From Sulfuricurvum sp. (lineage in GTDB: Bacteria; Campylobacterota; Campylobacteria; Campylobacterales; Sulfurimonadaceae), in the NCBI GenBank assembly GCA_030694265.1, contig JAUXYP010000006.1:124001-188000 (forward strand): a stretch of DNA of 64,000 nucleotides, in the 5' to 3' direction. Of this stretch, positions 1 through 64,000 are shown one piece after another (position 1 is the first letter of the stretch; each line of letters begins with the position of its first letter). The notes below the pieces were generated by a model. The model saw only the letters and a program-made list of their open reading frames with translations. It ran no database searches and was not told where the DNA came from. A program made the translations under genes and the position numbers.

Positions 1-364
1 TGACTTCTTTGTAGGATTTAAAAAAGATCCCCTCGGTCTCAAGACTGGTCATGATACCTTGTAAACAATGCTCGACGGCTTGCTGTTCGTTATGTAAATA
101 TTGGCGTATTTCACGAAGCTGATGCAACGGGGTAAATCGATCGGCTCCTGAGACATTAACCCCGGCACTAAAGAGCTTTTTAAGTCCTGCAATACGGATC
201 ATATAGAATTCATCGAGGTTGGTTCCGTAAATAGCTAGAAATTTCAAGCGCTCAAACAGAGGCAGTGATTCTTCCTGCGCTTGTTTGAGGACACGAGAAT
301 TAAATTGGAGCCACGAGAGCTCGCGATTGATATAGAGAGCTGGATCTTTGAGATTAGTAGGCAT
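1..364 (-). CDS. ppk: Polyphosphate kinase 1, N-terminal part (cut by window edge)
   Basis: The minus strand from the ATG at 364 gives about 121 residues starting [20 protein letters not shown] and running off the left edge without a stop. The [10 protein letters not shown] block near residue 14 and the NLDEFYMIR block near residue 50 are the conserved opening of Ppk1, which reversibly transfers the terminal phosphate of ATP onto polyphosphate. The catalytic histidines lie further on and are outside the window. The gene is divergent from the TPR gene at 430. The family call is firm; activity cannot be judged from this fragment. Confidence 0.93.
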
Positions 365-429
365 TTTTTGGCACCATTATTGTTATGTTTGCGTGATTAT
401 ATTATACTTTGATTACAAAAGGGAGTTTT

Positions 430-1008
430 ATGAGCGTTTTTGCCATTATAATGTTTGCCGCGACACTGTATTTTGCGTATCAAATTTTTCGTCACGTTCA
501 ATCTTTGGAAGATGTGCCTCGTATCGAGGATGAAGAACAAAAGGAAACAGCAGACGTAAATAGCCTTGTGGAAGAAGCCGACGAAGCGTATCAAAGTGAA
601 GACTTGAAAACGGCGCAGGAAAAGTTGGGACAAGCCTATCTTGCCCAGCCTCAGAATGTGGAGATTTTAAATAAGTTGGCATACGTGCATGCAAAACGCG
701 GGGACATACAGTTGGCTATTGATTTGTATAATCGTTCGTTGAGTATGGATGAAAATGATGATTTAACCCACAATGCACTGGCTTCCCTGTATCGCACAAA
801 TGGCTCTTTAATGTTGGCAAAAGAACATTATGAAAAAGCGTTGATGATTGATGATGCGTATGCGGTGACCTATTATAATTATGCGAATCTTTTGGTCGAT
901 TTAGGCGAGAGCGACCAAGCTCAAGAAATGTATCTCAAAGCCTTGGAATTAGACAGCGAGATGAGCGATGCACGTGAAGCACTAGAAAACCTAAGGAAAG
1001 TGCAATGA
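430..1008 (+). CDS. Membrane-anchored TPR protein
   Basis: A 192-residue protein. Residues 1-20 form a hydrophobic N-terminal membrane segment (MSVFAIIMFAATLYFAYQIF). An acidic linker follows, then about four tetratricopeptide repeats from residue 55 to the end, with the A/G/Y/A/P spacing typical of TPRs (for example NVEILNKLAYVHAKRGDIQL). It is probably a scaffold held at the inner membrane with its repeats in the cytoplasm. A TTG seven codons upstream is possible, but the ATG at 430 follows AAAAGGGAG and places the membrane segment at the very start. The stop overlaps the next start by 4 bases, so translation is probably coupled to the NYN gene. The partner is unknown. Confidence 0.8.
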   Translation: MSVFAIIMFAATLYFAYQIFRHVQSLEDVPRIEDEEQKETADVNSLVEEADEAYQSEDLKTAQEKLGQAYLAQPQNVEILNKLAYVHAKRGDIQLAIDLYNRSLSMDENDDLTHNALASLYRTNGSLMLAKEHYEKALMIDDAYAVTYYNYANLLVDLGESDQAQEMYLKALELDSEMSDAREALENLRKVQ

Positions 1009-1742
1009 ACCAAAATCAAGCTCGACTGGCGGTATTGATCGATGCGGACAACTCTCAGCCCTCTATCATTGCAGGACTATTGGATGAAATTGCCTCCCAT
1101 GGTATTGCGAGTGTCAAACGCATCTATGGTGACTGGACCGATACCAAACTCAAAGGGTGGAAGCACGAGCTGCTAACACATGGATTACACCCTATGCAGC
1201 AGTTTGCTTATACCACGGGAAAAAATGCAACCGACAGTGCTATGATTATTGATGCAATGGATTTGCTGTACACCAAAAATTTTGACGGTTTTTGCATTGT
1301 TTCCAGCGATAGCGATTTTACCCGACTGGCCAGCCGTATTCGAGAGTCTGGGGTAAAAGTATATGGATTCGGGGAACAAAAAACACCCAAGTCCTTTATC
1401 GGTGTGTGCGACAAATTCATTTACACTGAAAATTTACGACGAACCCATACTGCAGTGACGCAAACAGCAAGGATCAAGCACGATGAGAAAGCGCTTTTAG
1501 CGTTAGTACGCAATGCCGTAGAAGATACGACGAACGAGGCTGGATGGTCGTATATGGGGGCCATTGGGCAAAATTTGATTAACAAACTTCCAGAATTTGA
1601 TCCACGAAGTTACGGATATAAAAAATTGGTGGACTTAATAGAAGGGCTGGGGGAATTCGAATTCAAATACTCTGATCCACTTTCGGGTTCACAATCCATA
1701 CATGTCCGGCTAAGACGCAAAAAAAGGAGTTATGAAAAATGA
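1005..1742 (+). CDS. NYN-domain nuclease-like protein with C-terminal LOTUS/OST-HTH domain
   Basis: A 245-residue protein. Residues 5-145 form a NYN (PIN-like) domain with acidic positions at LIDADN near residue 11, DSAMIIDAMDLL near 77 and SSDSDFTRLA near 99. These acidic positions usually bind the metal for RNA cleavage. Residues 155-240 resemble an OST-HTH/LOTUS RNA-binding domain. Known relatives (LabA/DUF88, MARF1-like) are thought to act on RNA. The gene overlaps both neighbours by 4 bases, so it is made together with the TPR protein and Nif3. The substrate is unknown. Confidence 0.82.
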   Translation: MNQNQARLAVLIDADNSQPSIIAGLLDEIASHGIASVKRIYGDWTDTKLKGWKHELLTHGLHPMQQFAYTTGKNATDSAMIIDAMDLLYTKNFDGFCIVSSDSDFTRLASRIRESGVKVYGFGEQKTPKSFIGVCDKFIYTENLRRTHTAVTQTARIKHDEKALLALVRNAVEDTTNEAGWSYMGAIGQNLINKLPEFDPRSYGYKKLVDLIEGLGEFEFKYSDPLSGSQSIHVRLRRKKRSYEK

Positions 1743-2461
1743 CGGTTCAGGCAATTTACACCTTTTTAGATGCTCTTTCCCCTTTTGCTCTTCAAGAGAG
1801 TTGGGATAATTCAGGATTGCTTGTCGGTGATTTCACGCAAGAAATCAGTACGGTCATTCTTTCTATTGACATCGATGAGGCCCTGATTGAATCTATGCCG
1901 GACAATGCACTGCTTATAACGCATCACCCGATAATTTTCGGAGGACTTAAACAGCTCAAATTTAATCAGTATCCCGCAAAACTCATAGCTCCGATGATAC
2001 GTAAAAATATTACGAACATTGCAATGCATACTAACTTTGACCAAACCCACCTTAATGAGTATGTGGCAACCAAAGTATTAGGCTACGATATTATTGCAAA
2101 AGAGGGATTTGTGGCATATTTGGGGGTGGATGAACCTTTTGCGTTGTTCGCTGAAAAAACCAAAATGGCGTTGGGTCTGAAACACATACATACGGTGAAA
2201 TGCCACGATCACATAAAAACCTGCGCATTAGTGACAGGTTCAGGGGCATCGCTCATGCGTAATATTGAAGCGGATTGTTTCTTGACGGGGGATATAAAAT
2301 ACCACGATGCAATGGAAGCTAAAGCATTAGGATTATCAATGATGGACATCGGACATTATGAAAGTGAACGCTATTTTGGAGAGATATTGGCAACACACTT
2401 GGAAAAATTAGGATTGAGTGTTATAATTTCACCATCGAAAAACCCCTTCACCTATCATTGA
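1739..2461 (+). CDS. Nif3-like dinuclear metal-centre protein (GTP cyclohydrolase 1 type 2 homolog)
   Basis: A 240-residue member of the Nif3/YbgI/YqfO family, toroidal hexamers with two metals per subunit. Metal ligands are visible in LITHHPIIFGG near residue 59, HTNFD near 97 and IGHYESER near the C-terminus. The biochemical role of the family is unsettled. It precedes the zinc-ribbon, waaA and RluA genes in the same order as H. pylori HP0959-HP0956, which supports the assignment. The last codons contain a TATAAT at 2422-2427 that may serve as an internal promoter for the downstream genes. Confidence 0.9.
   Translation: MTVQAIYTFLDALSPFALQESWDNSGLLVGDFTQEISTVILSIDIDEALIESMPDNALLITHHPIIFGGLKQLKFNQYPAKLIAPMIRKNITNIAMHTNFDQTHLNEYVATKVLGYDIIAKEGFVAYLGVDEPFALFAEKTKMALGLKHIHTVKCHDHIKTCALVTGSGASLMRNIEADCFLTGDIKYHDAMEAKALGLSMMDIGHYESERYFGEILATHLEKLGLSVIISPSKNPFTYH
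2421..2435 (+). promoter_or_regulatory. Candidate internal -10 promoter element (TATAATTTCACCAT) before the zinc-ribbon gene
   Basis: TTATAATTTCACCAT lies in the last codons of the Nif3 gene, about 55 bases before the next start codon. The same 14-mer recurs before the small lipoprotein gene (40461) and, on the minus strand, at the start of lnt. A TATAAT hexamer alone is weak evidence; the recurrence raises it a little. Confidence 0.35.
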
Positions 2462-2488
2462 GTAGTGGGACCTCCGAAAAGGAAACTT

Positions 2489-3214
2489 ATGAATAAACAT
2501 TTAGAACAGCTTATCGACTTGTCGTTGATAGACAAAGAGATCGATGCGTTCGAACCGCAAATCGAAGAGGCAAACCTCCAGTATGATGCACTTTTGGCAA
2601 CAAAAAGTTCACTTGTGAATGAAATTGCAACCCTCTCTGAAGAGATCAAGGATGAGCAAATTAAGAAGCAAAAAAATGAGCTTCACCTTGCAGAATTATC
2701 CGCTAAGTTGGAAGAAAACAGCAAGAAAAGTGCTGAAATAAAAACCGAACGTGAGATGAAATCACTTCAGCTTGAAGAAGAAATTGCTAAAGAGCAAGTG
2801 AATTTTGCCAATGAAGAGATTGATCGTTTGGAAAAACTCATTGCCCATAAGCAAACAAAAATTGATGAGCTTTCTAGCAAAGAAGCAGAAGTCGAAGGAA
2901 AACTTTCGGGTGTTAAAGCGGACGTTGATGTCAAATTGGCAAAAATTGATGCAGACCGTAAGGTAATTTTTGCGAAAAAAGAAATTTTGGTTGCAGCTAT
3001 GAATCAAAAAGGACTCTCTTTTTATCAAAAAATTCGTCGTTGGGCTAAAAACTCAACTGCGGTTCCTGTACGCAACCAAGCGTGTATGGGATGCTATATG
3101 GCTTTGAGTGATAAAGTTTACGCAGAAGTTATCAAAGGTGAAGAGATCACGACATGCCCGCATTGTGGACGTTTGTTGTATCTTGAGCCCGCATCTGAAG
3201 AGATTGGGGCTTAA
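2489..3214 (+). CDS. C4-type zinc-ribbon coiled-coil protein, HP0958 (FlgZ) family
   Basis: A 241-residue protein with a long charged coiled coil (residues 1-170, heptads rich in E/K/L). A C-terminal zinc ribbon follows, with CMGC and CPHC pairs around residues 198 and 225. This matches the H. pylori HP0958 family, which by established work stabilises sigma-54 (RpoN) and binds flaA mRNA. Whether that role holds here is inference. The start at 2489 follows GGAAAC; a GTG eight codons earlier has a worse context. Its place between Nif3 and waaA is conserved in the phylum. Confidence 0.85.
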   Translation: MNKHLEQLIDLSLIDKEIDAFEPQIEEANLQYDALLATKSSLVNEIATLSEEIKDEQIKKQKNELHLAELSAKLEENSKKSAEIKTEREMKSLQLEEEIAKEQVNFANEEIDRLEKLIAHKQTKIDELSSKEAEVEGKLSGVKADVDVKLAKIDADRKVIFAKKEILVAAMNQKGLSFYQKIRRWAKNSTAVPVRNQACMGCYMALSDKVYAEVIKGEEITTCPHCGRLLYLEPASEEIGA

Positions 3215-3222
3215 ACCCTTCC

Positions 3223-4383
3223 GTGAAGGTGTTTGACCTTTTTTACACCTTTGTAGCCGCATTGCTTTTTATTGCGGCTCTTCCCTTTTTGATTCTGCTC
3301 TCTTTTAAAAAAAAATATCGTCATTCTATTCCCGCTCGATTTTTTTTATGGAAGAACCCTTCTTTTAAACCGCATGATATTTGGTTTCATGTCTGCTCAC
3401 TTGGCGAAGCAAAAGCGATTGCTCCGTTGATCGAGTTGTTGGGTGATGCTAAAATCGCAATTACAACTATTACGCATACGGGGTACGAAGCGGCATTGAA
3501 ATATCCGGCGCAGGTTCGGTACCTTCCGTATGAATTTTGGTTGTGGATCTGGATACGAACACCCAAAATTGTTGTTGTTTTGGAAGCAGAATTTTGGTAT
3601 CTGTTGTTTCGTATTGCTCATGCACGCGGTTCACGTGTGATCGCACTTAACGCGCGTATCAGTGAACGAAGTTTTCCAAAATACTATAAGATGCGATGGT
3701 TTTATAAACGATTATTGTCGCAGTGCGATCGTATTTTTTGTCAAAGCACGGAGGATATGGTTCGTTTTATTGCACTGGGAGCCACCAATGTTGAGGTGCT
3801 GGGTAATATTAAGCTGGCACAAAAGATTGTTGTTACCAAAGCGTATCCTAAACCGGCGTGTACCTTGATTGTAGCAGCAAGTACGCACGAGGGAGAAGAA
3901 GAATCTATTGTAAGAGGTTTTTTGGCGTATAAAGAACGTAATACCGATGCCAAACTGTTGGTTGTCCCACGTCATCCGGAACGGTTTGAAAAAGTATTTG
4001 GATTAATTCAAAAAACAGCACCGAATATGAGTGTTGTTCGTTGGAGTGATTCGCAAGATTTGCACAGTGATATTACCCTTGTAAATGCGATGGGTGAACT
4101 CAATAATCTTTATGCAATTAGTGATGTAGCGATTTTGGGTGGCGGATTTGTTCCTGTTGGGGGCCATAATCCACTCGAACCGGCTACATTTGGATGTAAA
4201 ATTATTACGGGTGAACATATCTTTTCACAGCGTGAGCTGTTAAAATATGTCCATCATGTGCAATTTGTTGCACCAGAGGGTATTTCAAAAGCATTAGTAG
4301 ATGCCCAGACACTCCCTCCATCACATGTTGACGAAACGATTGATTTAAATCGTCTTGTTGATTATTTAAAAACGGAGAAATGA
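3223..4383 (+). CDS. waaA: 3-deoxy-D-manno-octulosonic acid (Kdo) transferase
   Basis: A 386-residue inner-membrane glycosyltransferase that adds Kdo from CMP-Kdo to the lipid A precursor. Residues 1-25 form an N-terminal membrane anchor. The family's WFHVCSLGE block is near residue 50, with STHEGEEE near 220 and the nucleotide-sugar site GGGFVPVGGHNPLEPA near 305. The start is GTG at 3223, nine bases after the zinc-ribbon stop. The gene overlaps the next one by 4 bases. Length and motifs fit WaaA/KdtA well. Confidence 0.95.
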   Translation: MKVFDLFYTFVAALLFIAALPFLILLSFKKKYRHSIPARFFLWKNPSFKPHDIWFHVCSLGEAKAIAPLIELLGDAKIAITTITHTGYEAALKYPAQVRYLPYEFWLWIWIRTPKIVVVLEAEFWYLLFRIAHARGSRVIALNARISERSFPKYYKMRWFYKRLLSQCDRIFCQSTEDMVRFIALGATNVEVLGNIKLAQKIVVTKAYPKPACTLIVAASTHEGEEESIVRGFLAYKERNTDAKLLVVPRHPERFEKVFGLIQKTAPNMSVVRWSDSQDLHSDITLVNAMGELNNLYAISDVAILGGGFVPVGGHNPLEPATFGCKIITGEHIFSQRELLKYVHHVQFVAPEGISKALVDAQTLPPSHVDETIDLNRLVDYLKTEK

Positions 4384-5120
4384 TTATGAAAGAAAAAGCC
4401 TATAAATTATTATCAGCACAAGAAGGGATATCCAATTCCGAAGCAAAATCGCTCATTGACCGCGGTTTGGTTTATGTAGGTAATTCAAAAGTGATGATCG
4501 CACGAGGTGAAATTAGCCCTAAAACGTCATTTATAGTGCAAAAGGTCGAAAAAGTTCGTCCTATATTTGAAAATGATGATCTGATTGTTGTAGACAAACC
4601 AGCCTTTGTTAACTCTGATGAGATAGAGCGACAGTTTAAGGGTGCGCAACTGCTGCACCGTCTTGATCGTGAAACCAGTGGTGTCCTGATGTTAGTCAAA
4701 AACGAAGAGTTTCGTCTCAAAGCCATTGAATCATTTAAAAAAGATGAAGTGTATAAAGAGTACGTTGCCTGGGTGGATGGGATTGTAAGTGAACCTTTTA
4801 TCATTGATCAGCCTCTCATTACCGAAAAAACAGGGAATAAAGCTTATACAAAAGTCTCCAAAAAAGGGAAACCGGCGATTACGGAAGTAACTCCCCTGAT
4901 AGTATCGGGTAAAAAGACGAAAGTTCAGCTGATTATTCATCATGGACGTACTCACCAGATTCGTGCCCATCTTAAATATGCGCAATTTCCGGTTGTGGGT
5001 GATGAGAGCTATGGCGGACGTCAATCAAAAAGGGTCATGTTGCATGCACGCAAAGTGATATTATTGGGACGAACTTTTGAGGCACAAGAGCCGAAGGTAT
5101 TCGACCATTTTGGGAATTAA
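4380..5120 (+). CDS. RluA-family pseudouridine synthase
   Basis: A 246-residue protein that converts uridine to pseudouridine in rRNA or tRNA. An S4-like N-terminal region (residues 10-55) is followed by the catalytic block LLHRLDRETSGVLML near residue 92, where the Asp is the nucleophile. The later GRTHQIRAHL block near 190 is also typical of RluA. The gene is the ortholog by position of H. pylori HP0956. It begins inside the waaA stop. The exact target uridine cannot be read from sequence. Confidence 0.92.
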   Translation: MIMKEKAYKLLSAQEGISNSEAKSLIDRGLVYVGNSKVMIARGEISPKTSFIVQKVEKVRPIFENDDLIVVDKPAFVNSDEIERQFKGAQLLHRLDRETSGVLMLVKNEEFRLKAIESFKKDEVYKEYVAWVDGIVSEPFIIDQPLITEKTGNKAYTKVSKKGKPAITEVTPLIVSGKKTKVQLIIHHGRTHQIRAHLKYAQFPVVGDESYGGRQSKRVMLHARKVILLGRTFEAQEPKVFDHFGN

Positions 5121-5149
5121 TTGACGGTAAAGTAACAATTGGGTACAAT
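5121..5149 (+). promoter_or_regulatory. Sigma-70 promoter for the ffh operon
   Basis: TTGACG at 5121-5126 and TACAAT at 5144-5149 are separated by exactly 17 bases, a near-consensus vegetative promoter. It starts right after the RluA stop and lies 45 bases upstream of the ffh GTG. It is one of the few places in the window with a good -35 box. Confidence 0.75.
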
Positions 5150-5193
5150 TCGAAACTTTTTAGACCCTGTATAGAAGCGATTTAGGAGCATAA

Positions 5194-6540
5194 GTGTTTG
5201 AAACACTAACGGAATCATTTACATCAGCAATACGCAAAATTCGTTTTCATGACGATGAAAAAGCGCTTACTAAAGCACTTGGCGAGCTGAAAAAAGCACT
5301 TTTAAAAGCAGATGTGCACCACAAAGTGGTTAAAGATTTAATTGATTCCGTTGAGATTAAAACCAAACTTACCGCTATCGGTAAAGACCACTTTCTAGAC
5401 GCTCTACGCAGCTCATTATACGAACTTTTGAATGTCAAAGGAAATACAGGTTTCGTCTACGCACCTGTCTCTCCGACGGTTATATTGATGACAGGATTAC
5501 AAGGTTCGGGGAAAACAACCACAACCGGAAAATTGGCAAATTTTTTAAAAGTACGTCAGAAAAAACGCGTTTTGGTAGTTGCCGCTGACCTACAGCGTCT
5601 TGCCGCAGTAGAACAGCTGCGACAAGTATGTGCTTCTATTGAAGTAGAGTTGTATGCGGATGAGACCAGCAAAAATCCGGTTGACGTCGTCAAGGGCGCA
5701 TTAGAATACGCTAAAAAAGTCCTTGTTGATGTTGTATTGATCGATACGGCAGGACGACTAGCAATAGACGATGTTCTTATGGGTGAATTGGCCGAAGTAA
5801 AAGCGGCGGCTAATCCGCATGAGATTTTCTACGTAGCGGATTCTATGAGCGGACAGGATGCCGTCCGTACCGCGGAGAGCTTTAACGAAAAAATCGGGAT
5901 TGATGGGGTTATTCTTACCAAGTACGACGGAGATTCAAAAGGCGGCGTTGCTTTAGGGATCGCTTCTCAGATTCAAGTACCTTTGCGCTTTATCGGTGCG
6001 GGTGAAAAGATGGAAGATCTTGAGATATTCTTGCCGGATCGTATCGTCAATCGTTTGATGGGTCTAGGCGATATTGAAGGCCTTGCGGAGCGTACCTCTT
6101 CTATTATTGATGAGAAAAAAGCAAAAGAACTTAACCGTAAAATCAAAAAAGGTGAGTTCAACTTTAACGATTTTTTAGAGCAGATGGAAAGCCTCAAAAA
6201 AATGGGGAGTATGAAGTCCATTATGGGAATGATTCCGGGTATGAGCGGGATGGCATCTGCACTCAAAGATTTCGACATGGAAAACTCAGGCGAATTGAAA
6301 AAGATCAAAGCGCTTGTTTCCTCAATGACCATGAAAGAGCGTGAAGATCCAGAGCTTTTGAACAATACGCGTAAAGCCCGTATCTCAAAAGGATGCGGAT
6401 TAACCGTCGTTGATGTGAACCGTATTTTAAAGCAGTTCAAAAATGCTTCTAAAATGGCAAAACGTTTCTCAGGTAAAAAAGGAATGCAAGATCTTCAGAA
6501 TATGATGGGTCAGATGCAAGGCGGTCGGCCACCACGATAA
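5194..6540 (+). CDS. ffh: Signal recognition particle GTPase
   Basis: A 448-residue Ffh that binds 4.5S RNA and signal sequences and delivers ribosomes to FtsY at the inner membrane. N domain residues 1-85. The G domain has the P-loop GLQGSGKTTTTGKLA near 106 and DTAGR, TKYDGDSKGG and GAGEKMEDLE further on. The methionine-rich M domain runs from about 300 to the end. The start is GTG at 5194, preceded by TAGGAG. Full length for the family. Confidence 0.98.
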   Translation: MFETLTESFTSAIRKIRFHDDEKALTKALGELKKALLKADVHHKVVKDLIDSVEIKTKLTAIGKDHFLDALRSSLYELLNVKGNTGFVYAPVSPTVILMTGLQGSGKTTTTGKLANFLKVRQKKRVLVVAADLQRLAAVEQLRQVCASIEVELYADETSKNPVDVVKGALEYAKKVLVDVVLIDTAGRLAIDDVLMGELAEVKAAANPHEIFYVADSMSGQDAVRTAESFNEKIGIDGVILTKYDGDSKGGVALGIASQIQVPLRFIGAGEKMEDLEIFLPDRIVNRLMGLGDIEGLAERTSSIIDEKKAKELNRKIKKGEFNFNDFLEQMESLKKMGSMKSIMGMIPGMSGMASALKDFDMENSGELKKIKALVSSMTMKEREDPELLNNTRKARISKGCGLTVVDVNRILKQFKNASKMAKRFSGKKGMQDLQNMMGQMQGGRPPR

Positions 6541-6543
6541 ATG

Positions 6544-6587
6544 GAGCGTTAAGCAGGGGATTTTTTTAAATCTCTGACTTAGCGTTC
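6544..6587 (+). terminator. Long imperfect stem-loop between ffh and rpsP
   Basis: Arms 6544-6563 and 6568-6587 pair over about 20 positions with a TTTT loop, several G-U wobbles and a small internal loop. A T-run (6602-6610) follows only 14 bases after the stem, so this is not a textbook terminator. It could attenuate transcription or act as an RNA-processing site between ffh and rpsP. The pairing was checked base by base by eye. Confidence 0.5.
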
Positions 6588-6676
6588 AAGCAGTTTAGAG
6601 GTTTTTTTTTGCTTTTGTGGGCAAAACACTCTTCTAAGGTACTGTGCGTTAAAACATAATTACAAAAGGATATAAC

Positions 6677-6907
6677 ATGGCAACAGTCATTCGCTTAACC
6701 CGTATGGGACGTAAAAAACAACCTTTCTACCGTATCGCTGTAACAGACAGCCGTAAGCGTCGTGATGGTGGTTGGATTGAATTGATCGGTTACTACAACC
6801 CAATGACAGAGCCTTCAACGGTTAAAGTTGATGAAGAGCGTCTTGCGTATTGGATGAGCGTTGGTGCTCAGTTGTCTGATCGCGTTAAAAAAATTACAGG
6901 TAAGTAA
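6677..6907 (+). CDS. rpsP: 30S ribosomal protein S16
   Basis: A 76-residue small-subunit protein. It opens [20 protein letters not shown], the S16 signature, followed by [15 protein letters not shown] strong AAAGGA site precedes the ATG. It is the first gene of the conserved rpsP-khpA-rimM-trmD-rplS run and lies two bases before khpA. Confidence 0.98.
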
Positions 6908-6909
6908 TT

Positions 6910-7149
6910 ATGGTAGCCGACTTCGTCGCCGAATTCGCGCGATTAATTGCGTCTTACCCTGAAGAAATCAGAGTAGATACGTATGAGGGCGATGAAGTTA
7001 CTGAGATTGTACTGCACGCTAATCAAGCGGATGTAGGCAAGCTCATAGGTAAAGAGGGCAAGATGATTGGTGCGATTAAAACCGTTATTTCAGGCTGTAA
7101 AGCCAAAGATGGTAAGAGTTACCGTATCAATGTCGAACCGATTTCGTAA
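6910..7149 (+). CDS. khpA: KH-domain RNA-binding protein KhpA (YlqC family)
   Basis: A 79-residue single KH domain with the GxxG loop in GKLIGKEGKMIGA (residues 37-49). Members bind RNA and are linked to ribosome maturation and cell division in other bacteria. It sits between rpsP and rimM, its usual place. The stop codon lies 20 bases inside the likely rimM start. Confidence 0.92.
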   Translation: MVADFVAEFARLIASYPEEIRVDTYEGDEVTEIVLHANQADVGKLIGKEGKMIGAIKTVISGCKAKDGKSYRINVEPIS

Positions 7150-7684
7150 TTCACCTGACTCCACTCTTCTTCATGTTGCCACGATTGGCCGCACGGTAGC
7201 CCTGAAGGGCGACATGAAACTGAACCTCTTTACTGATTTTCCAGAACAATTTGCAAAAAATGCAACGTTTACCTTGGAGAACGGTTCCACGATTACCCTT
7301 GCCAGTTACAACCCAGAGCGTGAACTTGTTCACATTGTAGGTTACGATACTCCAGAAGCTGCCAAGACGTTAACAAACGCCAAGCTTTTTACTACTTATG
7401 AGGAAACTCGAGAGAGATGCAAACTCAAAAAGGGTGAATATTTTTGGTTTGACTTGATTGGATTATCGATCTATGAAGGTGACTTGTTATTGGGTAGCTT
7501 GGATGAGATTGAGCGAATCGGTCCGCAGGATTATCTATCGGTTAAGACTGACAGTGCATTAGTGGCAAAAGGGCTTCCTGAAACTTTTTTAATCCCTTAT
7601 ATAGATCGTTTTGTACTCAAAGCGGATTTAGAGATGAAAAAAATTATGGTTGAGGGCGGTTTGGATTTATTAGAAGCATCGTGA
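7130..7684 (+). CDS. rimM: Ribosome maturation factor RimM
   Basis: A 184-residue protein that binds S19 and helps assemble the 30S head. The N-terminal RimM beta-barrel begins with [20 protein letters not shown], and the PRC-barrel part carries [17 protein letters not shown]. The frame is open back to 7067, but the ATG at 7130 leaves only 14 residues before the conserved core and overlaps khpA by 20 bases. The ribosome-binding site (GGTAAGAG) is weak. The stop overlaps the trmD ATG (TGATG). Confidence 0.92.
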
Positions 7685-8379
7685 TGCATTTTACGTATGT
7701 GACTCTTTTTTCCAATCTGATAGAGGGATATTTTCAAGACTCGATTTTAAAGCGGGCGATTGAATCGAATAAGTTTCAAATCTCATTTCTTAACCCCAGA
7801 GATTACAGCGCATCAAAACACGCTAAAGTGGATGATACGTGTGTAGGTGGCGGGGCAGGAATGGTTATGACCCCACAGCCTTTGTTTGATACGCTATCAA
7901 CATTGGATGATGAGGCTTATATCATCTTCGCAGCACCAGTCGGAAAGCAGTTTACGCAAAACGATGCAAAGCGCCTTGTTAACAAAGCGCATATCGTCTT
8001 TGTAAGCGGTCGGTATGAGGGGATTGATGAGAGAGTCATCGAATCTTTTGCCGATGAAGTCTTTAGTATTGGGGATTATGTCCTTACTGGTGGTGAACTT
8101 CCATCGCTTGTTATGACCGATGCTATTGTCCGAAACATAGAAGGTGTACTAGGAAACAGTGAGTCGTTGGAAACTGAAAGTTTTGAAACGCCACTTTTAG
8201 AAGCACCTTCTTTCGGAAAGCCGCCAATATATAACAATTTAGGTGTTCCATCAGAATACTTAAAGGGAAATCACAGTAGAATTCAAGCACTAAAATTAGC
8301 TATGTCTGAATGCAAAACAAAATATTTCAGACCCGAACAGCTACTGAAGCATAAAATAAGGACGTCTTATGAAAAATAA
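7684..8379 (+). CDS. trmD: tRNA (guanine-N1)-methyltransferase
   Basis: A 231-residue SPOUT methyltransferase that makes m1G37 in tRNAs to prevent frameshifting. The trefoil-knot AdoMet site is visible in [14 protein letters not shown] (near 103) and [11 protein letters not shown] (near 130). The start is ATG at 7684; the GTG one codon earlier is part of the rimM stop region. Normal family length, in its usual place between rimM and rplS. Confidence 0.97.
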
Positions 8380-8743
8380 ATACATCGCTAGCTTTGAGCA
8401 AGCACAAATGGAAGGCAAGAATATTCCCCTGTTTCGCGCAGGTGACACTGTTCGTCTTTCAGTAATCATTTCAGAGGGTGAGAAATCACGTACTCAGGTT
8501 TATGAGGGTGTCTGTATCTCTATTCGTGGAGAAGGCACAGGTCGTACAATTACAGTTCGTAAAATCGGAGCAAATGCTATCGGTATTGAACGTGTATTTC
8601 CTATCTACAGTGATAGCCTTGAGAAGATCGAAGTTCTTCGCCGTGGTCGCGTTCGTCGTGCCAAATTGTTTTACCTTCGTGATCTTGCTGGTAAAAAAGC
8701 ACGTATTAAAGAAATTCGTCGCCCAAAAGCTAGTAACGTTTAA
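8369..8743 (+). CDS. rplS: 50S ribosomal protein L19
   Basis: A 124-residue large-subunit protein at the 30S/50S interface. The L19 core is clear: [48 protein letters not shown] and the basic [18 protein letters not shown]. It overlaps the trmD end by 11 bases and closes the operon; smpB lies head-on beyond it. Confidence 0.98.
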
Positions 8744-8790
8744 AACTAAAACGAATATCTTCTGCAAAGTCACTCGCACCTTTGGGATGC

Positions 8791-8810
8791 GGGAGAAAAC
8801 TTCCCCTCTT
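8791..8810 (+). terminator. Weak hairpin in the rplS/smpB convergent gap
   Basis: GGGAG at 8791-8795 can pair with TTCCC at 8801-8805 (one wobble, 5-base loop), followed by the pyrimidine stretch CTCTTTT. The position between two convergent operons suggests a terminator, but the stem is short. The rest of the 159-base gap shows no gene I can support. Confidence 0.35.
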
Positions 8811-8902
8811 TTAATGTTCCACAATACAGCACACGCAAATACTATTGTAAAAGCAATCATACTATCAAAAGTACGAGCTACTTCATAGTCCGCGTCTTAG
8901 TG

Positions 8903-9355
8903 TCATTCTCCTTTGAGGGCGCGTTCTATATCTCTTTTAATGCTTTTCTCTTTTAAATCTTCTCGTTTGTCGTAGAGTTTTTTCCCTTTGACAATGGCTA
9001 TTTCCATTTTTGCGAGATTACGATCATTAAAATAGATACTTAGCGGTACAAGGGTAAAACCCTCTTTTTCGACTGCTTTGAACATCTTATCAATCTGTTT
9101 TTTGTGAAGCAATAGTTTGCGGCTTCCGCGTTCTTCATGACCATAGTAATGGTGCGTCGTGCTTAGAATACCGATATGAACATTGAAGAGTATTGCTTCA
9201 CCGCGTACTATTTTGATAAAGCCATCTTTGAGATTGACACGTCCAGCTCGGAGTGCTTTGACTTCACTTCCATGAAGGATGACACCTGCCTCAAATTTTT
9301 CTTCGATGTGATAGTCAAAAAATGCTTTTTTATTGGTGGCGATATTTTCACCCAT
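8903..9355 (-). CDS. smpB: SsrA-binding protein
   Basis: A 150-residue partner of tmRNA in trans-translation, which rescues stalled ribosomes. Recognisable blocks are [38 protein letters not shown] and the basic C-terminal tail [18 protein letters not shown]. The gene overlaps the ispE end by 8 bases and is the last of the minus-strand set that begins with the helicase at 13221. Confidence 0.97.
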
Positions 9356-10124
9356 TTGTGTGTTCCTTTAGTCTAAAAAAGCTACTGCCGCTTCCGGAAA
9401 AAAACCATCCTTTTTTTTCGGATAGTTCATCGTAGCAACCCAATGCGGCAGGATAAAGATTATTTAACTCTTTGGGGCTCATGGCCATCAAAAGATCCAG
9501 TGACGAGGTTTTCTCTAGTCGCACCGCTTCTTGTGCGCTTATTGGGGCATAGAGGTGCTTGCGGTAGTAATTATAAACGGCAGGAGTGCTGATTTGTATC
9601 TGAGGGGTACTAATTTCGAATGTGAGTGGCTGTTCATCAAATTTTTCTACGATTTCTCCGATACCGGTGACATTAGCACTTTCATAGCCATATATAAAGA
9701 AAGGGACATCAGCACCAACGGATATGCCAATTTCAGCCAGTTGTTCAACATTGAGATTGAGTTCTAGTTGGTTATTACACATGTGTAAAAAGGTTGCGGC
9801 ATCAGAGCTTCCGCCGCCTAACCCGGCGAATGAAGGAATCCTTTTTTCCACACATATTGAATGTGTCTGCATCCAGTGGAGCAGTTTTTCACTGCGTGTT
9901 GCTTTCAACAAGCCTGCGTAAGCTTTATAGAGAGTGTTGTCTTTTGTTTGACAATTAAAATCGCCTTTGATCTCAAAATCACCAGCTTCTTTTTTTTCAA
10001 ACCATAGGGTGTCATACAGTGTATTCACACGCATAAAGCGGGAGGTAATTGTGTGATAGTCTCCTCTTTTTCCTGTAATTTTGAGAAAGATATTAACTTT
10101 AGCAAAAGCGTTATAACGGTTCAT
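9348..10124 (-). CDS. ispE: 4-diphosphocytidyl-2-C-methyl-D-erythritol kinase
   Basis: A 258-residue GHMP kinase that phosphorylates CDP-ME in the non-mevalonate isoprenoid pathway. The N-terminal [20 protein letters not shown] holds the conserved Lys. The GHMP ATP loop reads [15 protein letters not shown] near residue 96, and a C-terminal FSGSGSSFF block is present. It overlaps csrA by 4 bases. Confidence 0.95.
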
Positions 10125-10351
10125 AATTTGAATTTTTGCGCGAGTTGGCGTAATAGTGATTCATCTTGAGGTGTTGATGCTGCGGTATTGGAATCTTTTA
10201 CGGCATTGATGAGTTCGCTGCGCAATACACGAACATTAGCCGGTGCATCGATACCGAGTTTAACACTCCCTTTGTCAATAGAAATAACTTTCAAAGTGAT
10301 CGAATCTCCTATGAGGATAGACTCATCCAGTTTACGTGAAAGTATTAGCAT
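10121..10351 (-). CDS. csrA: Carbon storage regulator, RNA-binding protein
   Basis: A 76-residue CsrA dimer subunit that binds GGA-containing RNA hairpins and controls translation. MLILSRKLDESILIGD supplies the first beta strand and VKLGIDAP the middle. VRVLRSEL carries the functionally important Arg near position 44; the usual preceding His is Leu here. The C-terminal tail is longer than in E. coli (61 residues). In other Campylobacterota CsrA acts mainly on flagellin mRNA. It lies between ispE and truB, as is common in the phylum. Confidence 0.96.
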   Translation of the reverse strand: MLILSRKLDESILIGDSITLKVISIDKGSVKLGIDAPANVRVLRSELINAVKDSNTAASTPQDESLLRQLAQKFKL

Positions 10352-11169
10352 GCCTCAACCTTGTTAAGAAGATAGGTTATTCCATCATCAGAAAACTCTA
10401 GTATTGAAATGGTTTCACCATTGTCAATCCAGTACGTGCCGTTACTTTGTATCTCAAAATCTGCTCGACAAAGCGGTTGGCCTAACAGTACGGATTTATT
10501 ATCGCCATTATAGCAATTTTTAGGGATTCCCAAAGCCGTTTTTATGTCAATAGGGCGCTCATTATCATAAATGAATTGACCTTCATTGAGACGCTCCAGC
10601 GCGCTAAGTGCCCCGTTACATCCAAGTTTATTGGCGATTAACTCACCTAAAGAACGGATATAGCTTCCCTCGGAGACCGTTGCTTCAAAAGTGACAAAAG
10701 GGTGGCAATAATGGACAAGATGAATATCATAGATAGTGGATGTGACACTTTTTAGCTCTACATCAATACCGGCACGTGCAAATTCATAGGCACGTTTCCC
10801 GTTGAGACGCTTTGCGCTGTATTTAGGAGGTAAATAGGTAAGTTCCCCTTTGAGCGATTCAATGGTATGCACGAGTGTCTCTTCAGCAATTGGGGTAATC
10901 GTATCGATTTGTTCGATTTGCTCAATGTCCAGCGTAGGTGAATACGCACCTAGCCACAGTGTTGCGCGGTAGCGTTTGGGAGCCTTATTTAAGAATCGAA
11001 ACAATCGCCCGTGATTTCCAAATGCAACGATTAAGACCCCTTTGGCAAAAGGGTCAAGGGTTCCTGAATAACCCGCTTTTTTTTCGCCATAACGGCGCTT
11101 AATACGTCCAAGAAGTTGATTGGAACTAAGTCCGGTGGGTTTATAGGACACAAAGAGTTTAGACGACAT
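10345..11169 (-). CDS. truB: tRNA pseudouridine-55 synthase
   Basis: A 274-residue enzyme that forms pseudouridine 55 in the T loop of tRNAs. The catalytic motif GYSGTLDPFAKGVLIV near residue 34 contains the nucleophilic Asp. PPKYSAKRLNGKRAYEFAR and the later VSEGSYIRSLGELIA are also TruB signatures. The stop overlaps csrA by 7 bases; the start is 3 bases after the helicase gene. Confidence 0.96.
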   Translation of the reverse strand: MSSKLFVSYKPTGLSSNQLLGRIKRRYGEKKAGYSGTLDPFAKGVLIVAFGNHGRLFRFLNKAPKRYRATLWLGAYSPTLDIEQIEQIDTITPIAEETLVHTIESLKGELTYLPPKYSAKRLNGKRAYEFARAGIDVELKSVTSTIYDIHLVHYCHPFVTFEATVSEGSYIRSLGELIANKLGCNGALSALERLNEGQFIYDNERPIDIKTALGIPKNCYNGDNKSVLLGQPLCRADFEIQSNGTYWIDNGETISILEFSDDGITYLLNKVEAC

Positions 11170-11172
11170 TAT

Positions 11173-13221
11173 TTAAAGCTTTTCGACAAAAGAGGCAAGA
11201 ATATCACGTTTGTTACCGCCAAAGTTAATGAGAAGTTTAAATTCGCGCCCTGATTTACTGACACCCTCGATTCTTCCTGCTCCAAATATTTTGTGACGAA
11301 CCAAATCCCCTTTTTTGAAGGAGGTGTTTTTTTCTAAGATCAATGATCCCTCGCATAATCCGGCTTCATTGATAAATCGGCTTTTATGCAAGTCAGTCCG
11401 CCGACCTTTATAAAAACGGCTGTTAACGCTGGATACGGTGAGATTAGATTTTGCACGCGTAAAGGCAACGTAGCCCAAACGTCGCTCTTCTTCAAGATCG
11501 CTGCCATCACCGACAAGCGGTAAGAATCCTTCTTCCATCCCGATGACAAAAAGGTGCTCAAATTCCAGTCCTTTAGACGCGTGGATACTCATAATGTAGA
11601 TGCTCTCTCCCTCAATTTGATCTTGATCACTTTGTAAGGTGATATCATTGAGAAATTCTGCAAGTTCTGCATCAGGATTTTGTTTGACGTAGTCACGGAA
11701 TAGCCCGTAAAACTCATCGACGTTTGAAACTTTATCACTCTCATCGGGTAAACCGTGAAGCGTTTCTTTGATTTTAAAACGATCTTCAAGAGCATCTATG
11801 AATTTATACATCGCTTCTGAAGCAATGGTACGAAGCTCGTTGATTTCTATGATGAATTTACGTAACTCTTGTGTACTTTTTTTACGTGCCAAGGCCTCGA
11901 GTTCACTGTCGCTGGCTGTTGTAATAAATTCAAACATTGATTTTTCAGCTTCCATAGCTGTGAGCTCTATTTTTTCGATGCTCGCCTTTCCCAGTCCACG
12001 TTTTGGTTTGTTGATAATACGTTTGAGTGAAAAATTATCATGTACGTTGGTGATGACACGCAGATAGCTGATCAGGTCTTTGATTTCTGCACGGTCATAA
12101 AAGCGTAATCCCCCTACAAGACGGTAGGCAATGCCACCGCGATTGAGCCCTTCTTCGAGGGATCGGCTCAGGGCATTGATCCGATAAAGAACAGCAATAT
12201 CACTGGCATGAACCCCTTTATCTAGTAAAATGCGTATTGCTTTGGCAATTTTTTTTGCTTCTTCGCTCTCGTCATGGGAAGTGAGTGTTACAACATCATT
12301 TCCTCCTGTCTTCGTAGCGATGAGCGTTTTGCCAAGTCTTGAACGGTTATGTTCTATGAGGGCATTGGCTACGGTCAAAATTGGTTGTGTAGAGCGGTAA
12401 TTGTATTCGAGTTTTATGACAGTGGCATCGGTAAAGTCTTGGTCAAATTCTAAGATATTGCGAACATGCGCACCACGCCAGCCATAGATACTTTGATCAT
12501 CATCGCCGACAACACAAAGATTATTGTGTGACGTACAGAGTTTTTGTAATAATCGTAACTGCAATTCATTGGTGTCTTGATACTCATCAATCATGATATA
12601 GCGGTATTTTTGACTGGTTTGAATACAGAGCTCAGGATTCTCATCTAACAGTTTATAAGTAAGACATAGGAGATCATCGAAGTCGACAAGGTTGTTTTTA
12701 AGCAAATAAACTTCATATTCTTCATAAATTTTTGCAATATTCTTATAGTTCGTCAGCTCTGCTTGTGAATAGGCCTCTTGCGGATCGATCATGGAATTTT
12801 TGTAGCGGGAAATCTCACTGGCGATGAGTGCCGTTGGAAGTTCAGCATTTATTTTTTTGAGGATCTTTTTTTTATCATCGGTATCAATAACGACAAAACT
12901 GTTGCTTCTCCCCAGTAAATGAATGTGAAATTTTAAAAATAAAAGTCCAAATTTATGAAAGGTACACAGTAGAGGTGGAAAAGAGTTTTGGGTAATGAGA
13001 CCCATTGCCCGTTCGCGCATCTCTTTAGCCGCTTTATTGGTAAAAGTAAGCGTCAATGTTTGGCTAGCAGGAATACCAATGATATCGAGTAAATAGGCTA
13101 ATCGTGAGGTAATAGTTTTAGTTTTACCACTTCCTGCACCTGCAAGAATCAGAAGTGGGCCCTCTATTTGTTCAACGGCTTGACGCTGGGCATCGTTGAG
13201 ACTATCGAAAATTTTATCCAT
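11173..13221 (-). CDS. UvrD/PcrA/Rep-type superfamily 1 DNA helicase
   Basis: A 682-residue 3'-5' ATP-dependent helicase. Motif Ia/I is LLILAGAGSGKTKTITSRLA near residue 26, motif II DEYQDTNELQ, motif III GDDDQSIYGWRGA, motif IV LEYNYRS and motif VI VAFTRAK. The frame extends 15 codons further up, but the ATG at 13221 starts the usual MDKIFDSLNDAQRQAV and follows AAGGCG; a TATAAT lies at 13255-13260. It may be called uvrD, pcrA or rep; sequence alone does not separate them with certainty. Confidence 0.93.
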   Translation of the reverse strand: MDKIFDSLNDAQRQAVEQIEGPLLILAGAGSGKTKTITSRLAYLLDIIGIPASQTLTLTFTNKAAKEMRERAMGLITQNSFPPLLCTFHKFGLLFLKFHIHLLGRSNSFVVIDTDDKKKILKKINAELPTALIASEISRYKNSMIDPQEAYSQAELTNYKNIAKIYEEYEVYLLKNNLVDFDDLLCLTYKLLDENPELCIQTSQKYRYIMIDEYQDTNELQLRLLQKLCTSHNNLCVVGDDDQSIYGWRGAHVRNILEFDQDFTDATVIKLEYNYRSTQPILTVANALIEHNRSRLGKTLIATKTGGNDVVTLTSHDESEEAKKIAKAIRILLDKGVHASDIAVLYRINALSRSLEEGLNRGGIAYRLVGGLRFYDRAEIKDLISYLRVITNVHDNFSLKRIINKPKRGLGKASIEKIELTAMEAEKSMFEFITTASDSELEALARKKSTQELRKFIIEINELRTIASEAMYKFIDALEDRFKIKETLHGLPDESDKVSNVDEFYGLFRDYVKQNPDAELAEFLNDITLQSDQDQIEGESIYIMSIHASKGLEFEHLFVIGMEEGFLPLVGDGSDLEEERRLGYVAFTRAKSNLTVSSVNSRFYKGRRTDLHKSRFINEAGLCEGSLILEKNTSFKKGDLVRHKIFGAGRIEGVSKSGREFKLLINFGGNKRDILASFVEKL

Positions 13222-13299
13222 AATAATAGTGCGCCTTAATGCATGAATTATTTTATTATATCCCAATCTTTCACAAAGCTATTTAAAAGTGTCATTCTC

Positions 13300-13328
13300 T
13301 TGTAATCAACATAATAATGGGTTATAAT
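13300..13328 (+). promoter_or_regulatory. Promoter of the LysR-type regulator
   Basis: TTGTAA (13300-13305) and TATAAT (13323-13328) are spaced by 17 bases, 32 bases before the ATG. On the opposite strand TATAAT at 13260-13255 probably serves the helicase operon, so the gap holds two back-to-back promoters. Confidence 0.6.
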
Positions 13329-13359
13329 ACGTTTATATACTTTACTTATAGGAATCATT

Positions 13360-14259
13360 ATGTTAAAAGATTTTGCGAAACTACTGACTTTTTTGACGGT
13401 TATCAAAGAAAAAAGTTTTTCAAAAGCCTCAGCGAAGTTGGGGATTTCACAGCCTGCCGTAACACAGCAGATTAAATTTCTCGAGGAATATCTTGATACG
13501 CGCATTGTTGAGCGTAAGAAAAACGGGATTAAGTTAACCAAAGAGGGCGAAGATCTGTATCGAATTGCAGTCAAATTGGAAAAAGCAATTCTTGCCAGTG
13601 AAAAAGATCTTCTTAAAATAATCAATAAAGAGTTTACGTTTGTTGTGGGTGCTTCGTACGCAATCGGAAATTATGTTCTCCCTAAGTATCTTGCGCAGTT
13701 AAAAGATAAAATTAATAATGAAGTACACGTTCGTGTAGCCCTCTCAGAAGAAATTATTGACCAACTAATAGATAAAAAAATTGACATTGCCTTGATCGAG
13801 TCACCGGTATTTAAAGATGGTATTATTTACAGAGAGTGGGAAGAAGATGAATTGGTTATTTTCTCTAATCAACCGATCCCAAAACAACTTCGCAAAGAAG
13901 ATTTGTATAAATTTGACTGGATTTGTCGTGATGAAGCTTCTCATACGCGTAAACTCACTTCAGAAGTCTTTGAAGAGATTGGGGTAGAGTGCTCAAGCTT
14001 TAGTGTTATCGGTGTGGTTGCCAGTACGACAACCATTAAAGAGACCATTATGCATTCACCTAAAAATGCAGAACGCCCTGTTGTATCGGTTATTTCTCAA
14101 CATGTTATCAGTGAAGAAGTTGAAGAGGGGCGTCTTTTCGAAGGGCGTATTAAAAACTATAAAATCAAGCGTAAATTTTACATCGCTTACAGCAAAGAGC
14201 GTAAGCATGATGCCTTTATTGACAATGTAGTTACCTTCTTGCATGGGCTTAAGCTTTAA
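13360..14259 (+). CDS. LysR-family transcriptional regulator
   Basis: A 299-residue regulator. The N-terminal winged helix-turn-helix (residues 1-62) contains FSKASAKLGISQPAVTQQIK. The rest has the periplasmic-binding-protein-like effector fold, with VRVALSEEIIDQLIDKKIDIALIE in the typical position. It is transcribed away from the helicase operon, and the next gene faces it. The ligand and targets cannot be inferred. Single copy, no obvious cognate operon next to it. Confidence 0.92.
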   Translation: MLKDFAKLLTFLTVIKEKSFSKASAKLGISQPAVTQQIKFLEEYLDTRIVERKKNGIKLTKEGEDLYRIAVKLEKAILASEKDLLKIINKEFTFVVGASYAIGNYVLPKYLAQLKDKINNEVHVRVALSEEIIDQLIDKKIDIALIESPVFKDGIIYREWEEDELVIFSNQPIPKQLRKEDLYKFDWICRDEASHTRKLTSEVFEEIGVECSSFSVIGVVASTTTIKETIMHSPKNAERPVVSVISQHVISEEVEEGRLFEGRIKNYKIKRKFYIAYSKERKHDAFIDNVVTFLHGLKL

Positions 14260-14267
14260 GCTGCCCC

Positions 14268-14738
14268 TTATTTTTTTGAGGGCTCTTTGACAAATTTCTG
14301 ATTTTCAGGGTTGGAAAGAAAAGAGCTCATTGAGTTTTTAACCCCTTCATCTTTTTCGATATTGACACTTATAGACTGTTCTCGAGGCAGTGCGAGATTC
14401 ACAAATGCAGGAGTGTCATCAATAATAATCTGGACAATGCTCAGCAGTGGAACGCTGACCATACTTCCAATATTCTCTTGACCAAATCCTGCTTCAAAAT
14501 AAAGCATGTTGTTTTCAAGCCGTGCACTTTCAAATGTGTATCCTGCTAAAAAGAAAAGGGTCATAGCCCGAAATTCACTACTAATATCGGCAGGTAGTAG
14601 TGGATCAAAGGTTAAATGTTCTATTTTGCATAAAATGCCAAAATTTTGGTCACTTTCAAATAGATGGATTAGGATTTCGCGAACATGCGTTTCCATGAGC
14701 CGGGCAAATGAAGGATTTTTAATAATATCGAAGAGCAT
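14268..14738 (-). CDS. Conserved-looking protein of unknown function
   Basis: A 156-residue soluble protein with no signal peptide and no family I recognise with confidence. Residues 1-70 are helix-rich, with a possible hydrophobic helix at MTLFFLAGYTFES. Residues 80-120 look like a small beta domain (MLYFEAGFG, MVSVPLLSIVQIIID, AFVNLAL). The tail is charged and polar. The beta part vaguely recalls SspB-type Sm-like adaptor domains, but this is only an impression. It is convergent with the LysR gene and upstream of nothing on its strand. Start supported by AGAGG upstream. Confidence 0.6.
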   Translation of the reverse strand: MLFDIIKNPSFARLMETHVREILIHLFESDQNFGILCKIEHLTFDPLLPADISSEFRAMTLFFLAGYTFESARLENNMLYFEAGFGQENIGSMVSVPLLSIVQIIIDDTPAFVNLALPREQSISVNIEKDEGVKNSMSSFLSNPENQKFVKEPSKK

Positions 14739-14760
14739 TCTTATCGGCCTCTTTTGTATT

Positions 14761-15342
14761 TTAAGTAATTATACCATTTTCGATCTCCACAAATCCCACC
14801 ATTGCATTCATTATGGCAATCTTCTGTGCTTTAGGTATATCATTGGGGGTTAAAACAGCAGGTAAGAGAAAGCCTTCATCGAGAAGTCGTTCTCGTGTCG
14901 TACCGCGTAAAAGAGGTTGTTGCGGAGTTAACCATTGCCCCTCAATGAACAGCGCTATGTTAGCGATGGTAGTATCTCTTAAAATCCCCTCTTTTACAAT
15001 GAGCACATCAGCACATGCTTCTCTACGCGCAAACAAGCTATTGAATTGATCGCGATTGGTATATTTGAGGGGGTAATGAACCGTATCATCAAATACCAAA
15101 CGCAGTGAAGCCATTGGTCGAGGAGTATAGGGATGAAATTCGATGCGGTAATCGGTAGCATCGTAGAGGAATCGGCACCGATAAAGCCCATTGGATGGCG
15201 GGACGATAAGCTTCTCTAAATCAAAGTGTGTTTTAGAACCAAGGCATTGCAAAGAACTTGTAAGGCGCATTTGATGATAGGACAAATGTGCGATAACTCC
15301 ATCCTCACAGCGGATGGTTTCGAAAAGAAGATTAGGCTTCAA
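14761..15342 (-). CDS. Class IV aminotransferase fold, PabC-like aminodeoxychorismate lyase
   Basis: A 193-residue PLP enzyme of the branched-chain aminotransferase/ADC lyase fold. It is compact: [11 protein letters not shown] at the start, [13 protein letters not shown] near residue 122 and the phosphate-binding [12 protein letters not shown] near 143. In this phylum such short proteins are usually PabC-like and release 4-aminobenzoate for folate. A D-amino acid or branched-chain aminotransferase is less likely at this length. It overlaps the cysK end by 11 bases. Confidence 0.78.
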
Positions 15343-16255
15343 ACAACGCGGTACTCAAATAGCGTTCCGCCGTATCGCATAAAATAGTCACAATGGTCTT
15401 ACCCTGATTTTCAGGACGCTTGGCTACTTGCATGGCTGCATAGACATTCGCACCAGCTGAAATTCCTACCAAGATTCCCTCTGTTTTAGCAAGTTCTTTA
15501 GCCGTTGCGATGGCATCTTCATTACTAACGGCGATAATTTCATGGTACAAAGAGACATTGAGTACATCGGGAATGAATCCGGCTCCAATTCCTTGAATTT
15601 TGTGAGGGCCGGCTTTTCCTCCTGAAAGGACAGCAGAGTCTTTTGGTTCAACGGCGATGATTTTGACATTAGGAATAGCTGCTTTTAAAACTTCACCCGT
15701 TCCCGTGATGGTACCGCCTGTCCCTACAGCGGCGACAAAAATATCAACATTTCCATCGGTATCGCGTAATATTTCCGGTGCTGTGGTTTCTCGGTGAATT
15801 TGCGGATTTGCGGGATTGGAAAATTGTTGGAGAACGATGGCATTTGGTGTCGTGGCTACAAGATTATTCGCTTCATCAATAGCCCCTTTCATCCCTTGCG
15901 CAGCAGGGGTTAATACGAGGCTTGCACCCAAAGCTTGCAAAAGATTACGTCGCTCAATACTCATCGATTCCGGCATAGTGAGGGTGAGTTTTAGACCAAG
16001 TGCAGCGCAAATAGAAGCGAGAGCAATCCCCGTATTTCCGCTAGTAGGTTCAATAATCAAGGTGTCAGGGTTGATTTTACCCTCCGCCATGGCAGACTTT
16101 ATCATACTAATTCCTATACGGTCTTTTACGGAACTTGTAGGATTCATGAACTCACATTTACCCAGTATAGTGGCACCACACTCGGAGGATTGTGCGTTAA
16201 GTCGGACAAGCGGAGTGTTGCCGATAAGCTCAGTAATGTTAGCAGCGATTTTCAT
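15332..16255 (-). CDS. cysK: Cysteine synthase (O-acetylserine sulfhydrylase)
   Basis: A 307-residue PLP enzyme that makes cysteine from O-acetylserine and sulfide. The PLP lysine lies in [11 protein letters not shown] near residue 42. The substrate loop is [12 protein letters not shown] near 68, the PLP phosphate loop is [11 protein letters not shown] and SAGANVYAA follows. The frame is open to 16276, but the ATG at 16255 has GGA eight bases upstream and gives [19 protein letters not shown], the usual beginning. Confidence 0.95.
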
Positions 16256-16276
16256 AATGAAATCCATTTTTAGCAT

Positions 16277-16305
16277 ATTATAGTGTTAATTTTAAAAAAT
16301 CCAAA
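16277..16305 (-). promoter_or_regulatory. Promoter of cysK
   Basis: On the minus strand, TTTGGA (16305-16300) and TATAAT (16282-16277) are separated by 17 bases. The predicted transcript start near 16270 is about 15 bases before the chosen cysK ATG, which rules out the longer reading frame. Confidence 0.5.
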
Positions 16306-16362
16306 GAAATACGAGCGTCTTATTCAAGTATAAGGACTAATTCGTTTTAAATGTTAAGTCGG

Positions 16363-16368
16363 TATAAT
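16363..16368 (+). promoter_or_regulatory. -10 element for the biotin carboxylase gene
   Basis: TATAAT preceded by T-rich DNA and no clear -35 box, 35 bases before the ATG at 16403. This fits the usual Campylobacterota sigma-70 promoter pattern. Confidence 0.45.
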
Positions 16369-16402
16369 CTCGCAATAAAATTCTATAATTTAGAGGTACC
16401 TG

Positions 16403-17860
16403 ATGGAATGCAAAAAGATTAATAAAGTTTTAATTGCAAACCGCGGTGAGATTGCATTGCGTATTATTCGAGCGTGTAAAGAGCTTGAGATTAAAAGTGT
16501 TGTGGTTTTTTCAGAAGCAGACGTTAATGGCGTATGGGTGCGTAAAGCGGATGAATGTTATCCGATTATGGGTGATCCGATTGCTGCTTATTTGGATTAT
16601 GAACGTATTATTTCGTTAGCAAAAAAAGCGGATTGTGATGCTATTCATCCAGGATATGGCTTCCTCTCTGAGAGTGCAGAATTTGCACAAGCATGTGCGG
16701 ATAACGGTATTATTTTTATCGGTCCAAAACCTGAGCATATTGCTTTGTTTGGCGATAAGATGGCATCAAAAGTAGCGATGCGTGAAGTCGGTGTTCCGAT
16801 GCTTCCGGGTACGGATGAGCCGATCGACAATATGGATGAAGCAGAGAAAATTGCAAGCGATATCGGTTTTCCGATTATTATTAAAGCGGCATTTGGCGGA
16901 GGCGGACGCGGTATGCGTATCGTTGAAAAAGCATCTGATTTCAAAGAAATGTATGAATCAGCCACCAATGAATCAATCCGTTTCTTTGGTCGCGGTGAAA
17001 TGTTTATTGAAAAATATCTTAGAAATCCTCGTCACATCGAGATTCAAATTGTTGCGGATAAATACGGTAATATCGTACACTTAGGCGACCGTGACTGTTC
17101 TATCCAGCGTCGTCATCAAAAAGTGATCGAGATTGCTCCATCACCGTTGCTTAATCCTGATACACGTCGTGAGCTTTACCGCGTTTCAAAAAAAGCGATG
17201 TACCGTCTTGGTTACGAGAGCGTTGGTACGATCGAGTATCTAGTCGACCAAGACGATAATTTTTACTTCATCGAGATGAATACCCGTGTTCAAGTTGAGC
17301 ATCCGGTAACAGAGCTTATTTCAGGTATCGATTTGATTCAGCGTATGATACAAATTGCCGAGGGTGATAAGCTCAAATACATGCAAGAAGAGATTCACCT
17401 TCGCGGATACGCGATTGAGTTTCGTATCAATGCGGAAAATCCGAAATTGGGCTTTGTCCCATCACCGGGTCTTATTACTCGTTATCTTGCGCCGGGTGGT
17501 CCTGGTGTGCGTATGGACAGTATGGCCTATACGAACTACCTTATTCCATCGAACTATGACTCTATGATCGGAAAATTGATCGTATCGGCTCAAACATGGG
17601 AAGATTGTGTTCGTAAAGCAAAACGTGCATTGGATGAGTTTATCATCGAAGGTGTTCCGACAAATATCGCATTACACCGTCAGATTGTTCGTGATCAAGA
17701 TTTCATTGATGGTAAGCTTGATACGGGTTATCTTGATGGAAAACTGCAAACTTTTAATCTTGATGCGATTCACAACATGGACGATGAAGAAGAAAAAATG
17801 AAGCACATTGAACAAGTGATTGCAGCGATCAATGCAAAGAATTTAACGGTTCGCCACTAA
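16403..17860 (+). CDS. Biotin carboxylase subunit (PycA/AccC type)
   Basis: A 485-residue ATP-grasp enzyme that carboxylates biotin. Blocks: KVLIANRGEIALRIIRACKE at the start, HPGYGFLSE near 85, the ATP loop KAAFGGGGRGMRIV near 162, RDCSIQRRHQKVIE and EMNTRVQVEHPVTE. At 485 residues it is about 40 longer than a standard AccC and has an acidic C-terminal extension. Length resembles Campylobacter PycA (pyruvate carboxylase subunit A) more than AccC. It may serve oxaloacetate formation rather than fatty acid synthesis; a carboxyltransferase partner is not in the window. It stands alone between two promoters/terminators. Confidence 0.85.
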   Translation: MECKKINKVLIANRGEIALRIIRACKELEIKSVVVFSEADVNGVWVRKADECYPIMGDPIAAYLDYERIISLAKKADCDAIHPGYGFLSESAEFAQACADNGIIFIGPKPEHIALFGDKMASKVAMREVGVPMLPGTDEPIDNMDEAEKIASDIGFPIIIKAAFGGGGRGMRIVEKASDFKEMYESATNESIRFFGRGEMFIEKYLRNPRHIEIQIVADKYGNIVHLGDRDCSIQRRHQKVIEIAPSPLLNPDTRRELYRVSKKAMYRLGYESVGTIEYLVDQDDNFYFIEMNTRVQVEHPVTELISGIDLIQRMIQIAEGDKLKYMQEEIHLRGYAIEFRINAENPKLGFVPSPGLITRYLAPGGPGVRMDSMAYTNYLIPSNYDSMIGKLIVSAQTWEDCVRKAKRALDEFIIEGVPTNIALHRQIVRDQDFIDGKLDTGYLDGKLQTFNLDAIHNMDDEEEKMKHIEQVIAAINAKNLTVRH

Positions 17861-17869
17861 GTTTATCTG

Positions 17870-17897
17870 TTTGCCCGGTTCATGGGCAAATATTTTT
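17870..17897 (+). terminator. Rho-independent terminator after the biotin carboxylase gene
   Basis: TTTGCCC (17870-17876) and GGGCAAA (17884-17890) form a perfect 7-bp stem with a 7-base loop, followed by TATTTTT. It lies 9 bases after the stop and before the convergent lnt gene. Confidence 0.85.
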
Positions 17898-17909
17898 CTC
17901 TCCTAATCT

Positions 17910-19127
17910 CTAATAAATAACTCCGCTTCCTCCACTATTAGCAGCATGAAATACCATTGTACCATTTTTACGAGCATAAAAGCGTATCAGAAGATTTTGG
18001 AGGGTTGGTTCAATGGAGGGTTTAAACCACCCATTGTTACTGATAGCAATCATATACTTTGCATCAGGGGTATAGAGCTCTTCTCGTGTTGCCTCATAGC
18101 AAATTGCATTACGAAATTTAACCCCTTTGATGATAAAATCGGTCGGTTTATCGGCAGTCACGAAATCAGCTCCTCCTGCGAATATATGATGGTTAACCCA
18201 CTCTCGTAAAAAAGAGGGAAGCGGTATATACTCTCCAAAGGGAACCAAAATCGTTTTTTTGGCCACGCTGATTGTACCATGCTCAAAAAGGTAGGAAACA
18301 TTGTAATGCAGGGCATTTTCCTCGTGCAATGTACCTGTTAGGATAGCAATCGATTGAGAGCGCTTCTGCAGCTGTGCTTCAAGCAAGGGGTAATGGTTCA
18401 TATAGAGGACAAATGCGGATTCTGGAAGTACGACGAGATCATACCCTTGAGCGATAGCTAGATCTATCTGGTGAAGGTTGTCATTGACAATATTGCCCAT
18501 CATAGATTCTTGCCATTTGAGATCTTGAGAGATATTGGTAGAGACTAATTTTATGCGCAATGGCGGCTGTACGGGCGGCGTATAGGATGGCGGAACGGCT
18601 ATAAAGAGGGCAAATAGAGGGATGCTTTTTCGATATTGTATAAAATAAGAAGTCGAAGCAAGTGAAAGCAAGACAAGTGCAAATTGCCATTTTTCAAAGC
18701 CGATGTAGCTCTCAACAAAAACCAGTTCAGGCTGCATCCAGTTAAAGTCCATCGGCCACACATACGTAAGTCCAAAAAGAAGCAGTGCCCGCAACCATGG
18801 GTTTGAAGTTAGTCCCAATGAACCGTAGTAGAGGCCATAAACGATTCCAAATCCTAGTGCCACCAACATTTTGGCCCAGCCCAGCCCATAATACTGAAAA
18901 CTGTAGCCTATCCAATAACACCACAGCAAGCCTATCCAAAAACCGGCAATCGGCAATGTACGTTTAGGTGCATGTAAAAGCCCATAAAGCGCAGCTAGCG
19001 CTGTGAAGGTATTAAGCATTTTAGAAGTCAGATGAAAATATTCCCAATAGATAAAAGCACTGAAGCCAATGGCTATAAGCAGGGGAAGGGTGAGAAGTTC
19101 GAAAGTCATTTTTGATTGTAGTTTCAT
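17910..19127 (-). CDS. lnt: Apolipoprotein N-acyltransferase
   Basis: A 405-residue inner-membrane enzyme that adds the third acyl chain to lipoproteins. Six or so membrane helices span residues 8-185, then the nitrilase-like periplasmic domain follows. The catalytic triad is visible as Glu in LPESAFV (near 238), Lys in AKKTILVPFGEY (near 292) and Cys in NAICYEATREE (near 342). It is short (about 500 in E. coli), as is common in this phylum. The -10 box lies 6 bases before the ATG, so the mRNA may be leaderless. Confidence 0.93.
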   Translation of the reverse strand: MKLQSKMTFELLTLPLLIAIGFSAFIYWEYFHLTSKMLNTFTALAALYGLLHAPKRTLPIAGFWIGLLWCYWIGYSFQYYGLGWAKMLVALGFGIVYGLYYGSLGLTSNPWLRALLLFGLTYVWPMDFNWMQPELVFVESYIGFEKWQFALVLLSLASTSYFIQYRKSIPLFALFIAVPPSYTPPVQPPLRIKLVSTNISQDLKWQESMMGNIVNDNLHQIDLAIAQGYDLVVLPESAFVLYMNHYPLLEAQLQKRSQSIAILTGTLHEENALHYNVSYLFEHGTISVAKKTILVPFGEYIPLPSFLREWVNHHIFAGGADFVTADKPTDFIIKGVKFRNAICYEATREELYTPDAKYMIAISNNGWFKPSIEPTLQNLLIRFYARKNGTMVFHAANSGGSGVIY

Positions 19128-19133
19128 GGTGAA

Positions 19134-19139
19134 ATTATA
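19134..19139 (-). promoter_or_regulatory. -10 element immediately before the lnt start codon
   Basis: On the minus strand TATAAT ends 6 bases (TTCACC) before the ATG at 19127. No ribosome-binding site is visible. The expected transcript start coincides with the start codon. Confidence 0.5.
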
Positions 19140-19193
19140 CCGATGTTAATCTATTCTGAGTATAATGCAGTCATATTTTGTTCAAGGATTTCT

Positions 19194-19460
19194 ATGGAAT
19201 TTGTCTCCCAATTGCTCCCGTTTGCATTTTTAATTGCAATCATGTATTTTGTCATTATTCGTCCACAACAACAGCAGGCTAAAAAGCATGCAGAGATGCT
19301 TTCTGCATTGGTTAAAGGTGATAAGGTTGTTACCACTGGTGGTTTGATTGTAGAAATCAAAAAAGTAGAAGAAAATTTCTTCGCAGTTAAATTTAATAAT
19401 GATGTCGAAGGGCGTTTGGTAAAAGACGCTGTGGCAAGAAAGTACGAGGATGAAGCTTAA
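19194..19460 (+). CDS. yajC: Preprotein translocase accessory subunit YajC
   Basis: An 88-residue single-span membrane protein of the SecDF-YajC complex. The transmembrane helix LLPFAFLIAIMYFVIIRPQQ is followed by QQQAKKHAEML and a cytoplasmic domain with VTTGGLIVEIKKVEENF. The ATG at 19194 follows AAGGA; the frame opens 17 codons earlier, but that part is not family-like. It overlaps secD by 11 bases. TATAAT at 19161-19166 is the likely -10. Confidence 0.95.
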   Translation: MEFVSQLLPFAFLIAIMYFVIIRPQQQQAKKHAEMLSALVKGDKVVTTGGLIVEIKKVEENFFAVKFNNDVEGRLVKDAVARKYEDEA

Positions 19461-21024
19461 TTACCGCGTAGTATTACTGATTTTTGCCACAATTTTTGGA
19501 TTGGTTTTTTCGCTTCCCTCTTTGACACAAAGTCAAAGTGGTGCGAAAGTTACTTTGGGACTCGATCTTCAAGGTGGTTTGCACATGCTTTTGGGTGTCA
19601 AAACCGAAGAAGCATTAACCTCTCAACTCAAATCGATCGCATCAGGTGTGAAACATTTTACGGAGCATAATGATATTCTTTTGGATGGATTAAGCGCCAG
19701 CAACGATGTCGTAACTTTTGAACTACTTGATGAAGATGATGCCGTAGTCATGGACGAGTACTTGAAAAAAGTGGAAGGTACGGTTGTCCATTCTGCCAAA
19801 GGACAATACAGTTTGGCGATGACACCTGCCGCCATTGAAAAACTAAAAGTACAGTCGGTGGATCAAGCCATTGAAACGATTCGAAATCGACTTGACCAAT
19901 TTGGGCTTTCAGAACCAACCGTTGCAAAACAGGGGGTTGATAAAATTCTGGTTGAATTACCAGGGATTAAAACTCCTCAAGAGGAGCAGCGTGCGCGTGA
20001 GCTTATTTCTCGCGCTGCAAAGTTGGAGATGATGGCAATCGATGAAGATCGTGCGATGCGTGCCAATGAAATGACAGAAATGGAAGCAGTTGGTTTTGAA
20101 GACAAACTTCTTGAAGATGCGCTAGAACCGAAAACAAAGCACCTTGTGCATGAAATTGCTATCCTTGATGGAACAATGCTTACGGATGCCCAAGTGGGTT
20201 ATGATCAAAATAATCGCCCAGTGATTAATTTCTCACTCAATTCTGAGGGGGCTCAAATATTCGGCGATTTTACCGGTAAAAATGTCGGTAAACGTCTTGC
20301 TATCGTATTGGATGGAAAAGTTTATTCTGCTCCGGTAATTAATGAGCGTATTGGCGGTGGTTCGGGCCAGATTAGCGGTAACTATACGACGGAAGAAGCG
20401 AATGACCTCTCAATCGCTTTACGCTCAGGGGCATTACTGGCACCGATTTATATGATGGAAAAACGTTCAGTAGGGCCAAGTCTTGGTGCGGACAGTATCA
20501 GAGCATCATTATTGGCTCTTATCAGCGGATTCGTATTGGTTATTATATTTATGATGTTTTACTACGGACTAGCGGGCGTTATTGCTAATTTGGCGGTTGT
20601 GATCAATCTCTTTATTATTTTGGCCATGATGTCTCTATTGGGGGCAACGCTAACATTGCCCGGAATGGCGGGGATCGTTCTGCATATAGGGCTTGCGGTA
20701 GACGCGAATATTATTATCAATGAACGTGTCCGTGAGCAGCTGCGGTTAGGCTCTTCAACTGCCAATGCAATTAAAGAGGGTTACGCTAAAGCGATGCGTG
20801 CAATTTTAGACTCGAATGTAACGCAGATTATTGCATGTACCATTTTATACATATATGGAACGGGTGCTGTCAAAGGATTTGCGGTAACACTCAGTATGGG
20901 AATTTTGGCATCGATGCTCACGGCAATCGTGGGAACATATGGAATTTATCAACTCTTTATGGATCGAATTGAGAAAAATAAGAACTATGCTTTATGGTTC
21001 GGTATGACGAGAAAAGGTAAATAA
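19450..21024 (+). CDS. secD: Protein translocase subunit SecD
   Basis: A 524-residue RND-type membrane protein that uses the proton gradient to pull exported proteins across the inner membrane. One N-terminal helix is followed by the periplasmic P1 region starting VTLGLDLQGGLHMLLGV, which holds the conserved D-LQGG. P1 also includes TIRNRLDQFGLSEP. Five C-terminal helices contain GLAVDANIIINERVREQLR, with the proton-relay Asp. The gene directly precedes secF. Confidence 0.97.
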   Translation: MKLNYRVVLLIFATIFGLVFSLPSLTQSQSGAKVTLGLDLQGGLHMLLGVKTEEALTSQLKSIASGVKHFTEHNDILLDGLSASNDVVTFELLDEDDAVVMDEYLKKVEGTVVHSAKGQYSLAMTPAAIEKLKVQSVDQAIETIRNRLDQFGLSEPTVAKQGVDKILVELPGIKTPQEEQRARELISRAAKLEMMAIDEDRAMRANEMTEMEAVGFEDKLLEDALEPKTKHLVHEIAILDGTMLTDAQVGYDQNNRPVINFSLNSEGAQIFGDFTGKNVGKRLAIVLDGKVYSAPVINERIGGGSGQISGNYTTEEANDLSIALRSGALLAPIYMMEKRSVGPSLGADSIRASLLALISGFVLVIIFMMFYYGLAGVIANLAVVINLFIILAMMSLLGATLTLPGMAGIVLHIGLAVDANIIINERVREQLRLGSSTANAIKEGYAKAMRAILDSNVTQIIACTILYIYGTGAVKGFAVTLSMGILASMLTAIVGTYGIYQLFMDRIEKNKNYALWFGMTRKGK

Positions 21025-21026
21025 TC

Positions 21027-21998
21027 ATGGAACTGTTTAAAGAAGACAAGATTTATAACTTTCTGGGCAAAGGAAAAATCTTTTTTGTTGCTTCATTCGT
21101 TTTGTTTTTCTTGGCCATAGGTTTAATAGCGACGAAAGGGTTTTCATTCGGGATTGATTTCACCGGTGGTACCGTTGTTCAGGTTAAGTATACGGATGTT
21201 GCTCCGATTAGTAAAATACGGGAACATTTGGCAAAAAATAAACTTTTTGAGCATTCCAGTGTGACAGAGTTTGGTTCGCCGCAAGAGATTATTATCAAAA
21301 CAGCGGCTTCAACAGACGGTCTTAGCAAAGATATTGGTGACACTGCCAAGGAAGTACTAAAAGGGACGGGTGATTTTGAAATTCGCCGTGTCGATATGGT
21401 AGGACCGAAAGTTGGAGATGAACTTCGGACCAAAGGATTAACCGCCTTTTTGTTAACCTTGATGGCGATTATGGCGATGGTGACGTTTCGGTATGAATGG
21501 CGTTTTGCATTGGCTGCTGTTATCGCGATTGTTCATGATATCGTCATTACGTTTGGATTTGTTTCTTATTTTGAGATTGATTTTAACATTGAAAGCGTTG
21601 CAGCACTGTTGATGATTTTGGGATATTCGATTCATGATACTATTATTGTTTATGATCGCATACGTGAGCACATTCAGGAGAGTAAAAATACCGATTTTGT
21701 AATGATCGTTAATGAAGCGGTTTCTCGTACGCAGTCTCGTACAACACTGACGTCATTGACCGTATTTTTTGTGGTTTTAACACTCTTCATCTTTGGTGGA
21801 GACATTATGATAGGCTTTAGCTTCCCTATGCTTATTGGTGTTATTGTAGGTACGTACAGTTCAATTTTTGTTGCAGCACAGCTTGTTGTATGGACAGGAT
21901 TCAGTGTTGCAGGGTACCGTCAAAATATGGCGGAAAAAGCTAAGAATGCGGCAGAAAGAGAAAAAATGCGTGCTCAATACGAGCAGGGCATTGTTTAA
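21027..21998 (+). CDS. secF: Protein translocase subunit SecF
   Basis: A 323-residue partner of SecD. The N-terminal helix leads to GIDFTGGTVVQV, the SecF signature. The membrane domain includes GYSIHDTIIVYDRIREH, with the Asp-containing helix 4. Two bases separate it from secD, and leuS follows after 12 bases, so all three are co-transcribed. Confidence 0.97.
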   Translation: MELFKEDKIYNFLGKGKIFFVASFVLFFLAIGLIATKGFSFGIDFTGGTVVQVKYTDVAPISKIREHLAKNKLFEHSSVTEFGSPQEIIIKTAASTDGLSKDIGDTAKEVLKGTGDFEIRRVDMVGPKVGDELRTKGLTAFLLTLMAIMAMVTFRYEWRFALAAVIAIVHDIVITFGFVSYFEIDFNIESVAALLMILGYSIHDTIIVYDRIREHIQESKNTDFVMIVNEAVSRTQSRTTLTSLTVFFVVLTLFIFGGDIMIGFSFPMLIGVIVGTYSSIFVAAQLVVWTGFSVAGYRQNMAEKAKNAAEREKMRAQYEQGIV

Positions 21999-22010
21999 TT
22001 AGGAGTTTTT

Positions 22011-24461
22011 TTGAATTACATCCCCAAAGATATTGAAGCCAGATGGCAAAAATTTTGGCTTGAAAACAAAAGTTTTGAGCCAAGTGAAGATTTTACCAAG
22101 CCGAAAAAATACATTTTAAGTATGTTTCCTTTCCCAAGTGGGCGATTGCATATGGGGCATGTACGAAATTACACACTCAGTGACACCTTTGCTCGTTATT
22201 ACCGTCAACAAGGTTTTAATGTACTTCATCCAATCGGTTTTGACAGTTTTGGAATGCCTGCTGAAAATGCGGCGATAAAAAATGGTTCTCATCCAAAAGG
22301 GTGGACGTACGATAATATTGATTACATGAAAAAAGAGTTTGCGTCACTGGGCTTTTCATTTTCAAAAGATCGCGAGCTTGCAACCAGCGATGAGCTGTAT
22401 ACGAAGTTTGAGCAGGGCTTTATCATTGATATGTATGAAAAAGGGCTACTTTATCGTAAAAAAGGGATGCTTAACTGGTGCCCGCATGATTTGACGGTAC
22501 TTGCAAATGAGCAAGTCGTTGATGGCTGCTGCTGGAGATGTGATACGCCGATTGTCAAAAAAGACATGAATCAATATTATTTCAAGATTACCCAATACGG
22601 TGATGAATTGTTAGATGATTTGCACAAGCTAGAGGGCGGTTGGCCTAAGCAGGTTTTGACCATGCAAGAAAATTGGATTGGAAAATCCAATGGTTTAGCA
22701 TTTGATTTGTTTTTTGATGAGGGTAGTAAAGAGAAATTAGGATCGAACTTTGAGAGTTTTGATGTCTTTACAACACGCCCTGACACCATTTACGGTGTTT
22801 CGTATACGGCGCTGGCACCTGAACATCCGATTGTGACTTACATGATTGATAATGGGGTACTAAGCTCTGGTGTAATCGCTCAAATCAAAGAGATGAAAAC
22901 CAGTTCTTCTATTGACCGTCAAAAAGAGAAAAGCGGTGTGGCATTGGGATTAAACGTCCTTCATCCCCTTACGAATGCAAAAATTCCGGTATGGATTGCT
23001 AATTTTGTTTTGATGGATTACGGCAGCGGTGCGGTTATGGCTGTTCCTGCCCATGACGATCGAGATTTCGATTTTGCCAAGAAATATGATCTTCCGATTC
23101 ATGCGGTTATTAAACCTTTAAGCGGTGAGTTGGACTCCAGCAAAGCTTTCACCGAAGTCGGAGTACTTTTTAATTCGGGTCCGTTTGACGGCATCAATTC
23201 AAAAGAGGCTCAAAGTAAAGTTATTGACCATTTTGAGAGTGCAAAATTGGGCCAAAAAACGACGAATTACAAACTCAAAGACTGGGGAGTATCGCGTCAA
23301 CGGTACTGGGGCGCTCCTATCCCTTTTGTACATTGTGATGATTGCGGCTTAGTGATGGAGAAAAAAGAAAATCTCCCTATTGCATTGCCTCATGATGTAG
23401 AAATAACAGGAGAGGGTAACCCTCTGGAAAAGCATCCGACATGGAAACATTGCAAATGCCCTCAATGCGGTAAAGATGCGATTCGTGAAACCGATACAAT
23501 GGATACCTTTGTGGAATCAAGCTGGTACTTTTTACGTTTTTGTGCATCACCTGCGAATTGGGAAAAAGAAGCATTTTCCAGTGAGCAAATCAAGTATTGG
23601 ATGAGCGTTGACCACTATATTGGTGGTATTGAGCATGCTATCTTGCATCTATTATATGCCCGTTTTTTCACTAAGGTCTTTAGAGATTTAGGATACGTTG
23701 AGTTTGATGAACCGTTTGAAAAATTGTTGACGCAAGGGATGGTGCTTAAAGACGGGGCAAAAATGTCTAAATCCAAAGGCAATACTGTAGATCCGGATGC
23801 TATTATAGAAAAATACGGGGCGGATACGGCACGACTGTTCATTTTGTTTGCTGCTCCTCCAACGCAAGAGCTGGAATGGAATGATAGTGCGGTTGAAGGT
23901 GCCTATCGATTTTTGAAACGTTTTGCGGATCGTAGTCAGTTTGCACAAAAAACGGCAACATTGCCAAAGATTGACCATGCAACGCTTTCTAAAGAGGAAA
24001 AAGCCGCTCGTAAAAAAGTGTATGAAGCATTGAATCGCGCGCAAGAAGTTTACAACGAGCGTTACACCTTTAATACCATGATCGCCGGTGTGATGGAAGC
24101 TATGAATGCATTGAATGAGCAAAATAATCCGAAGGTTTGGACGGAAGGGTATTGGATTTTGACCTCGATTTTAGAGCCGATCGTCCCTCATGTGTGTTGG
24201 GAACTCTCGCATACCCTTTTTGGCGGAAAAAATTTCGGTGTACAAAAGGTATGCGAAGAGGTTTTTGAAGTGGAAGCACTTACGTTTGGGGTATCTGTCA
24301 ACGGAAAAAATCGCGCTACTATTGAAGTGGGTGTCCAAGAATCCCAAGAGACGATTATTGAGATAGCCAAAGCGTCCGTTGAGAAATGGATAGAGGGGAA
24401 AGAGATTGTTAAGGCAATCGTCATTCCCGGTAAATTGGTCAACTTGGTTATTAAAGGATAA
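22011..24461 (+). CDS. leuS: Leucyl-tRNA synthetase
   Basis: An 816-residue class I aminoacyl-tRNA synthetase. HIGH motif as [12 protein letters not shown] near residue 42, a zinc-type insert (CPHD ... CCWRC), the CP1 editing domain with [20 protein letters not shown], and [12 protein letters not shown] near 583. The start is TTG at 22011 with AGGAG six bases upstream. A second Cys cluster (HCDDCG ... CKCPQCG) lies in the middle. Full length for a bacterial LeuRS. Confidence 0.97.
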
Positions 24462-24463
24462 AT

Positions 24464-24973
24464 ATGCGTATTTTGCTAGGGTGCATTGTGGCGGTTATGA
24501 TATTCACGGGATGTGGATATGTGAGTGCTGCTCATTATGCACAATCAGTTGTTGGAGAGAGTGTGAGTACGGAAGTACTGATCTCTATGGAAGACCCGCA
24601 AAATACAGTCATTATCAAAGACGCTGTAGACACAGCGGTTATTACCAAATTTCGAACGTCACTGACGTCAAAAAATGCCTCACAAACCCATTTGAAAATA
24701 CAAATTGCATCCGTTGGATTTACACCGTTACGTTATGATACCAATGGGTACGTGACCACATATCGTACAACGGTGAATATGAGCATAGAGCGTAAGAGAC
24801 TTGAAAAAACCCATAGTTATAGTACCTCAGGCAGGTATGATTTTGACATTGAGCCCAATGCAATTATCTCTGATCAGGCACGTTTTAATGCTATTAGTTT
24901 GAGTGCGCAAAAGGCTATTGATGCGTTTATTGCGCAAATTGCGGCAGAAGGTTCGAATCCACCTAAGGAATAA
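24464..24973 (+). CDS. lptE: LPS assembly lipoprotein LptE
   Basis: A 169-residue outer-membrane lipoprotein. Signal peptide with lipobox IFTGC (Cys at residue 17). The mature part has alternating beta segments like the LptE plug of the LptD barrel. The call rests on the lipobox, the length and the position directly after leuS, which is where lptE lies in most Gram-negatives. Sequence identity in this family is low. Confidence 0.8.
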   Translation: MRILLGCIVAVMIFTGCGYVSAAHYAQSVVGESVSTEVLISMEDPQNTVIIKDAVDTAVITKFRTSLTSKNASQTHLKIQIASVGFTPLRYDTNGYVTTYRTTVNMSIERKRLEKTHSYSTSGRYDFDIEPNAIISDQARFNAISLSAQKAIDAFIAQIAAEGSNPPKE

Positions 24974-24976
24974 GTT

Positions 24977-26509
24977 ATGACGATTAACCAAATTGTACGT
25001 AATACGATAGAGCGTTTAAAGACAGAGGGGAAAGTTTGGACTCCCGATCTGTATGCCGAAGCATTTTGTCTTGAAGCCAAAAAAGCGGGTGTCAAGGTAG
25101 AAGATTGTCAGGGCATCGATCGTTATACACCCTTGATGGATAAAAAAACACTGGACGAAGTGAAACAATATCGCGTTAAAACAACCGCTGAACTGGTACG
25201 ATTCTTAATCTCAAAAATGAGCCGTTTAAATCCGAGTGAAGCATCGCTATTAGTTGAAGTATTAAGTTCATTAAGCAAAGCAATGGCTATGAGTATTGCT
25301 ACACTTCATAATCCAGATGCCACTGCATTGGCTAAAAAAACAATAGCCCTGATTGAAGCACAAGGGGGAAAAACCCAAATCGACCTTCTGAAGCAGGCAT
25401 GGGAAAACTTTATTACTGTTTATGATGATACTTTTTTAGAAAAATTATCAGATTATGGGAAAGTGGATTCTTCTAATCTGAAAAAAACCATTGAAAATCT
25501 GCGTATTGAAGCCTCTTCAACACAAAACAACGATCTTACCCGAATAGCACAGTTCCTGGTAATGGGACTCTCTCCTTCAATTGCTCCCAAATTGGATGAT
25601 AAAACAGCGCATTTGACTCAAAAACTCAGAGAAAACCCGAGTTATATCTCCAATGAAGCGTTTGAAAAAGAGATTAGGGCCGCTATTGCCATGCGTATCG
25701 CGTTGGATAAGCAAAGTGTTGAAGAGATGGTAAAAGCACTGGATGAGCTTTTGGGGAAACTCTCTGTACAGTTGATTGATCTTATAGAACGCAGTGAAAA
25801 CTCCACAACGGAAATACGCGATGTGAAACGGGACCTTGAGGCATTGGACTCCGATAAGCCCAAAGATTTTAAAACAGCGCACAAGCGTTTGTATGCCATT
25901 GCAACAACGCTGGAAGAAAAAGTAGAAATATTAAGTCATGATTTACGTTCGCATAATGTCAAAGTAAATGAAATGGGTCAAAAAATAGCTACGCTTGAAG
26001 CTCAATTGGCAATAGCGACGCAAGCATCGAGAGAAGATTTCTTAACTAAATTGCTCAATAAGCGCGCCCTAGAAGAGGTTATAGAGGTCAAAGAAGCGGA
26101 GTATGAACGGTATGGACGTAATTTTTGTGTTGCGATGCTGGATTTAGACTTTTTTAAATCGGTCAACGATACATACGGGCATGAAGCAGGTGATGCCGTT
26201 CTCAAAGCATTTGCACAAATTCTTAAAGATGAAGCGCGTATTAACGATACGGTAGGGCGTTTTGGCGGCGAAGAATTTTTAGTGATACTAGGAGATACGG
26301 AACTTGAAGGAGCACGAATATTTGCTGAAAAAGTACGTGCCCATGTAGAAGAAGCTCATTTTATGTACCTAGGAGAGCGTATTGCGGTAACGGTCAGTGT
26401 TGGTATTGCCCAGCGTAAGGACTATCCATCGTTGGAAACTCTCAAAGTAGGAGCGGATGGACGTCTGTATGATGCCAAGCACAAAGGGCGCAACTGCGTA
26501 GAGGCATGA
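24977..26509 (+). CDS. Diguanylate cyclase (GGDEF) with an alpha-helical N-terminal region
   Basis: A 510-residue cytoplasmic protein. Residues 1-320 are helical and charged with a coiled coil just before the enzyme domain, and match no sensor domain I know. The GGDEF domain (about 345-508) has DLDFFKSVNDTYGHEAGD and the active loop GRFGGEEFLVIL. An inhibitory RxxD site (RIND) lies five residues before GGEEF, so product feedback is expected. It should make c-di-GMP from GTP. It is embedded between lptE and folC with 3-4 base junctions, an odd operon for a signalling enzyme. Confidence 0.9.
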   Translation: MTINQIVRNTIERLKTEGKVWTPDLYAEAFCLEAKKAGVKVEDCQGIDRYTPLMDKKTLDEVKQYRVKTTAELVRFLISKMSRLNPSEASLLVEVLSSLSKAMAMSIATLHNPDATALAKKTIALIEAQGGKTQIDLLKQAWENFITVYDDTFLEKLSDYGKVDSSNLKKTIENLRIEASSTQNNDLTRIAQFLVMGLSPSIAPKLDDKTAHLTQKLRENPSYISNEAFEKEIRAAIAMRIALDKQSVEEMVKALDELLGKLSVQLIDLIERSENSTTEIRDVKRDLEALDSDKPKDFKTAHKRLYAIATTLEEKVEILSHDLRSHNVKVNEMGQKIATLEAQLAIATQASREDFLTKLLNKRALEEVIEVKEAEYERYGRNFCVAMLDLDFFKSVNDTYGHEAGDAVLKAFAQILKDEARINDTVGRFGGEEFLVILGDTELEGARIFAEKVRAHVEEAHFMYLGERIAVTVSVGIAQRKDYPSLETLKVGADGRLYDAKHKGRNCVEA

Positions 26510-27660
26510 TGGATCTCGAATCATTTTTAGCCTCAAAACCACTTTTCTACGATGTCATTGATTATGAAAGATTTCCAAAAGCGTATTTGAGCGTGGCGCC
26601 TTTGCTGCATCTTCCCAAAATTATTCATATTGTGGGAACAAACGGAAAAGGGAGTACGGGACGTTTTTTAGCCACAGCGTTAAGTCGTGCAGGTAAAAAA
26701 ACGGGGCATTACACTTCTCCGCACATTCTTCATTTTAATGAACGTATCTGGATGGATCGCGAAGATATTGATAATGTGGGGCTAGAAACGGCACATCAAA
26801 AGCTTATGGGATTTTTGGACGATCAAACGGCAAAGACTTTGAGTTATTTTGAGTACACAACACTGTTAGCAATGGTGGCTTTTGAAAAGTGTGAGTACGT
26901 TGTGTTAGAAGCAGGGCTTGGTGGCGAGTTTGATGCGACGAATGTTTTTGATAAAGTACTCAGTATTTTTACCCCTATTGACTTTGATCACAGTGCTTTT
27001 TTAGGCTCATCCATTGAATCGATTGCACGTACAAAATTACGAAGCATGCAAACCAATGCCCTCTTAGGAATTCAAAAACACGACGAGGTAGAAACCATAG
27101 CGCACGAGATTGCATTGAGTAAACAGTGCCAATTGTATAAAGTTCAGGAGCTTACGGACACGCTTATCTGCTCTCTTGGATTGCACCTTGCCTTAAAAAA
27201 TGGACTCAGTGACTATCTACGTGATAATTGTGAACTTGCAATGGTGGCATTTGAACTGTTGGGGTATAAGGCACAAGAAGCATTATTTGATCAGAATGCC
27301 CTTTTTGGAAGGCTGAGTAAAATAAGTGAGAATGTGACGCTGGATGTCGGACATAATCCCCTTGCCGCAAGCGCGATTGCGAAAGCGTTTCAAGGAAAAA
27401 AAATTACCCTGATTTACAACAGCTATGGGGATAAAGATTACCGTGAGATATTGACTTTATTGGCCCCGATTATTGATACCGTAGCGATTATCGCCGTAGA
27501 AGAGGAACGTATAGTCTCTCGCCCTTTGCTGGAATCTGTTTTAGCAGAGATTGGGCTTAAATACGGATCGTTTGAATCTATAGACATGAACAAAGAATAT
27601 CTCGTATTCGGTTCCTTCAGTGTAGCCGAAGCATTTTTAAAGAGGATAAAGTACCCATAA
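26506..27660 (+). CDS. folC: Folylpolyglutamate synthase / dihydrofolate synthase
   Basis: A 384-residue Mur-ligase-type enzyme that adds glutamate to folates. HIVGTNGKGSTGRFLATAL near residue 42 is the P-loop. SPHILHFNERIWMD, LEAGLGGEFDATN and DVGHNPLAA near 285 are family signatures. Two adjacent ATGs (26506, 26509) are possible starts. It overlaps the cyclase gene by 4 bases and mfd by 1. Confidence 0.93.
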   Translation: MMDLESFLASKPLFYDVIDYERFPKAYLSVAPLLHLPKIIHIVGTNGKGSTGRFLATALSRAGKKTGHYTSPHILHFNERIWMDREDIDNVGLETAHQKLMGFLDDQTAKTLSYFEYTTLLAMVAFEKCEYVVLEAGLGGEFDATNVFDKVLSIFTPIDFDHSAFLGSSIESIARTKLRSMQTNALLGIQKHDEVETIAHEIALSKQCQLYKVQELTDTLICSLGLHLALKNGLSDYLRDNCELAMVAFELLGYKAQEALFDQNALFGRLSKISENVTLDVGHNPLAASAIAKAFQGKKITLIYNSYGDKDYREILTLLAPIIDTVAIIAVEEERIVSRPLLESVLAEIGLKYGSFESIDMNKEYLVFGSFSVAEAFLKRIKYP

Positions 27661-30647
27661 TGTCACAAGCCAGATTTTACGAATATTTAAAAAACAATCC
27701 TAAAAATAGATGCGATGTCATCGTCTGCGAGGATGCAAAAGAGGCGGGAGAACTGTCTGATGTTGCAAAATTTTTAAATATAGATACCGTTGTTTTTCCT
27801 GATTTTCGTGCGATGTATATGGATGACTTACGCCCGTTTGGGGAAGAGTTGTTTGCGCTCTTTGCGGCACTTCGTTCTTATTATAAAGCTGCTAAAAAGC
27901 CGTTGGTGATATCACCGCTGAAAACACTTCTGTATCCCTTGCCTAATGAAACATTATTGCAAAGCATCGAGATCGAGTTTGCCTCTCGTATTGATTTGAG
28001 CGCCTTAAAACAGATGTTACTGCATTGGGGATATACCTTTGTGGATATGGTGGAGATGGAGGGTGAAGTCTCGCATCGCGGGGATATCCTTGATATTTAT
28101 ATCCCAGGAGAAGAAAATCCACATCGTATCAGTTTATTTGATGATGAGATAGAAGAAATCAAAGCGTTTGATGTGGAGACACAGCGTACCCTTACAGAGG
28201 AACTGGCCTCTATTAGTGTAACCAGTGCTTTTTTCTCTCTGGATGAAGGGCAATTTGAGCGTTTTGAAAAAGAGATTGCAACGTTAGCAAGTGACAGTTT
28301 TGTCAAAGACATTGCGTCGTTGGGCTTTTGGGTATTAGGTGATGAAGGGGCTGATTTTACAGAGGGCAAAAAAGTGGTTCGACTTCGTGAGATGAAAAGC
28401 CTTTTGGACGAATCGTACGGAATGAATCATCCAGTGTTGCCAAGAGAGCATTTAGAGTGTGCGATTGTCCCAGAAGCCGTCCAGTATTCTCCATTGATTG
28501 CTCCAAGTCTGGAAACGCTGCGCAGTGTCCATAAAAAGAAAAAGTTTACAATCATTGCAGCCAATGAGATGCAGCTTAAAGCAGCGGGAATTTTTGACCT
28601 CACGGGGCTGGAGGTTAAAACCGCAGGGATTGTCCTAAATCTTATTGGTCCTGATGAGGTGGTCATCTCTCTTAATAAGCATGAGAAAAAGCGTCGTCGC
28701 CGTAAGACATCAATTTTGCTTGATGATCTCAAAGTGGGGGATTATGTTGTCCACGAAGAATACGGTGTAGGGATATTTGAGGGGATTGAACAAGCGGAGA
28801 TATTAGGTGCGATCAAAGATTTCGTAGTCCTAAAATACATGGGAGATGACAAGCTTCTCCTCCCCGTTGAGAACCTCGATGCGATTGACCGCTACATTGC
28901 CTCAGGATCACTGCCTGTTTTAGATCGTTTGGGGAAAGGAAGCTTTGGTAAACTCAAAGAGAGTGTCCGTATGCGACTCTTTGAAATTGCATCCGAGATC
29001 GTTGGAATTGCGGCTAGCCGAGCATTGATTAAAGCTTCTGTGATGGAAGTTGATTCTGTAGAACTGCGCCGTTTTCAAAACGCGGCAGGATTTGAGTATA
29101 CCCCTGATCAAGCAAGTGCGATTGCCTCAATTGTAAGTGATCTGAGTTCAGGGCACATCATGGATCGTCTCCTCAGTGGTGATGTCGGATTTGGAAAAAC
29201 TGAAGTGGCAATGAATGCCATTTTTACGGCCGCACGTGGAGGCTATCAGACCTTGCTTGTTGTACCTACGACATTGTTAAGTTCACAACACTTCACCTCA
29301 CTTAAAACTAGATTGGGCGCATTTGGTTTACGGGTAGCTAAGCTAGACCGCTTTGTGAGTGCCAAAGAGAAAACGGCAACTCTCAAAGCGCTTTCCTTAG
29401 GGGAAATCGATTGTGTTGTCGGCACACATGCCTTGTTTAATGTCAGCTGTGCGAAGCTGGGATTGGTCATCATTGATGAAGAACACAAATTCGGAGTCAA
29501 ACAAAAAGAGAAACTAAAATCTCTCTATGACAATGTCCATCTTCTCTCCATGAGTGCGACACCGATTCCTCGCAGTCTCAATCAAGCGCTAAGCTCGATT
29601 AAAACGATGTCAGAGTTACTAACTCCTCCTAGCGAGCGGCTTGGGGTTCGGACCTTTGTTAAAAACTACGATGAGAAGTTGATCAAAGAGGTAATTTTAC
29701 GTGAATTACGTCGTGGTGGTCAGCTCTTTTACGTGCATAACTCGATCGATTCGATGGTGATTAAATCGGGAGAGCTCAAAGCTATTCTTCCGAATCTACG
29801 TATATTGATCCTTCACTCTCAGATCGGTGCAGCTCAAACCGAAGAAGAACTCAAAAAATTCGAAGACCGTGAATACGATGTTTTACTGGCAACCTCGATC
29901 ATCGAATCAGGGATTCACATGCCTACGGTCAATACCATGATTATCGATGGTGCGGACCGATTTGGTATGGCAGATTTACACCAGCTTAGAGGGCGTGTGG
30001 GACGTGGACACATCGAGGGGTATGCGTACTTTATTGTTAATGATAAAGACAACCTCACAGAAGAAGCAAAAAAGCGTCTTGTGGCGCTCGAGTCCAACTC
30101 ATTTTTGGGAAGCGGATCGATGCTGGCGCATCACGATCTCGAAATTCGCGGTGGTGGAAATCTTGTAGGAGATGCGCAAAGCGGGCACATTAAAAATATT
30201 GGGTATGCCCTGTATCTGCGAATGTTGGAAGATGCGATTAAAATTCTTACCAATCAAACGACTACTGTACGTGCAAAGGTAGATATAAAACTTACCGTCA
30301 GCGCCTTTATCAGTGATGAGGTAGTGAGAGAAGATCGGTTACGTCTGGAAATCTATCGACGGCTTAGCCATTGCGAGGAACCAACAGAGATTTATGAGAT
30401 TGAAGAAGAGGTGGGAGACCGTTTTGGTAAACTGGACAATCCGACCAAACAGTTTTTTGAAATTATGGTTATTAAGCTCTTGAGTATCGAGAAAAAGATT
30501 AAAATGGTGGGCAACTACAATCAAAATATTACGATTGAATACCTCAATGGTTCCAAAGAGACGTTGCAAAGTAAAAGCAAAGATGATGATGATTTGATCG
30601 CAACCGTGCTGCATTATTTGCGTACGGCCAAGCCGAAGGTGCTGTAA
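27660..30647 (+). CDS. mfd: Transcription-repair coupling factor
   Basis: A 995-residue SF2 translocase that removes stalled RNA polymerase and recruits UvrA. The N-terminal UvrB-like part has EGEVSHRGDILDIYIPG. The RNA-polymerase-interacting domain follows (VHEEYGVGIFEGIE). The motor carries Walker A SGDVGFGKTEVAMNAIF, Walker B DEEH and SATPIPRSLNQAL. The TRG region reads DRFGMADLHQLRGRVGR, and a C-terminal D7 domain closes it. Shorter than the E. coli protein (1148), mainly in the N-terminal part. Confidence 0.97.
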   Translation: MSQARFYEYLKNNPKNRCDVIVCEDAKEAGELSDVAKFLNIDTVVFPDFRAMYMDDLRPFGEELFALFAALRSYYKAAKKPLVISPLKTLLYPLPNETLLQSIEIEFASRIDLSALKQMLLHWGYTFVDMVEMEGEVSHRGDILDIYIPGEENPHRISLFDDEIEEIKAFDVETQRTLTEELASISVTSAFFSLDEGQFERFEKEIATLASDSFVKDIASLGFWVLGDEGADFTEGKKVVRLREMKSLLDESYGMNHPVLPREHLECAIVPEAVQYSPLIAPSLETLRSVHKKKKFTIIAANEMQLKAAGIFDLTGLEVKTAGIVLNLIGPDEVVISLNKHEKKRRRRKTSILLDDLKVGDYVVHEEYGVGIFEGIEQAEILGAIKDFVVLKYMGDDKLLLPVENLDAIDRYIASGSLPVLDRLGKGSFGKLKESVRMRLFEIASEIVGIAASRALIKASVMEVDSVELRRFQNAAGFEYTPDQASAIASIVSDLSSGHIMDRLLSGDVGFGKTEVAMNAIFTAARGGYQTLLVVPTTLLSSQHFTSLKTRLGAFGLRVAKLDRFVSAKEKTATLKALSLGEIDCVVGTHALFNVSCAKLGLVIIDEEHKFGVKQKEKLKSLYDNVHLLSMSATPIPRSLNQALSSIKTMSELLTPPSERLGVRTFVKNYDEKLIKEVILRELRRGGQLFYVHNSIDSMVIKSGELKAILPNLRILILHSQIGAAQTEEELKKFEDREYDVLLATSIIESGIHMPTVNTMIIDGADRFGMADLHQLRGRVGRGHIEGYAYFIVNDKDNLTEEAKKRLVALESNSFLGSGSMLAHHDLEIRGGGNLVGDAQSGHIKNIGYALYLRMLEDAIKILTNQTTTVRAKVDIKLTVSAFISDEVVREDRLRLEIYRRLSHCEEPTEIYEIEEEVGDRFGKLDNPTKQFFEIMVIKLLSIEKKIKMVGNYNQNITIEYLNGSKETLQSKSKDDDDLIATVLHYLRTAKPKVL

Positions 30648-31765
30648 TGAGTTTTTGTTCCTACTATGATACGAATGTGTGCCATTCGTGTTCGATGATT
30701 GATCTGTTTTATGCAGAGCAGTTAACTGAAAAGAGCGCACATTTGCATAAGGTACTGGAAGCTTTTAGCGTACAGGAGTGGTTAAAACCAACTTCTAGTC
30801 AGCTCAAAGGGTTCCGTAATAAAGCCAAAATGGTAGCCAGCAACGGCGAAGAGGGAATAGTCCTCGGGCTTTCCGATGAAGTGAGTCTGATCAGTTGTCC
30901 TTTGTACGATGTAAGCATGCAAACAGTGCTGGAACACACGCAAAATTGGCTAAGAGGATTGGGGATCAAAGCCTATGATGTCAAAAAGAAAAAAGGGGAG
31001 CTAAAGTACGTATTGTTAACGCGCAGTTCGTATAACGGCACGATGATGTTGCGTTTTGTTTTACGTTCACATGGGGTTATTTCTAGATTACAGAATAATA
31101 GGGAGGCACTCATGGCATTGGCTCCCGATATTCACGTCATTACCGTAAACATTCAGCCCGTTCATATGGCAATACTGGAGGGAGAAGAAGAAATTTTTCT
31201 CACCGAGAAAACGCGTCTGGAAGAACAGCTCAATGATATTCCTCTTTTTATTCGACCGAAAAGTTTTTTTCAGACCAACCCAGAGGTAGCAGCCAAGCTC
31301 TATAAGACTGTGGCAAAGTGGATAGATGATCTTGAACCCAAAACGGTTATTGACCTTTTCTGCGGTGTTGGCGGATTTGCACTGCATGTGGCCTCCAATG
31401 AACGAAGTGTTATCGGAGTCGAGATAGAGAGTGAAGCGATTGAATGTGCCAAAGATTCAGCCCAGCTTCTAGGCATTGATACCCTTACCTTCAAAGCCCT
31501 TGATGCGGTAAGTTTTAGTACGGAGACATCAAATGCTCCCGATATTGTGATCGTTAACCCTCCCCGAAGAGGTTTGGGTCAAGAGTTGTGTAAATGGCTA
31601 GAGAGAGTCTCACCTAATGATATTATGTACTCGAGCTGCAATGCTGTGAGTCTTGCCAAAGATTTGGAGTGGTTGAAATCGTACGAATGTGTAAAAGTGC
31701 AGTTGTTTGATATGTTTCCACATACCGAACATTATGAGACATTGGTACATTTAAAAAAGAAGTAA
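30647..31765 (+). CDS. 23S rRNA (uracil-5)-methyltransferase, RlmC-like
   Basis: A 372-residue TrmA/RlmCD-type enzyme. It opens with a Cys cluster (MSFCSYYDTNVCHSCSMI) that would bind 4Fe-4S with a fourth Cys near 89. The AdoMet site is DLFCGVGGFALHVA near 239, with NPPRRGLG near 303 and the catalytic SSCNAVSLAKDL near 330. The opening resembles RlmC (m5U747) more than RlmD; the target base is inferred. It overlaps the mfd stop by one base. Confidence 0.85.
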   Translation: MSFCSYYDTNVCHSCSMIDLFYAEQLTEKSAHLHKVLEAFSVQEWLKPTSSQLKGFRNKAKMVASNGEEGIVLGLSDEVSLISCPLYDVSMQTVLEHTQNWLRGLGIKAYDVKKKKGELKYVLLTRSSYNGTMMLRFVLRSHGVISRLQNNREALMALAPDIHVITVNIQPVHMAILEGEEEIFLTEKTRLEEQLNDIPLFIRPKSFFQTNPEVAAKLYKTVAKWIDDLEPKTVIDLFCGVGGFALHVASNERSVIGVEIESEAIECAKDSAQLLGIDTLTFKALDAVSFSTETSNAPDIVIVNPPRRGLGQELCKWLERVSPNDIMYSSCNAVSLAKDLEWLKSYECVKVQLFDMFPHTEHYETLVHLKKK

Positions 31766-31771
31766 ATAGTT

Positions 31772-32635
31772 TTATTTACGAAGATGCATATTTTTTTGTA
31801 AAATAATATTGTCAAATTTATGTGATTTTGATAAGTGTTTTTTGACTTTACTTGTTGGTTTATAGGTTGAAAAATTGGTTATATCTGTGAAGTTCGCTTT
31901 TAGACCTACCGTTATATTGTAGCTATCCTGCGCAATATTTTTAGTATATTCTGTTGACAAGTAGTTGAAATCTATTGAATACCCATTACATATCTTATTT
32001 TGATTCATGCGATAAGAATAACCTACTTTAATCGCATCATTAAGATAATAGTTGATGCTACTTTCATAGTTTTCCTCTTTTGCGGTAAGAGTATTGTAAA
32101 TCTGACTGCTGTTTAGATGGGTGTCAATGGTCCCTATCGGTGTTTCGAAACGTTTCCCTATCTGACTATAAGTGTCTTTTGTTATTTGACTGCTTGCTTT
32201 ATTATCTTCTAAAATTTGATATCCATTTAGTCTGCTAATATTTTCTCCAAGTTCTACATAGAGGTCATTATAGAGCATATAACCAACAGCAACGGCACTG
32301 GAATATTGGTTGAAATTATTACTGATGGAATCATTTTCAGGTAAATTTTCATTAATGTAATTGGCACCGATATTTATGTAGGTAGACGTTCGGAAAGGAT
32401 TGTATGTTACAACAGCACCCGTTTTAAATGCAGTGCCAGATCCTTCAACTTTAACTTTTAGATTTTGAGTATTATAAAAAAGACCGACACCGTTCGTTGT
32501 ATTTCTGTCTTCGCTCTTTACCCCATAAATTGACATTTGTTTAGTACGCATTAATAGATTTATATCAGCTAAGCTAGAAGCACAAAGAGGTACTACTGAA
32601 AAAATAAAGGTTATTATTTTAATGGATAGCCTCAT
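31772..32635 (-). CDS. Putative outer-membrane beta-barrel protein next to the pga genes
   Basis: A 287-residue protein with a signal peptide (cleavage likely after CASS, near residue 22). It is followed by alternating beta strands with aromatic girdles (for example VGYSYRMNQNK, SAVAVGYMLYNDLYVELG), enough for 12-14 strands. The last strand-like stretch ends around NFTDITNF. A basic 30-residue tail follows instead of the usual terminal aromatic residue. It lies 72 bases after pgaD on the same strand, where a PNAG exporter would be expected. PgaA itself is about 800 residues with TPRs, so this is not a normal PgaA. Confidence 0.6.
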   Translation of the reverse strand: MRLSIKIITFIFSVVPLCASSLADINLLMRTKQMSIYGVKSEDRNTTNGVGLFYNTQNLKVKVEGSGTAFKTGAVVTYNPFRTSTYINIGANYINENLPENDSISNNFNQYSSAVAVGYMLYNDLYVELGENISRLNGYQILEDNKASSQITKDTYSQIGKRFETPIGTIDTHLNSSQIYNTLTAKEENYESSINYYLNDAIKVGYSYRMNQNKICNGYSIDFNYLSTEYTKNIAQDSYNITVGLKANFTDITNFSTYKPTSKVKKHLSKSHKFDNIILQKNMHLRK

Positions 32636-32707
32636 TAGGATTGTTATATGCCTTTTATTGTGTTTGTGTCTATGAAATGGGGGTCACTCCGAAGCGCTTA
32701 CATTGAT

Positions 32708-33139
32708 TTATGAAATGTGATCATCCATGCTGATAATATGACCTTGGTCATCAAAATAAACTGTAACCAATTGACTATTAGAACACTGTTGCAGCTGAGT
32801 ATTGTCGATGTTAAAATAATTAGCATAATCATTAGAAGTATAGAGTAAATGTTCACTAGGAGCTTGATGCCGATTGAGCCTTGAGAGGATAAATAGTACT
32901 ATGGGCGTGCCAACAAGCATATATAGGGCATGTTCAAAAGTTACGCTGTGAATTTCACCAAAAATCCAATCCGACAGTTCATCAGCAGGTGCATTTAGCG
33001 TAATGATTCTATAAAATATGTGAAAGACTGGCTTCCAAAGATAGATAAACCCCAACCATAGGAGCACGGTCGCTATATCCCAAATGATTCTTTTGGCTCT
33101 AGGCAGCTCACGTCGTTTATTAATTATTAACGTTTCCAT
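32708..33139 (-). CDS. pgaD: PNAG synthase accessory subunit, PgaD-like
   Basis: A 143-residue protein with two predicted membrane helices (about residues 20-38 and 68-88), placed directly after pgaC. The N-terminal INKRRELPRAKRIIWD, the two-span topology, the length and the position match PgaD. In E. coli PgaD binds PgaC and together they sense c-di-GMP. Sequence conservation in this family is low, so the call leans on context. Confidence 0.78.
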   Translation of the reverse strand: METLIINKRRELPRAKRIIWDIATVLLWLGFIYLWKPVFHIFYRIITLNAPADELSDWIFGEIHSVTFEHALYMLVGTPIVLFILSRLNRHQAPSEHLLYTSNDYANYFNIDNTQLQQCSNSQLVTVYFDDQGHIISMDDHIS

Positions 33140-33143
33140 GTCG

Positions 33144-34436
33144 TTACACCTTCTTTTTCAATTGTTGATGTGCGCCTCGGTCTGGGCTTACCCATCTCGC
33201 TCGACCTTTTTTAGCCAATAAAACTTTGGGAAAAGCTGTTACCGCTGTAAACAAATTTAGTAGCCAATAGACAAAGGGATACCAAATCATCCAAAAGTAG
33301 TTTTTACCTAATCCTTGGTCATAATGACCATCCAACCATTTACTAACCGCAAACTGTATCAAACATGCACCGATTAAAATGACACTGGTTTCATCCGGTA
33401 AAATAGGTGAATGTGAGGGCATTACATAGGACATCGGCATAAATAGACTAAGAAACCAAACCGTAAATACAATCACCATACTGTAGGCCCAAATCGTACT
33501 TAGCATCAGCTCAACCATGAGCCCCCATAGGTGGGTTTGCGTAGGGTGAAATAAAACTTTGAAATTTTTAAACATGACTTGAACGCCGCCCATAGCCCAA
33601 CGCAAACGTTGTTTCCATAACCCTGACAATGTCTCCGGCATCAAAATCCATACCAATGATCGAGGTTCAAAACGTACATCCCAGCCGTTACTTTGTAATT
33701 TCCATGAAATGTCAATATCTTCGGTCAGAGCATCCGGATTCCAATAACCCACCTCGTGAACAGCTGCTTTTCTAAAACCTGTTATCACTCCAGAGACGGT
33801 AAATATTCGTCCAAAACTGCGTTGTGCACGTTTAATCATACCAACGATAGAAGAAAACTCGCCAACTTGAATTTTGCCCAATAAAGTTGTGCGATTACGT
33901 ATTCTTGGGTTGCCGGTTACAGCAGCAACTTCTGGATAGCGGATGAAATGTTTCACCATCCAATAGACACAGTTTTTATCAATCAAGGCATCCCCATCAA
34001 TACAGATCAAGTACTCATGTTTTGCCAACAATGCACCTGCCTGTAACCCTAACGCTTTTCCCTGATTTTTGGCCAAATTGACCACTTTTAATTTTGGATT
34101 GTCTTTTGCTAAATTTACTAATATTTCTAAAGTATCGTCTTTACTCCCATCATTGATGGCGATGACTTCAAACTCGGGGTAGTCCACATTGAGTGCATAG
34201 GAAATGGTTTCGATAGCATTTTGCCCTTCGTTATAGCACGGAATTAATATGCTGACTGGTGGCCATTTTTCATTGGGCCTAAGCGGTGGAATTGTGTATT
34301 TAGCGTAGGGGCGTTCATTTTTATAATAAAAAAAGATGGCTCCTACTATCCATAAACTTGACATGAATAAGGGATAGTAAAAGATAAAACCCAGTAGTGT
34401 ATGCCAGACTAAGTGCAAAAATATAACGAAAGTCAT
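33144..34436 (-). CDS. pgaC: Poly-beta-1,6-N-acetylglucosamine synthase
   Basis: A 430-residue membrane GT2 glycosyltransferase that polymerises GlcNAc from UDP-GlcNAc. Two N-terminal helices precede the catalytic domain, with PVSILIPCYNEGQNAIE, INDGSKDDT, CIDGDALID (DxD), DALTEDIDISW and the QRLRWAMGG acceptor motif. Two or three C-terminal helices follow. The ATG at 34436 follows AAGGG; a TTG one codon earlier is less likely. Order B-C-D on the strand matches the E. coli locus minus pgaA. Confidence 0.93.
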   Translation of the reverse strand: MTFVIFLHLVWHTLLGFIFYYPLFMSSLWIVGAIFFYYKNERPYAKYTIPPLRPNEKWPPVSILIPCYNEGQNAIETISYALNVDYPEFEVIAINDGSKDDTLEILVNLAKDNPKLKVVNLAKNQGKALGLQAGALLAKHEYLICIDGDALIDKNCVYWMVKHFIRYPEVAAVTGNPRIRNRTTLLGKIQVGEFSSIVGMIKRAQRSFGRIFTVSGVITGFRKAAVHEVGYWNPDALTEDIDISWKLQSNGWDVRFEPRSLVWILMPETLSGLWKQRLRWAMGGVQVMFKNFKVLFHPTQTHLWGLMVELMLSTIWAYSMVIVFTVWFLSLFMPMSYVMPSHSPILPDETSVILIGACLIQFAVSKWLDGHYDQGLGKNYFWMIWYPFVYWLLNLFTAVTAFPKVLLAKKGRARWVSPDRGAHQQLKKKV

Positions 34437-34448
34437 CAAAAACCCTTT

Positions 34449-36479
34449 TTATTCATTAATACGATAGGTATGCATTCGTAATGATTTTTGTGAAAAATCT
34501 TCTTTGATTGCATCGGCATTAGGATTATTTTTATAGACATTATCAGGATAATACGCGATGTGATGAACACCCATGCCGTATAGATATTTGATGGTGTTGC
34601 TTAGTTCTTCAGATGAGATAGGCTCACTGTCTTTTCTCCAATTGACTGTTTGCAGCTCCATCACGGTACGTTCCAGCCCACACTGCTCCTGCTTCACATT
34701 ATGAACGATTTGCTTGTAAAACTGCTTGTGATCATCGGCTTGTTCCATATACGGCATTGCCATGATTGCAGTGTAGTCATAATTTTTTATCGACTCGTGA
34801 AGACTTTGTGCATACCATTCCTGGGCATCCTTGTTTAATGCGACTTGTGCATAGAGATTACGTGCTGTTTTTAGTCCCGGCTGTTCATTTCTTACTATTT
34901 GAGCTAGCTGCATGGCGAAATCATCCAAATAGTGTATTTTGAGTTCAGTCCACTGGTGGAATTGCTTTTTATCGGCTCTTATTTTAGTGACACTTTGAGG
35001 CAATCCCCATTTTTTATACTGTTTATGTGCCGATTCACTGTCATCTTCAAAATCAGATAAAGTGACATCGTCATGGAACAATATTCCGTCAATGTAGGCT
35101 GATTTTGCTAAATCTTCGTAAATTTCTTTAATGACTTTTTGCGCTTTTGGAGAAAATGGGGAAAGTCTAGGATAGCCCATATTCAGATGTGTCGGATCTA
35201 CTTGCAATGTTACGACCATGTCATTGACAGCCGGATTATTTTGCGGTAATTGCCACGCTATCATCGGCATCCACGCATAAATGCGCTTGACTTGTGTCCG
35301 GGTTGCAATCTGCCAGGCCACACGATTAAATAAATTGGCACGCACCGGTATATTTCGATTTGGAAAATAAACATAATCCGCAGCACCATTGGCGTCAGGG
35401 TCAGCGAAAGCTTGCAAATAAATGGTGTTGACGCTTAGTGCTTTAATACGATCGAGTAACGCACCCAAGTTTTTTTCCTGCTGAATTGGATCCGCATCAT
35501 AGATATAATCTAAATCGATATGTGCCGCTTTTGTCGTACGTGCGTCATCCGTAAAATTGGCATTTCGTACCCACATATTGAGTTTTAAATCCGGAATGGT
35601 CATTTTGTGCTCAACCAATATACGGCGTAATCCCCACAAAGGGGTAATGGCGGTATTACTGCCATCATCCAACGTCAGTCCGATTGGCATTCCCAATTTT
35701 TCAGCAATTTTACGTACCTCTATGTTGTAATGCCCATACGGCCAGACGATAACACGAGGTTTTTGCCCGGTATAGTGCTTTAAAAAAGTGTTATTTTCTA
35801 ATAAGTCATCGTGCACACGTTTCTCATAGCTTTTTTCATCTTCATAGGTATTCTTGTCGCTCAACCACTGCCGGGTTCTTACTGCTGGTTCCAGATTGCC
35901 TTGAGGATTACCCGCTATGCCTTTGTGTAAAGAGTGGGTATGGCTGGCAATTTCTACTAGGCCACTGCTGACCATCTCTTTGATCTCTTTTTGACTTAAA
36001 AACTTGTTACGGGCAATGATATGTCCACTAAAATCTACTTTCTCTTTGGACTGCAACCAACTTCCTACCAATGCAATAACGACAGGAATATTATATTTTT
36101 TGATAATTGGATAGGCATGAACGTAAACGGATTGGTAACCATCATCAAACGTCATCAAAACGGCTTTGTTTGGCAAAGGTTTTTTTTCTTTGCGATACTT
36201 TAGAATATCATCGACACTAATAAAGTGATAACCGTTTTCTATAAACCAATGTACTTGCTGATCAAAGTTTGAAGGAGTTACCGCATAGGTTGAATCAAGC
36301 GTTTCGCTTTTATCAGAGATTTCATGATAGCTTAGTATTGTAAACTCGTTTGGATTTTGATCTCGACTGCACACGCTGGGAAGGTCATTTGCCATAAGAT
36401 AACTACCTGCAACACTTAGTAGCGCCATAATCAATTTTAGTATTTTAGACCGGCCTTTCGCCGTTATGGATATAATCAT
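34449..36479 (-). CDS. pgaB: PNAG N-deacetylase/hydrolase PgaB
   Basis: A 676-residue periplasmic protein. A signal segment lies near residues 14-33 and shows no clear lipobox, unlike E. coli PgaB. The polysaccharide deacetylase domain (about 45-290) has LSYHEISD, VLMTFDDGYQSVY and EIASHTHSLHKG, which give the metal-binding Asp-His-His. The C-terminal glycoside-hydrolase-like domain (about 300-640) has IDLDYIYDADPIQQ and ILFHDDVTLSD. It deacetylates PNAG for export. The ATG at 36479 is preferred over 36521 because AAAGAGAG lies upstream of it. Confidence 0.92.
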   Translation of the reverse strand: MIISITAKGRSKILKLIMALLSVAGSYLMANDLPSVCSRDQNPNEFTILSYHEISDKSETLDSTYAVTPSNFDQQVHWFIENGYHFISVDDILKYRKEKKPLPNKAVLMTFDDGYQSVYVHAYPIIKKYNIPVVIALVGSWLQSKEKVDFSGHIIARNKFLSQKEIKEMVSSGLVEIASHTHSLHKGIAGNPQGNLEPAVRTRQWLSDKNTYEDEKSYEKRVHDDLLENNTFLKHYTGQKPRVIVWPYGHYNIEVRKIAEKLGMPIGLTLDDGSNTAITPLWGLRRILVEHKMTIPDLKLNMWVRNANFTDDARTTKAAHIDLDYIYDADPIQQEKNLGALLDRIKALSVNTIYLQAFADPDANGAADYVYFPNRNIPVRANLFNRVAWQIATRTQVKRIYAWMPMIAWQLPQNNPAVNDMVVTLQVDPTHLNMGYPRLSPFSPKAQKVIKEIYEDLAKSAYIDGILFHDDVTLSDFEDDSESAHKQYKKWGLPQSVTKIRADKKQFHQWTELKIHYLDDFAMQLAQIVRNEQPGLKTARNLYAQVALNKDAQEWYAQSLHESIKNYDYTAIMAMPYMEQADDHKQFYKQIVHNVKQEQCGLERTVMELQTVNWRKDSEPISSEELSNTIKYLYGMGVHHIAYYPDNVYKNNPNADAIKEDFSQKSLRMHTYRINE

Positions 36480-36528
36480 AATCAGAGTACTCTCTTTAAA
36501 TTTTAATAGGACACTATACATTTATCTA

Positions 36529-36534
36529 ATTATA
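36529..36534 (-). promoter_or_regulatory. -10 element upstream of pgaB
   Basis: TATAAT on the minus strand, about 50 bases before the pgaB ATG, in the gap after the histidine kinase gene. No good -35 box is visible. It suggests that pgaBCD can be transcribed independently of the two-component genes. Confidence 0.45.
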
Positions 36535-36550
36535 CTAGGAAAGAGTGAAG

Positions 36551-37723
36551 TTACTGTGAGTTTTTATCCCATTTGATAGTAAAAGTTGTTCCCTGCAATA
36601 TCGTTGAGTCAACGCTTATGTGAAAGTTATATTCATTACATATCATCTGGATAATATTGAGACCGATTCCAAAGCCGCCGTTAGCGTCATCAAAGCGGGT
36701 ATAGCGGTTGAAAATTTGATCGATTTTAGCACTTTCTATCCCAATTCCTGTATCCCGGACGCTGAGAAAAGATTCGTTCAGCGTTATATAGATATCTCCC
36801 GATGGTTTATTGTATTTGACGGCATTTGAGAGTAAATTATCAATGATGCGTATCATTTTTTCACGATCGATTAGCAGATTGATTTGGTGGAAATCCGTAT
36901 GTATAGAAATTTTTTTGGCATCTGCAATAGGGTGAAAATATTCGATGCGTTCTTCAATTAAAGGCTGAAGTTCAAGGATGGAATTGTTATTTTTACTGTG
37001 TTCATACATGATTAAAAATGCAAGATCATTGTAGAGATTTGAAATGGTTCTAGATGCGACATCAATCCGGTTGATATGTTTATATTGGCTGGCATCTAAC
37101 GTTTTCTTATCCAATTGCTCAATGCTCATCGTTATAATAGAGAGCGGAGTATTCAGTTCATGCGTAGTATCACGGATAAATTGATCCAGTTTTGAAATGG
37201 CATCACGAAGCGGATGTAAAAAAAGTTTTGAGAGCGCATAAATGACAGCGGATAAAAAGAGAATTGAAAAGATCAAGAAAATATAAATGCTTTCTCGTGT
37301 TTGTTTCAGTTGAGGATCAGTACTATTTGTCCGTATGACAATATAGTGAATGTCTTTCAGATGTGCCAATTCAATCATGTCGATGTAATAATAGTGATTT
37401 TGATATTCAAAAAAACCTTTCTGAAACGGAAATTTTAGGTGAGGTTTGGAAGAGTATAGGATGTCTTTATTGTGGGTTAACAATATGATATCAAAACGGG
37501 GATCACGGCTTAGATGTTGATGCGCCTCTGTTAAATTTTTGGCATTAGTAATGTGTTCTTTTTGCGCACTTATATAGTAAATCATCGCGTCGTGCCGCAT
37601 CTCTATGAGTACTTTTTTTTGGTAGATGTAGTACATGGCTGAAATAATTATGAGAAATACAGTATTTAGAACAACAAAAAGGAATACGAACCGCAGCAGA
37701 GCCTTTCGTTCAGGACTGCGCAA
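36551..37723 (-). CDS. Sensor histidine kinase
   Basis: A 390-residue membrane kinase. One helix near residues 10-30, a periplasmic domain of about 110 residues and a second helix near 145-165. The H box is DTTHELNTPLSIITMS, the N box DNLLSNAVKYN, then RDTGIGIES and GFGIGLNIIQMI. The frame is open for 41 more codons, but those overlap the regulator gene. The TTG at 37723 has AAGGA seven bases upstream and overlaps the regulator stop by 14 bases. It sits just before pgaB on the same strand. The signal sensed is unknown. Confidence 0.88.
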   Translation of the reverse strand: MRSPERKALLRFVFLFVVLNTVFLIIISAMYYIYQKKVLIEMRHDAMIYYISAQKEHITNAKNLTEAHQHLSRDPRFDIILLTHNKDILYSSKPHLKFPFQKGFFEYQNHYYYIDMIELAHLKDIHYIVIRTNSTDPQLKQTRESIYIFLIFSILFLSAVIYALSKLFLHPLRDAISKLDQFIRDTTHELNTPLSIITMSIEQLDKKTLDASQYKHINRIDVASRTISNLYNDLAFLIMYEHSKNNNSILELQPLIEERIEYFHPIADAKKISIHTDFHQINLLIDREKMIRIIDNLLSNAVKYNKPSGDIYITLNESFLSVRDTGIGIESAKIDQIFNRYTRFDDANGGFGIGLNIIQMICNEYNFHISVDSTILQGTTFTIKWDKNSQ

Positions 37724-38402
37724 TTTGGTATCCTTGACCTCGAATATTTTGTATGGTCTCTTTGCCCAAATATTTTCGTAAATTTTTAATGTGGGTGCGA
37801 AGATTTTCTTCAGTCGGCTCTTCTTCAAAATCCCAGGCAGATTCAATGAGTGTTTGAGTACTTACGAGCTCATGGGGATATGAAAGAAGTATTTTAAGAA
37901 TTTTTGCTTCTTTTCGAGGAAGAACAATTTTTTTTCCACTGCTATTAAGTCGTCCTAATTTTGGATCGAAGGATATATTTTCGGTAACATGGATAGGTAT
38001 GTCAGGTTTAATCAGAGCAGAACGTTTGATCAACGCCTTAATGCGCAATTCAAGCTCTTTGAGTTCAAATGGCTTTTTAAGGTAGTCATCACACCCTGCA
38101 TCATAAGCGCTAGAGAGATCGTCAATTCCGTTGAGAGAAGTGATAAAAATAGCAGGAGACTCTTTGTGATTTTTTCTAAGTTCACGTAAAACATCGAAGC
38201 CATTGCAAAAGGGAACTTTAACATCGAGTAAAAAAAGATCAAATGATCTTTCATAGCCTAAATCCATAGCTTTTTCACCATCATAAGCACATACCACTTC
38301 ATAGCCATGCTCGGTTAGAAATTCTTCTATGATCGTGGAAAGGGTAAAATCATCTTCCAGTAGCAAGATGCGAAGAGGTGAAGCGGATGTTGGTTTTGGC
38401 AT
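37710..38402 (-). CDS. OmpR-family response regulator
   Basis: A 230-residue regulator. The receiver domain (residues 8-122) has LLLEDDF, the phospho-acceptor Asp in DLFLLDVKVPF and the Lys in DDYLKKPFEL. The C-terminal winged-helix domain (about 140-230) includes RKEAKILKILLSYPHELVS and LRTHIKNLRKYLG. It is the partner of the kinase that follows. TATAAT lies at 38438-38433. Its closeness to pgaBCD makes these genes candidate targets, by inference. Confidence 0.92.
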   Translation of the reverse strand: MPKPTSASPLRILLLEDDFTLSTIIEEFLTEHGYEVVCAYDGEKAMDLGYERSFDLFLLDVKVPFCNGFDVLRELRKNHKESPAIFITSLNGIDDLSSAYDAGCDDYLKKPFELKELELRIKALIKRSALIKPDIPIHVTENISFDPKLGRLNSSGKKIVLPRKEAKILKILLSYPHELVSTQTLIESAWDFEEEPTEENLRTHIKNLRKYLGKETIQNIRGQGYQIAQS

Positions 38403-38449
38403 GATAAATATCACTTATGAATTTTATTTTGAATTATAAATCATTTAAG

Positions 38450-38968
38450 CTAATGTGCATCATCTTTTGTGGGTGAAAGTTTTTTGGTAATCTCATGATA
38501 GGTGAGATAAAGTCGAACATCAAACTCTAGCTGATGATAATCGGATTCGATATAGGTGCAGAGGGAGTAAAACGCTTTATTGTGCTCTTTTTCTTTGAGG
38601 TGTGCGAGCTCGTGAACCACAATCATCCGTAAAAAGGGTTCGGGTACTTTTTTGAACAGATGAGAGATACGGATCTCATTTTTGGCTTTGAGTTTCCCTC
38701 CTTGGACACGTGAGACAAAGGTATGGGTCCCCAGTGCGGAGTGAAGATCACGGATTTTTGTATCATAATGGACTTTGGTGATAGGTGGAGAGTGGCGAAA
38801 ATGGCTGTTTTTGAGCTCTATCACGTAATCGTAGAGACTTTTATCGGTGGTATAGGTGTGGTTGTCAGGATATTTTTTTTCCAGATGACTTCCCAGTTTT
38901 CCACTGTGGATGAGTTCTTGTACTTGCGTTTTTATGGTCTCGTTGTATCCGTTAATGTACTTTAGCAT
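38450..38968 (-). CDS. YgjP-like (DUF45) zinc metallopeptidase
   Basis: A 172-residue soluble protein with the zinc site VVHELAHLKEKEHNKAFY near residue 122. HExxH plus a His seven residues on is typical of the YgjP/WLM group. Substrates are unknown in the family. The -10 hexamer (38979-38974) is only 5 bases before the ATG, with no ribosome-binding site, so the transcript may be leaderless. Divergent from the YmdB gene. Confidence 0.85.
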   Translation of the reverse strand: MLKYINGYNETIKTQVQELIHSGKLGSHLEKKYPDNHTYTTDKSLYDYVIELKNSHFRHSPPITKVHYDTKIRDLHSALGTHTFVSRVQGGKLKAKNEIRISHLFKKVPEPFLRMIVVHELAHLKEKEHNKAFYSLCTYIESDYHQLEFDVRLYLTYHEITKKLSPTKDDAH

Positions 38969-38973
38969 GGGGA

Positions 38974-38979
38974 ATTATA
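38974..38979 (-). promoter_or_regulatory. -10 element immediately before the YgjP-like gene
   Basis: TATAAT on the minus strand ends 5 bases (TCCCC) before the ATG at 38968. The predicted transcript start falls on or next to the start codon. Confidence 0.5.
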
Positions 38980-39032
38980 CAAAAGCTTTGTTTCGGTACA
39001 CTTTCAGAATTATTAATAGATAAGGCGCAGTA

Positions 39033-39842
39033 GTGAAAATAGCATTTATAGGCGATATCGTAGGCCGTCCGGGTCGTAGTATGATCAAAGAAAATTTGAG
39101 AAAATTACGAAAAAGTGAGGGGATTGATTTTGTTATCGCGAACTATGAAAATGCATCACACGGCTTTGGCATGACACTCAAAAATGCGAAAGAGCTTTTT
39201 GAGTCAGGGATAGACGTTATGACCGGCGGCAATCATACGTGGGATAAAAAAGAGATCATCCCTTTGTTAGAGACATTACCTCTTCTACGTCCTCATAATT
39301 ATCCGTTGGGTGTTCCTGGAACGGGGTGTAAGGTATTCGAAGTAGCAGGAGAAAAGCTCGCCGTTTTGAATATCATGGGGCATTACGGTATGCCTTATGT
39401 GGACAATGCCTTTCGATGTGCACGGGATACAGTGTCTGAACTTGCAGAGCAGGGGATTAAATCCATTTTTATTGATTTGCATGCAGAGGCCTCCAGTGAA
39501 AAAAGAGCAATGATGATGTTATTACAGGGACAGGTAAGTGGTATCATGGGTACCCATACTCATGTAGGAACCGATGATTTACAGATATCTAAAGGGACGG
39601 CATATCTCACCGATATCGGTCTTAGCGGTTGTCGTGACAATGTGATAGGCATGGATCAAAAAGTACCGATTGAGCGATTTTTGACAGGTGTTGCGGGGAG
39701 ATTTGAAGTCCCAGAAAAATGCAAACGCATTTTGCAGGTGGCTGTTATGACGCTGGATGGCGGCAAATGTGTTGAAGCCAAAAAGTTTAAAATTTTTGAT
39801 GATGGCAGAACGATTATAACTGACGCATGGATGGAAGAGTGA
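39033..39842 (+). CDS. YmdB-family metallophosphoesterase (TIGR00282)
   Basis: A 269-residue calcineurin-type phosphodiesterase. Metal ligands: FIGDIVGRPGR at the start, NYENASHGFG near 36, TGGNHTWDKKE near 64, IMGHYG near 112 and GTHTHVGTDD near 171. B. subtilis YmdB cleaves cyclic nucleotides and affects biofilm and motility; the substrate here is unknown. The start is GTG at 39033 with AAGGCG upstream. It overlaps the glycosylase gene. Confidence 0.92.
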   Translation: MKIAFIGDIVGRPGRSMIKENLRKLRKSEGIDFVIANYENASHGFGMTLKNAKELFESGIDVMTGGNHTWDKKEIIPLLETLPLLRPHNYPLGVPGTGCKVFEVAGEKLAVLNIMGHYGMPYVDNAFRCARDTVSELAEQGIKSIFIDLHAEASSEKRAMMMLLQGQVSGIMGTHTHVGTDDLQISKGTAYLTDIGLSGCRDNVIGMDQKVPIERFLTGVAGRFEVPEKCKRILQVAVMTLDGGKCVEAKKFKIFDDGRTIITDAWMEE

Positions 39843-40492
39843 CCGAACTCTCTGATTCATGGGAGTTGTATACGGCCCTTGAACGCTTAGACCTGCTACA
39901 AAACTCACAGCCCCTTTGGTGGCCTCAGCACGGAACATTTGAGGTGGTGGTCGGTGCAATCCTCACTCAAAATACCCAATGGACCAGAGTTACTGTCTCG
40001 CTTGAAAATCTTGCGCAAGCCGGAGTCCTGACGCTAGAGGCACTTTCACTCATTGATCCCGAAATCCTGATGGAACTGATCCGTCCAAGCGGACTTATCA
40101 ATGCAAAATCCAAAAACATCATACTCCTATGCCAAGCAATACTTGACAAATTTGGCTCATTTGAAACGTTTACCCATGAGGTGAGCAGGGAATGGCTATT
40201 ACGTCAAAAAGGGATCGGCCCAGAGACTGCTGATTCGATCCTCTGTTATGCGTGTGAGCGTTCAGTGATGGTAGTGGACAGCTACACCGCACGGTTGCTT
40301 CGTGCATTCGGGTATGAGTTTGAGAGCTACAGCGATTTACAGGAGTGGTGCGAACGCGGTGTTAGGGAGCATTGTGATGAATCAACGCTTCAGCGTACTT
40401 TTGCCCATTTTCACGGAATGATTGTGGAGTATGTTAAACACAATACTAACGGTAAAAGCGTTATAATTTCACCATTATTTCAAGGAGCTTAA
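39827..40492 (+). CDS. Endonuclease III-like DNA glycosylase, MagIII type
   Basis: A 221-residue HhH-GPD protein. VVGAILTQNTQWTRV begins the fold; the hairpin LLRQKGIGPETADSILCYA (near 126) and the catalytic Asp in VVDSYTARLL (near 148) follow. There is no C-terminal 4Fe-4S Cys cluster. These features match H. pylori MagIII, which removes 3-methyladenine. The start is uncertain: ATG 39827 has no ribosome site, while GTG 39839 follows GGATGGAAGA. Confidence 0.87.
   Translation: MDGRVTELSDSWELYTALERLDLLQNSQPLWWPQHGTFEVVVGAILTQNTQWTRVTVSLENLAQAGVLTLEALSLIDPEILMELIRPSGLINAKSKNIILLCQAILDKFGSFETFTHEVSREWLLRQKGIGPETADSILCYACERSVMVVDSYTARLLRAFGYEFESYSDLQEWCERGVREHCDESTLQRTFAHFHGMIVEYVKHNTNGKSVIISPLFQGA
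40461..40475 (+). promoter_or_regulatory. Candidate -10 element before the small lipoprotein gene
   Basis: TTATAATTTCACCAT, within the last codons of the glycosylase gene and 18 bases before the lipoprotein start. It is the second copy of the 14-mer seen at 2422. Confidence 0.4.
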
Positions 40493-40621
40493 ATGCGTTA
40501 TTTTATTTTTTCGGTATTAGCAGTTGCATTGTTTAGTGGATGTACAACAAAAGAGTTCAGTCAGGGTGTGGATGATGGTATCGGTGATGTTAAGCGCGTC
40601 ATTCGCGGGAATAATAACTAA
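40493..40621 (+). CDS. Tiny lipoprotein, 42 residues (entericidin-like)
   Basis: MRYFIFSVLAVALFSGCTTK is a lipoprotein signal with lipobox LFSGC (Cys 17). Only about 26 residues follow, with an amphipathic helix-like EFSQGVDDGIGDVKRVIRG and an Asn-rich end. AAGGAG lies seven bases before the ATG. Size and pattern recall entericidin A/B-type peptides, but the similarity is loose. It lies one base after the glycosylase stop. Confidence 0.75.
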   Translation: MRYFIFSVLAVALFSGCTTKEFSQGVDDGIGDVKRVIRGNNN

Positions 40622-40646
40622 TTCTTTTATACTGCGGTGTTTGTGC

Positions 40647-40652
40647 TATAAT
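40647..40652 (+). promoter_or_regulatory. Extended -10 promoter of the MNT/HEPN pair
   Basis: TGCTATAAT gives an extended -10 box 32 bases before the nucleotidyltransferase ATG. A strong GAGGAGGG ribosome site lies between them. Confidence 0.6.
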
Positions 40653-40684
40653 TTTTTAATTATGAATAAAAGAGGAGGGTATGT

Positions 40685-40990
40685 ATGAGCGAAAATGATA
40701 TAGCGCAAATTGGCGAGACAATTATTCGTATTGCACAACCTCAAAAACTTCTTTTATTCGGTAGCGGTGCAAGCAGAACAATGAACAGTGAGAGTGATTT
40801 GGACTTTTTAGTTGTGACGGATCATTTTGATGATGAAGATGTAAAAGTACGACGTGAACTCTACCGTCAAAATGTTCGTGTCCCTTTGGATATTATCTAT
40901 GTAACTTCCTCCGCATTATCCGATAAGCTCAAAACCAATGATCCCGCTTTTAATGAGTTATATTATAACGCCAAGGTGATATATGGGTAA
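40685..40990 (+). CDS. MNT-type minimal nucleotidyltransferase (MntA-like antitoxin)
   Basis: A 101-residue protein of the pol-beta fold. The motif is GSGASRTMNSESDLDFLV (GS, ten residues, DxD, near residue 27), with a third Asp in PLDIIYV near 72. In characterised HEPN/MNT pairs the nucleotidyltransferase adds AMP to the HEPN toxin and silences it. It overlaps the HEPN gene by 8 bases, the usual arrangement. Activity on this partner is inference. Confidence 0.87.
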   Translation: MSENDIAQIGETIIRIAQPQKLLLFGSGASRTMNSESDLDFLVVTDHFDDEDVKVRRELYRQNVRVPLDIIYVTSSALSDKLKTNDPAFNELYYNAKVIYG

Positions 40991-41366
40991 TACGTCAGCG
41001 GCAAAAGAGTGGTTATCCTGCGCATTCAAAGATCTAGAAGAAGCCGAGCTTTTAGATAAGAATGATTTTTATACCGATAAGATAGGCTTTTCGTTACAGC
41101 AGGCATGTGAAAAATGTCTTAAAGCGGTTTTGGCATACAACAATCAGAAAATTACGAAAGTGCATGATTTGGTTGAGTTATTGGCGCAAGCTGATACGGT
41201 TTTGAATTTTGATGCGTATGTGGAAACAATGACGAAGTTAAATGGATTTTACATTGCATCACGTTATCCGATGCCGATTATTTATTCTCCCACAAAAGAA
41301 CAAACCAAAGTTTATATTGTAAGAACACAAGAGCTTTATGAGACGATTAAGTCTTTTTGCTCTTAG
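40983..41366 (+). CDS. HEPN-domain protein (partner of the MNT protein)
   Basis: A 127-residue all-helical HEPN protein of the PF05168 type: AKEWLSCAFKDLEEAE at the start, SLQQACEKCLKAVLAY near 37, KVHDLVELLAQA near 59, and ASRYPMPIIYS near 97. I cannot find the Rx4-6H RNase motif of HepT toxins; the late Arg is followed by YPMP. It may therefore be a non-RNase HEPN or use other residues. It forms a two-gene unit with the MNT protein. Confidence 0.82.
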   Translation: MGNTSAAKEWLSCAFKDLEEAELLDKNDFYTDKIGFSLQQACEKCLKAVLAYNNQKITKVHDLVELLAQADTVLNFDAYVETMTKLNGFYIASRYPMPIIYSPTKEQTKVYIVRTQELYETIKSFCS

Positions 41367-41375
41367 AAATCTTTT

Positions 41376-41567
41376 TTAAAAAACTTCTTTGACTCGACCC
41401 ACTTCACCGCTCATTAATCGAACTTTGATCCCGTAGGGATGATTGGCGGAGTTGGTGAGGATATCTCGTACGATCCCCTCGGTGAGAGCACCTGAGCGTT
41501 GATCTTCTTTGAGCACGATGGTTACGCGCTTTCCTGATTGGATATTTTTACGTTCTTTGCCGTCCAA
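41376..41567 (-). CDS. YwbE family protein
   Basis: A 63-residue protein (DUF2196) of unknown function. NIQSGKRVTIVLKEDQRSG, then GIVRDILT and HPYGIKVRLMSGEVGRVKEV match the whole YwbE family. The frame is open to 41732, but that part overlaps the upstream gene. The TTG at 41567 has AAGGA seven bases upstream and gives the normal family length. Confidence 0.85.
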   Translation of the reverse strand: MDGKERKNIQSGKRVTIVLKEDQRSGALTEGIVRDILTNSANHPYGIKVRLMSGEVGRVKEVF

Positions 41568-41577
41568 AATAGATTCC

Positions 41578-41763
41578 TTAGTCTCTAAGATTGAGCCATG
41601 ATGGTGGATTGTCAAAACACAATGCGCTGGAGTTCCAGTCATTTTTTTCACCGTGACGAGCATGTAGCTTTCCGTCGATGTAAATGTATTGCAGTCCGGT
41701 AACCGTACTGGTGAGTTTCTTGCCTGCTGCAAGCGCTTCTAAGACAGCTTCTCTACTTTCCAT
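41578..41763 (-). CDS. Small protein of unknown function upstream of ywbE
   Basis: A 61-residue soluble protein (MESREAVLEALAAGKKLTST opening). AAAGGA precedes the ATG at a good distance. Its TAA is part of the region that forms the ywbE ribosome site, so the two are probably translated in tandem. I recognise no family. A high share of polar and Trp residues near the C-terminus (DWNSS, SWLNL) does not suggest a membrane protein. Confidence 0.6.
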   Translation of the reverse strand: MESREAVLEALAAGKKLTSTVTGLQYIYIDGKLHARHGEKNDWNSSALCFDNPPSWLNLRD

Positions 41764-41897
41764 ACATTATCCTTTAAAATGGCTCTTTAAAACACCCTTT
41801 GGTGCCTTAATAGAACAACTTGCTGCCTGAGGGTTTAGGGGTAAAAATATTCGGTGGAAATTATGTGATTGGTGACTTGAGTATAAAGTGAGAGGAA

Positions 41898-41915
41898 GGG
41901 CAGATAAATCTGCCC
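41898..41915 (-). terminator. Terminator of the cold-shock gene
   Basis: GGGCAGA and TCTGCCC form a perfect 7-bp stem with a 4-base loop, 9 bases after the csp stop on the minus strand. TTCCTCTC follows, so the U-tract is weak. The remaining gap to 41763 holds nothing else I can support. Confidence 0.7.
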
Positions 41916-41924
41916 AAGGTAAAC

Positions 41925-42143
41925 TTAGAGAACTGTTACGTTTTCTGCTTGTGGACCTTTATCGCCTTGGCCAACAGTATAAGATACTTTTTGACCCTCT
42001 TCTAGAGAAACACGACCATAACCAGTGTGGTTAATTTGACGGAAATGTACGAACAAATCTTTGTCTCCGTTGTCTTGTTGGATAAATCCAAAACCTTTTT
42101 CACTGTTGAACCATTTAACTGTTCCGTTTACTGTAGCTGCCAT
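41925..42143 (-). CDS. Cold-shock protein (CspA family)
   Basis: A 72-residue single cold-shock domain that binds single-stranded nucleic acid. The RNP1 motif is KGFGFIQ and RNP2 is LFVHFR (VFVHF in most), with [15 protein letters not shown] at the start. AAAGGG lies upstream of the ATG. It has its own sigma-70 promoter and a roughly 146-base leader, as in cold-inducible csp genes. Confidence 0.97.
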
Positions 42144-42289
42144 GTGGTAACCCTTTTGTTGTTAATACACCCTGTTGCCAAGATGGTCGAAAATATAATA
42201 ATGGAGTGTTCTTGAGGGTGATTACACTGTTAACACATGGTCTTCAATAATAACTTACCTAAAGATGAAACTCTAAATCATCTTTCTAT
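42144..42289 (-). promoter_or_regulatory. Long 5' leader of the cold-shock mRNA with a 5'-end hairpin
   Basis: From the predicted transcript start near 42289 the leader is about 146 bases. AAAGATGA and TCATCTTT (42285-42261 on the minus strand) form a perfect 8-bp stem with a 9-base loop at the very 5' end. E. coli cspA has a leader of similar length that works as a thermosensor; function here is inferred. Confidence 0.55.
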
Positions 42290-42295
42290 GACTTA

Positions 42296-42324
42296 ATTAT
42301 AGCTGAAAAATATTAAAAGTGCAA
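42296..42324 (-). promoter_or_regulatory. Sigma-70 promoter of the cold-shock gene
   Basis: On the minus strand, TTGCAC (42324-42319) and TATAAT (42301-42296) are spaced by 17 bases. This is among the best promoters in the window. Confidence 0.75.
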
Positions 42325-42332
42325 GGAACAGT

Positions 42333-42361
42333 TTGGTATTTAGCCCTTGGTTGGTTAGAAT
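42333..42361 (+). promoter_or_regulatory. Candidate promoter of the ADP-ribosylglycohydrolase/methyltransferase fusion
   Basis: TTGGTA (42333-42338) and TAGAAT (42356-42361) are 17 bases apart. The predicted start lies about 17 bases before the ATG at 42385, just in front of the TAGGTG ribosome site. It is divergent from the csp promoter. Confidence 0.45.
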
Positions 42362-42384
42362 CTGAGAAAAATTAGGTGAATACT

Positions 42385-44217
42385 ATGAATAATGTATCTA
42401 AAGAAGAATCAATCAAGGGTGCTTTCATGGGTGCAATCGTTGCAGATGCCCTGTGTTTGGGGAGTCATTATGAATACGATGCCCAAAAAATTCATAAGGC
42501 CTATGGGAATAAACCGATTGAAAAATTTATGTCACCGGGTGAAATGATGGGGGGACAAACTCATGGGATCGGATGGGGCGAGAGAAACTATCATCCCGGC
42601 AAAAAAGCAGGGGGCACCACGGACTACGGCGATTACAATATCGTTGTATTGGAACACTTGGCGGCTATTGCCAATCCTTCAAGAGCGTTTAGCGTTGCGG
42701 CGATGATTCCTCATTGGATGAACCGTTTGGAAAACGGCTGGGGTTCATGGATCTGTACGATGACCAAAGAGACGTATTCGCAAGTAAAAAATGGATTTCC
42801 GATTGAACAATTGGGTGGTATTTCAAACGCAATGGCGATTCGCCACGTCGCTGCACATGGCTACTATGAAACCGAAGAGGAGCTAGTAGATGTTGCGCGC
42901 AAAACGATGTTTACGCATAAGAACAGCGAAGCGCTGGGTGGTGGGGAATTTTTTGCCCGTGTGACCCATCGTGTGATAAATGGCGCGACACCTCAAGACG
43001 CGATAGAATCTGTTGCCGTACTAATGGGCGGATTTTTTGAAACGAAAGTAGCTCAGGCTATTGCAAAATACAAAGAGGCAACCAACCCTGATGCACCGCT
43101 GTCTCGTGAGCCTTTTGCGGATGATTTGGCTCTGACTTCCATGGCAAGGCTGTGGGATATCGGCCGATCCGAACCCATAAAAGTCGGCAAAGCAAGCCCG
43201 ACAGAGGGGACTCTTCCGGGGGCTGTCTATTTTATTTTAAAATATGCCGATCAGGAAGATGGATTGAAAAAATCGATTGCGGCCAATGCCATGGTAGGTG
43301 GAGATAATGCATCACGCGGTATCGCCATAGGAATGGTTTTGGGAGCGTATCAAGGGGTCAATGCCATTCCAAAAGAGTGGCAGGTAACATTGGATCAATG
43401 GGATTATTGTGATAACCTTCTTAATCAATTACCGCTTCTGAAAAAAGAACAAAGGGATACTGTGAATACTAAAGAAACAAACATATATGAAACCGATGAG
43501 CTTGTAGGGCAATACTGCGATTTTCAATACGGAGATGAATATTTCGGTGTGGCTAATTTTGCTAAAGCGTGTGCGCAAAAAGCGATTGATTATAGTAAAG
43601 CAATTCCTCGTACGAAAGCACTTGATTTGGGATGTGCAACGGGATACGCGTCGTTTGAGCTGGCAAAAACATTTGAGTATGTAGACGGTATCGATTATTC
43701 ACAGGCCTTTGTGAATGTAGGGCAGCAGTTACAAAAATCGGGACGTATCAGCTACACGCAAAACGGAGAGGGTGAGATCAAGAACCGTAAGGAAGTTGTC
43801 ATTGATGATTTCGGATTTGGGGAAGTGAGCCATAAAGTCCACTTTTCACAAGGAGATGCGTGTGCGCTAGAGCCTGAATTTACAGGGTACGATTTGATTA
43901 TGGCGACCAATCTTATTGACCGATTGTATCAGCCGCATCTGTTTTTGAAAAGTATCCATGAACGTCTTAATAAAAATGGAATTTTAGTACTGACATCTCC
44001 GTATACATGGAAAGAAGAATACACGGCAAAAGAATTTTGGGTAGGCGGCTATGCGGATGAAAACGGCCAAGAGATTACGACACTCAATGCGCTAATGGAT
44101 ATGCTGGGAGAGCATTTTGAACTCGTTGCGACAGAAGACGTCCCTTTTGTCATTCGTGAAACACCGCGTAAATTTCAATACACGATTTCCCAAATGTCAG
44201 TTTGGAAAAAGAAATAA
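42385..44217 (+). CDS. Fusion: ADP-ribosylglycohydrolase domain + OvoA-type 4-mercaptohistidine N-methyltransferase
   Basis: A 610-residue protein. Residues 10-355 form an ADP-ribosylglycohydrolase (DraG/ARH) fold, with GAFMGAIVADALCLG near 12, GGTTDYGD at 76-83 and VGGDNASRG at 304-312. The usual DDT and GGDxD metal motifs are thus altered. Residues 366-608 match the C-terminal methyltransferase of OvoA: YETDELVGQYCDFQYG, the AdoMet loop ALDLGCATGYASFEL (412-426), ATNLIDRLYQPHLFLKSIHE and PFVIRETPRKFQYT. In OvoA that domain makes the N-methyl group of ovothiol. No sulfoxide synthase is in the window. The ATG at 42385 follows AGGTG; GTG 42376 is less likely. Confidence 0.85.
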   Translation: MNNVSKEESIKGAFMGAIVADALCLGSHYEYDAQKIHKAYGNKPIEKFMSPGEMMGGQTHGIGWGERNYHPGKKAGGTTDYGDYNIVVLEHLAAIANPSRAFSVAAMIPHWMNRLENGWGSWICTMTKETYSQVKNGFPIEQLGGISNAMAIRHVAAHGYYETEEELVDVARKTMFTHKNSEALGGGEFFARVTHRVINGATPQDAIESVAVLMGGFFETKVAQAIAKYKEATNPDAPLSREPFADDLALTSMARLWDIGRSEPIKVGKASPTEGTLPGAVYFILKYADQEDGLKKSIAANAMVGGDNASRGIAIGMVLGAYQGVNAIPKEWQVTLDQWDYCDNLLNQLPLLKKEQRDTVNTKETNIYETDELVGQYCDFQYGDEYFGVANFAKACAQKAIDYSKAIPRTKALDLGCATGYASFELAKTFEYVDGIDYSQAFVNVGQQLQKSGRISYTQNGEGEIKNRKEVVIDDFGFGEVSHKVHFSQGDACALEPEFTGYDLIMATNLIDRLYQPHLFLKSIHERLNKNGILVLTSPYTWKEEYTAKEFWVGGYADENGQEITTLNALMDMLGEHFELVATEDVPFVIRETPRKFQYTISQMSVWKKK

Positions 44218-44225
44218 AGATTGCA

Positions 44226-45824
44226 CTAAACCTTTGACTGCACCGTGATTTTGGTTGCTTCAAAGAGTTCTGCCGCTTTGGCAATCATCGGTTCATTTAG
44301 AACATCGGAACCGTCAAACTCTTTGACGCTGGTCTCATCGCATTGGCTCACACAGCTTCCGACACTGATTTCAGACTCTTCAATCATGGATGCGGACTCA
44401 AAGAGAGGCTCGTTAGTGACCTCTTCAGGTTCGATGGCTTCTTTACTGCAGGCTTGCGATTTTATTACGGTGTCAATGCCGTATATCTCACGAACAAATT
44501 GACGAATAATACCAAAGCTATTTTTGAGCAGTTCTTTATCATCGCCTGACGCACAGCTTTCCCATGTAAGGGCATTGTCTTCATACGAGAGGAAGGAAAC
44601 GTTACGCTCAAAGCATGCACCCAATGTAATACTGCGATCACGAATTTTGTCACAAAGAAGTTCGAAGGGAGATTTGACAGGGGTGTCAGGTACAACGTGG
44701 ATACTTGGCTTATGGGCTGTTGGTGCATTATGCGCAACGGGGATATCGTGCATCGGTGTACGGGATTCGAGTGATTCGATCATCTCATCAATCTCTTTGA
44801 TCTTTAAGGCTTCGATCATTTTAAAGAGGATGAGACTGACGACAAAACCGCCATCTGCATTGATCGCAAAGAGGGTTTTCGCATCGCTAAGGATTCTAAA
44901 AAAGCGTTCGATAATCAGGGGATTAAATCGATGGTTTCCCTCATAGAGTTTCTCTTTGAGATAGGCGATCAGTTCATCGACGACCATCTCCGCTTCATAG
45001 GCTTCGAGCTCTTTGAGCTTTTGGATCAGGGCAGGGCGATCTTTGGCAAAAATGGCTTCAAAAAGGGTGTCGATGTAGGAAGGATCTAACAGCCCCAGCA
45101 TGTCAGCGACGGTTTTGACGTCTACAAACCCTTTGGAATAAATAATGGCTTGATCAAGCAAAGTGAGGGTATCACGTAAACTTCCAGAGCCACTGCGTGC
45201 CAAGATATCAAGTGCTTCATTCTCAAATTCAATATTTTCCAAATGGAGAATATGTGAGAGGTGATGGACAATATTGGGATGACTTATCCGTTTGAAGCGA
45301 AAGTGTTGTGTACGGCTCAAAATGGTGGCAGGCAGTTTGAGGGGATCGGTCGTTGCAAGGATAAATTTGACATACTCAGGCGGTTCTTCGAGCGTTTTGA
45401 GCAGGGCGTTATGCGCTTCTTTGGTGAGCATATGGACTTCATCGATAATGAAGATTTTGTATTTTCCGCTGGCAGGGCGATATTTGGTGTGTTCGATCAA
45501 ATCACGAATGTCATCAATCTTTCGGCTTGATGCGGCATCCATCTCGATAATATCGATGTGACGCCCCTCATTGGCCATTATACAATGAGAACACACGTCA
45601 CAAGGGGCTGAGGTAGGGCCATCATCACACATCAGTGATTTGGCTAAAATCCGTGCTGTGGAGGTCTTTCCCGAACCGCGCAATCCTGAGAAGAGGTACG
45701 CATGGGACAAACGTTTGGTGTCAAGTGCCAGAGAAAGGGTTTGGGAAATACTCTCTTGACCGATCAGTTCTTCAAAACGTCTTGGACGGTATTTGAGTGC
45801 TAAGACTTCAGATTTTTGACTCAT
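44226..45824 (-). CDS. dnaX: DNA polymerase III subunits gamma and tau
   Basis: A 532-residue clamp-loader ATPase. YRPRRFEELIGQE begins the protein, Walker A is FSGLRGSGKTSTARILAKSL near residue 41, and four Cys bind zinc (C, then CDVCSHC). Walker B is IIDEVHMLT and the SRC-like block is ILSRTQHFRFKR. The C-terminal third is variable, as usual. The ATG at 45824 has AGGAG upstream and overlaps murI by 4 bases; the frame runs six codons further up. Confidence 0.96.
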   Translation of the reverse strand: MSQKSEVLALKYRPRRFEELIGQESISQTLSLALDTKRLSHAYLFSGLRGSGKTSTARILAKSLMCDDGPTSAPCDVCSHCIMANEGRHIDIIEMDAASSRKIDDIRDLIEHTKYRPASGKYKIFIIDEVHMLTKEAHNALLKTLEEPPEYVKFILATTDPLKLPATILSRTQHFRFKRISHPNIVHHLSHILHLENIEFENEALDILARSGSGSLRDTLTLLDQAIIYSKGFVDVKTVADMLGLLDPSYIDTLFEAIFAKDRPALIQKLKELEAYEAEMVVDELIAYLKEKLYEGNHRFNPLIIERFFRILSDAKTLFAINADGGFVVSLILFKMIEALKIKEIDEMIESLESRTPMHDIPVAHNAPTAHKPSIHVVPDTPVKSPFELLCDKIRDRSITLGACFERNVSFLSYEDNALTWESCASGDDKELLKNSFGIIRQFVREIYGIDTVIKSQACSKEAIEPEEVTNEPLFESASMIEESEISVGSCVSQCDETSVKEFDGSDVLNEPMIAKAAELFEATKITVQSKV

Positions 45825-46573
45825 ATATTTTCTCCTAGCCATTCTCGGGCTGTTTTACGCAAGCCCTCCGGGTTTTCGGAAGCGAAAAATTTAAGCTGTG
45901 TATGCTCAAAACGTTGGGTGAAATCGTAGTGCTTTTCGAGATATTCGACAATTGCTTCACCGGAGTGGATAAGGGTGCTTTTTCCCTTAAAATAATGATT
46001 AATGGCATCCGATACGAGGGGAAAATGGGTGCATCCCAGGATAATCGCATCGGGGGCTTTGGTAAGGTGGCCAAAATAGTGGTGCAGTGTACTTTGCAAT
46101 ATCTCTCCCTCATACAAGCCTTCCTCAACAATGGGTACGAGTAATGTGGTGGCAATGGCACTTAGATTATGGTAGCCAAGCTCTCGAAGCCCTTTTTGAT
46201 AGGCTTGGGATTTTACGGTTGCTTTGGTCCCAAGGATTAAAATATCAGCATTGATATTGGGAATTGCATTTTTGAGGGCTAGAACACCGGGATCAACCAC
46301 ACCGATGACATCGCATTGGCTATGTAAACGCATTTCATTGAGTGCATAGGCACTGACAGTATTACACGCCGTAATCAACAGATCAATTTCGAAGTTTTTA
46401 AAAAATTCGAGGGCTTCGAGAGAATAGCGGATAATGGTGTTTTGGTCTTTGACCCCATAGGGGACACGAGCGGTATCACCAAAATAGATGATCTCTTCGA
46501 AAAGCTTGTGCTCAAGCAACGATTTAACGACGCTTAAGCCTCCAACGCCACTGTCAAAGACTCCAACACGCAT
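45821..46573 (-). CDS. murI: Glutamate racemase
   Basis: A 250-residue enzyme that makes D-glutamate for peptidoglycan. The substrate loop is FDSGVGGLSVVKSL. The two catalytic Cys are in LLITACNTVSAYAL (near residue 70) and IILGCTHFPLV (near 179). It lies between rho and dnaX, two bases after the rho stop. Confidence 0.97.
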   Translation of the reverse strand: MRVGVFDSGVGGLSVVKSLLEHKLFEEIIYFGDTARVPYGVKDQNTIIRYSLEALEFFKNFEIDLLITACNTVSAYALNEMRLHSQCDVIGVVDPGVLALKNAIPNINADILILGTKATVKSQAYQKGLRELGYHNLSAIATTLLVPIVEEGLYEGEILQSTLHHYFGHLTKAPDAIILGCTHFPLVSDAINHYFKGKSTLIHSGEAIVEYLEKHYDFTQRFEHTQLKFFASENPEGLRKTAREWLGENI

Positions 46574-46574
46574 T

Positions 46575-47906
46575 TTATTTGGTCGACTCGTTCATGCTGT
46601 CAAGAAACTCAGCGTTGCTCTTGCTCTTGTTCATAGTACTGTAAAGGAAGCGCAGTGCCTCTACTTCATCTTCTTGTTTGTGCAGCATTGAACGTAAAAT
46701 AAAGACTTTTTGTAAAACGTCAGCACCCAAAAGAAGCTCTTCTTTTCGGGTTCCTGATTTGAGAATATCGATAGCAGGATAGATACGACGCTCAGAGATT
46801 TTGCGGCTGAGAACGACTTCGGAGTTACCGGTACCTTTGAACTCTTCAAAAATAACTTCGTCCATTTTACTGCCGGTCTCAACCAATGCCGTAGCAATGA
46901 TCGTCAAACTTCCCCCATTTTCGATGTTACGCGCGGCACCGAAGAAGCGTTTTGGTTTGTGCAAAGCATTTGCGTCAACCCCTCCTGAGAGGACTTTTCC
47001 GCTTGATGGAGTGACGGTATTGTACGCACGTGCTAAACGGGTGATAGAGTCAAGCAAGATAACAACGTCTTTGCCAAGCTCTACACGACGCTTTGCCCGC
47101 TCGATTACCATCTCGGCGACTTTTACGTGGTTTTTCGCAGGTTCGTCAAATGTCGAACTGTATACTTCACCCTTAACTGAACGCTCCATATCGGTAACTT
47201 CTTCAGGACGTTCATCCACGAGCAAGACCATGAGCTCGATTTCAGGATGATTGTTGGTAATCCCGTGAGCGATCTCTTTCATAAGTTCTGTTTTACCTGA
47301 ACGAGGAGGTGCGACGATCAGACCGCGCTGCCCTTTTCCGATTGGAGAGAACAGGTCCATCATACGTCCCGTAAGTTTGGTCGGTTGGTACTCGAGTTTG
47401 ATTTGCTCTAATGCATAAAGAGGGGTAAGATTTTCAAAAAGAGGACGTTTTTTAGACTCTTCAGGTGGAAGGTAGTTGATTGCTTCTACTTTAAGAAGAG
47501 CATAATAGCGTTCTTGATCTTTGGGTGCACGTACTTGTCCGGTAACGATGTCTCCGTTACGAAGAGCAAAACGGCGGATTTGCGTGCTGGAAACATACGC
47601 ATCGTGCATTGAATCACTAAAGCCCTGGTCAATAGCACGTAAAAAGCCGTATCCGTCCTGCATAATCTCCAAAATACCCGTAAAGAGGATAAATCCACCT
47701 TGCTGTACCTGTGTTTTAAGGATTTCGAAGATCAAGTCCTGGCGTTTAAGCTCATTGGGATCTTCGACACTCAATGTGCTTGCAATGGCAAGCAACTCTT
47801 CGAGCGACTTCGTTCGAAGTGCTTCAATGGTGAATCCATCTACAGGTGTATGGGTACGATTTTTGGAGTTATTTCGAGGAGTAGGGGTTTTTACGTTTTC
47901 GCTCAT
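46575..47906 (-). CDS. rho: Transcription termination factor Rho
   Basis: A 443-residue hexameric RNA helicase. The RNA-binding OB fold includes [15 protein letters not shown] near 87. Walker A is [15 protein letters not shown] near 200 and Walker [17 protein letters not shown]. The Q/R-loop region has [16 protein letters not shown]. Its promoter (47995-47987) gives a leader of about 75 bases. First gene of the rho-murI-dnaX set. Confidence 0.98.
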
Positions 47907-47986
47907 TATGAAGGAAGCCTTAGTGTGTATGTAGATTTTTGGTGTGAGATATGCAGTTGCAAAATAGTAATGTTATGTATGCTGAC

Positions 47987-47995
47987 ATTATAACA
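47987..47995 (-). promoter_or_regulatory. Extended -10 promoter of rho
   Basis: TGTTATAAT on the minus strand, about 80 bases before the rho ATG. Confidence 0.5.
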
Positions 47996-48058
47996 ATCCA
48001 TCATAGGCTTGTCAAGCGATATATTTTCTAGGCTTTAAGGATCGTATTAGCAATAAAA

Positions 48059-48064
48059 TATAAT
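48059..48064 (+). promoter_or_regulatory. -10 element of the first chemoreceptor gene
   Basis: TATAAT in very AT-rich DNA, 41 bases before the ATG at 48105. No -35 box is clear. A flagellar sigma-28 promoter was not recognised. Confidence 0.35.
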
Positions 48065-48104
48065 AATATTTACTTATTATTCATTACAAATTAAAGGTTC
48101 GTCA

Positions 48105-49730
48105 ATGTCTTGGTTGTATCAGTTTTCTATTAAAACGATTCAAAAAATGGTAGCAGGTGTTATAGCGCTTGTATTATTAGTCAATATCATTGTGAGCTAT
48201 CAGTCGGTAGAAAAAGTTCAAGACATGCTGGCAGTTCAGGGAAAAGAGACAATTCCTCAAGCGATGAATTACTTGACACTTCGTATGGATGTTTTGCAAA
48301 TTCAGCAGTGGTTGACGGATATTTCCGCTACACGTGGTGAAAAAGGTTATGACGATGGGTTTAAAGAAGCAGAATCGTATTATAAAGAAGCAGATTTACT
48401 GATCACAAAAATGCTCAAAGCACATACAAATGATGCAGATAAGATTTCCGAACTTAAACAGTTTAAAATCGATTTGGATGACTATTATGCGATTAGTAAA
48501 AGAATGGCAAATGCTTATATTGCAGGTGGAGCGTCTGCTGGAAATCCATGGATGGGGCAAGTCGATCCGTATGCCGAAAAACTTTCTACTCGTTTAACAA
48601 CATGGTCAAATGAGCATGTTAAAGAGGTCGGAGATAGTTCGGCTAAGATTACTGCACTTTCTCAATCGGTCAAGTTTTCAAATCTTATTTTGTCGATTTT
48701 GATACTCATGGTAGTTGCAGTTGGTTTCTGGGTTATATCCCTCATATTAGATGGTGTTCATTATCTAAGTAAAGAGATTCAATATTTAGCAGATTTGGAT
48801 TTAAGCAAACCTCTTGCAGCCCAAGGAAAAAATGAAATAGCTCTAATAGCTGATCAATTAGAGGCAGTACGAATGCATTTAAATGGCTTTATCGAGCAAG
48901 CGAAGATAACGTCAACCGAAAATGCGGCGGTTGCACATGAACTTTCAGTTACATCTGAGCATGTTAAAAACTCGGTGAATGAATCTGCGAGTGTTGTAAA
49001 TGGGGTTGCTAGCAAGGTTAGTACAATAACAGACGAAATCTCGAGTATTATAGTTCAGGCACAACGTAACAAAGAAGAAATTAAAGATGCCGGCGAGGCA
49101 TTGCTACAAACGACTAAGAAAATCACTGAGATGACCGAGCAGGTTCAAAACAGTGCCCGGCTTGAAAATGAGATGGCGCGACGTATTGAACAAATCAGCA
49201 CTGACACTAAGCAAGTTAAGGAAGTTTTGGGGATTATTTCTGATATTGCCGATCAGACGAATCTTTTGGCGTTGAACGCTGCGATCGAGGCGGCTCGTGC
49301 GGGTGAGCATGGACGTGGTTTCGCAGTTGTTGCGGATGAGGTGCGTAAGCTTGCAGAACGAACACAAAAAAGTCTTGTTGATATCCAATCTACTATTAAT
49401 GTCATTGTTCAAGCAATCATAGAAGCGAGTGAAGAGATGAATCGTAACTCAAATAATATGCATTCATTGGGGACAATATCCAATGAAGCAGAAGAAGAGA
49501 TTGTAAAAGTTGCTACAACGATGTCTAAGGCTATGAAAACAACCGATGAAACTTTGAACGTATTTGAACACACAGCGAACATGGTGAGAGCTATTTCTGA
49601 AGAGGTACAAGCCATTAATGATTTCGGCGCTTCAAATGCGCATAGTGTGGATGAGATTACCAGTGCAGCAGGTCATGTGATGGTTATGACTGAAAAGCTC
49701 AATCTTCAGTTGGCCCAGTTTAAAGTATAA
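48105..49730 (+). CDS. Methyl-accepting chemotaxis protein
   Basis: A 541-residue receptor. Membrane helix 1 at 13-32, a periplasmic four-helix-bundle-type domain (35-195) and helix 2 near 200-220. A HAMP-like stretch follows, then the cytoplasmic coiled coil. The signalling tip reads [20 protein letters not shown] near residue 383 and [16 protein letters not shown] follows. It relays a ligand signal to CheA/CheW at the cell pole. The ligand is unknown. No CheB/CheR tether pentapeptide is visible at the C-terminus. Confidence 0.95.
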
Positions 49731-49807
49731 ATTTATTCTTGAGTAGTTCAGGGTGCTTAAATCTAAATAATGTGAAAATCGCAGACTATTTGAGTTAGGA
49801 GATACAT

Positions 49808-50167
49808 ATGGCAATACACAAAAAATTAGAAACTATTGAAGCAATCAAACAAAAAGCAGGGAAAGGGGTGAGTATGCAGATGCTTCTTTCTCTCGCAGAA
49901 GCTCCCAACTTTGCAATGCGCTGTTTTACGATCGATGCCGGCGGATTTATGCCGCATCATACTAATACAGTGGAACATGAACAGTATGTTTTGTCGGGGC
50001 GTGCGATGGTGAAGAGTGGAGAAACGACTTTTGAAGCAAGTGCTGGAGATATTTTATTTATTCCGGCGGGCGAAGCACACAGTTATGAAACGGTAGGCGA
50101 TGAAGCATACGTTTTCTTATGCCTGATCCCTAAAGGGGAAGATTGTATTGAAATGGTGGGGTGTTAA
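49808..50167 (+). CDS. Small cupin-domain protein
   Basis: A 119-residue single cupin. Motif 1 is HHTNTVEHEQYVLSGRAMV (metal His/Glu, near residue 51) and motif 2 is GDILFIPAGEAHSYE (near 78). It is probably a metal-binding enzyme or sensor; the substrate is unknown. AGGAG precedes the ATG. The gene follows the chemoreceptor after 77 bases and meets the next gene tail to tail with a 4-base overlap. Confidence 0.88.
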   Translation: MAIHKKLETIEAIKQKAGKGVSMQMLLSLAEAPNFAMRCFTIDAGGFMPHHTNTVEHEQYVLSGRAMVKSGETTFEASAGDILFIPAGEAHSYETVGDEAYVFLCLIPKGEDCIEMVGC

Positions 50168-50622
50168 AAAAGCTTTAGATTGAGTTTGAGGGCGATCATA
50201 CTGCCCTGTGAGATTAAATCAAGTGTGAAATAGTCGTGTCGATAGTAGAGCATCGGCATTACTGCAAAGCCGGAATTGTCCTTTCCTTCTGTACATTCTA
50301 CAGATACTTGAAATCCTTCAAAACAGTATCCTTTTTGGTATCCTACAACTCCGTATATTCCAAAAGGTCCATAAAGATCATAGCGATACCCTATTGCTCC
50401 AATGTTGGTTTCTTTGTCTCGTGAATTAATCATGTGGAAATACGCCAATGTATAGTGTTGATCCAGGACAAGCTCTGCCCCATAAGCTTTATGATTTTCG
50501 TTAAATGGTTCATCACCATTGGAGCTAAAATGATGGGAAACTATCCCTACTGTTATATAGCCGTCAATTTCAGCTGCATCGGTGATACATACCAAGAAAA
50601 GCATAAGCAAAATACATTTCAT
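50164..50622 (-). CDS. Small outer-membrane beta-barrel protein, function unknown
   Basis: A 152-residue protein with a signal peptide (MKCILLMLFLVCITDAA). The mature 135 residues alternate as in an 8-stranded barrel, with YGAELVLDQHYTLAYFHMIN and LKLNLKLF at the C-terminus, which ends in Phe like most outer-membrane proteins. Two Cys (near 112 and 119) may form a loop disulfide. PagP- or OmpX-sized, but I recognise no family. The ATG at 50622 follows GGAGAG and lies 4 bases after the YchJ stop; the frame is open 13 codons further. Confidence 0.65.
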   Translation of the reverse strand: MKCILLMLFLVCITDAAEIDGYITVGIVSHHFSSNGDEPFNENHKAYGAELVLDQHYTLAYFHMINSRDKETNIGAIGYRYDLYGPFGIYGVVGYQKGYCFEGFQVSVECTEGKDNSGFAVMPMLYYRHDYFTLDLISQGSMIALKLNLKLF

Positions 50623-50626
50623 AGAA

Positions 50627-51022
50627 CTAAAACTCTCCGCTTTCATAAAGCCATTTCCCATTGACTTTTAAAAAACGGCTTTTTTCTTTGAAAGTTTGGT
50701 GGTTCAAAAGCGCTTCAAACGTGACATAGGCGAGATTCTCGCCATCGATAAATTCCATAATTTTTAATCCAGAAAAAGCAGTGTTTTGGATGAAAGCATC
50801 GATGCTTGATTTCCATACACGGGTATCATCGGTAAAATCGGGATTTTCACTATGAGTGGTACGCATGATGTAGTCCGACAGCCCAAGAGCATAAGCACAA
50901 TAGCGTGAACGCATCAGTTTGAGGGCATTGGAGGGAAGAATGCCTTTATGATACGGCTGACAACATTTTTTGTATTTTTCACCGCTGTGACAGGCGCACA
51001 AAGAGTTTTGGGATATTTTCAT
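50627..51022 (-). CDS. YchJ/UPF0225-type SEC-C protein
   Basis: A 131-residue protein. The N-terminal CACHSGEKYKKCCQPYHKG is a SEC-C zinc motif, and the rest is the NTF2-like YchJ domain (ALKLMRSRYCAYALGLSDYI). Only one SEC-C motif is present, whereas E. coli YchJ has two. Function unknown. TACAAT lies 6 bases before the ATG at 51022, so the frame's extension to 51037 is unlikely and the mRNA may be leaderless. Confidence 0.87.
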   Translation of the reverse strand: MKISQNSLCACHSGEKYKKCCQPYHKGILPSNALKLMRSRYCAYALGLSDYIMRTTHSENPDFTDDTRVWKSSIDAFIQNTAFSGLKIMEFIDGENLAYVTFEALLNHQTFKEKSRFLKVNGKWLYESGEF

Positions 51023-51028
51023 AAGAAC

Positions 51029-51034
51029 ATTGTA
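51029..51034 (-). promoter_or_regulatory. -10 element immediately before the YchJ gene
   Basis: TACAAT on the minus strand ends 6 bases (GTTCTT) before the ATG at 51022. Confidence 0.45.
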
Positions 51035-51072
51035 CAAAATGCCATCTTTTTTACCTCTTAGGGTGGATTGGT

Positions 51073-51078
51073 TATAAT
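51073..51078 (+). promoter_or_regulatory. -10 element immediately before rmuC
   Basis: TATAAT ends 7 bases (CGTCTCC) before the ATG at 51086. No ribosome site is present in between. It is back to back with the YchJ promoter in a 63-base gap. Confidence 0.5.
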
Positions 51079-51085
51079 CGTCTCC

Positions 51086-52405
51086 ATGATATATGAATTA
51101 ACAACACTTATAGGCATCGTTGCCGCTGGAACACTGGGATGGCTTTGGAATCAATCGCGTCAGGAATTTGCATTACTGCAATCCAAAGCGTTACAAATTC
51201 AAGAATTGTTAACTCAAGAACATGCTTTACGTATAGAAAATGATGCAAAACTTGAGATCAAACGCAATGAATGCAATGCATTGGAACGTGATTACGCGGT
51301 GTTGCATACGCGTCATGAAGAGTCTGCCAGAGGGTTTGAGGAAAAAATAAGACTTTTGGATGAAGCCAAAATACAGATGAAAGCGCAGTTTGAGCATCTG
51401 GCAACACAAATCTTTGAACAAAAAGCCAAAACATTTGACGAAGCGCATACCAAAGGGCTGGATCTGTTGCTTAAACCGTTTCGAGAACAGATCACCAATT
51501 TTTCAAAACAAAGCGAAGAGCGATTTTTACATGATGCTAAAGAGCGCCAGAGTATCAAAGATGAGATTATCCGTCTCAAATCTCTCAATGAGCGTCTCAG
51601 CGAAGATGCGATCAATCTCACCAATGCTCTGAAGGGGGAGAATAAAACCCAAGGAAACTGGGGTGAGATCGTTTTGGAGCGCATTCTCGAAGAGTCCGGA
51701 TTGCGAGAGGGGCATGAGTACGATATCCAAAGTACGTTAGAGGGTGAAGAGGGTAAGAAATATCGACCTGACGTTATTGTCCATTTACCTCAGAACAAAG
51801 ATATTATCATCGACTCAAAAGTTTCTTTGGTCGCGTACGAGGCATTTGTACGTGCGACCGATGATGAATCTCGTGCGCATGCGCTTAAACAGCATTTGGT
51901 TTCCATACACGGACACATCAAAGGGTTGAGTCAAAAGCGGTATGAACAGCTCAGCGGCGTTAAAACGCTCGATTTTGTATTGCTTTTTATGCCCATAGAG
52001 GGGGCCTTTTTGCTGGCGTTGGAGCAGGATAATACCTTTTTCAAAACAGCGTATGAACAAAATATTGTGGTAGTTTCCCCCTCTACGCTTCTGGTAACGC
52101 TTCGTACCATAGAACATATCTGGAGAAGTGAATATCAAGAGCGCAATGCCAAAGAGATCGCAGCATCCGCCGAAGCGCTGTATGAAAAACTGGTGGCGTT
52201 TGTAGAGGATATGGAGAAAATTGGAGATTCGATCGCTCGAACGCAAAAAAGTTATGAGGGAGCGATGAACAAGCTCTCTACGGGAAAAGGGAATTTGATT
52301 CGACGAGCAGAGTCAATGCGTAAATTGGGATTAAAACCTAAAAAAGCGCTTCCAGAATCGTTAATCGATACGGTTACGGATGAGGAATTTTTACTTTCGA
52401 ATTGA
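51086..52405 (+). CDS. rmuC: DNA recombination protein RmuC
   Basis: A 439-residue protein. An N-terminal membrane helix (residues 3-20) is followed by a long coiled coil (25-190). The RmuC nuclease-like domain has GNWGEIVLERILEESGLREG, RPDVIVHLPQNKDIIIDSKV (PD-(D/E)xK-like, near 245) and FVLLFMPIEGAFLLAL. It limits inversions at short inverted repeats in E. coli. Its end overlaps pssA tail to tail by 32 bases. Confidence 0.93.
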   Translation: MIYELTTLIGIVAAGTLGWLWNQSRQEFALLQSKALQIQELLTQEHALRIENDAKLEIKRNECNALERDYAVLHTRHEESARGFEEKIRLLDEAKIQMKAQFEHLATQIFEQKAKTFDEAHTKGLDLLLKPFREQITNFSKQSEERFLHDAKERQSIKDEIIRLKSLNERLSEDAINLTNALKGENKTQGNWGEIVLERILEESGLREGHEYDIQSTLEGEEGKKYRPDVIVHLPQNKDIIIDSKVSLVAYEAFVRATDDESRAHALKQHLVSIHGHIKGLSQKRYEQLSGVKTLDFVLLFMPIEGAFLLALEQDNTFFKTAYEQNIVVVSPSTLLVTLRTIEHIWRSEYQERNAKEIAASAEALYEKLVAFVEDMEKIGDSIARTQKSYEGAMNKLSTGKGNLIRRAESMRKLGLKPKKALPESLIDTVTDEEFLLSN

Positions 52406-52922
52406 GCAATGCACCGATGAAGATCATAAGGGCCAATACACCGATCCATGTGATCCATGGAGCGCTTAAATAAGTCAGCCATAAAAATATTGCCCCTAGC
52501 GGTGTCGGCACTCCGGTGAAATATTTGGTGACTTCTCCTGCGTTTGCGTCAATGTTAAACTGGATGAGTCGTCGAAGACCGCTGATAACATAATAAATAG
52601 AACCAACGGCTACAGCTACTAAGGACACCCCTTCTAAGGTCGAATAAATGGCTTGAAAAATCAAAAATGTCGGTACCAGCACAAACGAGAGAAAATCGGC
52701 AAAAGAGTCGAGTTGTACGCCAAATTCATTGGATAATTTGTATTTACGGGCTATTTTACCATCAAAGATGTCAAACGCTCCCCCTATCCATGCGAGAACA
52801 ATAGCAGGAATAAATTCATTTTGTGTGATAAAATAAGTAGCAAGTAAACCGCAGGTGATGTTCACCATTGTAAAAAGATTTGCAAGATTAAAATGGCTGG
52901 TGGATTTCCATAAAAAGTTCAT
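52374..52922 (-). CDS. pssA: CDP-diacylglycerol-serine O-phosphatidyltransferase
   Basis: A 182-residue CDP-alcohol phosphatidyltransferase in the inner membrane. The signature is FDIFDGKIARK, then G and DSFADF eight to nineteen residues on (D-G-x2-A-R-x8-G-x3-D-x3-D). About six helices. It is shorter than the H. pylori enzyme (about 237 residues), lacking C-terminal residues. NLFTMVNITCGLLATYF is typical of PssA rather than PgsA. The tail overlaps rmuC. Confidence 0.85.
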   Translation of the reverse strand: MNFLWKSTSHFNLANLFTMVNITCGLLATYFITQNEFIPAIVLAWIGGAFDIFDGKIARKYKLSNEFGVQLDSFADFLSFVLVPTFLIFQAIYSTLEGVSLVAVAVGSIYYVISGLRRLIQFNIDANAGEVTKYFTGVPTPLGAIFLWLTYLSAPWITWIGVLALMIFIGALLNSKVKIPHP

Positions 52923-52994
52923 GATCGTTCTTCCTTAATTGTGAATGTTATGCGCAATTATAACGAAGTCAATGGCGGATTTATCCAAGGTAAA

Positions 52995-53009
52995 TGATAA
53001 ATGTTATCA
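52995..53009. promoter_or_regulatory. Fur-like box 1 upstream of porin-feoAB
   Basis: TGATAAATGTTATCA, a perfect 6-3-6 inverted repeat that fits TGATA-N5-TATCA. It is upstream of iron-uptake genes. Confidence 0.6.
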
Positions 53010-53031
53010 AAAACTTAAGAATGGGCTAAGT

Positions 53032-53046
53032 TGATAATTGATATCA
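53032..53046. promoter_or_regulatory. Fur-like box 2 upstream of porin-feoAB
   Basis: TGATAATTGATATCA, again TGATA-N5-TATCA, 37 bases after box 1 and 30 bases before the porin ATG. It resembles the Fur consensus GATAATGATAATCATTATC. Confidence 0.65.
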
Positions 53047-53075
53047 TTTCCAAATCATACATCAGGGACAAAGCA

Positions 53076-54308
53076 ATGTATCCAAAAAGTAAAATTATTG
53101 TTATGACATTAGCTGCGAGTACACAATTTGGACTTTTTGCTGCTGTTATACCGGAAGATAAGGGAACCGTGAGCGGACTGATCCGTTTAGGTTATGTAGA
53201 TCAGGATAATGTAGCAAGTACAGATACCTATGCGACCGCTCTTGGCGGTATTTTAAAATACGAAACACCAGTATGGAATGATTTGAAGCTTGGCATTGCA
53301 GGATATGCATCCCAAAAACTTCATTTTGCGACCGGCTCATGGGATGAGGGGAAAACAAATTCTGATTTTTTCGATGCAGATGGAAAATCTTTTGCGTATC
53401 TAGGGGAAGCATATGTGGACTACACTGCAAATGATCTTAATATTCGCATCGGTCGTCAACTTATAGATACGCCATTTGTTAATACGGATGAAATACGAAT
53501 GCTTCCGAATACGTTTGAAGCAGCAATGGCAACGTATGGCGGAATTGAAAAAACAACGGTTACGGCAGGATTTATTAAACGATGGGCTGGTTATGATTCT
53601 CCAAGAGGGCATAATGACAGTATCAATGAGTTCAAAAAATTCGGTGAAACACATGAGAGCACAGGGACTTATCTACTAGGCATTACTAATGAAAGGATAA
53701 GTGATTTGCTACTGCAAGGGTGGTTTTATTCGATTGATGAAGTGACGGATATTGCCTATGCCGATGCAACGTATAAAATTCTTTACAGTGATATAAGATC
53801 TTTGAAATTCTCTGCTCAGGCAGCCCATTTCGCGGAAGATAGAGATACTACAGATACGATGACGGGTATTAATGGGAACGTAATTGGATTGGCGGCAAAC
53901 TATGAGTGGGGAATGGTAACTTTAGGGGCAGCTTACAATGAAGCCTTCAATAAAGACGGTAAATTTATTGGGCTTGGTTTAGGCGGTGGTCCCTACTATA
54001 CGTCGATGGAAGAATGGACGATTGACGGAATGGAAGATGCCAGAGCCTACCGTGGAAGTATCATTGTGAATTTATCAGATGCAGGAATACGTGGATGGGC
54101 CCTATGCTCTGCATATGGAGCATTTAAAAGTGTTGCAGCGGATCAAAAAATAGATGAGTGGGATATCGTTGCCACTTATGCGTATGGTGATGCACTAAGC
54201 ACGGATATTAGTTATGCAAAGATTGATGATAAACATGACAATGCAGATGGCAGTAATGGTGATGCCGGTTACGATCGATTCTTGGTACGTTTAAGTTATC
54301 GCTTCTAA
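53076..54308 (+). CDS. OprD-type outer-membrane porin, probably iron-regulated
   Basis: A 410-residue beta-barrel. A signal peptide (about residues 1-22, ending FGLFA) is followed by VSGLIRLGYVDQDN and many amphipathic strands. IRIGRQLIDTPFVNTDEIRM near 128 is the Opr/OprD-family signature, and the protein ends in RLSYRF with a terminal Phe. The ATG at 53076 is chosen because the signal follows at once. It heads a porin-feoA-feoB operon (9 bases to feoA) behind two Fur-like boxes, so a role in iron entry is likely but inferred. Confidence 0.83.
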   Translation: MYPKSKIIVMTLAASTQFGLFAAVIPEDKGTVSGLIRLGYVDQDNVASTDTYATALGGILKYETPVWNDLKLGIAGYASQKLHFATGSWDEGKTNSDFFDADGKSFAYLGEAYVDYTANDLNIRIGRQLIDTPFVNTDEIRMLPNTFEAAMATYGGIEKTTVTAGFIKRWAGYDSPRGHNDSINEFKKFGETHESTGTYLLGITNERISDLLLQGWFYSIDEVTDIAYADATYKILYSDIRSLKFSAQAAHFAEDRDTTDTMTGINGNVIGLAANYEWGMVTLGAAYNEAFNKDGKFIGLGLGGGPYYTSMEEWTIDGMEDARAYRGSIIVNLSDAGIRGWALCSAYGAFKSVAADQKIDEWDIVATYAYGDALSTDISYAKIDDKHDNADGSNGDAGYDRFLVRLSYRF

Positions 54309-54317
54309 AGGAATAAA

Positions 54318-54566
54318 ATGAGTGAAAATTCCACAATGACTCTGCTAAGCGCATGCACCAAAGGTGGAATGGCGACGGTGGTTAAAATACATGCGAGCGG
54401 TGCATTAAAACAGAGGCTTATCTCGTTTGGGATTATGCGGGGATCAGAGATTATGATGCTTGAATGCTCGCCTGCCAAAAGTACGTTTGAGATAAAAGTA
54501 GGAAATGTCAGTTTAGCGCTGAGAAAAGAAGAAGCACAACTCATAGAGGTTAATAATGTCCGATAA
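54318..54566 (+). CDS. feoA: Ferrous iron transport protein FeoA
   Basis: An 82-residue SH3-like cytoplasmic protein. LKQRLISFGIMRGSEIMMLE and FEIKVGNVSLALRKEEAQLI are the FeoA core. It interacts with FeoB. AAAGGA precedes the start. It overlaps feoB by 11 bases. Confidence 0.93.
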   Translation: MSENSTMTLLSACTKGGMATVVKIHASGALKQRLISFGIMRGSEIMMLECSPAKSTFEIKVGNVSLALRKEEAQLIEVNNVR

Positions 54567-56667
54567 AAAAATCACTGTTGCTCTCGTTGGACAGCCCAAT
54601 GTAGGTAAAAGTATGCTGATCAATTCGATCAGCAATGCCAGATTGCAAGTGGGAAATTTCACAGGCGTAACGGTTGAAAAAAGCGAAGTACTGTTTGAAT
54701 ACGATGAATATTCATTTAGAATCATTGATCTTCCCGGAACCTATGCCTTTACGGATTATTCGATTGAAGAACGTGTGACACACGACTTTTTGTGCAATGA
54801 GTCGTATGATTTGATTATCAACGTCCTTGATTCAACCAATATGGAGAAAAATCTTCAACTCAGCGCTGAACTCATGGCAATGAGTAAAAAAATTGTGATT
54901 GCATTAAATATGAGTGATGAGGCGGATAAAGAAGGTATTGAGATTAACTCTGAGTATCTTTCACAGCTTTTAGGGGTGTCGTGTGTCCGTGTTTCTGCGG
55001 TTGCGAAAACGGGGCTGGATGATCTTATGCAAGCAGTTATTGAGGTTTATAATAATCCGATTCAAGAAGCAAAACTCATTTTCAGCGCAGCGGTTGAAGA
55101 AGAAATTGCTCTTATTTCTGAGTATCTTAACCGCCGTCATTTTAAAGCCGCTATATCCAATCGTAATATTGCAATCAACTTACTGATGAAAGAAAAAAAG
55201 ACCTATCGTACCCTGCACGATAATCCGCTTTGGACAGAACTTCAGCCTATTTTGATCGAAGCAGATCATCATGTTGAATTGCATCATGACAGCGATGACA
55301 TAAAAGAGATATTTGCTGAAGAATATCTCGCCTTTAACAGGGGTGTTATAGCTGAAGCGGTTAAGACAAAGCCAAAGAGTACGCAACTCAAAACAACGAC
55401 GGAAAAAATCGACAGAGTGTTGATTCATCCCGTTTTTGGCATACCTATTTTCTTGTTCTTTATGTGGGGACTCTTTCAACTTACATTTGAATTGGGGTCA
55501 ATTCCCATGGATTGGATTGACGGATTTTTTGGCTGGCTTGGAGAGACGGTTGGGGCTACTATCGGTAATGATGAAATACGCTCGCTAATCGTTGACGGGA
55601 TTATTTCGGGGGTGGGTGCCGTTATCTTGTTTGTTCCCAATATCATGATCTTATTTATCGGTATTGCACTCTTGGAATCGACGGGCTATATGTCGCGCGT
55701 TGCTTTTTTACTCGATGGTTTTTTTCATAAATTCGGTCTTCACGGCCAATCATTTATCCCGTTAGTGAGCGGATTTGGGTGTTCGATTCCAGCTTATATG
55801 TCGGCACGTATTTTAAAAAATGACCGAGATCGTTTGTTGACACTGTTTGTCATTGGATTTATGAGCTGCGGAGCCAGACTGCCGGTATATGTCCTCTTTA
55901 CGGGAGCATTTTTTGGTCCTGAAATGGCGGGTAACGTATTGTTTGGCATCTATATTTTAGGTGCGATGATTGGTCTAGTTGCGGCAAAACTGCTCAAAAT
56001 GACAGCCTTCAAGGGTGCTGATGAACCGTTTGTCATGGAGATGCCAAAATACCGTCTGCCATCACTAAAACTCGTTTGGCATACGGTGCAAACCAAAACT
56101 AAAATGTATTTGAAAAAGGCAGGGACGTTTATCGCTGCGGCATCCATGCTGGTGTGGTTCTTGAGTAGCTATCCCAAAAATCATGAACTGAATGCTGTCT
56201 ATGAACAAAAAATAGAAATGGCAAGCAGTGAAGAGGCCAAGAAGGTATTTGTAAATGCTCTTGCTGAAGAACAGCTCTCTCAAAGTTTTTTGGGACAAAT
56301 AGGGCATACGATAGAACCTATTTTTAGGCCATTGGGATTTGATTGGAAAATGGCAGTGGCTCTTCAAACAGGATTGGCGGCGAAAGAGGTGGTTGTATCA
56401 ACGATCGGTGTTTTATATTCATTGGGTTCAGATGCGACAGAGCAAAGCAATTCTCTTGTAACGGCTATTCATGAGCATATACCGTTTCCTTCCGCAGTAG
56501 CGTTTATCGTCGTTATTATGACCTACTTGCCATGTTTAGCAGCATCGGTTGTCTTCACACGTGAAGCGGGTGGGATTAAGTATTTTTTCTACTTGTTTGC
56601 ATTTACTACAATAGTAGCGTATTCGCTCGCATTTGTGGCTTATCATATCGCAAAGGCGATTGGTTAG
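54556..56667 (+). CDS. feoB: Ferrous iron transporter FeoB
   Basis: A 703-residue inner-membrane Fe(II) transporter. The G domain has GQPNVGKSMLIN (G1), DLPGTYAFTDYS (G3) and NMSDEAD (G4). A helical domain follows, then about eleven membrane helices with two Gate-like regions (GFGCSIPAYMSARIL, SCGARLPVYVLF) and MAVALQTGLAAKEVVVSTIG near 597. G1 differs slightly from the common GNPNSGKT. Full length for the short epsilon-type FeoB. Confidence 0.96.
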   Translation: MSDKKITVALVGQPNVGKSMLINSISNARLQVGNFTGVTVEKSEVLFEYDEYSFRIIDLPGTYAFTDYSIEERVTHDFLCNESYDLIINVLDSTNMEKNLQLSAELMAMSKKIVIALNMSDEADKEGIEINSEYLSQLLGVSCVRVSAVAKTGLDDLMQAVIEVYNNPIQEAKLIFSAAVEEEIALISEYLNRRHFKAAISNRNIAINLLMKEKKTYRTLHDNPLWTELQPILIEADHHVELHHDSDDIKEIFAEEYLAFNRGVIAEAVKTKPKSTQLKTTTEKIDRVLIHPVFGIPIFLFFMWGLFQLTFELGSIPMDWIDGFFGWLGETVGATIGNDEIRSLIVDGIISGVGAVILFVPNIMILFIGIALLESTGYMSRVAFLLDGFFHKFGLHGQSFIPLVSGFGCSIPAYMSARILKNDRDRLLTLFVIGFMSCGARLPVYVLFTGAFFGPEMAGNVLFGIYILGAMIGLVAAKLLKMTAFKGADEPFVMEMPKYRLPSLKLVWHTVQTKTKMYLKKAGTFIAAASMLVWFLSSYPKNHELNAVYEQKIEMASSEEAKKVFVNALAEEQLSQSFLGQIGHTIEPIFRPLGFDWKMAVALQTGLAAKEVVVSTIGVLYSLGSDATEQSNSLVTAIHEHIPFPSAVAFIVVIMTYLPCLAASVVFTREAGGIKYFFYLFAFTTIVAYSLAFVAYHIAKAIG

Positions 56668-56690
56668 TCCATTGTTAATCATCCCTTGGT

Positions 56691-56696
56691 TACAAT
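56691..56696 (+). promoter_or_regulatory. -10 element immediately before the response-regulator gene
   Basis: TACAAT ends 6 bases (AGTGGC) before the ATG at 56703. No ribosome site is present. Confidence 0.4.
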
Positions 56697-56702
56697 AGTG
56701 GC

Positions 56703-57365
56703 ATGAATACATTATTGATGATTGAAGATGATCTTGAGCTTGCCGAGATATTGAGTGAATTTTTAGAGCAATGCGGGTTTAAAGTGACCGTAGAAGATGA
56801 TCCTTTTAAAGCGTTAAGTATCCTGAAATTGGAGAAATTTGACGCCGTAATTTTAGATTTAACCTTGCCTGGAATGGATGGATTGGAAGTGTGCAAAGCA
56901 ATTCGTGAGCGCCAAAATATCCCTATTATTATTTCATCAGCCAGATCCGATGTTTCGGATAAAATAAACGCGCTCGAACTGGGAGCGGATGATTATCTTC
57001 CAAAACCGTATGATCCAAGAGAATTAGAAGCGCGCCTTCATTCAGTACTACGCCGTTACGATGCAATAGTTGCCTTGGCCGCAGAGTCTCAAAGCGATTT
57101 CAAGCTCAACGAATCCGCTATGCAAATTAGCTACAAAAGCCGACCATTGGATTTGACCAATGCGGAGTACGGTATTTTAGGGTACATGATCAAAAAGCAG
57201 GGTATGGTCGTTTCACGAGAAGATTTGATTCACAATGTGAGTGCAATCAATGAGGACTCATCGAATAAAAGTATTGATGTGATGATGGGGCGTATCCGCA
57301 ATAAAATCGGAGACAAAGGTCTCATCGAATCGATCCGTGGTATCGGATATAAGTTGCTGAAATAA
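56703..57365 (+). CDS. OmpR-family response regulator
   Basis: A 220-residue regulator. Receiver residues 4-117 with LLMIEDDLELAEIL, the Asp in AVILDLTLPGMDGLEV (near 52) and the Lys in DDYLPKPYDPRE. The DNA-binding winged helix spans residues 125-220 (NAEYGILGYMIKKQGMVVSR, IRGIGYKLLK). The kinase follows without a gap. Resembles the ArsR/CprR type of Campylobacterota regulators; targets unknown. Confidence 0.93.
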   Translation: MNTLLMIEDDLELAEILSEFLEQCGFKVTVEDDPFKALSILKLEKFDAVILDLTLPGMDGLEVCKAIRERQNIPIIISSARSDVSDKINALELGADDYLPKPYDPRELEARLHSVLRRYDAIVALAAESQSDFKLNESAMQISYKSRPLDLTNAEYGILGYMIKKQGMVVSREDLIHNVSAINEDSSNKSIDVMMGRIRNKIGDKGLIESIRGIGYKLLK

Positions 57366-58688
57366 ATGCTAAAACGTAATGGCGTCTTTTTCACCGTATT
57401 GTTTGCGCTTAGCGTGTCCATTACGAGTGTCAGCTATACATTTTACCAGCTTTATCAAACGAATCGGACCAATCATAATGATAATATGTTCGGTAAATAT
57501 GCACTGATTTCCCAAATTTACCACACTTTTTTACTTAGACAAATCTCTTTTCCTATTTTTGAAACCAATTTAGCGATGTATGATTTGTATGCGATTGAAC
57601 ATGAAGCCCAATATCGTGAGATTACTGAAAATGCAGTATTGCTTAAACAAAATGGGGTCTCTGCAATCGAAATACGCCGCGATATTTCTCCAAAAACTCC
57701 ATATCAAAATCTGATTGTTAATCATATTCATGCCAGTATGTTGGAATATAAGGGAAAAATTTACTTTTGGATTCAGTCAGCTAATTATCCCGTGTTGTTG
57801 CAGGACCGTAGTAGTAAACCATATTACCCTTCTAATCTATTGTACTCATATGTTACGATTGTAACGATATTGTTTTTCTCGTTTGGGTTGATTATTCACC
57901 GTCTTTCACCACTGCGACGCTTACGTCGGCAGATTGCCTCGTTTGGTGAGGGAAATATGGGGGTGAGTTTTCACATAAGTGGAGAGGATGAAATAGCGCT
58001 TGTTGCCCGTGAGCTTGAAACTACCCAAAACAAAATTCGTGCACTTATAGACTCACGAACCCTCTTTTTACGCAACATTATGCATGAACTCAAAACTCCC
58101 ATTGCTAAAGGACGCATTGTCACCACTATGGTTACTGATCTTAAGCAGCAAACACGTTTTCAAAGTATTTTTGAGCGACTAGAGGGATTGATTACTGAGT
58201 TTGCACTTATTGAAGAGGTGAGCTCAGGATCGCAATCATTAGAGAAAAAATCAGAATTTCGTTTGGTAGATTTGATCGATGAAGCGGTTGATATGGCGAT
58301 GATAGATTCAGAATCGATTGAGCGGGACATTGAGGGTTCGGTGATGATTGAGGCAAATTTCAGACTCTTTGCCACTGCGATTAAAAACATGATTGACAAT
58401 GCTATCAAATACTCACCGACCCATTCCATGGCTATACGTATGGAAGAAGATATCATAGTGTTCTCTAACTATGGCAATGCCCTTACAAAACCATTGTCGT
58501 ATTACGTAGAACCGTTTACGAAAGATCACCCGACCAAAGACAGTTTTGGGTTGGGTTTGTACATTGTTAATGCGATACTGATCGAACATGGGTATTGTTT
58601 GGCATACGAGCGCAGAGGGGATGAAAACTGTTTTTTATTTATCCCGAATAAACGAATAAATTTACGAGGAAGAGTACAGCATAAATGA
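57366..58688 (+). CDS. Sensor histidine kinase (ArsS-like)
   Basis: A 440-residue kinase. Helix 1 near 8-27, a periplasmic domain (30-155), helix 2 near 160-178 and a HAMP domain. The H box is LRNIMHELKTPIAKGRIVTT near 232, the N box AIKNMIDNAIKYSP, and the G box FGLGLYIVNAI. H box with AKGR matches the ArsS group of H. pylori, an acid-responsive system; the signal here is inference. It overlaps surE by 4 bases. Confidence 0.9.
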   Translation: MLKRNGVFFTVLFALSVSITSVSYTFYQLYQTNRTNHNDNMFGKYALISQIYHTFLLRQISFPIFETNLAMYDLYAIEHEAQYREITENAVLLKQNGVSAIEIRRDISPKTPYQNLIVNHIHASMLEYKGKIYFWIQSANYPVLLQDRSSKPYYPSNLLYSYVTIVTILFFSFGLIIHRLSPLRRLRRQIASFGEGNMGVSFHISGEDEIALVARELETTQNKIRALIDSRTLFLRNIMHELKTPIAKGRIVTTMVTDLKQQTRFQSIFERLEGLITEFALIEEVSSGSQSLEKKSEFRLVDLIDEAVDMAMIDSESIERDIEGSVMIEANFRLFATAIKNMIDNAIKYSPTHSMAIRMEEDIIVFSNYGNALTKPLSYYVEPFTKDHPTKDSFGLGLYIVNAILIEHGYCLAYERRGDENCFLFIPNKRINLRGRVQHK

Positions 58689-59452
58689 AAAAAATATTAA
58701 TAACCAATGACGATGGATACGAATCTGAGGGGCTTCTTGCGCTGATAGATGCCCTCAAAGATTTGGCACACATCACCGTAGTTGCCCCATCAACCGAAAA
58801 ATCAGCGTGCGGTCACTCGTTGACATTAACACGTCCTTTGAGTTTTGTGAGTGTTGGAGATGATTTTTTCAAATTGGATGATGGAACGCCCAGTGATTGT
58901 ATATATCTAGCACTTCATTCGATGTTTGAGGATGATAAGCCGGATTTGGTGATTAGCGGTATTAACAAGGGTTCAAATATGGGAGAAGATATCACTTACT
59001 CAGGCACCGCGGCAGGGGCAATGGAAGGTGTGCTGCAAGGGATCCCTTCGATTGCGATTTCTCAAGTAATGGACTTCTCTGAACCTATGGGCGATTTCGA
59101 ATTGGCTAAAAAAGCAATTCGTGCTATTGTGGAAAAAATATTTGCAGGAAACTTTCCCTTAAGAGAACGGGAATTTATCAATATTAACGTTCCCTATGAT
59201 GCACCCGAACTAAAATTTGCTGTTACGTATGCAGGCTATCGCCATTATGGAAATGATGCACATTTACACCGGAATCCAAGAGGGATGGAATACTATTGGC
59301 TTGGTTTGCACCCACTCGATTTTAAACCGCGTGATGGCAGAGCCGGTCTATGTGATTTTGAAGCGATAGTTGAGGGGATGGTCTCCTTAACGCCAATTAA
59401 ACTCGATATGAGTGCCTACAAGTCAATCAATCAACTCCAAGAATGGCTATGA
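58685..59452 (+). CDS. surE: 5'/3'-nucleotidase SurE
   Basis: A 255-residue metal-dependent phosphatase that removes phosphate from nucleoside monophosphates. Metal site LITNDDGYESEGL at the start, APSTEKSACGHSLTLTRPL near 38, GTPSDCIYLAL near 67 and SGINKGSNMGEDITYSGTAA near 92. Normal length. It overlaps the next gene by 10 bases. Confidence 0.97.
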   Translation: MKKILITNDDGYESEGLLALIDALKDLAHITVVAPSTEKSACGHSLTLTRPLSFVSVGDDFFKLDDGTPSDCIYLALHSMFEDDKPDLVISGINKGSNMGEDITYSGTAAGAMEGVLQGIPSIAISQVMDFSEPMGDFELAKKAIRAIVEKIFAGNFPLREREFININVPYDAPELKFAVTYAGYRHYGNDAHLHRNPRGMEYYWLGLHPLDFKPRDGRAGLCDFEAIVEGMVSLTPIKLDMSAYKSINQLQEWL

Positions 59453-60084
59453 GACACGCGCGTACTAAACTTGTTTTTGGAGAAGAAGCACATGAGAAAC
59501 TGCAAAATGCCAAAATTCTTTTACTGGGCGTTGGGGGAGTAGGGAGTTTTTGTCTGGACTGTCTCTATCGTTCAGGAGTACGAGACATTACGATTATTGA
59601 TTTTGACCGCTACGATGTGACCAACCAGAACCGCCAGATGCACTCCGAGTCTCACGAGGGAGAGCTCAAAGTCGAAGCACTCAAACAGCATTATCCCGAA
59701 GTGATTGCTATTGCCCAAAAAATTACCCCCGAATGGGTTGAATCATTTGATTTTGAATCGTACGATCTGATCCTCGATGCGATCGATGACATGTGGGCAA
59801 AAATCGCGCTTATTCAAAAATGCTATCCAAAACTGATTTGTTCCGTAGGCTCGGCAAAACGTCTTGATCCAACGAAAATCGAAGTGCGTTCGATTTGGAA
59901 AACCGAAGGGGATCCCTTTGCCTCAAAACTGCGCAACGAATTGCGCAAACGTAAGTTTAAAGCGAAATTTGATTGTATCTGCAGTACCGAACTTCCCCGT
60001 GTCAAGGAAAAAGGAAGCTTTGTCGCTGTAACAGGAGCGTTTGGTCTTGCAATGTGTTCACTGGCTCTTCGTAAGCTGATTTAA
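59443..60084 (+). CDS. tcdA: tRNA threonylcarbamoyladenosine dehydratase (TcdA/ThiF family)
   Basis: A 213-residue E1-like enzyme. The nucleotide loop is [20 protein letters not shown], then [18 protein letters not shown] and the Asp in [12 protein letters not shown]. It cyclises t6A37 in tRNA using ATP. It is shorter than E. coli TcdA (268), missing the C-terminal part. The ThiF or MoeB alternatives are less likely, given the [20 protein letters not shown] end. The start could be the ATG two codons on. Confidence 0.85.
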
Positions 60085-60154
60085 GAGTAAAAAACTTATT
60101 CTTTGGTTACACTACTTGCAACATACAAATCCTAAAAAAAACAGGAATAATGAA

Positions 60155-61783
60155 ATGAAGATCAAGTATACGATACGTCAGCAGGTTTTGGCAATTATAG
60201 CAATCTTTGTGGTTTCATTGATCGCTGTGTCGGTGAGTGGAACAGCAGCTCTTGGACAGTTGGATGAATCGTCACAAATGCAAGCACAGCGATACGAGCA
60301 AATCGGAATTATTAAAGATTTTCGTCAGTTGGAAACCGAAACCGTTTTAACCGCGATGGACATGATTATTGATGTAAAAGAGGGTGTCTCGCCGCAGCGA
60401 AAAGAGTTTTTGGACAAAAGCTTTGGTGAGATGAAAAAACTGGAAAAGAAACTCATCGCTCTCGCGGATACGGATGAAGAAAAATTAGAAGCGAAAAAGC
60501 TAGGAGTCATTGTTGAATCCCTGCAAAAATCCATTGGGATTGAATTGGTAGATGCGATTGGAAATCATGCTCCTGCTAGTGTTTTTGATGATTTAGATAA
60601 TCGTATTGATGGTGCGGAAGATGATTTGGCAGGAGTATTGGGCAAAATCGCAGCATCGGTTACCAAAGAAGTAGCGCAAGCATCCGAGGATGCGCATGAA
60701 ACGGCACAAAGTAGCAAACTTTCTATTTTAGTAGCGGGAATAATCATTTCCGGGATAGGTATTTTTCTAGGACTGTTGTTGGTCAATGGCATCAACAGTG
60801 TTTTATCCCATTTACGTACAGTAGCGGAAGATTTGGCAAGCGGTGATGGGGATTTAACGAAACGCATCGGGATTTATGGAGCTGGAGAAATAGCGGCGGT
60901 TTCAGCGGCGGTTGACCGTTTTATTATCCAAGTTCAAGAACTTGTTTCCAAAGGCAAAGAGTCAAGTCATGAAAATGCGGCCGTTGCAGAAGAGCTGAAT
61001 CGGACGTTTGCAATCATTGCCAATGAATCGCGAAGAGAAGCCGAATTAGTTGGCAGCACGGCTGAAAGTTCTCAAGATATTCGTGCAGCTATTCACAGCT
61101 CATTGACTCAGTTAGCGCAGAGCAAACAAGAAATTTTAACGGCGAATGGGTTACTCCATGAAGTAAAATCCAATGTAGTTGATTTAGCACAAACGATTCA
61201 AGAGAGCAGCGAGCGTGAACATGAGCTCGCGGGTAAACTTAATCATCTCAGCGGTAATGCTGATCAGGTTAAAGAGATTTTGACCGTTATCAGTGATATC
61301 GCCGATCAAACCAATCTGCTTGCGCTCAATGCTGCTATTGAAGCGGCACGTGCAGGGGAACACGGACGCGGATTTGCCGTCGTTGCAGATGAGGTTAGGA
61401 AACTTGCCGAACGTACCCAAAAAAGCTTGTCAGAGATACACGCAACGATCAATGTTCTGATTCAAGCAATCAATGACAGTGCCCAAGAAATGAACGATAA
61501 TTCAAAACACGTTCATGCTCTTACGCAAACCGCTGATGAAGTAGAAAATAAAATCGTGCAAGTTTCTGCCGTAATGGAATCCATGGTAGCAACAACCGAA
61601 AGTTCGTATGACGTATCCACGCAAATTGATAAGCGTATCAACAGCATTGCCAACAGCATTGGAGAAATCAAAGAGATCACTAGTAAAAATGCGAACAGTA
61701 TGGACGAAACACTTCACGCCTTTGAGCGTGTCAATCGTGTAACCGCAGATCTTAACCGTGGGTTGGATCAATTTCGAACGTAA
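60155..61783 (+). CDS. Methyl-accepting chemotaxis protein
   Basis: A 542-residue receptor. Helix 1 at 10-30, a periplasmic four-helix domain (35-190), helix 2 near 196-216 and a HAMP domain with [12 protein letters not shown]. The signalling tip is [20 protein letters not shown] near 388, the same as in the chemoreceptor at 48105. The ATG at 60155 follows AGGA; the frame is open 13 codons further. The ligand is unknown. The gene starts 70 bases after tcdA. Confidence 0.95.
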
Positions 61784-61791
61784 CTAAAAAA

Positions 61792-61816
61792 AAGGGTTAC
61801 TTTTTTTGTAACCCTT
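61792..61816 (-). terminator. Hairpin with a T-run facing the minus strand
   Basis: AAGGGTTAC (61792-61800) and GTAACCCTT (61808-61816) are perfect 9-bp arms with a 7-base loop of T. On the plus strand no T-run follows. On the minus strand the stem is followed by TTTTTT, so the intrinsic terminator is strongest against transcription coming from the right. It may still end the chemoreceptor mRNA. Confidence 0.6.
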
Positions 61817-61833
61817 ATGTTATCTATAAGTTC

Positions 61834-61839
61834 TATACT
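61834..61839 (+). promoter_or_regulatory. -10 element immediately before the EAL protein start
   Basis: TATACT ends 7 bases (CTCGGAC) before the ATG at 61847, after the hairpin. It supports the second ATG as the start. Confidence 0.35.
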
Positions 61840-61846
61840 CTCGGAC

Positions 61847-63604
61847 ATGGAACCGCTGCACTCAATCTATCACTATTACCTTGATGTATTAGACATCGCT
61901 TTTCAACCCATTGTTGATATTCATTCCGGAGAACTTTTCGGGGTAGAAGCTCTTTTAAGAGGGACGGATACCCTTGGCTTTGAGTCGATTGAATCCTTTT
62001 TTGATCGCTTGTATGAAGAGAATACCCTCTACACTTTTGATCTTGCTCTTCGTGAAAAAGTGATCAAGAAATTTTGTACGATTGCCTCTTACCAAGGGAT
62101 CAAGCTTTTTTATAATCTTGACAATCGTCTTTTTGGAATGGGGGATTTCTCCAAGGGTAATACCTCGAGGATATTGAAACGTTATGGTTTGGATCATAAC
62201 AGCATCGTATTTGAACTCTCAGAACACCATGAAATTGGAAATATTGATAATTTCGTGAGTCTTATGAGCCACTACCGACATGAAGGCTATTGTGTTGCTA
62301 TTGATGATTTTGGAATTGGTCAGTCGGGATTCAAAATGCTTTATCATGCTACCCCCAATATTATTAAAATCGATCGATTCTTTTTAAGTAATATCGACAG
62401 TGACCCCAAAAAAAAGCTGTTGGCCCGTAATATGGTTCAGTTATCAACATTGATGGGATGTCGTGTAATTGCTGAGGGGGTAGAAACTCAATCCGAGTTG
62501 TTGGTATGCAAAGAAATAGGGTGTCATCTGGTACAAGGCTATTTTATACAAAAACCAACATGTGAATGTTCACAATTACGTTTGCAGTACGCTGATATTA
62601 GTGGGCTTACGTTGCTGGAGAAGCGAATATCCGGTGATCAAAATATTATACGCAAACGATTGGAAATACTGGAAACCGTATACATAAGTGACCCAATGGA
62701 TATGGTTGTTGAGAAGTTCAAAGTGGATCAAGAACTCTCTTTGATCCCTGTACTTGATAAGCAAGGCTCTCCTGTAGGAATAGTGCATGAACATCGTTTA
62801 AAAGCAATTATTTATTCACAATTTGGAAGATCGCTGATTCAGAATAACTCTTCAAACTTCTCCGTACTGGAAACCTATGTGGAGCGTATACCGGTTGTGG
62901 ACGTTACCATGTCACTTGAAACGATTGTGGAGCTCTATTCACAATCAGACAGTGCCCCGGGAGTCTTGGTGATTGAATCTTCCAAATACATTGGTTATTT
63001 GAGTGCACGTGTCATGATTGAAGCAGTCCATGAACGTAATTTGATACGAGCCCGTGATCAAAATCCACTCAGCCGGCTTCCGGGAAACTTTATGATCAAT
63101 GAACACATTGCACACTCTTTTGACTCAGAAGAGAAAAGTGTATTTTGTTATTTTGATTTTGACCATTTTAAACCTTTCAATGATCACTATGGATTTCGTA
63201 ATGGAGATAGGGTTATTGTTTTATTTGCTGAACTGATGCACAAAATTTTCTTGAATCAGTCTTTTATTGGCCATATCGGGGGAGATGACTTTTTTGCCGG
63301 TACATCGATTAAAGATGAAGGTATGTTGGATGAGTTTTGTGCGTCTGTACGAAAACTGATTCACCAATTTAGTGAGGATGTCCGTGAATTTTACAGTCAA
63401 GAAGACCGTGAACGAGGATGTATTTTAGCCGAAGATCGTGAAGGTGCTGTAAGACAGTTTGATCTGCTAAGTGTCAGTGCAGTCATTGTCTATAAAGGCA
63501 TTAATTCATCAATACAGTCACCCGAACAACTTCAAAAAATATTTGCCATAGAAAAGAAAAATGCCAAACGCTCTCCCGAACATCTCTGTTTGATTATTGA
63601 TTAA
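61847..63604 (+). CDS. EAL-CBS-GGDEF cyclic-di-GMP protein
   Basis: A 585-residue cytoplasmic protein. The EAL domain (5-240) has the catalytic set: GVEALLRG, FYNLDNR, FELSEH, IDDFGIG, IKIDRFF, AEGVETQ and QGYFIQKP, so c-di-GMP hydrolysis is expected. Two CBS repeats (about 270-385) may bind adenylates. The GGDEF domain (about 400-580) has DFDHFKPFNDHYGFRNGD and GGDDFFAG, in which the third Glu of GGDEF is Asp. ATG 61817 is possible but lies directly on the hairpin. Confidence 0.9.
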   Translation: MEPLHSIYHYYLDVLDIAFQPIVDIHSGELFGVEALLRGTDTLGFESIESFFDRLYEENTLYTFDLALREKVIKKFCTIASYQGIKLFYNLDNRLFGMGDFSKGNTSRILKRYGLDHNSIVFELSEHHEIGNIDNFVSLMSHYRHEGYCVAIDDFGIGQSGFKMLYHATPNIIKIDRFFLSNIDSDPKKKLLARNMVQLSTLMGCRVIAEGVETQSELLVCKEIGCHLVQGYFIQKPTCECSQLRLQYADISGLTLLEKRISGDQNIIRKRLEILETVYISDPMDMVVEKFKVDQELSLIPVLDKQGSPVGIVHEHRLKAIIYSQFGRSLIQNNSSNFSVLETYVERIPVVDVTMSLETIVELYSQSDSAPGVLVIESSKYIGYLSARVMIEAVHERNLIRARDQNPLSRLPGNFMINEHIAHSFDSEEKSVFCYFDFDHFKPFNDHYGFRNGDRVIVLFAELMHKIFLNQSFIGHIGGDDFFAGTSIKDEGMLDEFCASVRKLIHQFSEDVREFYSQEDRERGCILAEDREGAVRQFDLLSVSAVIVYKGINSSIQSPEQLQKIFAIEKKNAKRSPEHLCLIID

Positions 63605-63692
63605 AAGAGAAAGTTAAAACACTCTTATATTGTTTCGATTTTGTAATAATATGTATATATACTTCTTATAGAATTAACAAAAGGATAAGCAA

Positions 63693-64000
63693 GTGGGATT
63701 AATGACAAAATTCGAGCCTGAAGTACTTGAAAATACGAGAGTAGAAGATAAAGTCAACTATTTGGTTAAGTTGACGCAAATACTTGCAATCAGTGCCATT
63801 ATCGCTGGTATCATTGGAATGTTGATATCGAATTTTTCCATTCGTTCACTCAATGGAAATGCGCTTGAGCCGCTAGGGCACTTACGGTTAATAAAAGAAT
63901 CTTACGAACAAAAAGTACTTGTCTTGGCACAAGATATTGCTCATGGAAGCGTAACAGACTATTCAAAAGTATCGAATGATTTAATGCTTGAAAAAGAAAA
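63693..64000 (+). CDS. Membrane receptor, N-terminal part (probable chemoreceptor; cut by window edge)
   Basis: About 102 residues from GTG 63693, with AAGGA seven bases upstream. One membrane helix near 26-46 (LTQILAISAIIAGIIGMLIS) is followed by a helical periplasmic region (EQKVLVLAQDIAHGSVTDYS). This looks like the four-helix-bundle sensor of a methyl-accepting protein, but the signalling part lies outside the window, so a histidine kinase or cyclase is also possible. Confidence 0.6.
   Translation, partial: MGLMTKFEPEVLENTRVEDKVNYLVKLTQILAISAIIAGIIGMLISNFSIRSLNGNALEPLGHLRLIKESYEQKVLVLAQDIAHGSVTDYSKVSNDLMLEKE

Follow-up and report, generated by a model that had tools for sequence, protein, structure and literature searches.

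A pgaBCD locus without PgaA in a Sulfuricurvum genome, and the doubtful role of the outer-membrane barrel beside it

Introduction

In E. coli, the pgaABCD operon encodes PgaA, which combines a TPR region with a 16-stranded barrel, together with PgaB, PgaC and PgaD. Current models of PNAG secretion treat PgaA, as both TPR scaffold and pore, as essential; one study (PMC5933820) reports that deletion of the PgaA TPR abolishes biofilm and that PgaB on its own hydrolyses dPNAG, and another (PMC9384988) describes E. coli PgaB as a lipoprotein anchored at C21.

Operons lacking pgaA have also been described. PMC9935895 presents A1S_0938-0940 of A. baumannii as a pgaBCD operon without pgaA, whose PgaB is named AbPgaB1 and in which pgaB deletion lowered biofilm to 58%. 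The same paper indicates that this species has a full pgaABCD cluster besides, so that the biofilm phenotype is no proof of PgaA-independent export. Pga-derived operons without pgaA occur in Thauera and others according to PMC7112194, which also describes PgaA loss in enterobacteria as suggesting that PNAG production has been lost. We found no description of a PgaA-less pgaBCD lineage in the open-licence literature, and no report of PNAG in any PgaA-less member in the literature examined.

Here we analyse a 64,000-nucleotide stretch (the window) of a Sulfuricurvum sp. genome (family Sulfurimonadaceae; GCA_030694265.1, contig JAUXYP010000006.1, positions 124,001 to 188,000), in which PNAG synthesis and trimming genes occur without a recognisable PgaA, a gap common to relatives in several other bacterial groups.

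Results

The pgaBCD genes, all on the reverse strand, were called clear in a sequence-only reading of the window, and all three products exceed the NCBIfam equivalog cut-offs by a wide margin. PgaB (34449..36521, 690 aa) reaches 826.6 bits with TIGR03938 (cut-off 321.9) and matches E. coli PgaB (4f9d) at E 4.4e-128 with phmmer; it has two domains, a PNAG N-deacetylase and a glycoside hydrolase of the GHL13/GH153 type (PF01522, PF14883). Its start had been placed at 36479, which is a later in-frame ATG, as the ORF reaches 36521. PgaC (33144..34439, 431 aa), the GT2-type PNAG synthase, scores 595.1 bits with TIGR03937 (cut-off 422.3), and the accessory protein PgaD (32708..33139, 143 aa; PF13994) 127.2 bits with TIGR03940 (cut-off 31.45). 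In this Sulfuricurvum-like genome the three genes are intact. E. coli has PgaB, PgaC and PgaD too, with identical catalytic residues in PgaB, but the window PgaB, as read from its sequence, has no lipobox, unlike the E. coli lipoprotein. Across the family loci, PgaB and PgaC are 71-93% identical to the window's copies; at 6 of 41 loci (L078, L083, L089, L090, L093 and L097) no pgaD was recognised 3' of pgaC, which may reflect divergence or true absence. Like the Thauera-type operons of PMC7112194, this is a Gram-negative locus with undetectable pgaA; in those operons pgaC is repeated and both pgaD and the hydrolase domain are missing, whereas the window keeps pgaD and a two-domain PgaB.

That the window holds no PgaA was borne out, and the absence extends to the whole genome, which is rated 100% complete. 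The PgaA barrel profile PF21197 found nothing at E<=10, and TIGR03939 found nothing at E<=1e-5 (TPR-type noise only, best E 0.0025, 15.5 bits against a cut-off of 366.65), whereas E. coli, our positive control, exceeds the cut-off with both profiles. By these two profiles PgaA appears absent from window and genome alike, and a PgaA too divergent for both is possible. Exporters of the Wza type (PF02563), AlgE type (PF13372) and BcsC type (PF05420) were likewise not found in this genome, which leaves few known exits and makes the barrel encoded next to pgaD the nearest candidate. The Wza type occurs in 17 of 41 Sulfuricurvum genomes, the AlgE type in 18 of 41 and the BcsC type in none of the 10 genomes examined; we rejected all three as PgaA substitutes since none, as judged by inspection, follows the distribution of PgaB.

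The lack of PgaA is shared by most relatives of this locus. Among the 47 family genomes with PgaB above the cut-off, 6 have a strong PF21197 match and represent a divergent type (g5/g9); 39 of the remaining 41 have no match at E<=0.01 and 2 have a weak one. We then considered the best 80 of 249 PgaB relatives, 71 of which have at least 3 kb of upstream DNA: 78 have no PgaA in the surrounding DNA retrieved, and 2 have it in a neighbouring operon on the opposite strand. Gene order was taken from a simple longest-ORF caller which fails at some GC-rich loci, so the presence of PgaA was re-tested by tblastn. In such genomes searched whole, PF21197 was found in 5 of 19 and TIGR03939 exceeded its cut-off in 5 of 25, the same 5; several complete genomes of the lineage have no PgaA at all. 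Acinetobacter venetianus RAG-1 (L174) is among those that gave neither a PF21197 match nor a TIGR03939 score above the cut-off.

In the PgaB tree, a branch with 100/100 support parts 52 PgaA-less sequences from 12 PgaA-linked ones. As the sample was picked by similarity to the window, with these 12 as the only PgaA-linked sequences and Bordetella left out, the split could be softer under even sampling. The PgaA-less branch spans Campylobacterota, Betaproteobacteria and Acinetobacter; some assigned names, such as Desulfosporosinus for L157 and Acidobacteria for L194, may stem from faulty binning. To judge by these PgaB sequences, the PgaA-less pgaBCD genes are a distinct lineage, forming one PgaB branch in our sample. 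Within 121 PgaA-less PgaB sequences (96 distinct), H184, H189, D466 and D467 are present in all 121, and D114 and D115 in 119, the other two having gaps. Lack of a lipobox does not mark the lineage, as the PgaA-linked PgaBs of Acinetobacter and of the g5/g9 type are also without an obvious one (N-termini read by eye). The window fits the type of A1S_0938-0940 of A. baumannii, with its PgaB in the clade, the pgaBCD order and no adjacent pgaA. The A1S_0938-0940 PgaB is 55.8% identical to the window's over 90% of the query, and the PgaB of A. baumannii CP035931 (L257) falls in the same branch; A. baumannii carries PgaA elsewhere, whereas the Sulfuricurvum genome has none.

The gene that adjoins pgaD (31772..32635, reverse strand) encodes a 287-aa protein assigned to no family in Pfam or NCBIfam. 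The ORF is real and conserved, as genes 72% and 53% identical to it lie 3' of pgaD in two other species. The sequence-only reading described it as an outer-membrane barrel without TPRs and with a basic tail after the last strand, and Pfam and AlphaFold2 agree: Pfam found no TPR, the model (pLDDT 78.8, pTM 0.69) has 14 strands over residues 34-245, and the tail (residues 249-287) holds 9 K/R and 2 D/E. Past the signal peptide region, the model shows one short helix (22-30) and then the barrel, with no periplasmic domain. It thus has neither the TPR nor the 16-stranded PF21197 barrel of PgaA, and no PF21197 match. OmpG and CymA, both monomeric porins, are 14-stranded; the predicted barrel resembles them in strand number and size (Z 13.6-13.7), but sequence identity is only 7-11% and many unrelated barrels reach an equal Z. 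Neither of the two results named as refuting the sequence-only reading appeared: no pgaA turned up elsewhere in the genome, and the modelled barrel is not below the size that a glycan would need. The fold search had no outstanding match, its list consisting of generic barrels (CymA, OmpG, PelB, AlgE, FhaC, TamA and BamA tied among many), and a profile of the barrel family (A1) retrieved no barrel from the PDB. The solved barrel of PgaA is not among the fold matches listed, which is uninformative either way.

We clustered the neighbours of 40 Sulfurimonadaceae pga loci (L072-L111) and of the window, leaving out G102, whose PgaB is split over two contigs, and G033. No conserved neighbour emerged as a hidden exporter: chromosomal housekeeping genes recur, as do an AAA/FtsH-like protein (genus g16) and similar, but no outer-membrane protein common to the loci. 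Upstream of pgaB, also on the reverse strand, lie a sensor histidine kinase (36551..37846; HisKA and HATPase_c) and its partner, an OmpR-type response regulator (37710..38414; Response_reg and Trans_reg_C). We rejected this two-component system as a pga regulator: in L077 and L110, kinase and regulator lie across pgaBCD, behind the SprT-like gene, with which the kinase travels there instead of with pga, so that the link to pga is not specific.

Discussion

The strong conservation of PgaBCD in a widely distributed lineage, in genomes without PgaA, implies either that there is another exit or that the product does not leave as a polymer. Either outcome would alter the prediction of PNAG capability from genome sequences, and the question is testable in a tractable environmental species. 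We consider it probable that this is a PgaA-less pgaBCD module, of its own lineage apart from pgaABCD, whose polymer exits by a non-PgaA outer-membrane protein, and that the adjacent barrel is not the lineage's dedicated exporter. By family membership, PgaC and PgaD would make the PNAG polymer and pass it into the periplasm, where PgaB, with its conserved catalytic residues, would deacetylate and cut it; the product would then leave via a candidate outer-membrane protein other than PgaA, not consistently encoded next to pgaBCD. The 287-aa protein would be a patchy, OmpG/CymA-sized porin-like protein that may contribute to export in its few species.

The sequence-only reading had suggested that the barrel may be a minimal exporter in place of PgaA, with PgaB or another protein as periplasmic guide, and one might suppose that it exports PNAG wherever a Sulfuricurvum species carries it, PgaB acting as the guide, while other species use other porins. 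It is co-oriented with pgaD and lies 72 bp downstream with no terminator-like site in the gap, an order repeated in G086 and G074 (gap 9 bp in the latter); the model is porin-sized, PelB and AlgE are among its many tied matches, and the genome lacks the other exporter types. The comparison does not support this role. PgaB is present in 29 of 41 Sulfuricurvum genomes (one copy, in G132, a fragment), and 15 of these 29 have no barrel by profile search, including G078, where pgaBCD is 83/92/80% identical to the window's and lies at the same site. Among the 28 pga loci looked at in Sulfuricurvum, 3 have the barrel directly 3' of pgaD. It occupies the window's site in G072 and G076 with pgaB and pgaC elsewhere in the genome (pga-less loci L117 and L118), and lies away from pgaBCD in G128; in the few Sulfuricurvum species where it adjoins pgaD, the site is a variable one between the SprT-like and TrmA genes. 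Profile A1 matches 23 of 200 family genomes (one match being to the C-terminal extension only), and the barrel occurs in 4 of 397 genomes of a wider phylum sample.

The suggested check, co-occurrence of barrel and pgaBCD, gave one result in favour of a link: among the 30 genomes of the genus with a completeness of 90% or more, 10 have both, none the barrel only, 12 PgaB only and 8 neither, which leaves no barrel carrier without PgaB (p = 0.029; p = 0.084 over all 41, both values ignoring the relatedness of the genomes). Outside that set the pattern is patchy: two Sulfuricurvum genomes (81% and 88% complete) carry the barrel without a full PgaB, and full-length PgaB is missing in all 6 carriers outside the genus. 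The barrel also has no TPR or other periplasmic domain; in E. coli, according to PMC5933820, biofilm is abolished once the PgaA TPR is deleted. Its link with PNAG is doubtful, it is probably not the missing exit, and we regard even the restricted exporter role as rather unlikely.

A possible but unlikely reading is that no polymer is exported: lacking the PgaA TPR scaffold, PgaB would deacetylate PNAG and cut it to oligosaccharides, or leave it behind in periplasm or cell wall, with nothing but short products diffusing out through general porins. The conserved hydrolase and deacetylase residues of the PgaA-less PgaBs, the lack of any tested exporter family common to these members, and the hydrolysis of dPNAG by PgaB alone would all fit; against it, PMC9935895 credits the A. 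baumannii member with supporting biofilm and cell-attached exopolysaccharide, but that strain has PgaA. That pgaA was lost and pgaBCD is a remnant in decay, in line with the reading of enterobacterial PgaA loss in PMC7112194, seems highly improbable given the 71-93% identity of PgaB and PgaC, the retention of all catalytic residues and the single clade across phyla.

Returning to a non-PgaA exit as the preferred reading, one might speculate, though we hold this more doubtful still than the restricted role of the barrel, that in this lineage (Campylobacterota, Betaproteobacteria and Gammaproteobacteria) small general-type barrels, recruited group by group, let PNAG out in place of a PgaA-type TPR porin, with PgaB as guide. 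The 287-aa barrel would serve in Sulfuricurvum and other porins elsewhere: two related Campylobacterota loci, L149 and L157, encode porin-like proteins just upstream of pgaB, 43% identical to each other and unrelated to the 287-aa barrel, and in L092 yet another porin-like gene, the third, precedes pgaB at a distance of 13 bp.

A pga locus without pgaA

The minus strand carries, in order, a SprT-like gene, a response regulator, a histidine kinase, pgaB, pgaC, pgaD and the gene of a 287-residue outer-membrane barrel (31772..32635), beyond which TrmA-like and then Mfd genes lie on the opposite strand (we take the names SprT, TrmA, Mfd and YmdB from our own reading of the sequences). The pgaB, pgaC and pgaD products score far over the NCBIfam cut-offs in a profile search and, judged by sequence, the locus has an intact synthase, its accessory protein and a two-domain PgaB, with no PgaA. 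The sequence-only reading had noted this absence in the window and proposed a search for pgaA elsewhere in the genome, which bears it out. In the window's own genome (2,147,094 bases, rated 100% complete), the PgaA profile TIGR03939 gave short TPR-type matches only, the best at 15.5 bits (cut-off 366.65), and the PgaA barrel domain PF21197 gave nothing at E<=10; both were detected in E. coli, the positive control. The observation of pgaBCD without PgaA is sound. At 592-999 of the window the PgaA profile picks up faint TPR similarity within a 203-residue frame (L003, L005), too short and weak for PgaA.

Within the family sample, PgaB exceeded the cut-off in 47 of 200 genomes and PF21197 in 7, and no Sulfuricurvum was among the 12 genomes with PF21197 at E<=0.01. 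Six of the 47 PgaB genomes had a strong PF21197 match, all in genera g5 and g9, where PgaA directly precedes PgaB (5/5 fetched, of 6 genomes) and PgaB is 32-39% identical to that of the window. The remaining 41 (28 Sulfuricurvum, 10 of genus g2, 3 of g16) gave no PF21197 match, save weak ones in G058 and G063. In the latter, a single 1012-residue frame (L129:6482-9517), adjoining a glycosyltransferase, combines a polysaccharide deacetylase domain with TPRs and, near its C-terminus, weakly matches PgaA_barrel (residues 839-925, E 0.00018), possibly a PgaA-PgaB-type fusion exporter. Long frames with deacetylase matches also occur in G059 (contig 3, 1041 residues) and G007 (contig 162, 1018 residues, again with a weak PF21197 match).

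A PgaA-less lineage of PgaB

The best 80 of 249 PgaB relatives come from Campylobacterota, Gallionellaceae, Methylotenera, Pelistega, Lysobacter, Perlucidibaca, Alkanindiges and many Acinetobacter. A tblastn search with eight PgaA sequences found no PgaA in the fetched DNA of 78 of these 80; for 71 of the 80 loci that DNA reached 3 kb or more beyond the start of pgaB on its upstream side. In the other two, L173 (Alkanindiges) and L176 (a Moraxellaceae MAG), PgaA is in the neighbouring operon, on the other strand. There the PgaA-less pgaBCD operon faces one with pgaA and pgaC and no pgaB, as if the pair had components in common. In whole-genome searches of such relatives, PF21197 was found in 5 of 19, and TIGR03939 exceeded its cut-off in those same 5 genomes, of 25 searched; the PgaA profiles were negative genome-wide in, among others, records titled complete chromosome (Acinetobacter dispersus, L186; Acinetobacter sp. 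KCTC 92772, L191).

A PgaB tree was built from 64 rows, hand-picked among 135 PgaB-bearing loci. A single branch, supported at 100/100, splits 52 PgaA-less from 12 PgaA-linked sequences; the sampling leans towards relatives similar to the window, includes no Bordetella, and some long branches are flagged. Within this sample the PgaA-less PgaBs form a single lineage, and PgaA absence belongs to the lineage as a whole, which is more interesting than one odd locus. In E. coli numbering, H184, H189, D466, D467, D472 and E474 are invariant in 121 PgaA-less rows (96 distinct), and D114 and D115 are kept in 119, with two gaps; we take D114, D115, H184 and H189 to be deacetylase residues. In the hydrolase domain, the probable catalytic residue described for Bordetella is D474, in the Bordetella protein's own numbering (PMC5933820).

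One member of the lineage is already known. Published work describes two pga clusters in A. baumannii, of which A1S_0938-0940 consists of pgaBCD; AbPgaB1, encoded there, acts on PNAG as a deacetylase, and its deletion lowers biofilm to 58% (PMC9935895). The cluster is listed as pga-like and kept in most strains (PMC4256060). It resembles the window's, but its host carries a complete pgaABCD cluster as well (PMC9935895). PMC7112194 mentions that A. baumannii has part of pga in duplicate, reports a separate pga-derived clade without detectable pgaA, different from the window's pgaBCD lineage, and suggests that other export modes may exist. That the PgaA TPR domain is important in E. coli is reported in PMC9384988 and PMC5933820. 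Searches of open-licence papers turned up no account of PgaA-less pgaBCD as a single lineage across phyla, nor in genomes without any PgaA.

The barrel as a candidate exporter

We propose that PNAG synthesis and deacetylation follow the known systems and that the product would exit through a different, unlinked outer-membrane protein. The sequence-only reading had instead put the barrel in the place of PgaA as a possible minimal exporter. Searches of Pfam and NCBIfam gave no family for the barrel. Its AlphaFold2 model (20 rows; pLDDT 78.8, pTM 0.69) has 14 predicted strands, and in the structure comparison many barrels score alike, with FhaC at Z 14.3, PelB at 13.8, CymA at 13.7, OmpG at 13.6 and AlgE at 13.2. 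A pore of porin size is thus plausible; as modelled, the fold gives no indication of the substrate. A profile built from 20 relatives detected the barrel in 16 of the 41 Sulfuricurvum genomes, in 6 others of the family (a further match, G161, is to the C-terminal extension only), and in 4 of 397 Campylobacterota in a separate draw.

The exporter reading draws weak support from the locus, where the barrel is co-oriented with pgaD, 72 bp downstream, with no terminator-like site in the gap; G086 (72% identical) and G074 (53%, gap 9 bp) share this layout. Of the 30 Sulfuricurvum genomes with a completeness of 90% or more (a filter on completeness alone, which lets in G130 with 8% contamination), 10 have both barrel and PgaB, none the barrel only, 12 PgaB only and 8 neither (Fisher p 0.029, kinship ignored); for all 41 the counts are 14, 2, 15 and 10 (p 0.084, kinship ignored), the PgaB fragment of G132 being scored as positive. 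The distribution, however, goes against replacement. Fifteen of 29 PgaB-bearing Sulfuricurvum genomes lack any barrel, and among the 28 Sulfuricurvum loci inspected it directly follows pgaD in 3; at one more, L106, it is found on the upstream side of pgaB, a single gene away. At the window-type site, G128 keeps pgaBCD but has its barrel elsewhere, G072 and G076 show the converse, with the barrel in place and pgaB and pgaC elsewhere, and G078, rated 100% complete, has pgaBCD (83/92/80% identical) and no barrel. The SprT-TrmA interval looks like a site of gene gain and loss. Outside Sulfuricurvum, full-length PgaB is missing from all 6 barrel genomes, and the barrel from all 13 PgaA-less PgaB genomes. 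Since Wza-, AlgE- and BcsC-type exporters are absent from the window's own genome, the barrel stays a candidate there, albeit an unlikely one.

Barrel relatives in L125, L126, L127 and L128 end immediately after the motif N-I-K-x-H-[IL]-S-E, others running on into the basic tail; g2 members have about 100 further residues beyond the shared tail, by eye resembling repeat or Ig-like domains. In three Sulfuricurvum genomes (L106, L112, L113) the barrel gene adjoins what we read as a P-type ATPase-like gene. Other porin-like genes, with no Pfam match, lie upstream of pgaB: a 433-residue frame in genus g2 (L092:11210-12508, 13 bp), and, in two other Campylobacterota loci, L157:8883-9959 (41 bp) and L149:8603-9730 (183 bp), whose products share 43% identity, both end in VYSF and are unrelated to the window's barrel.
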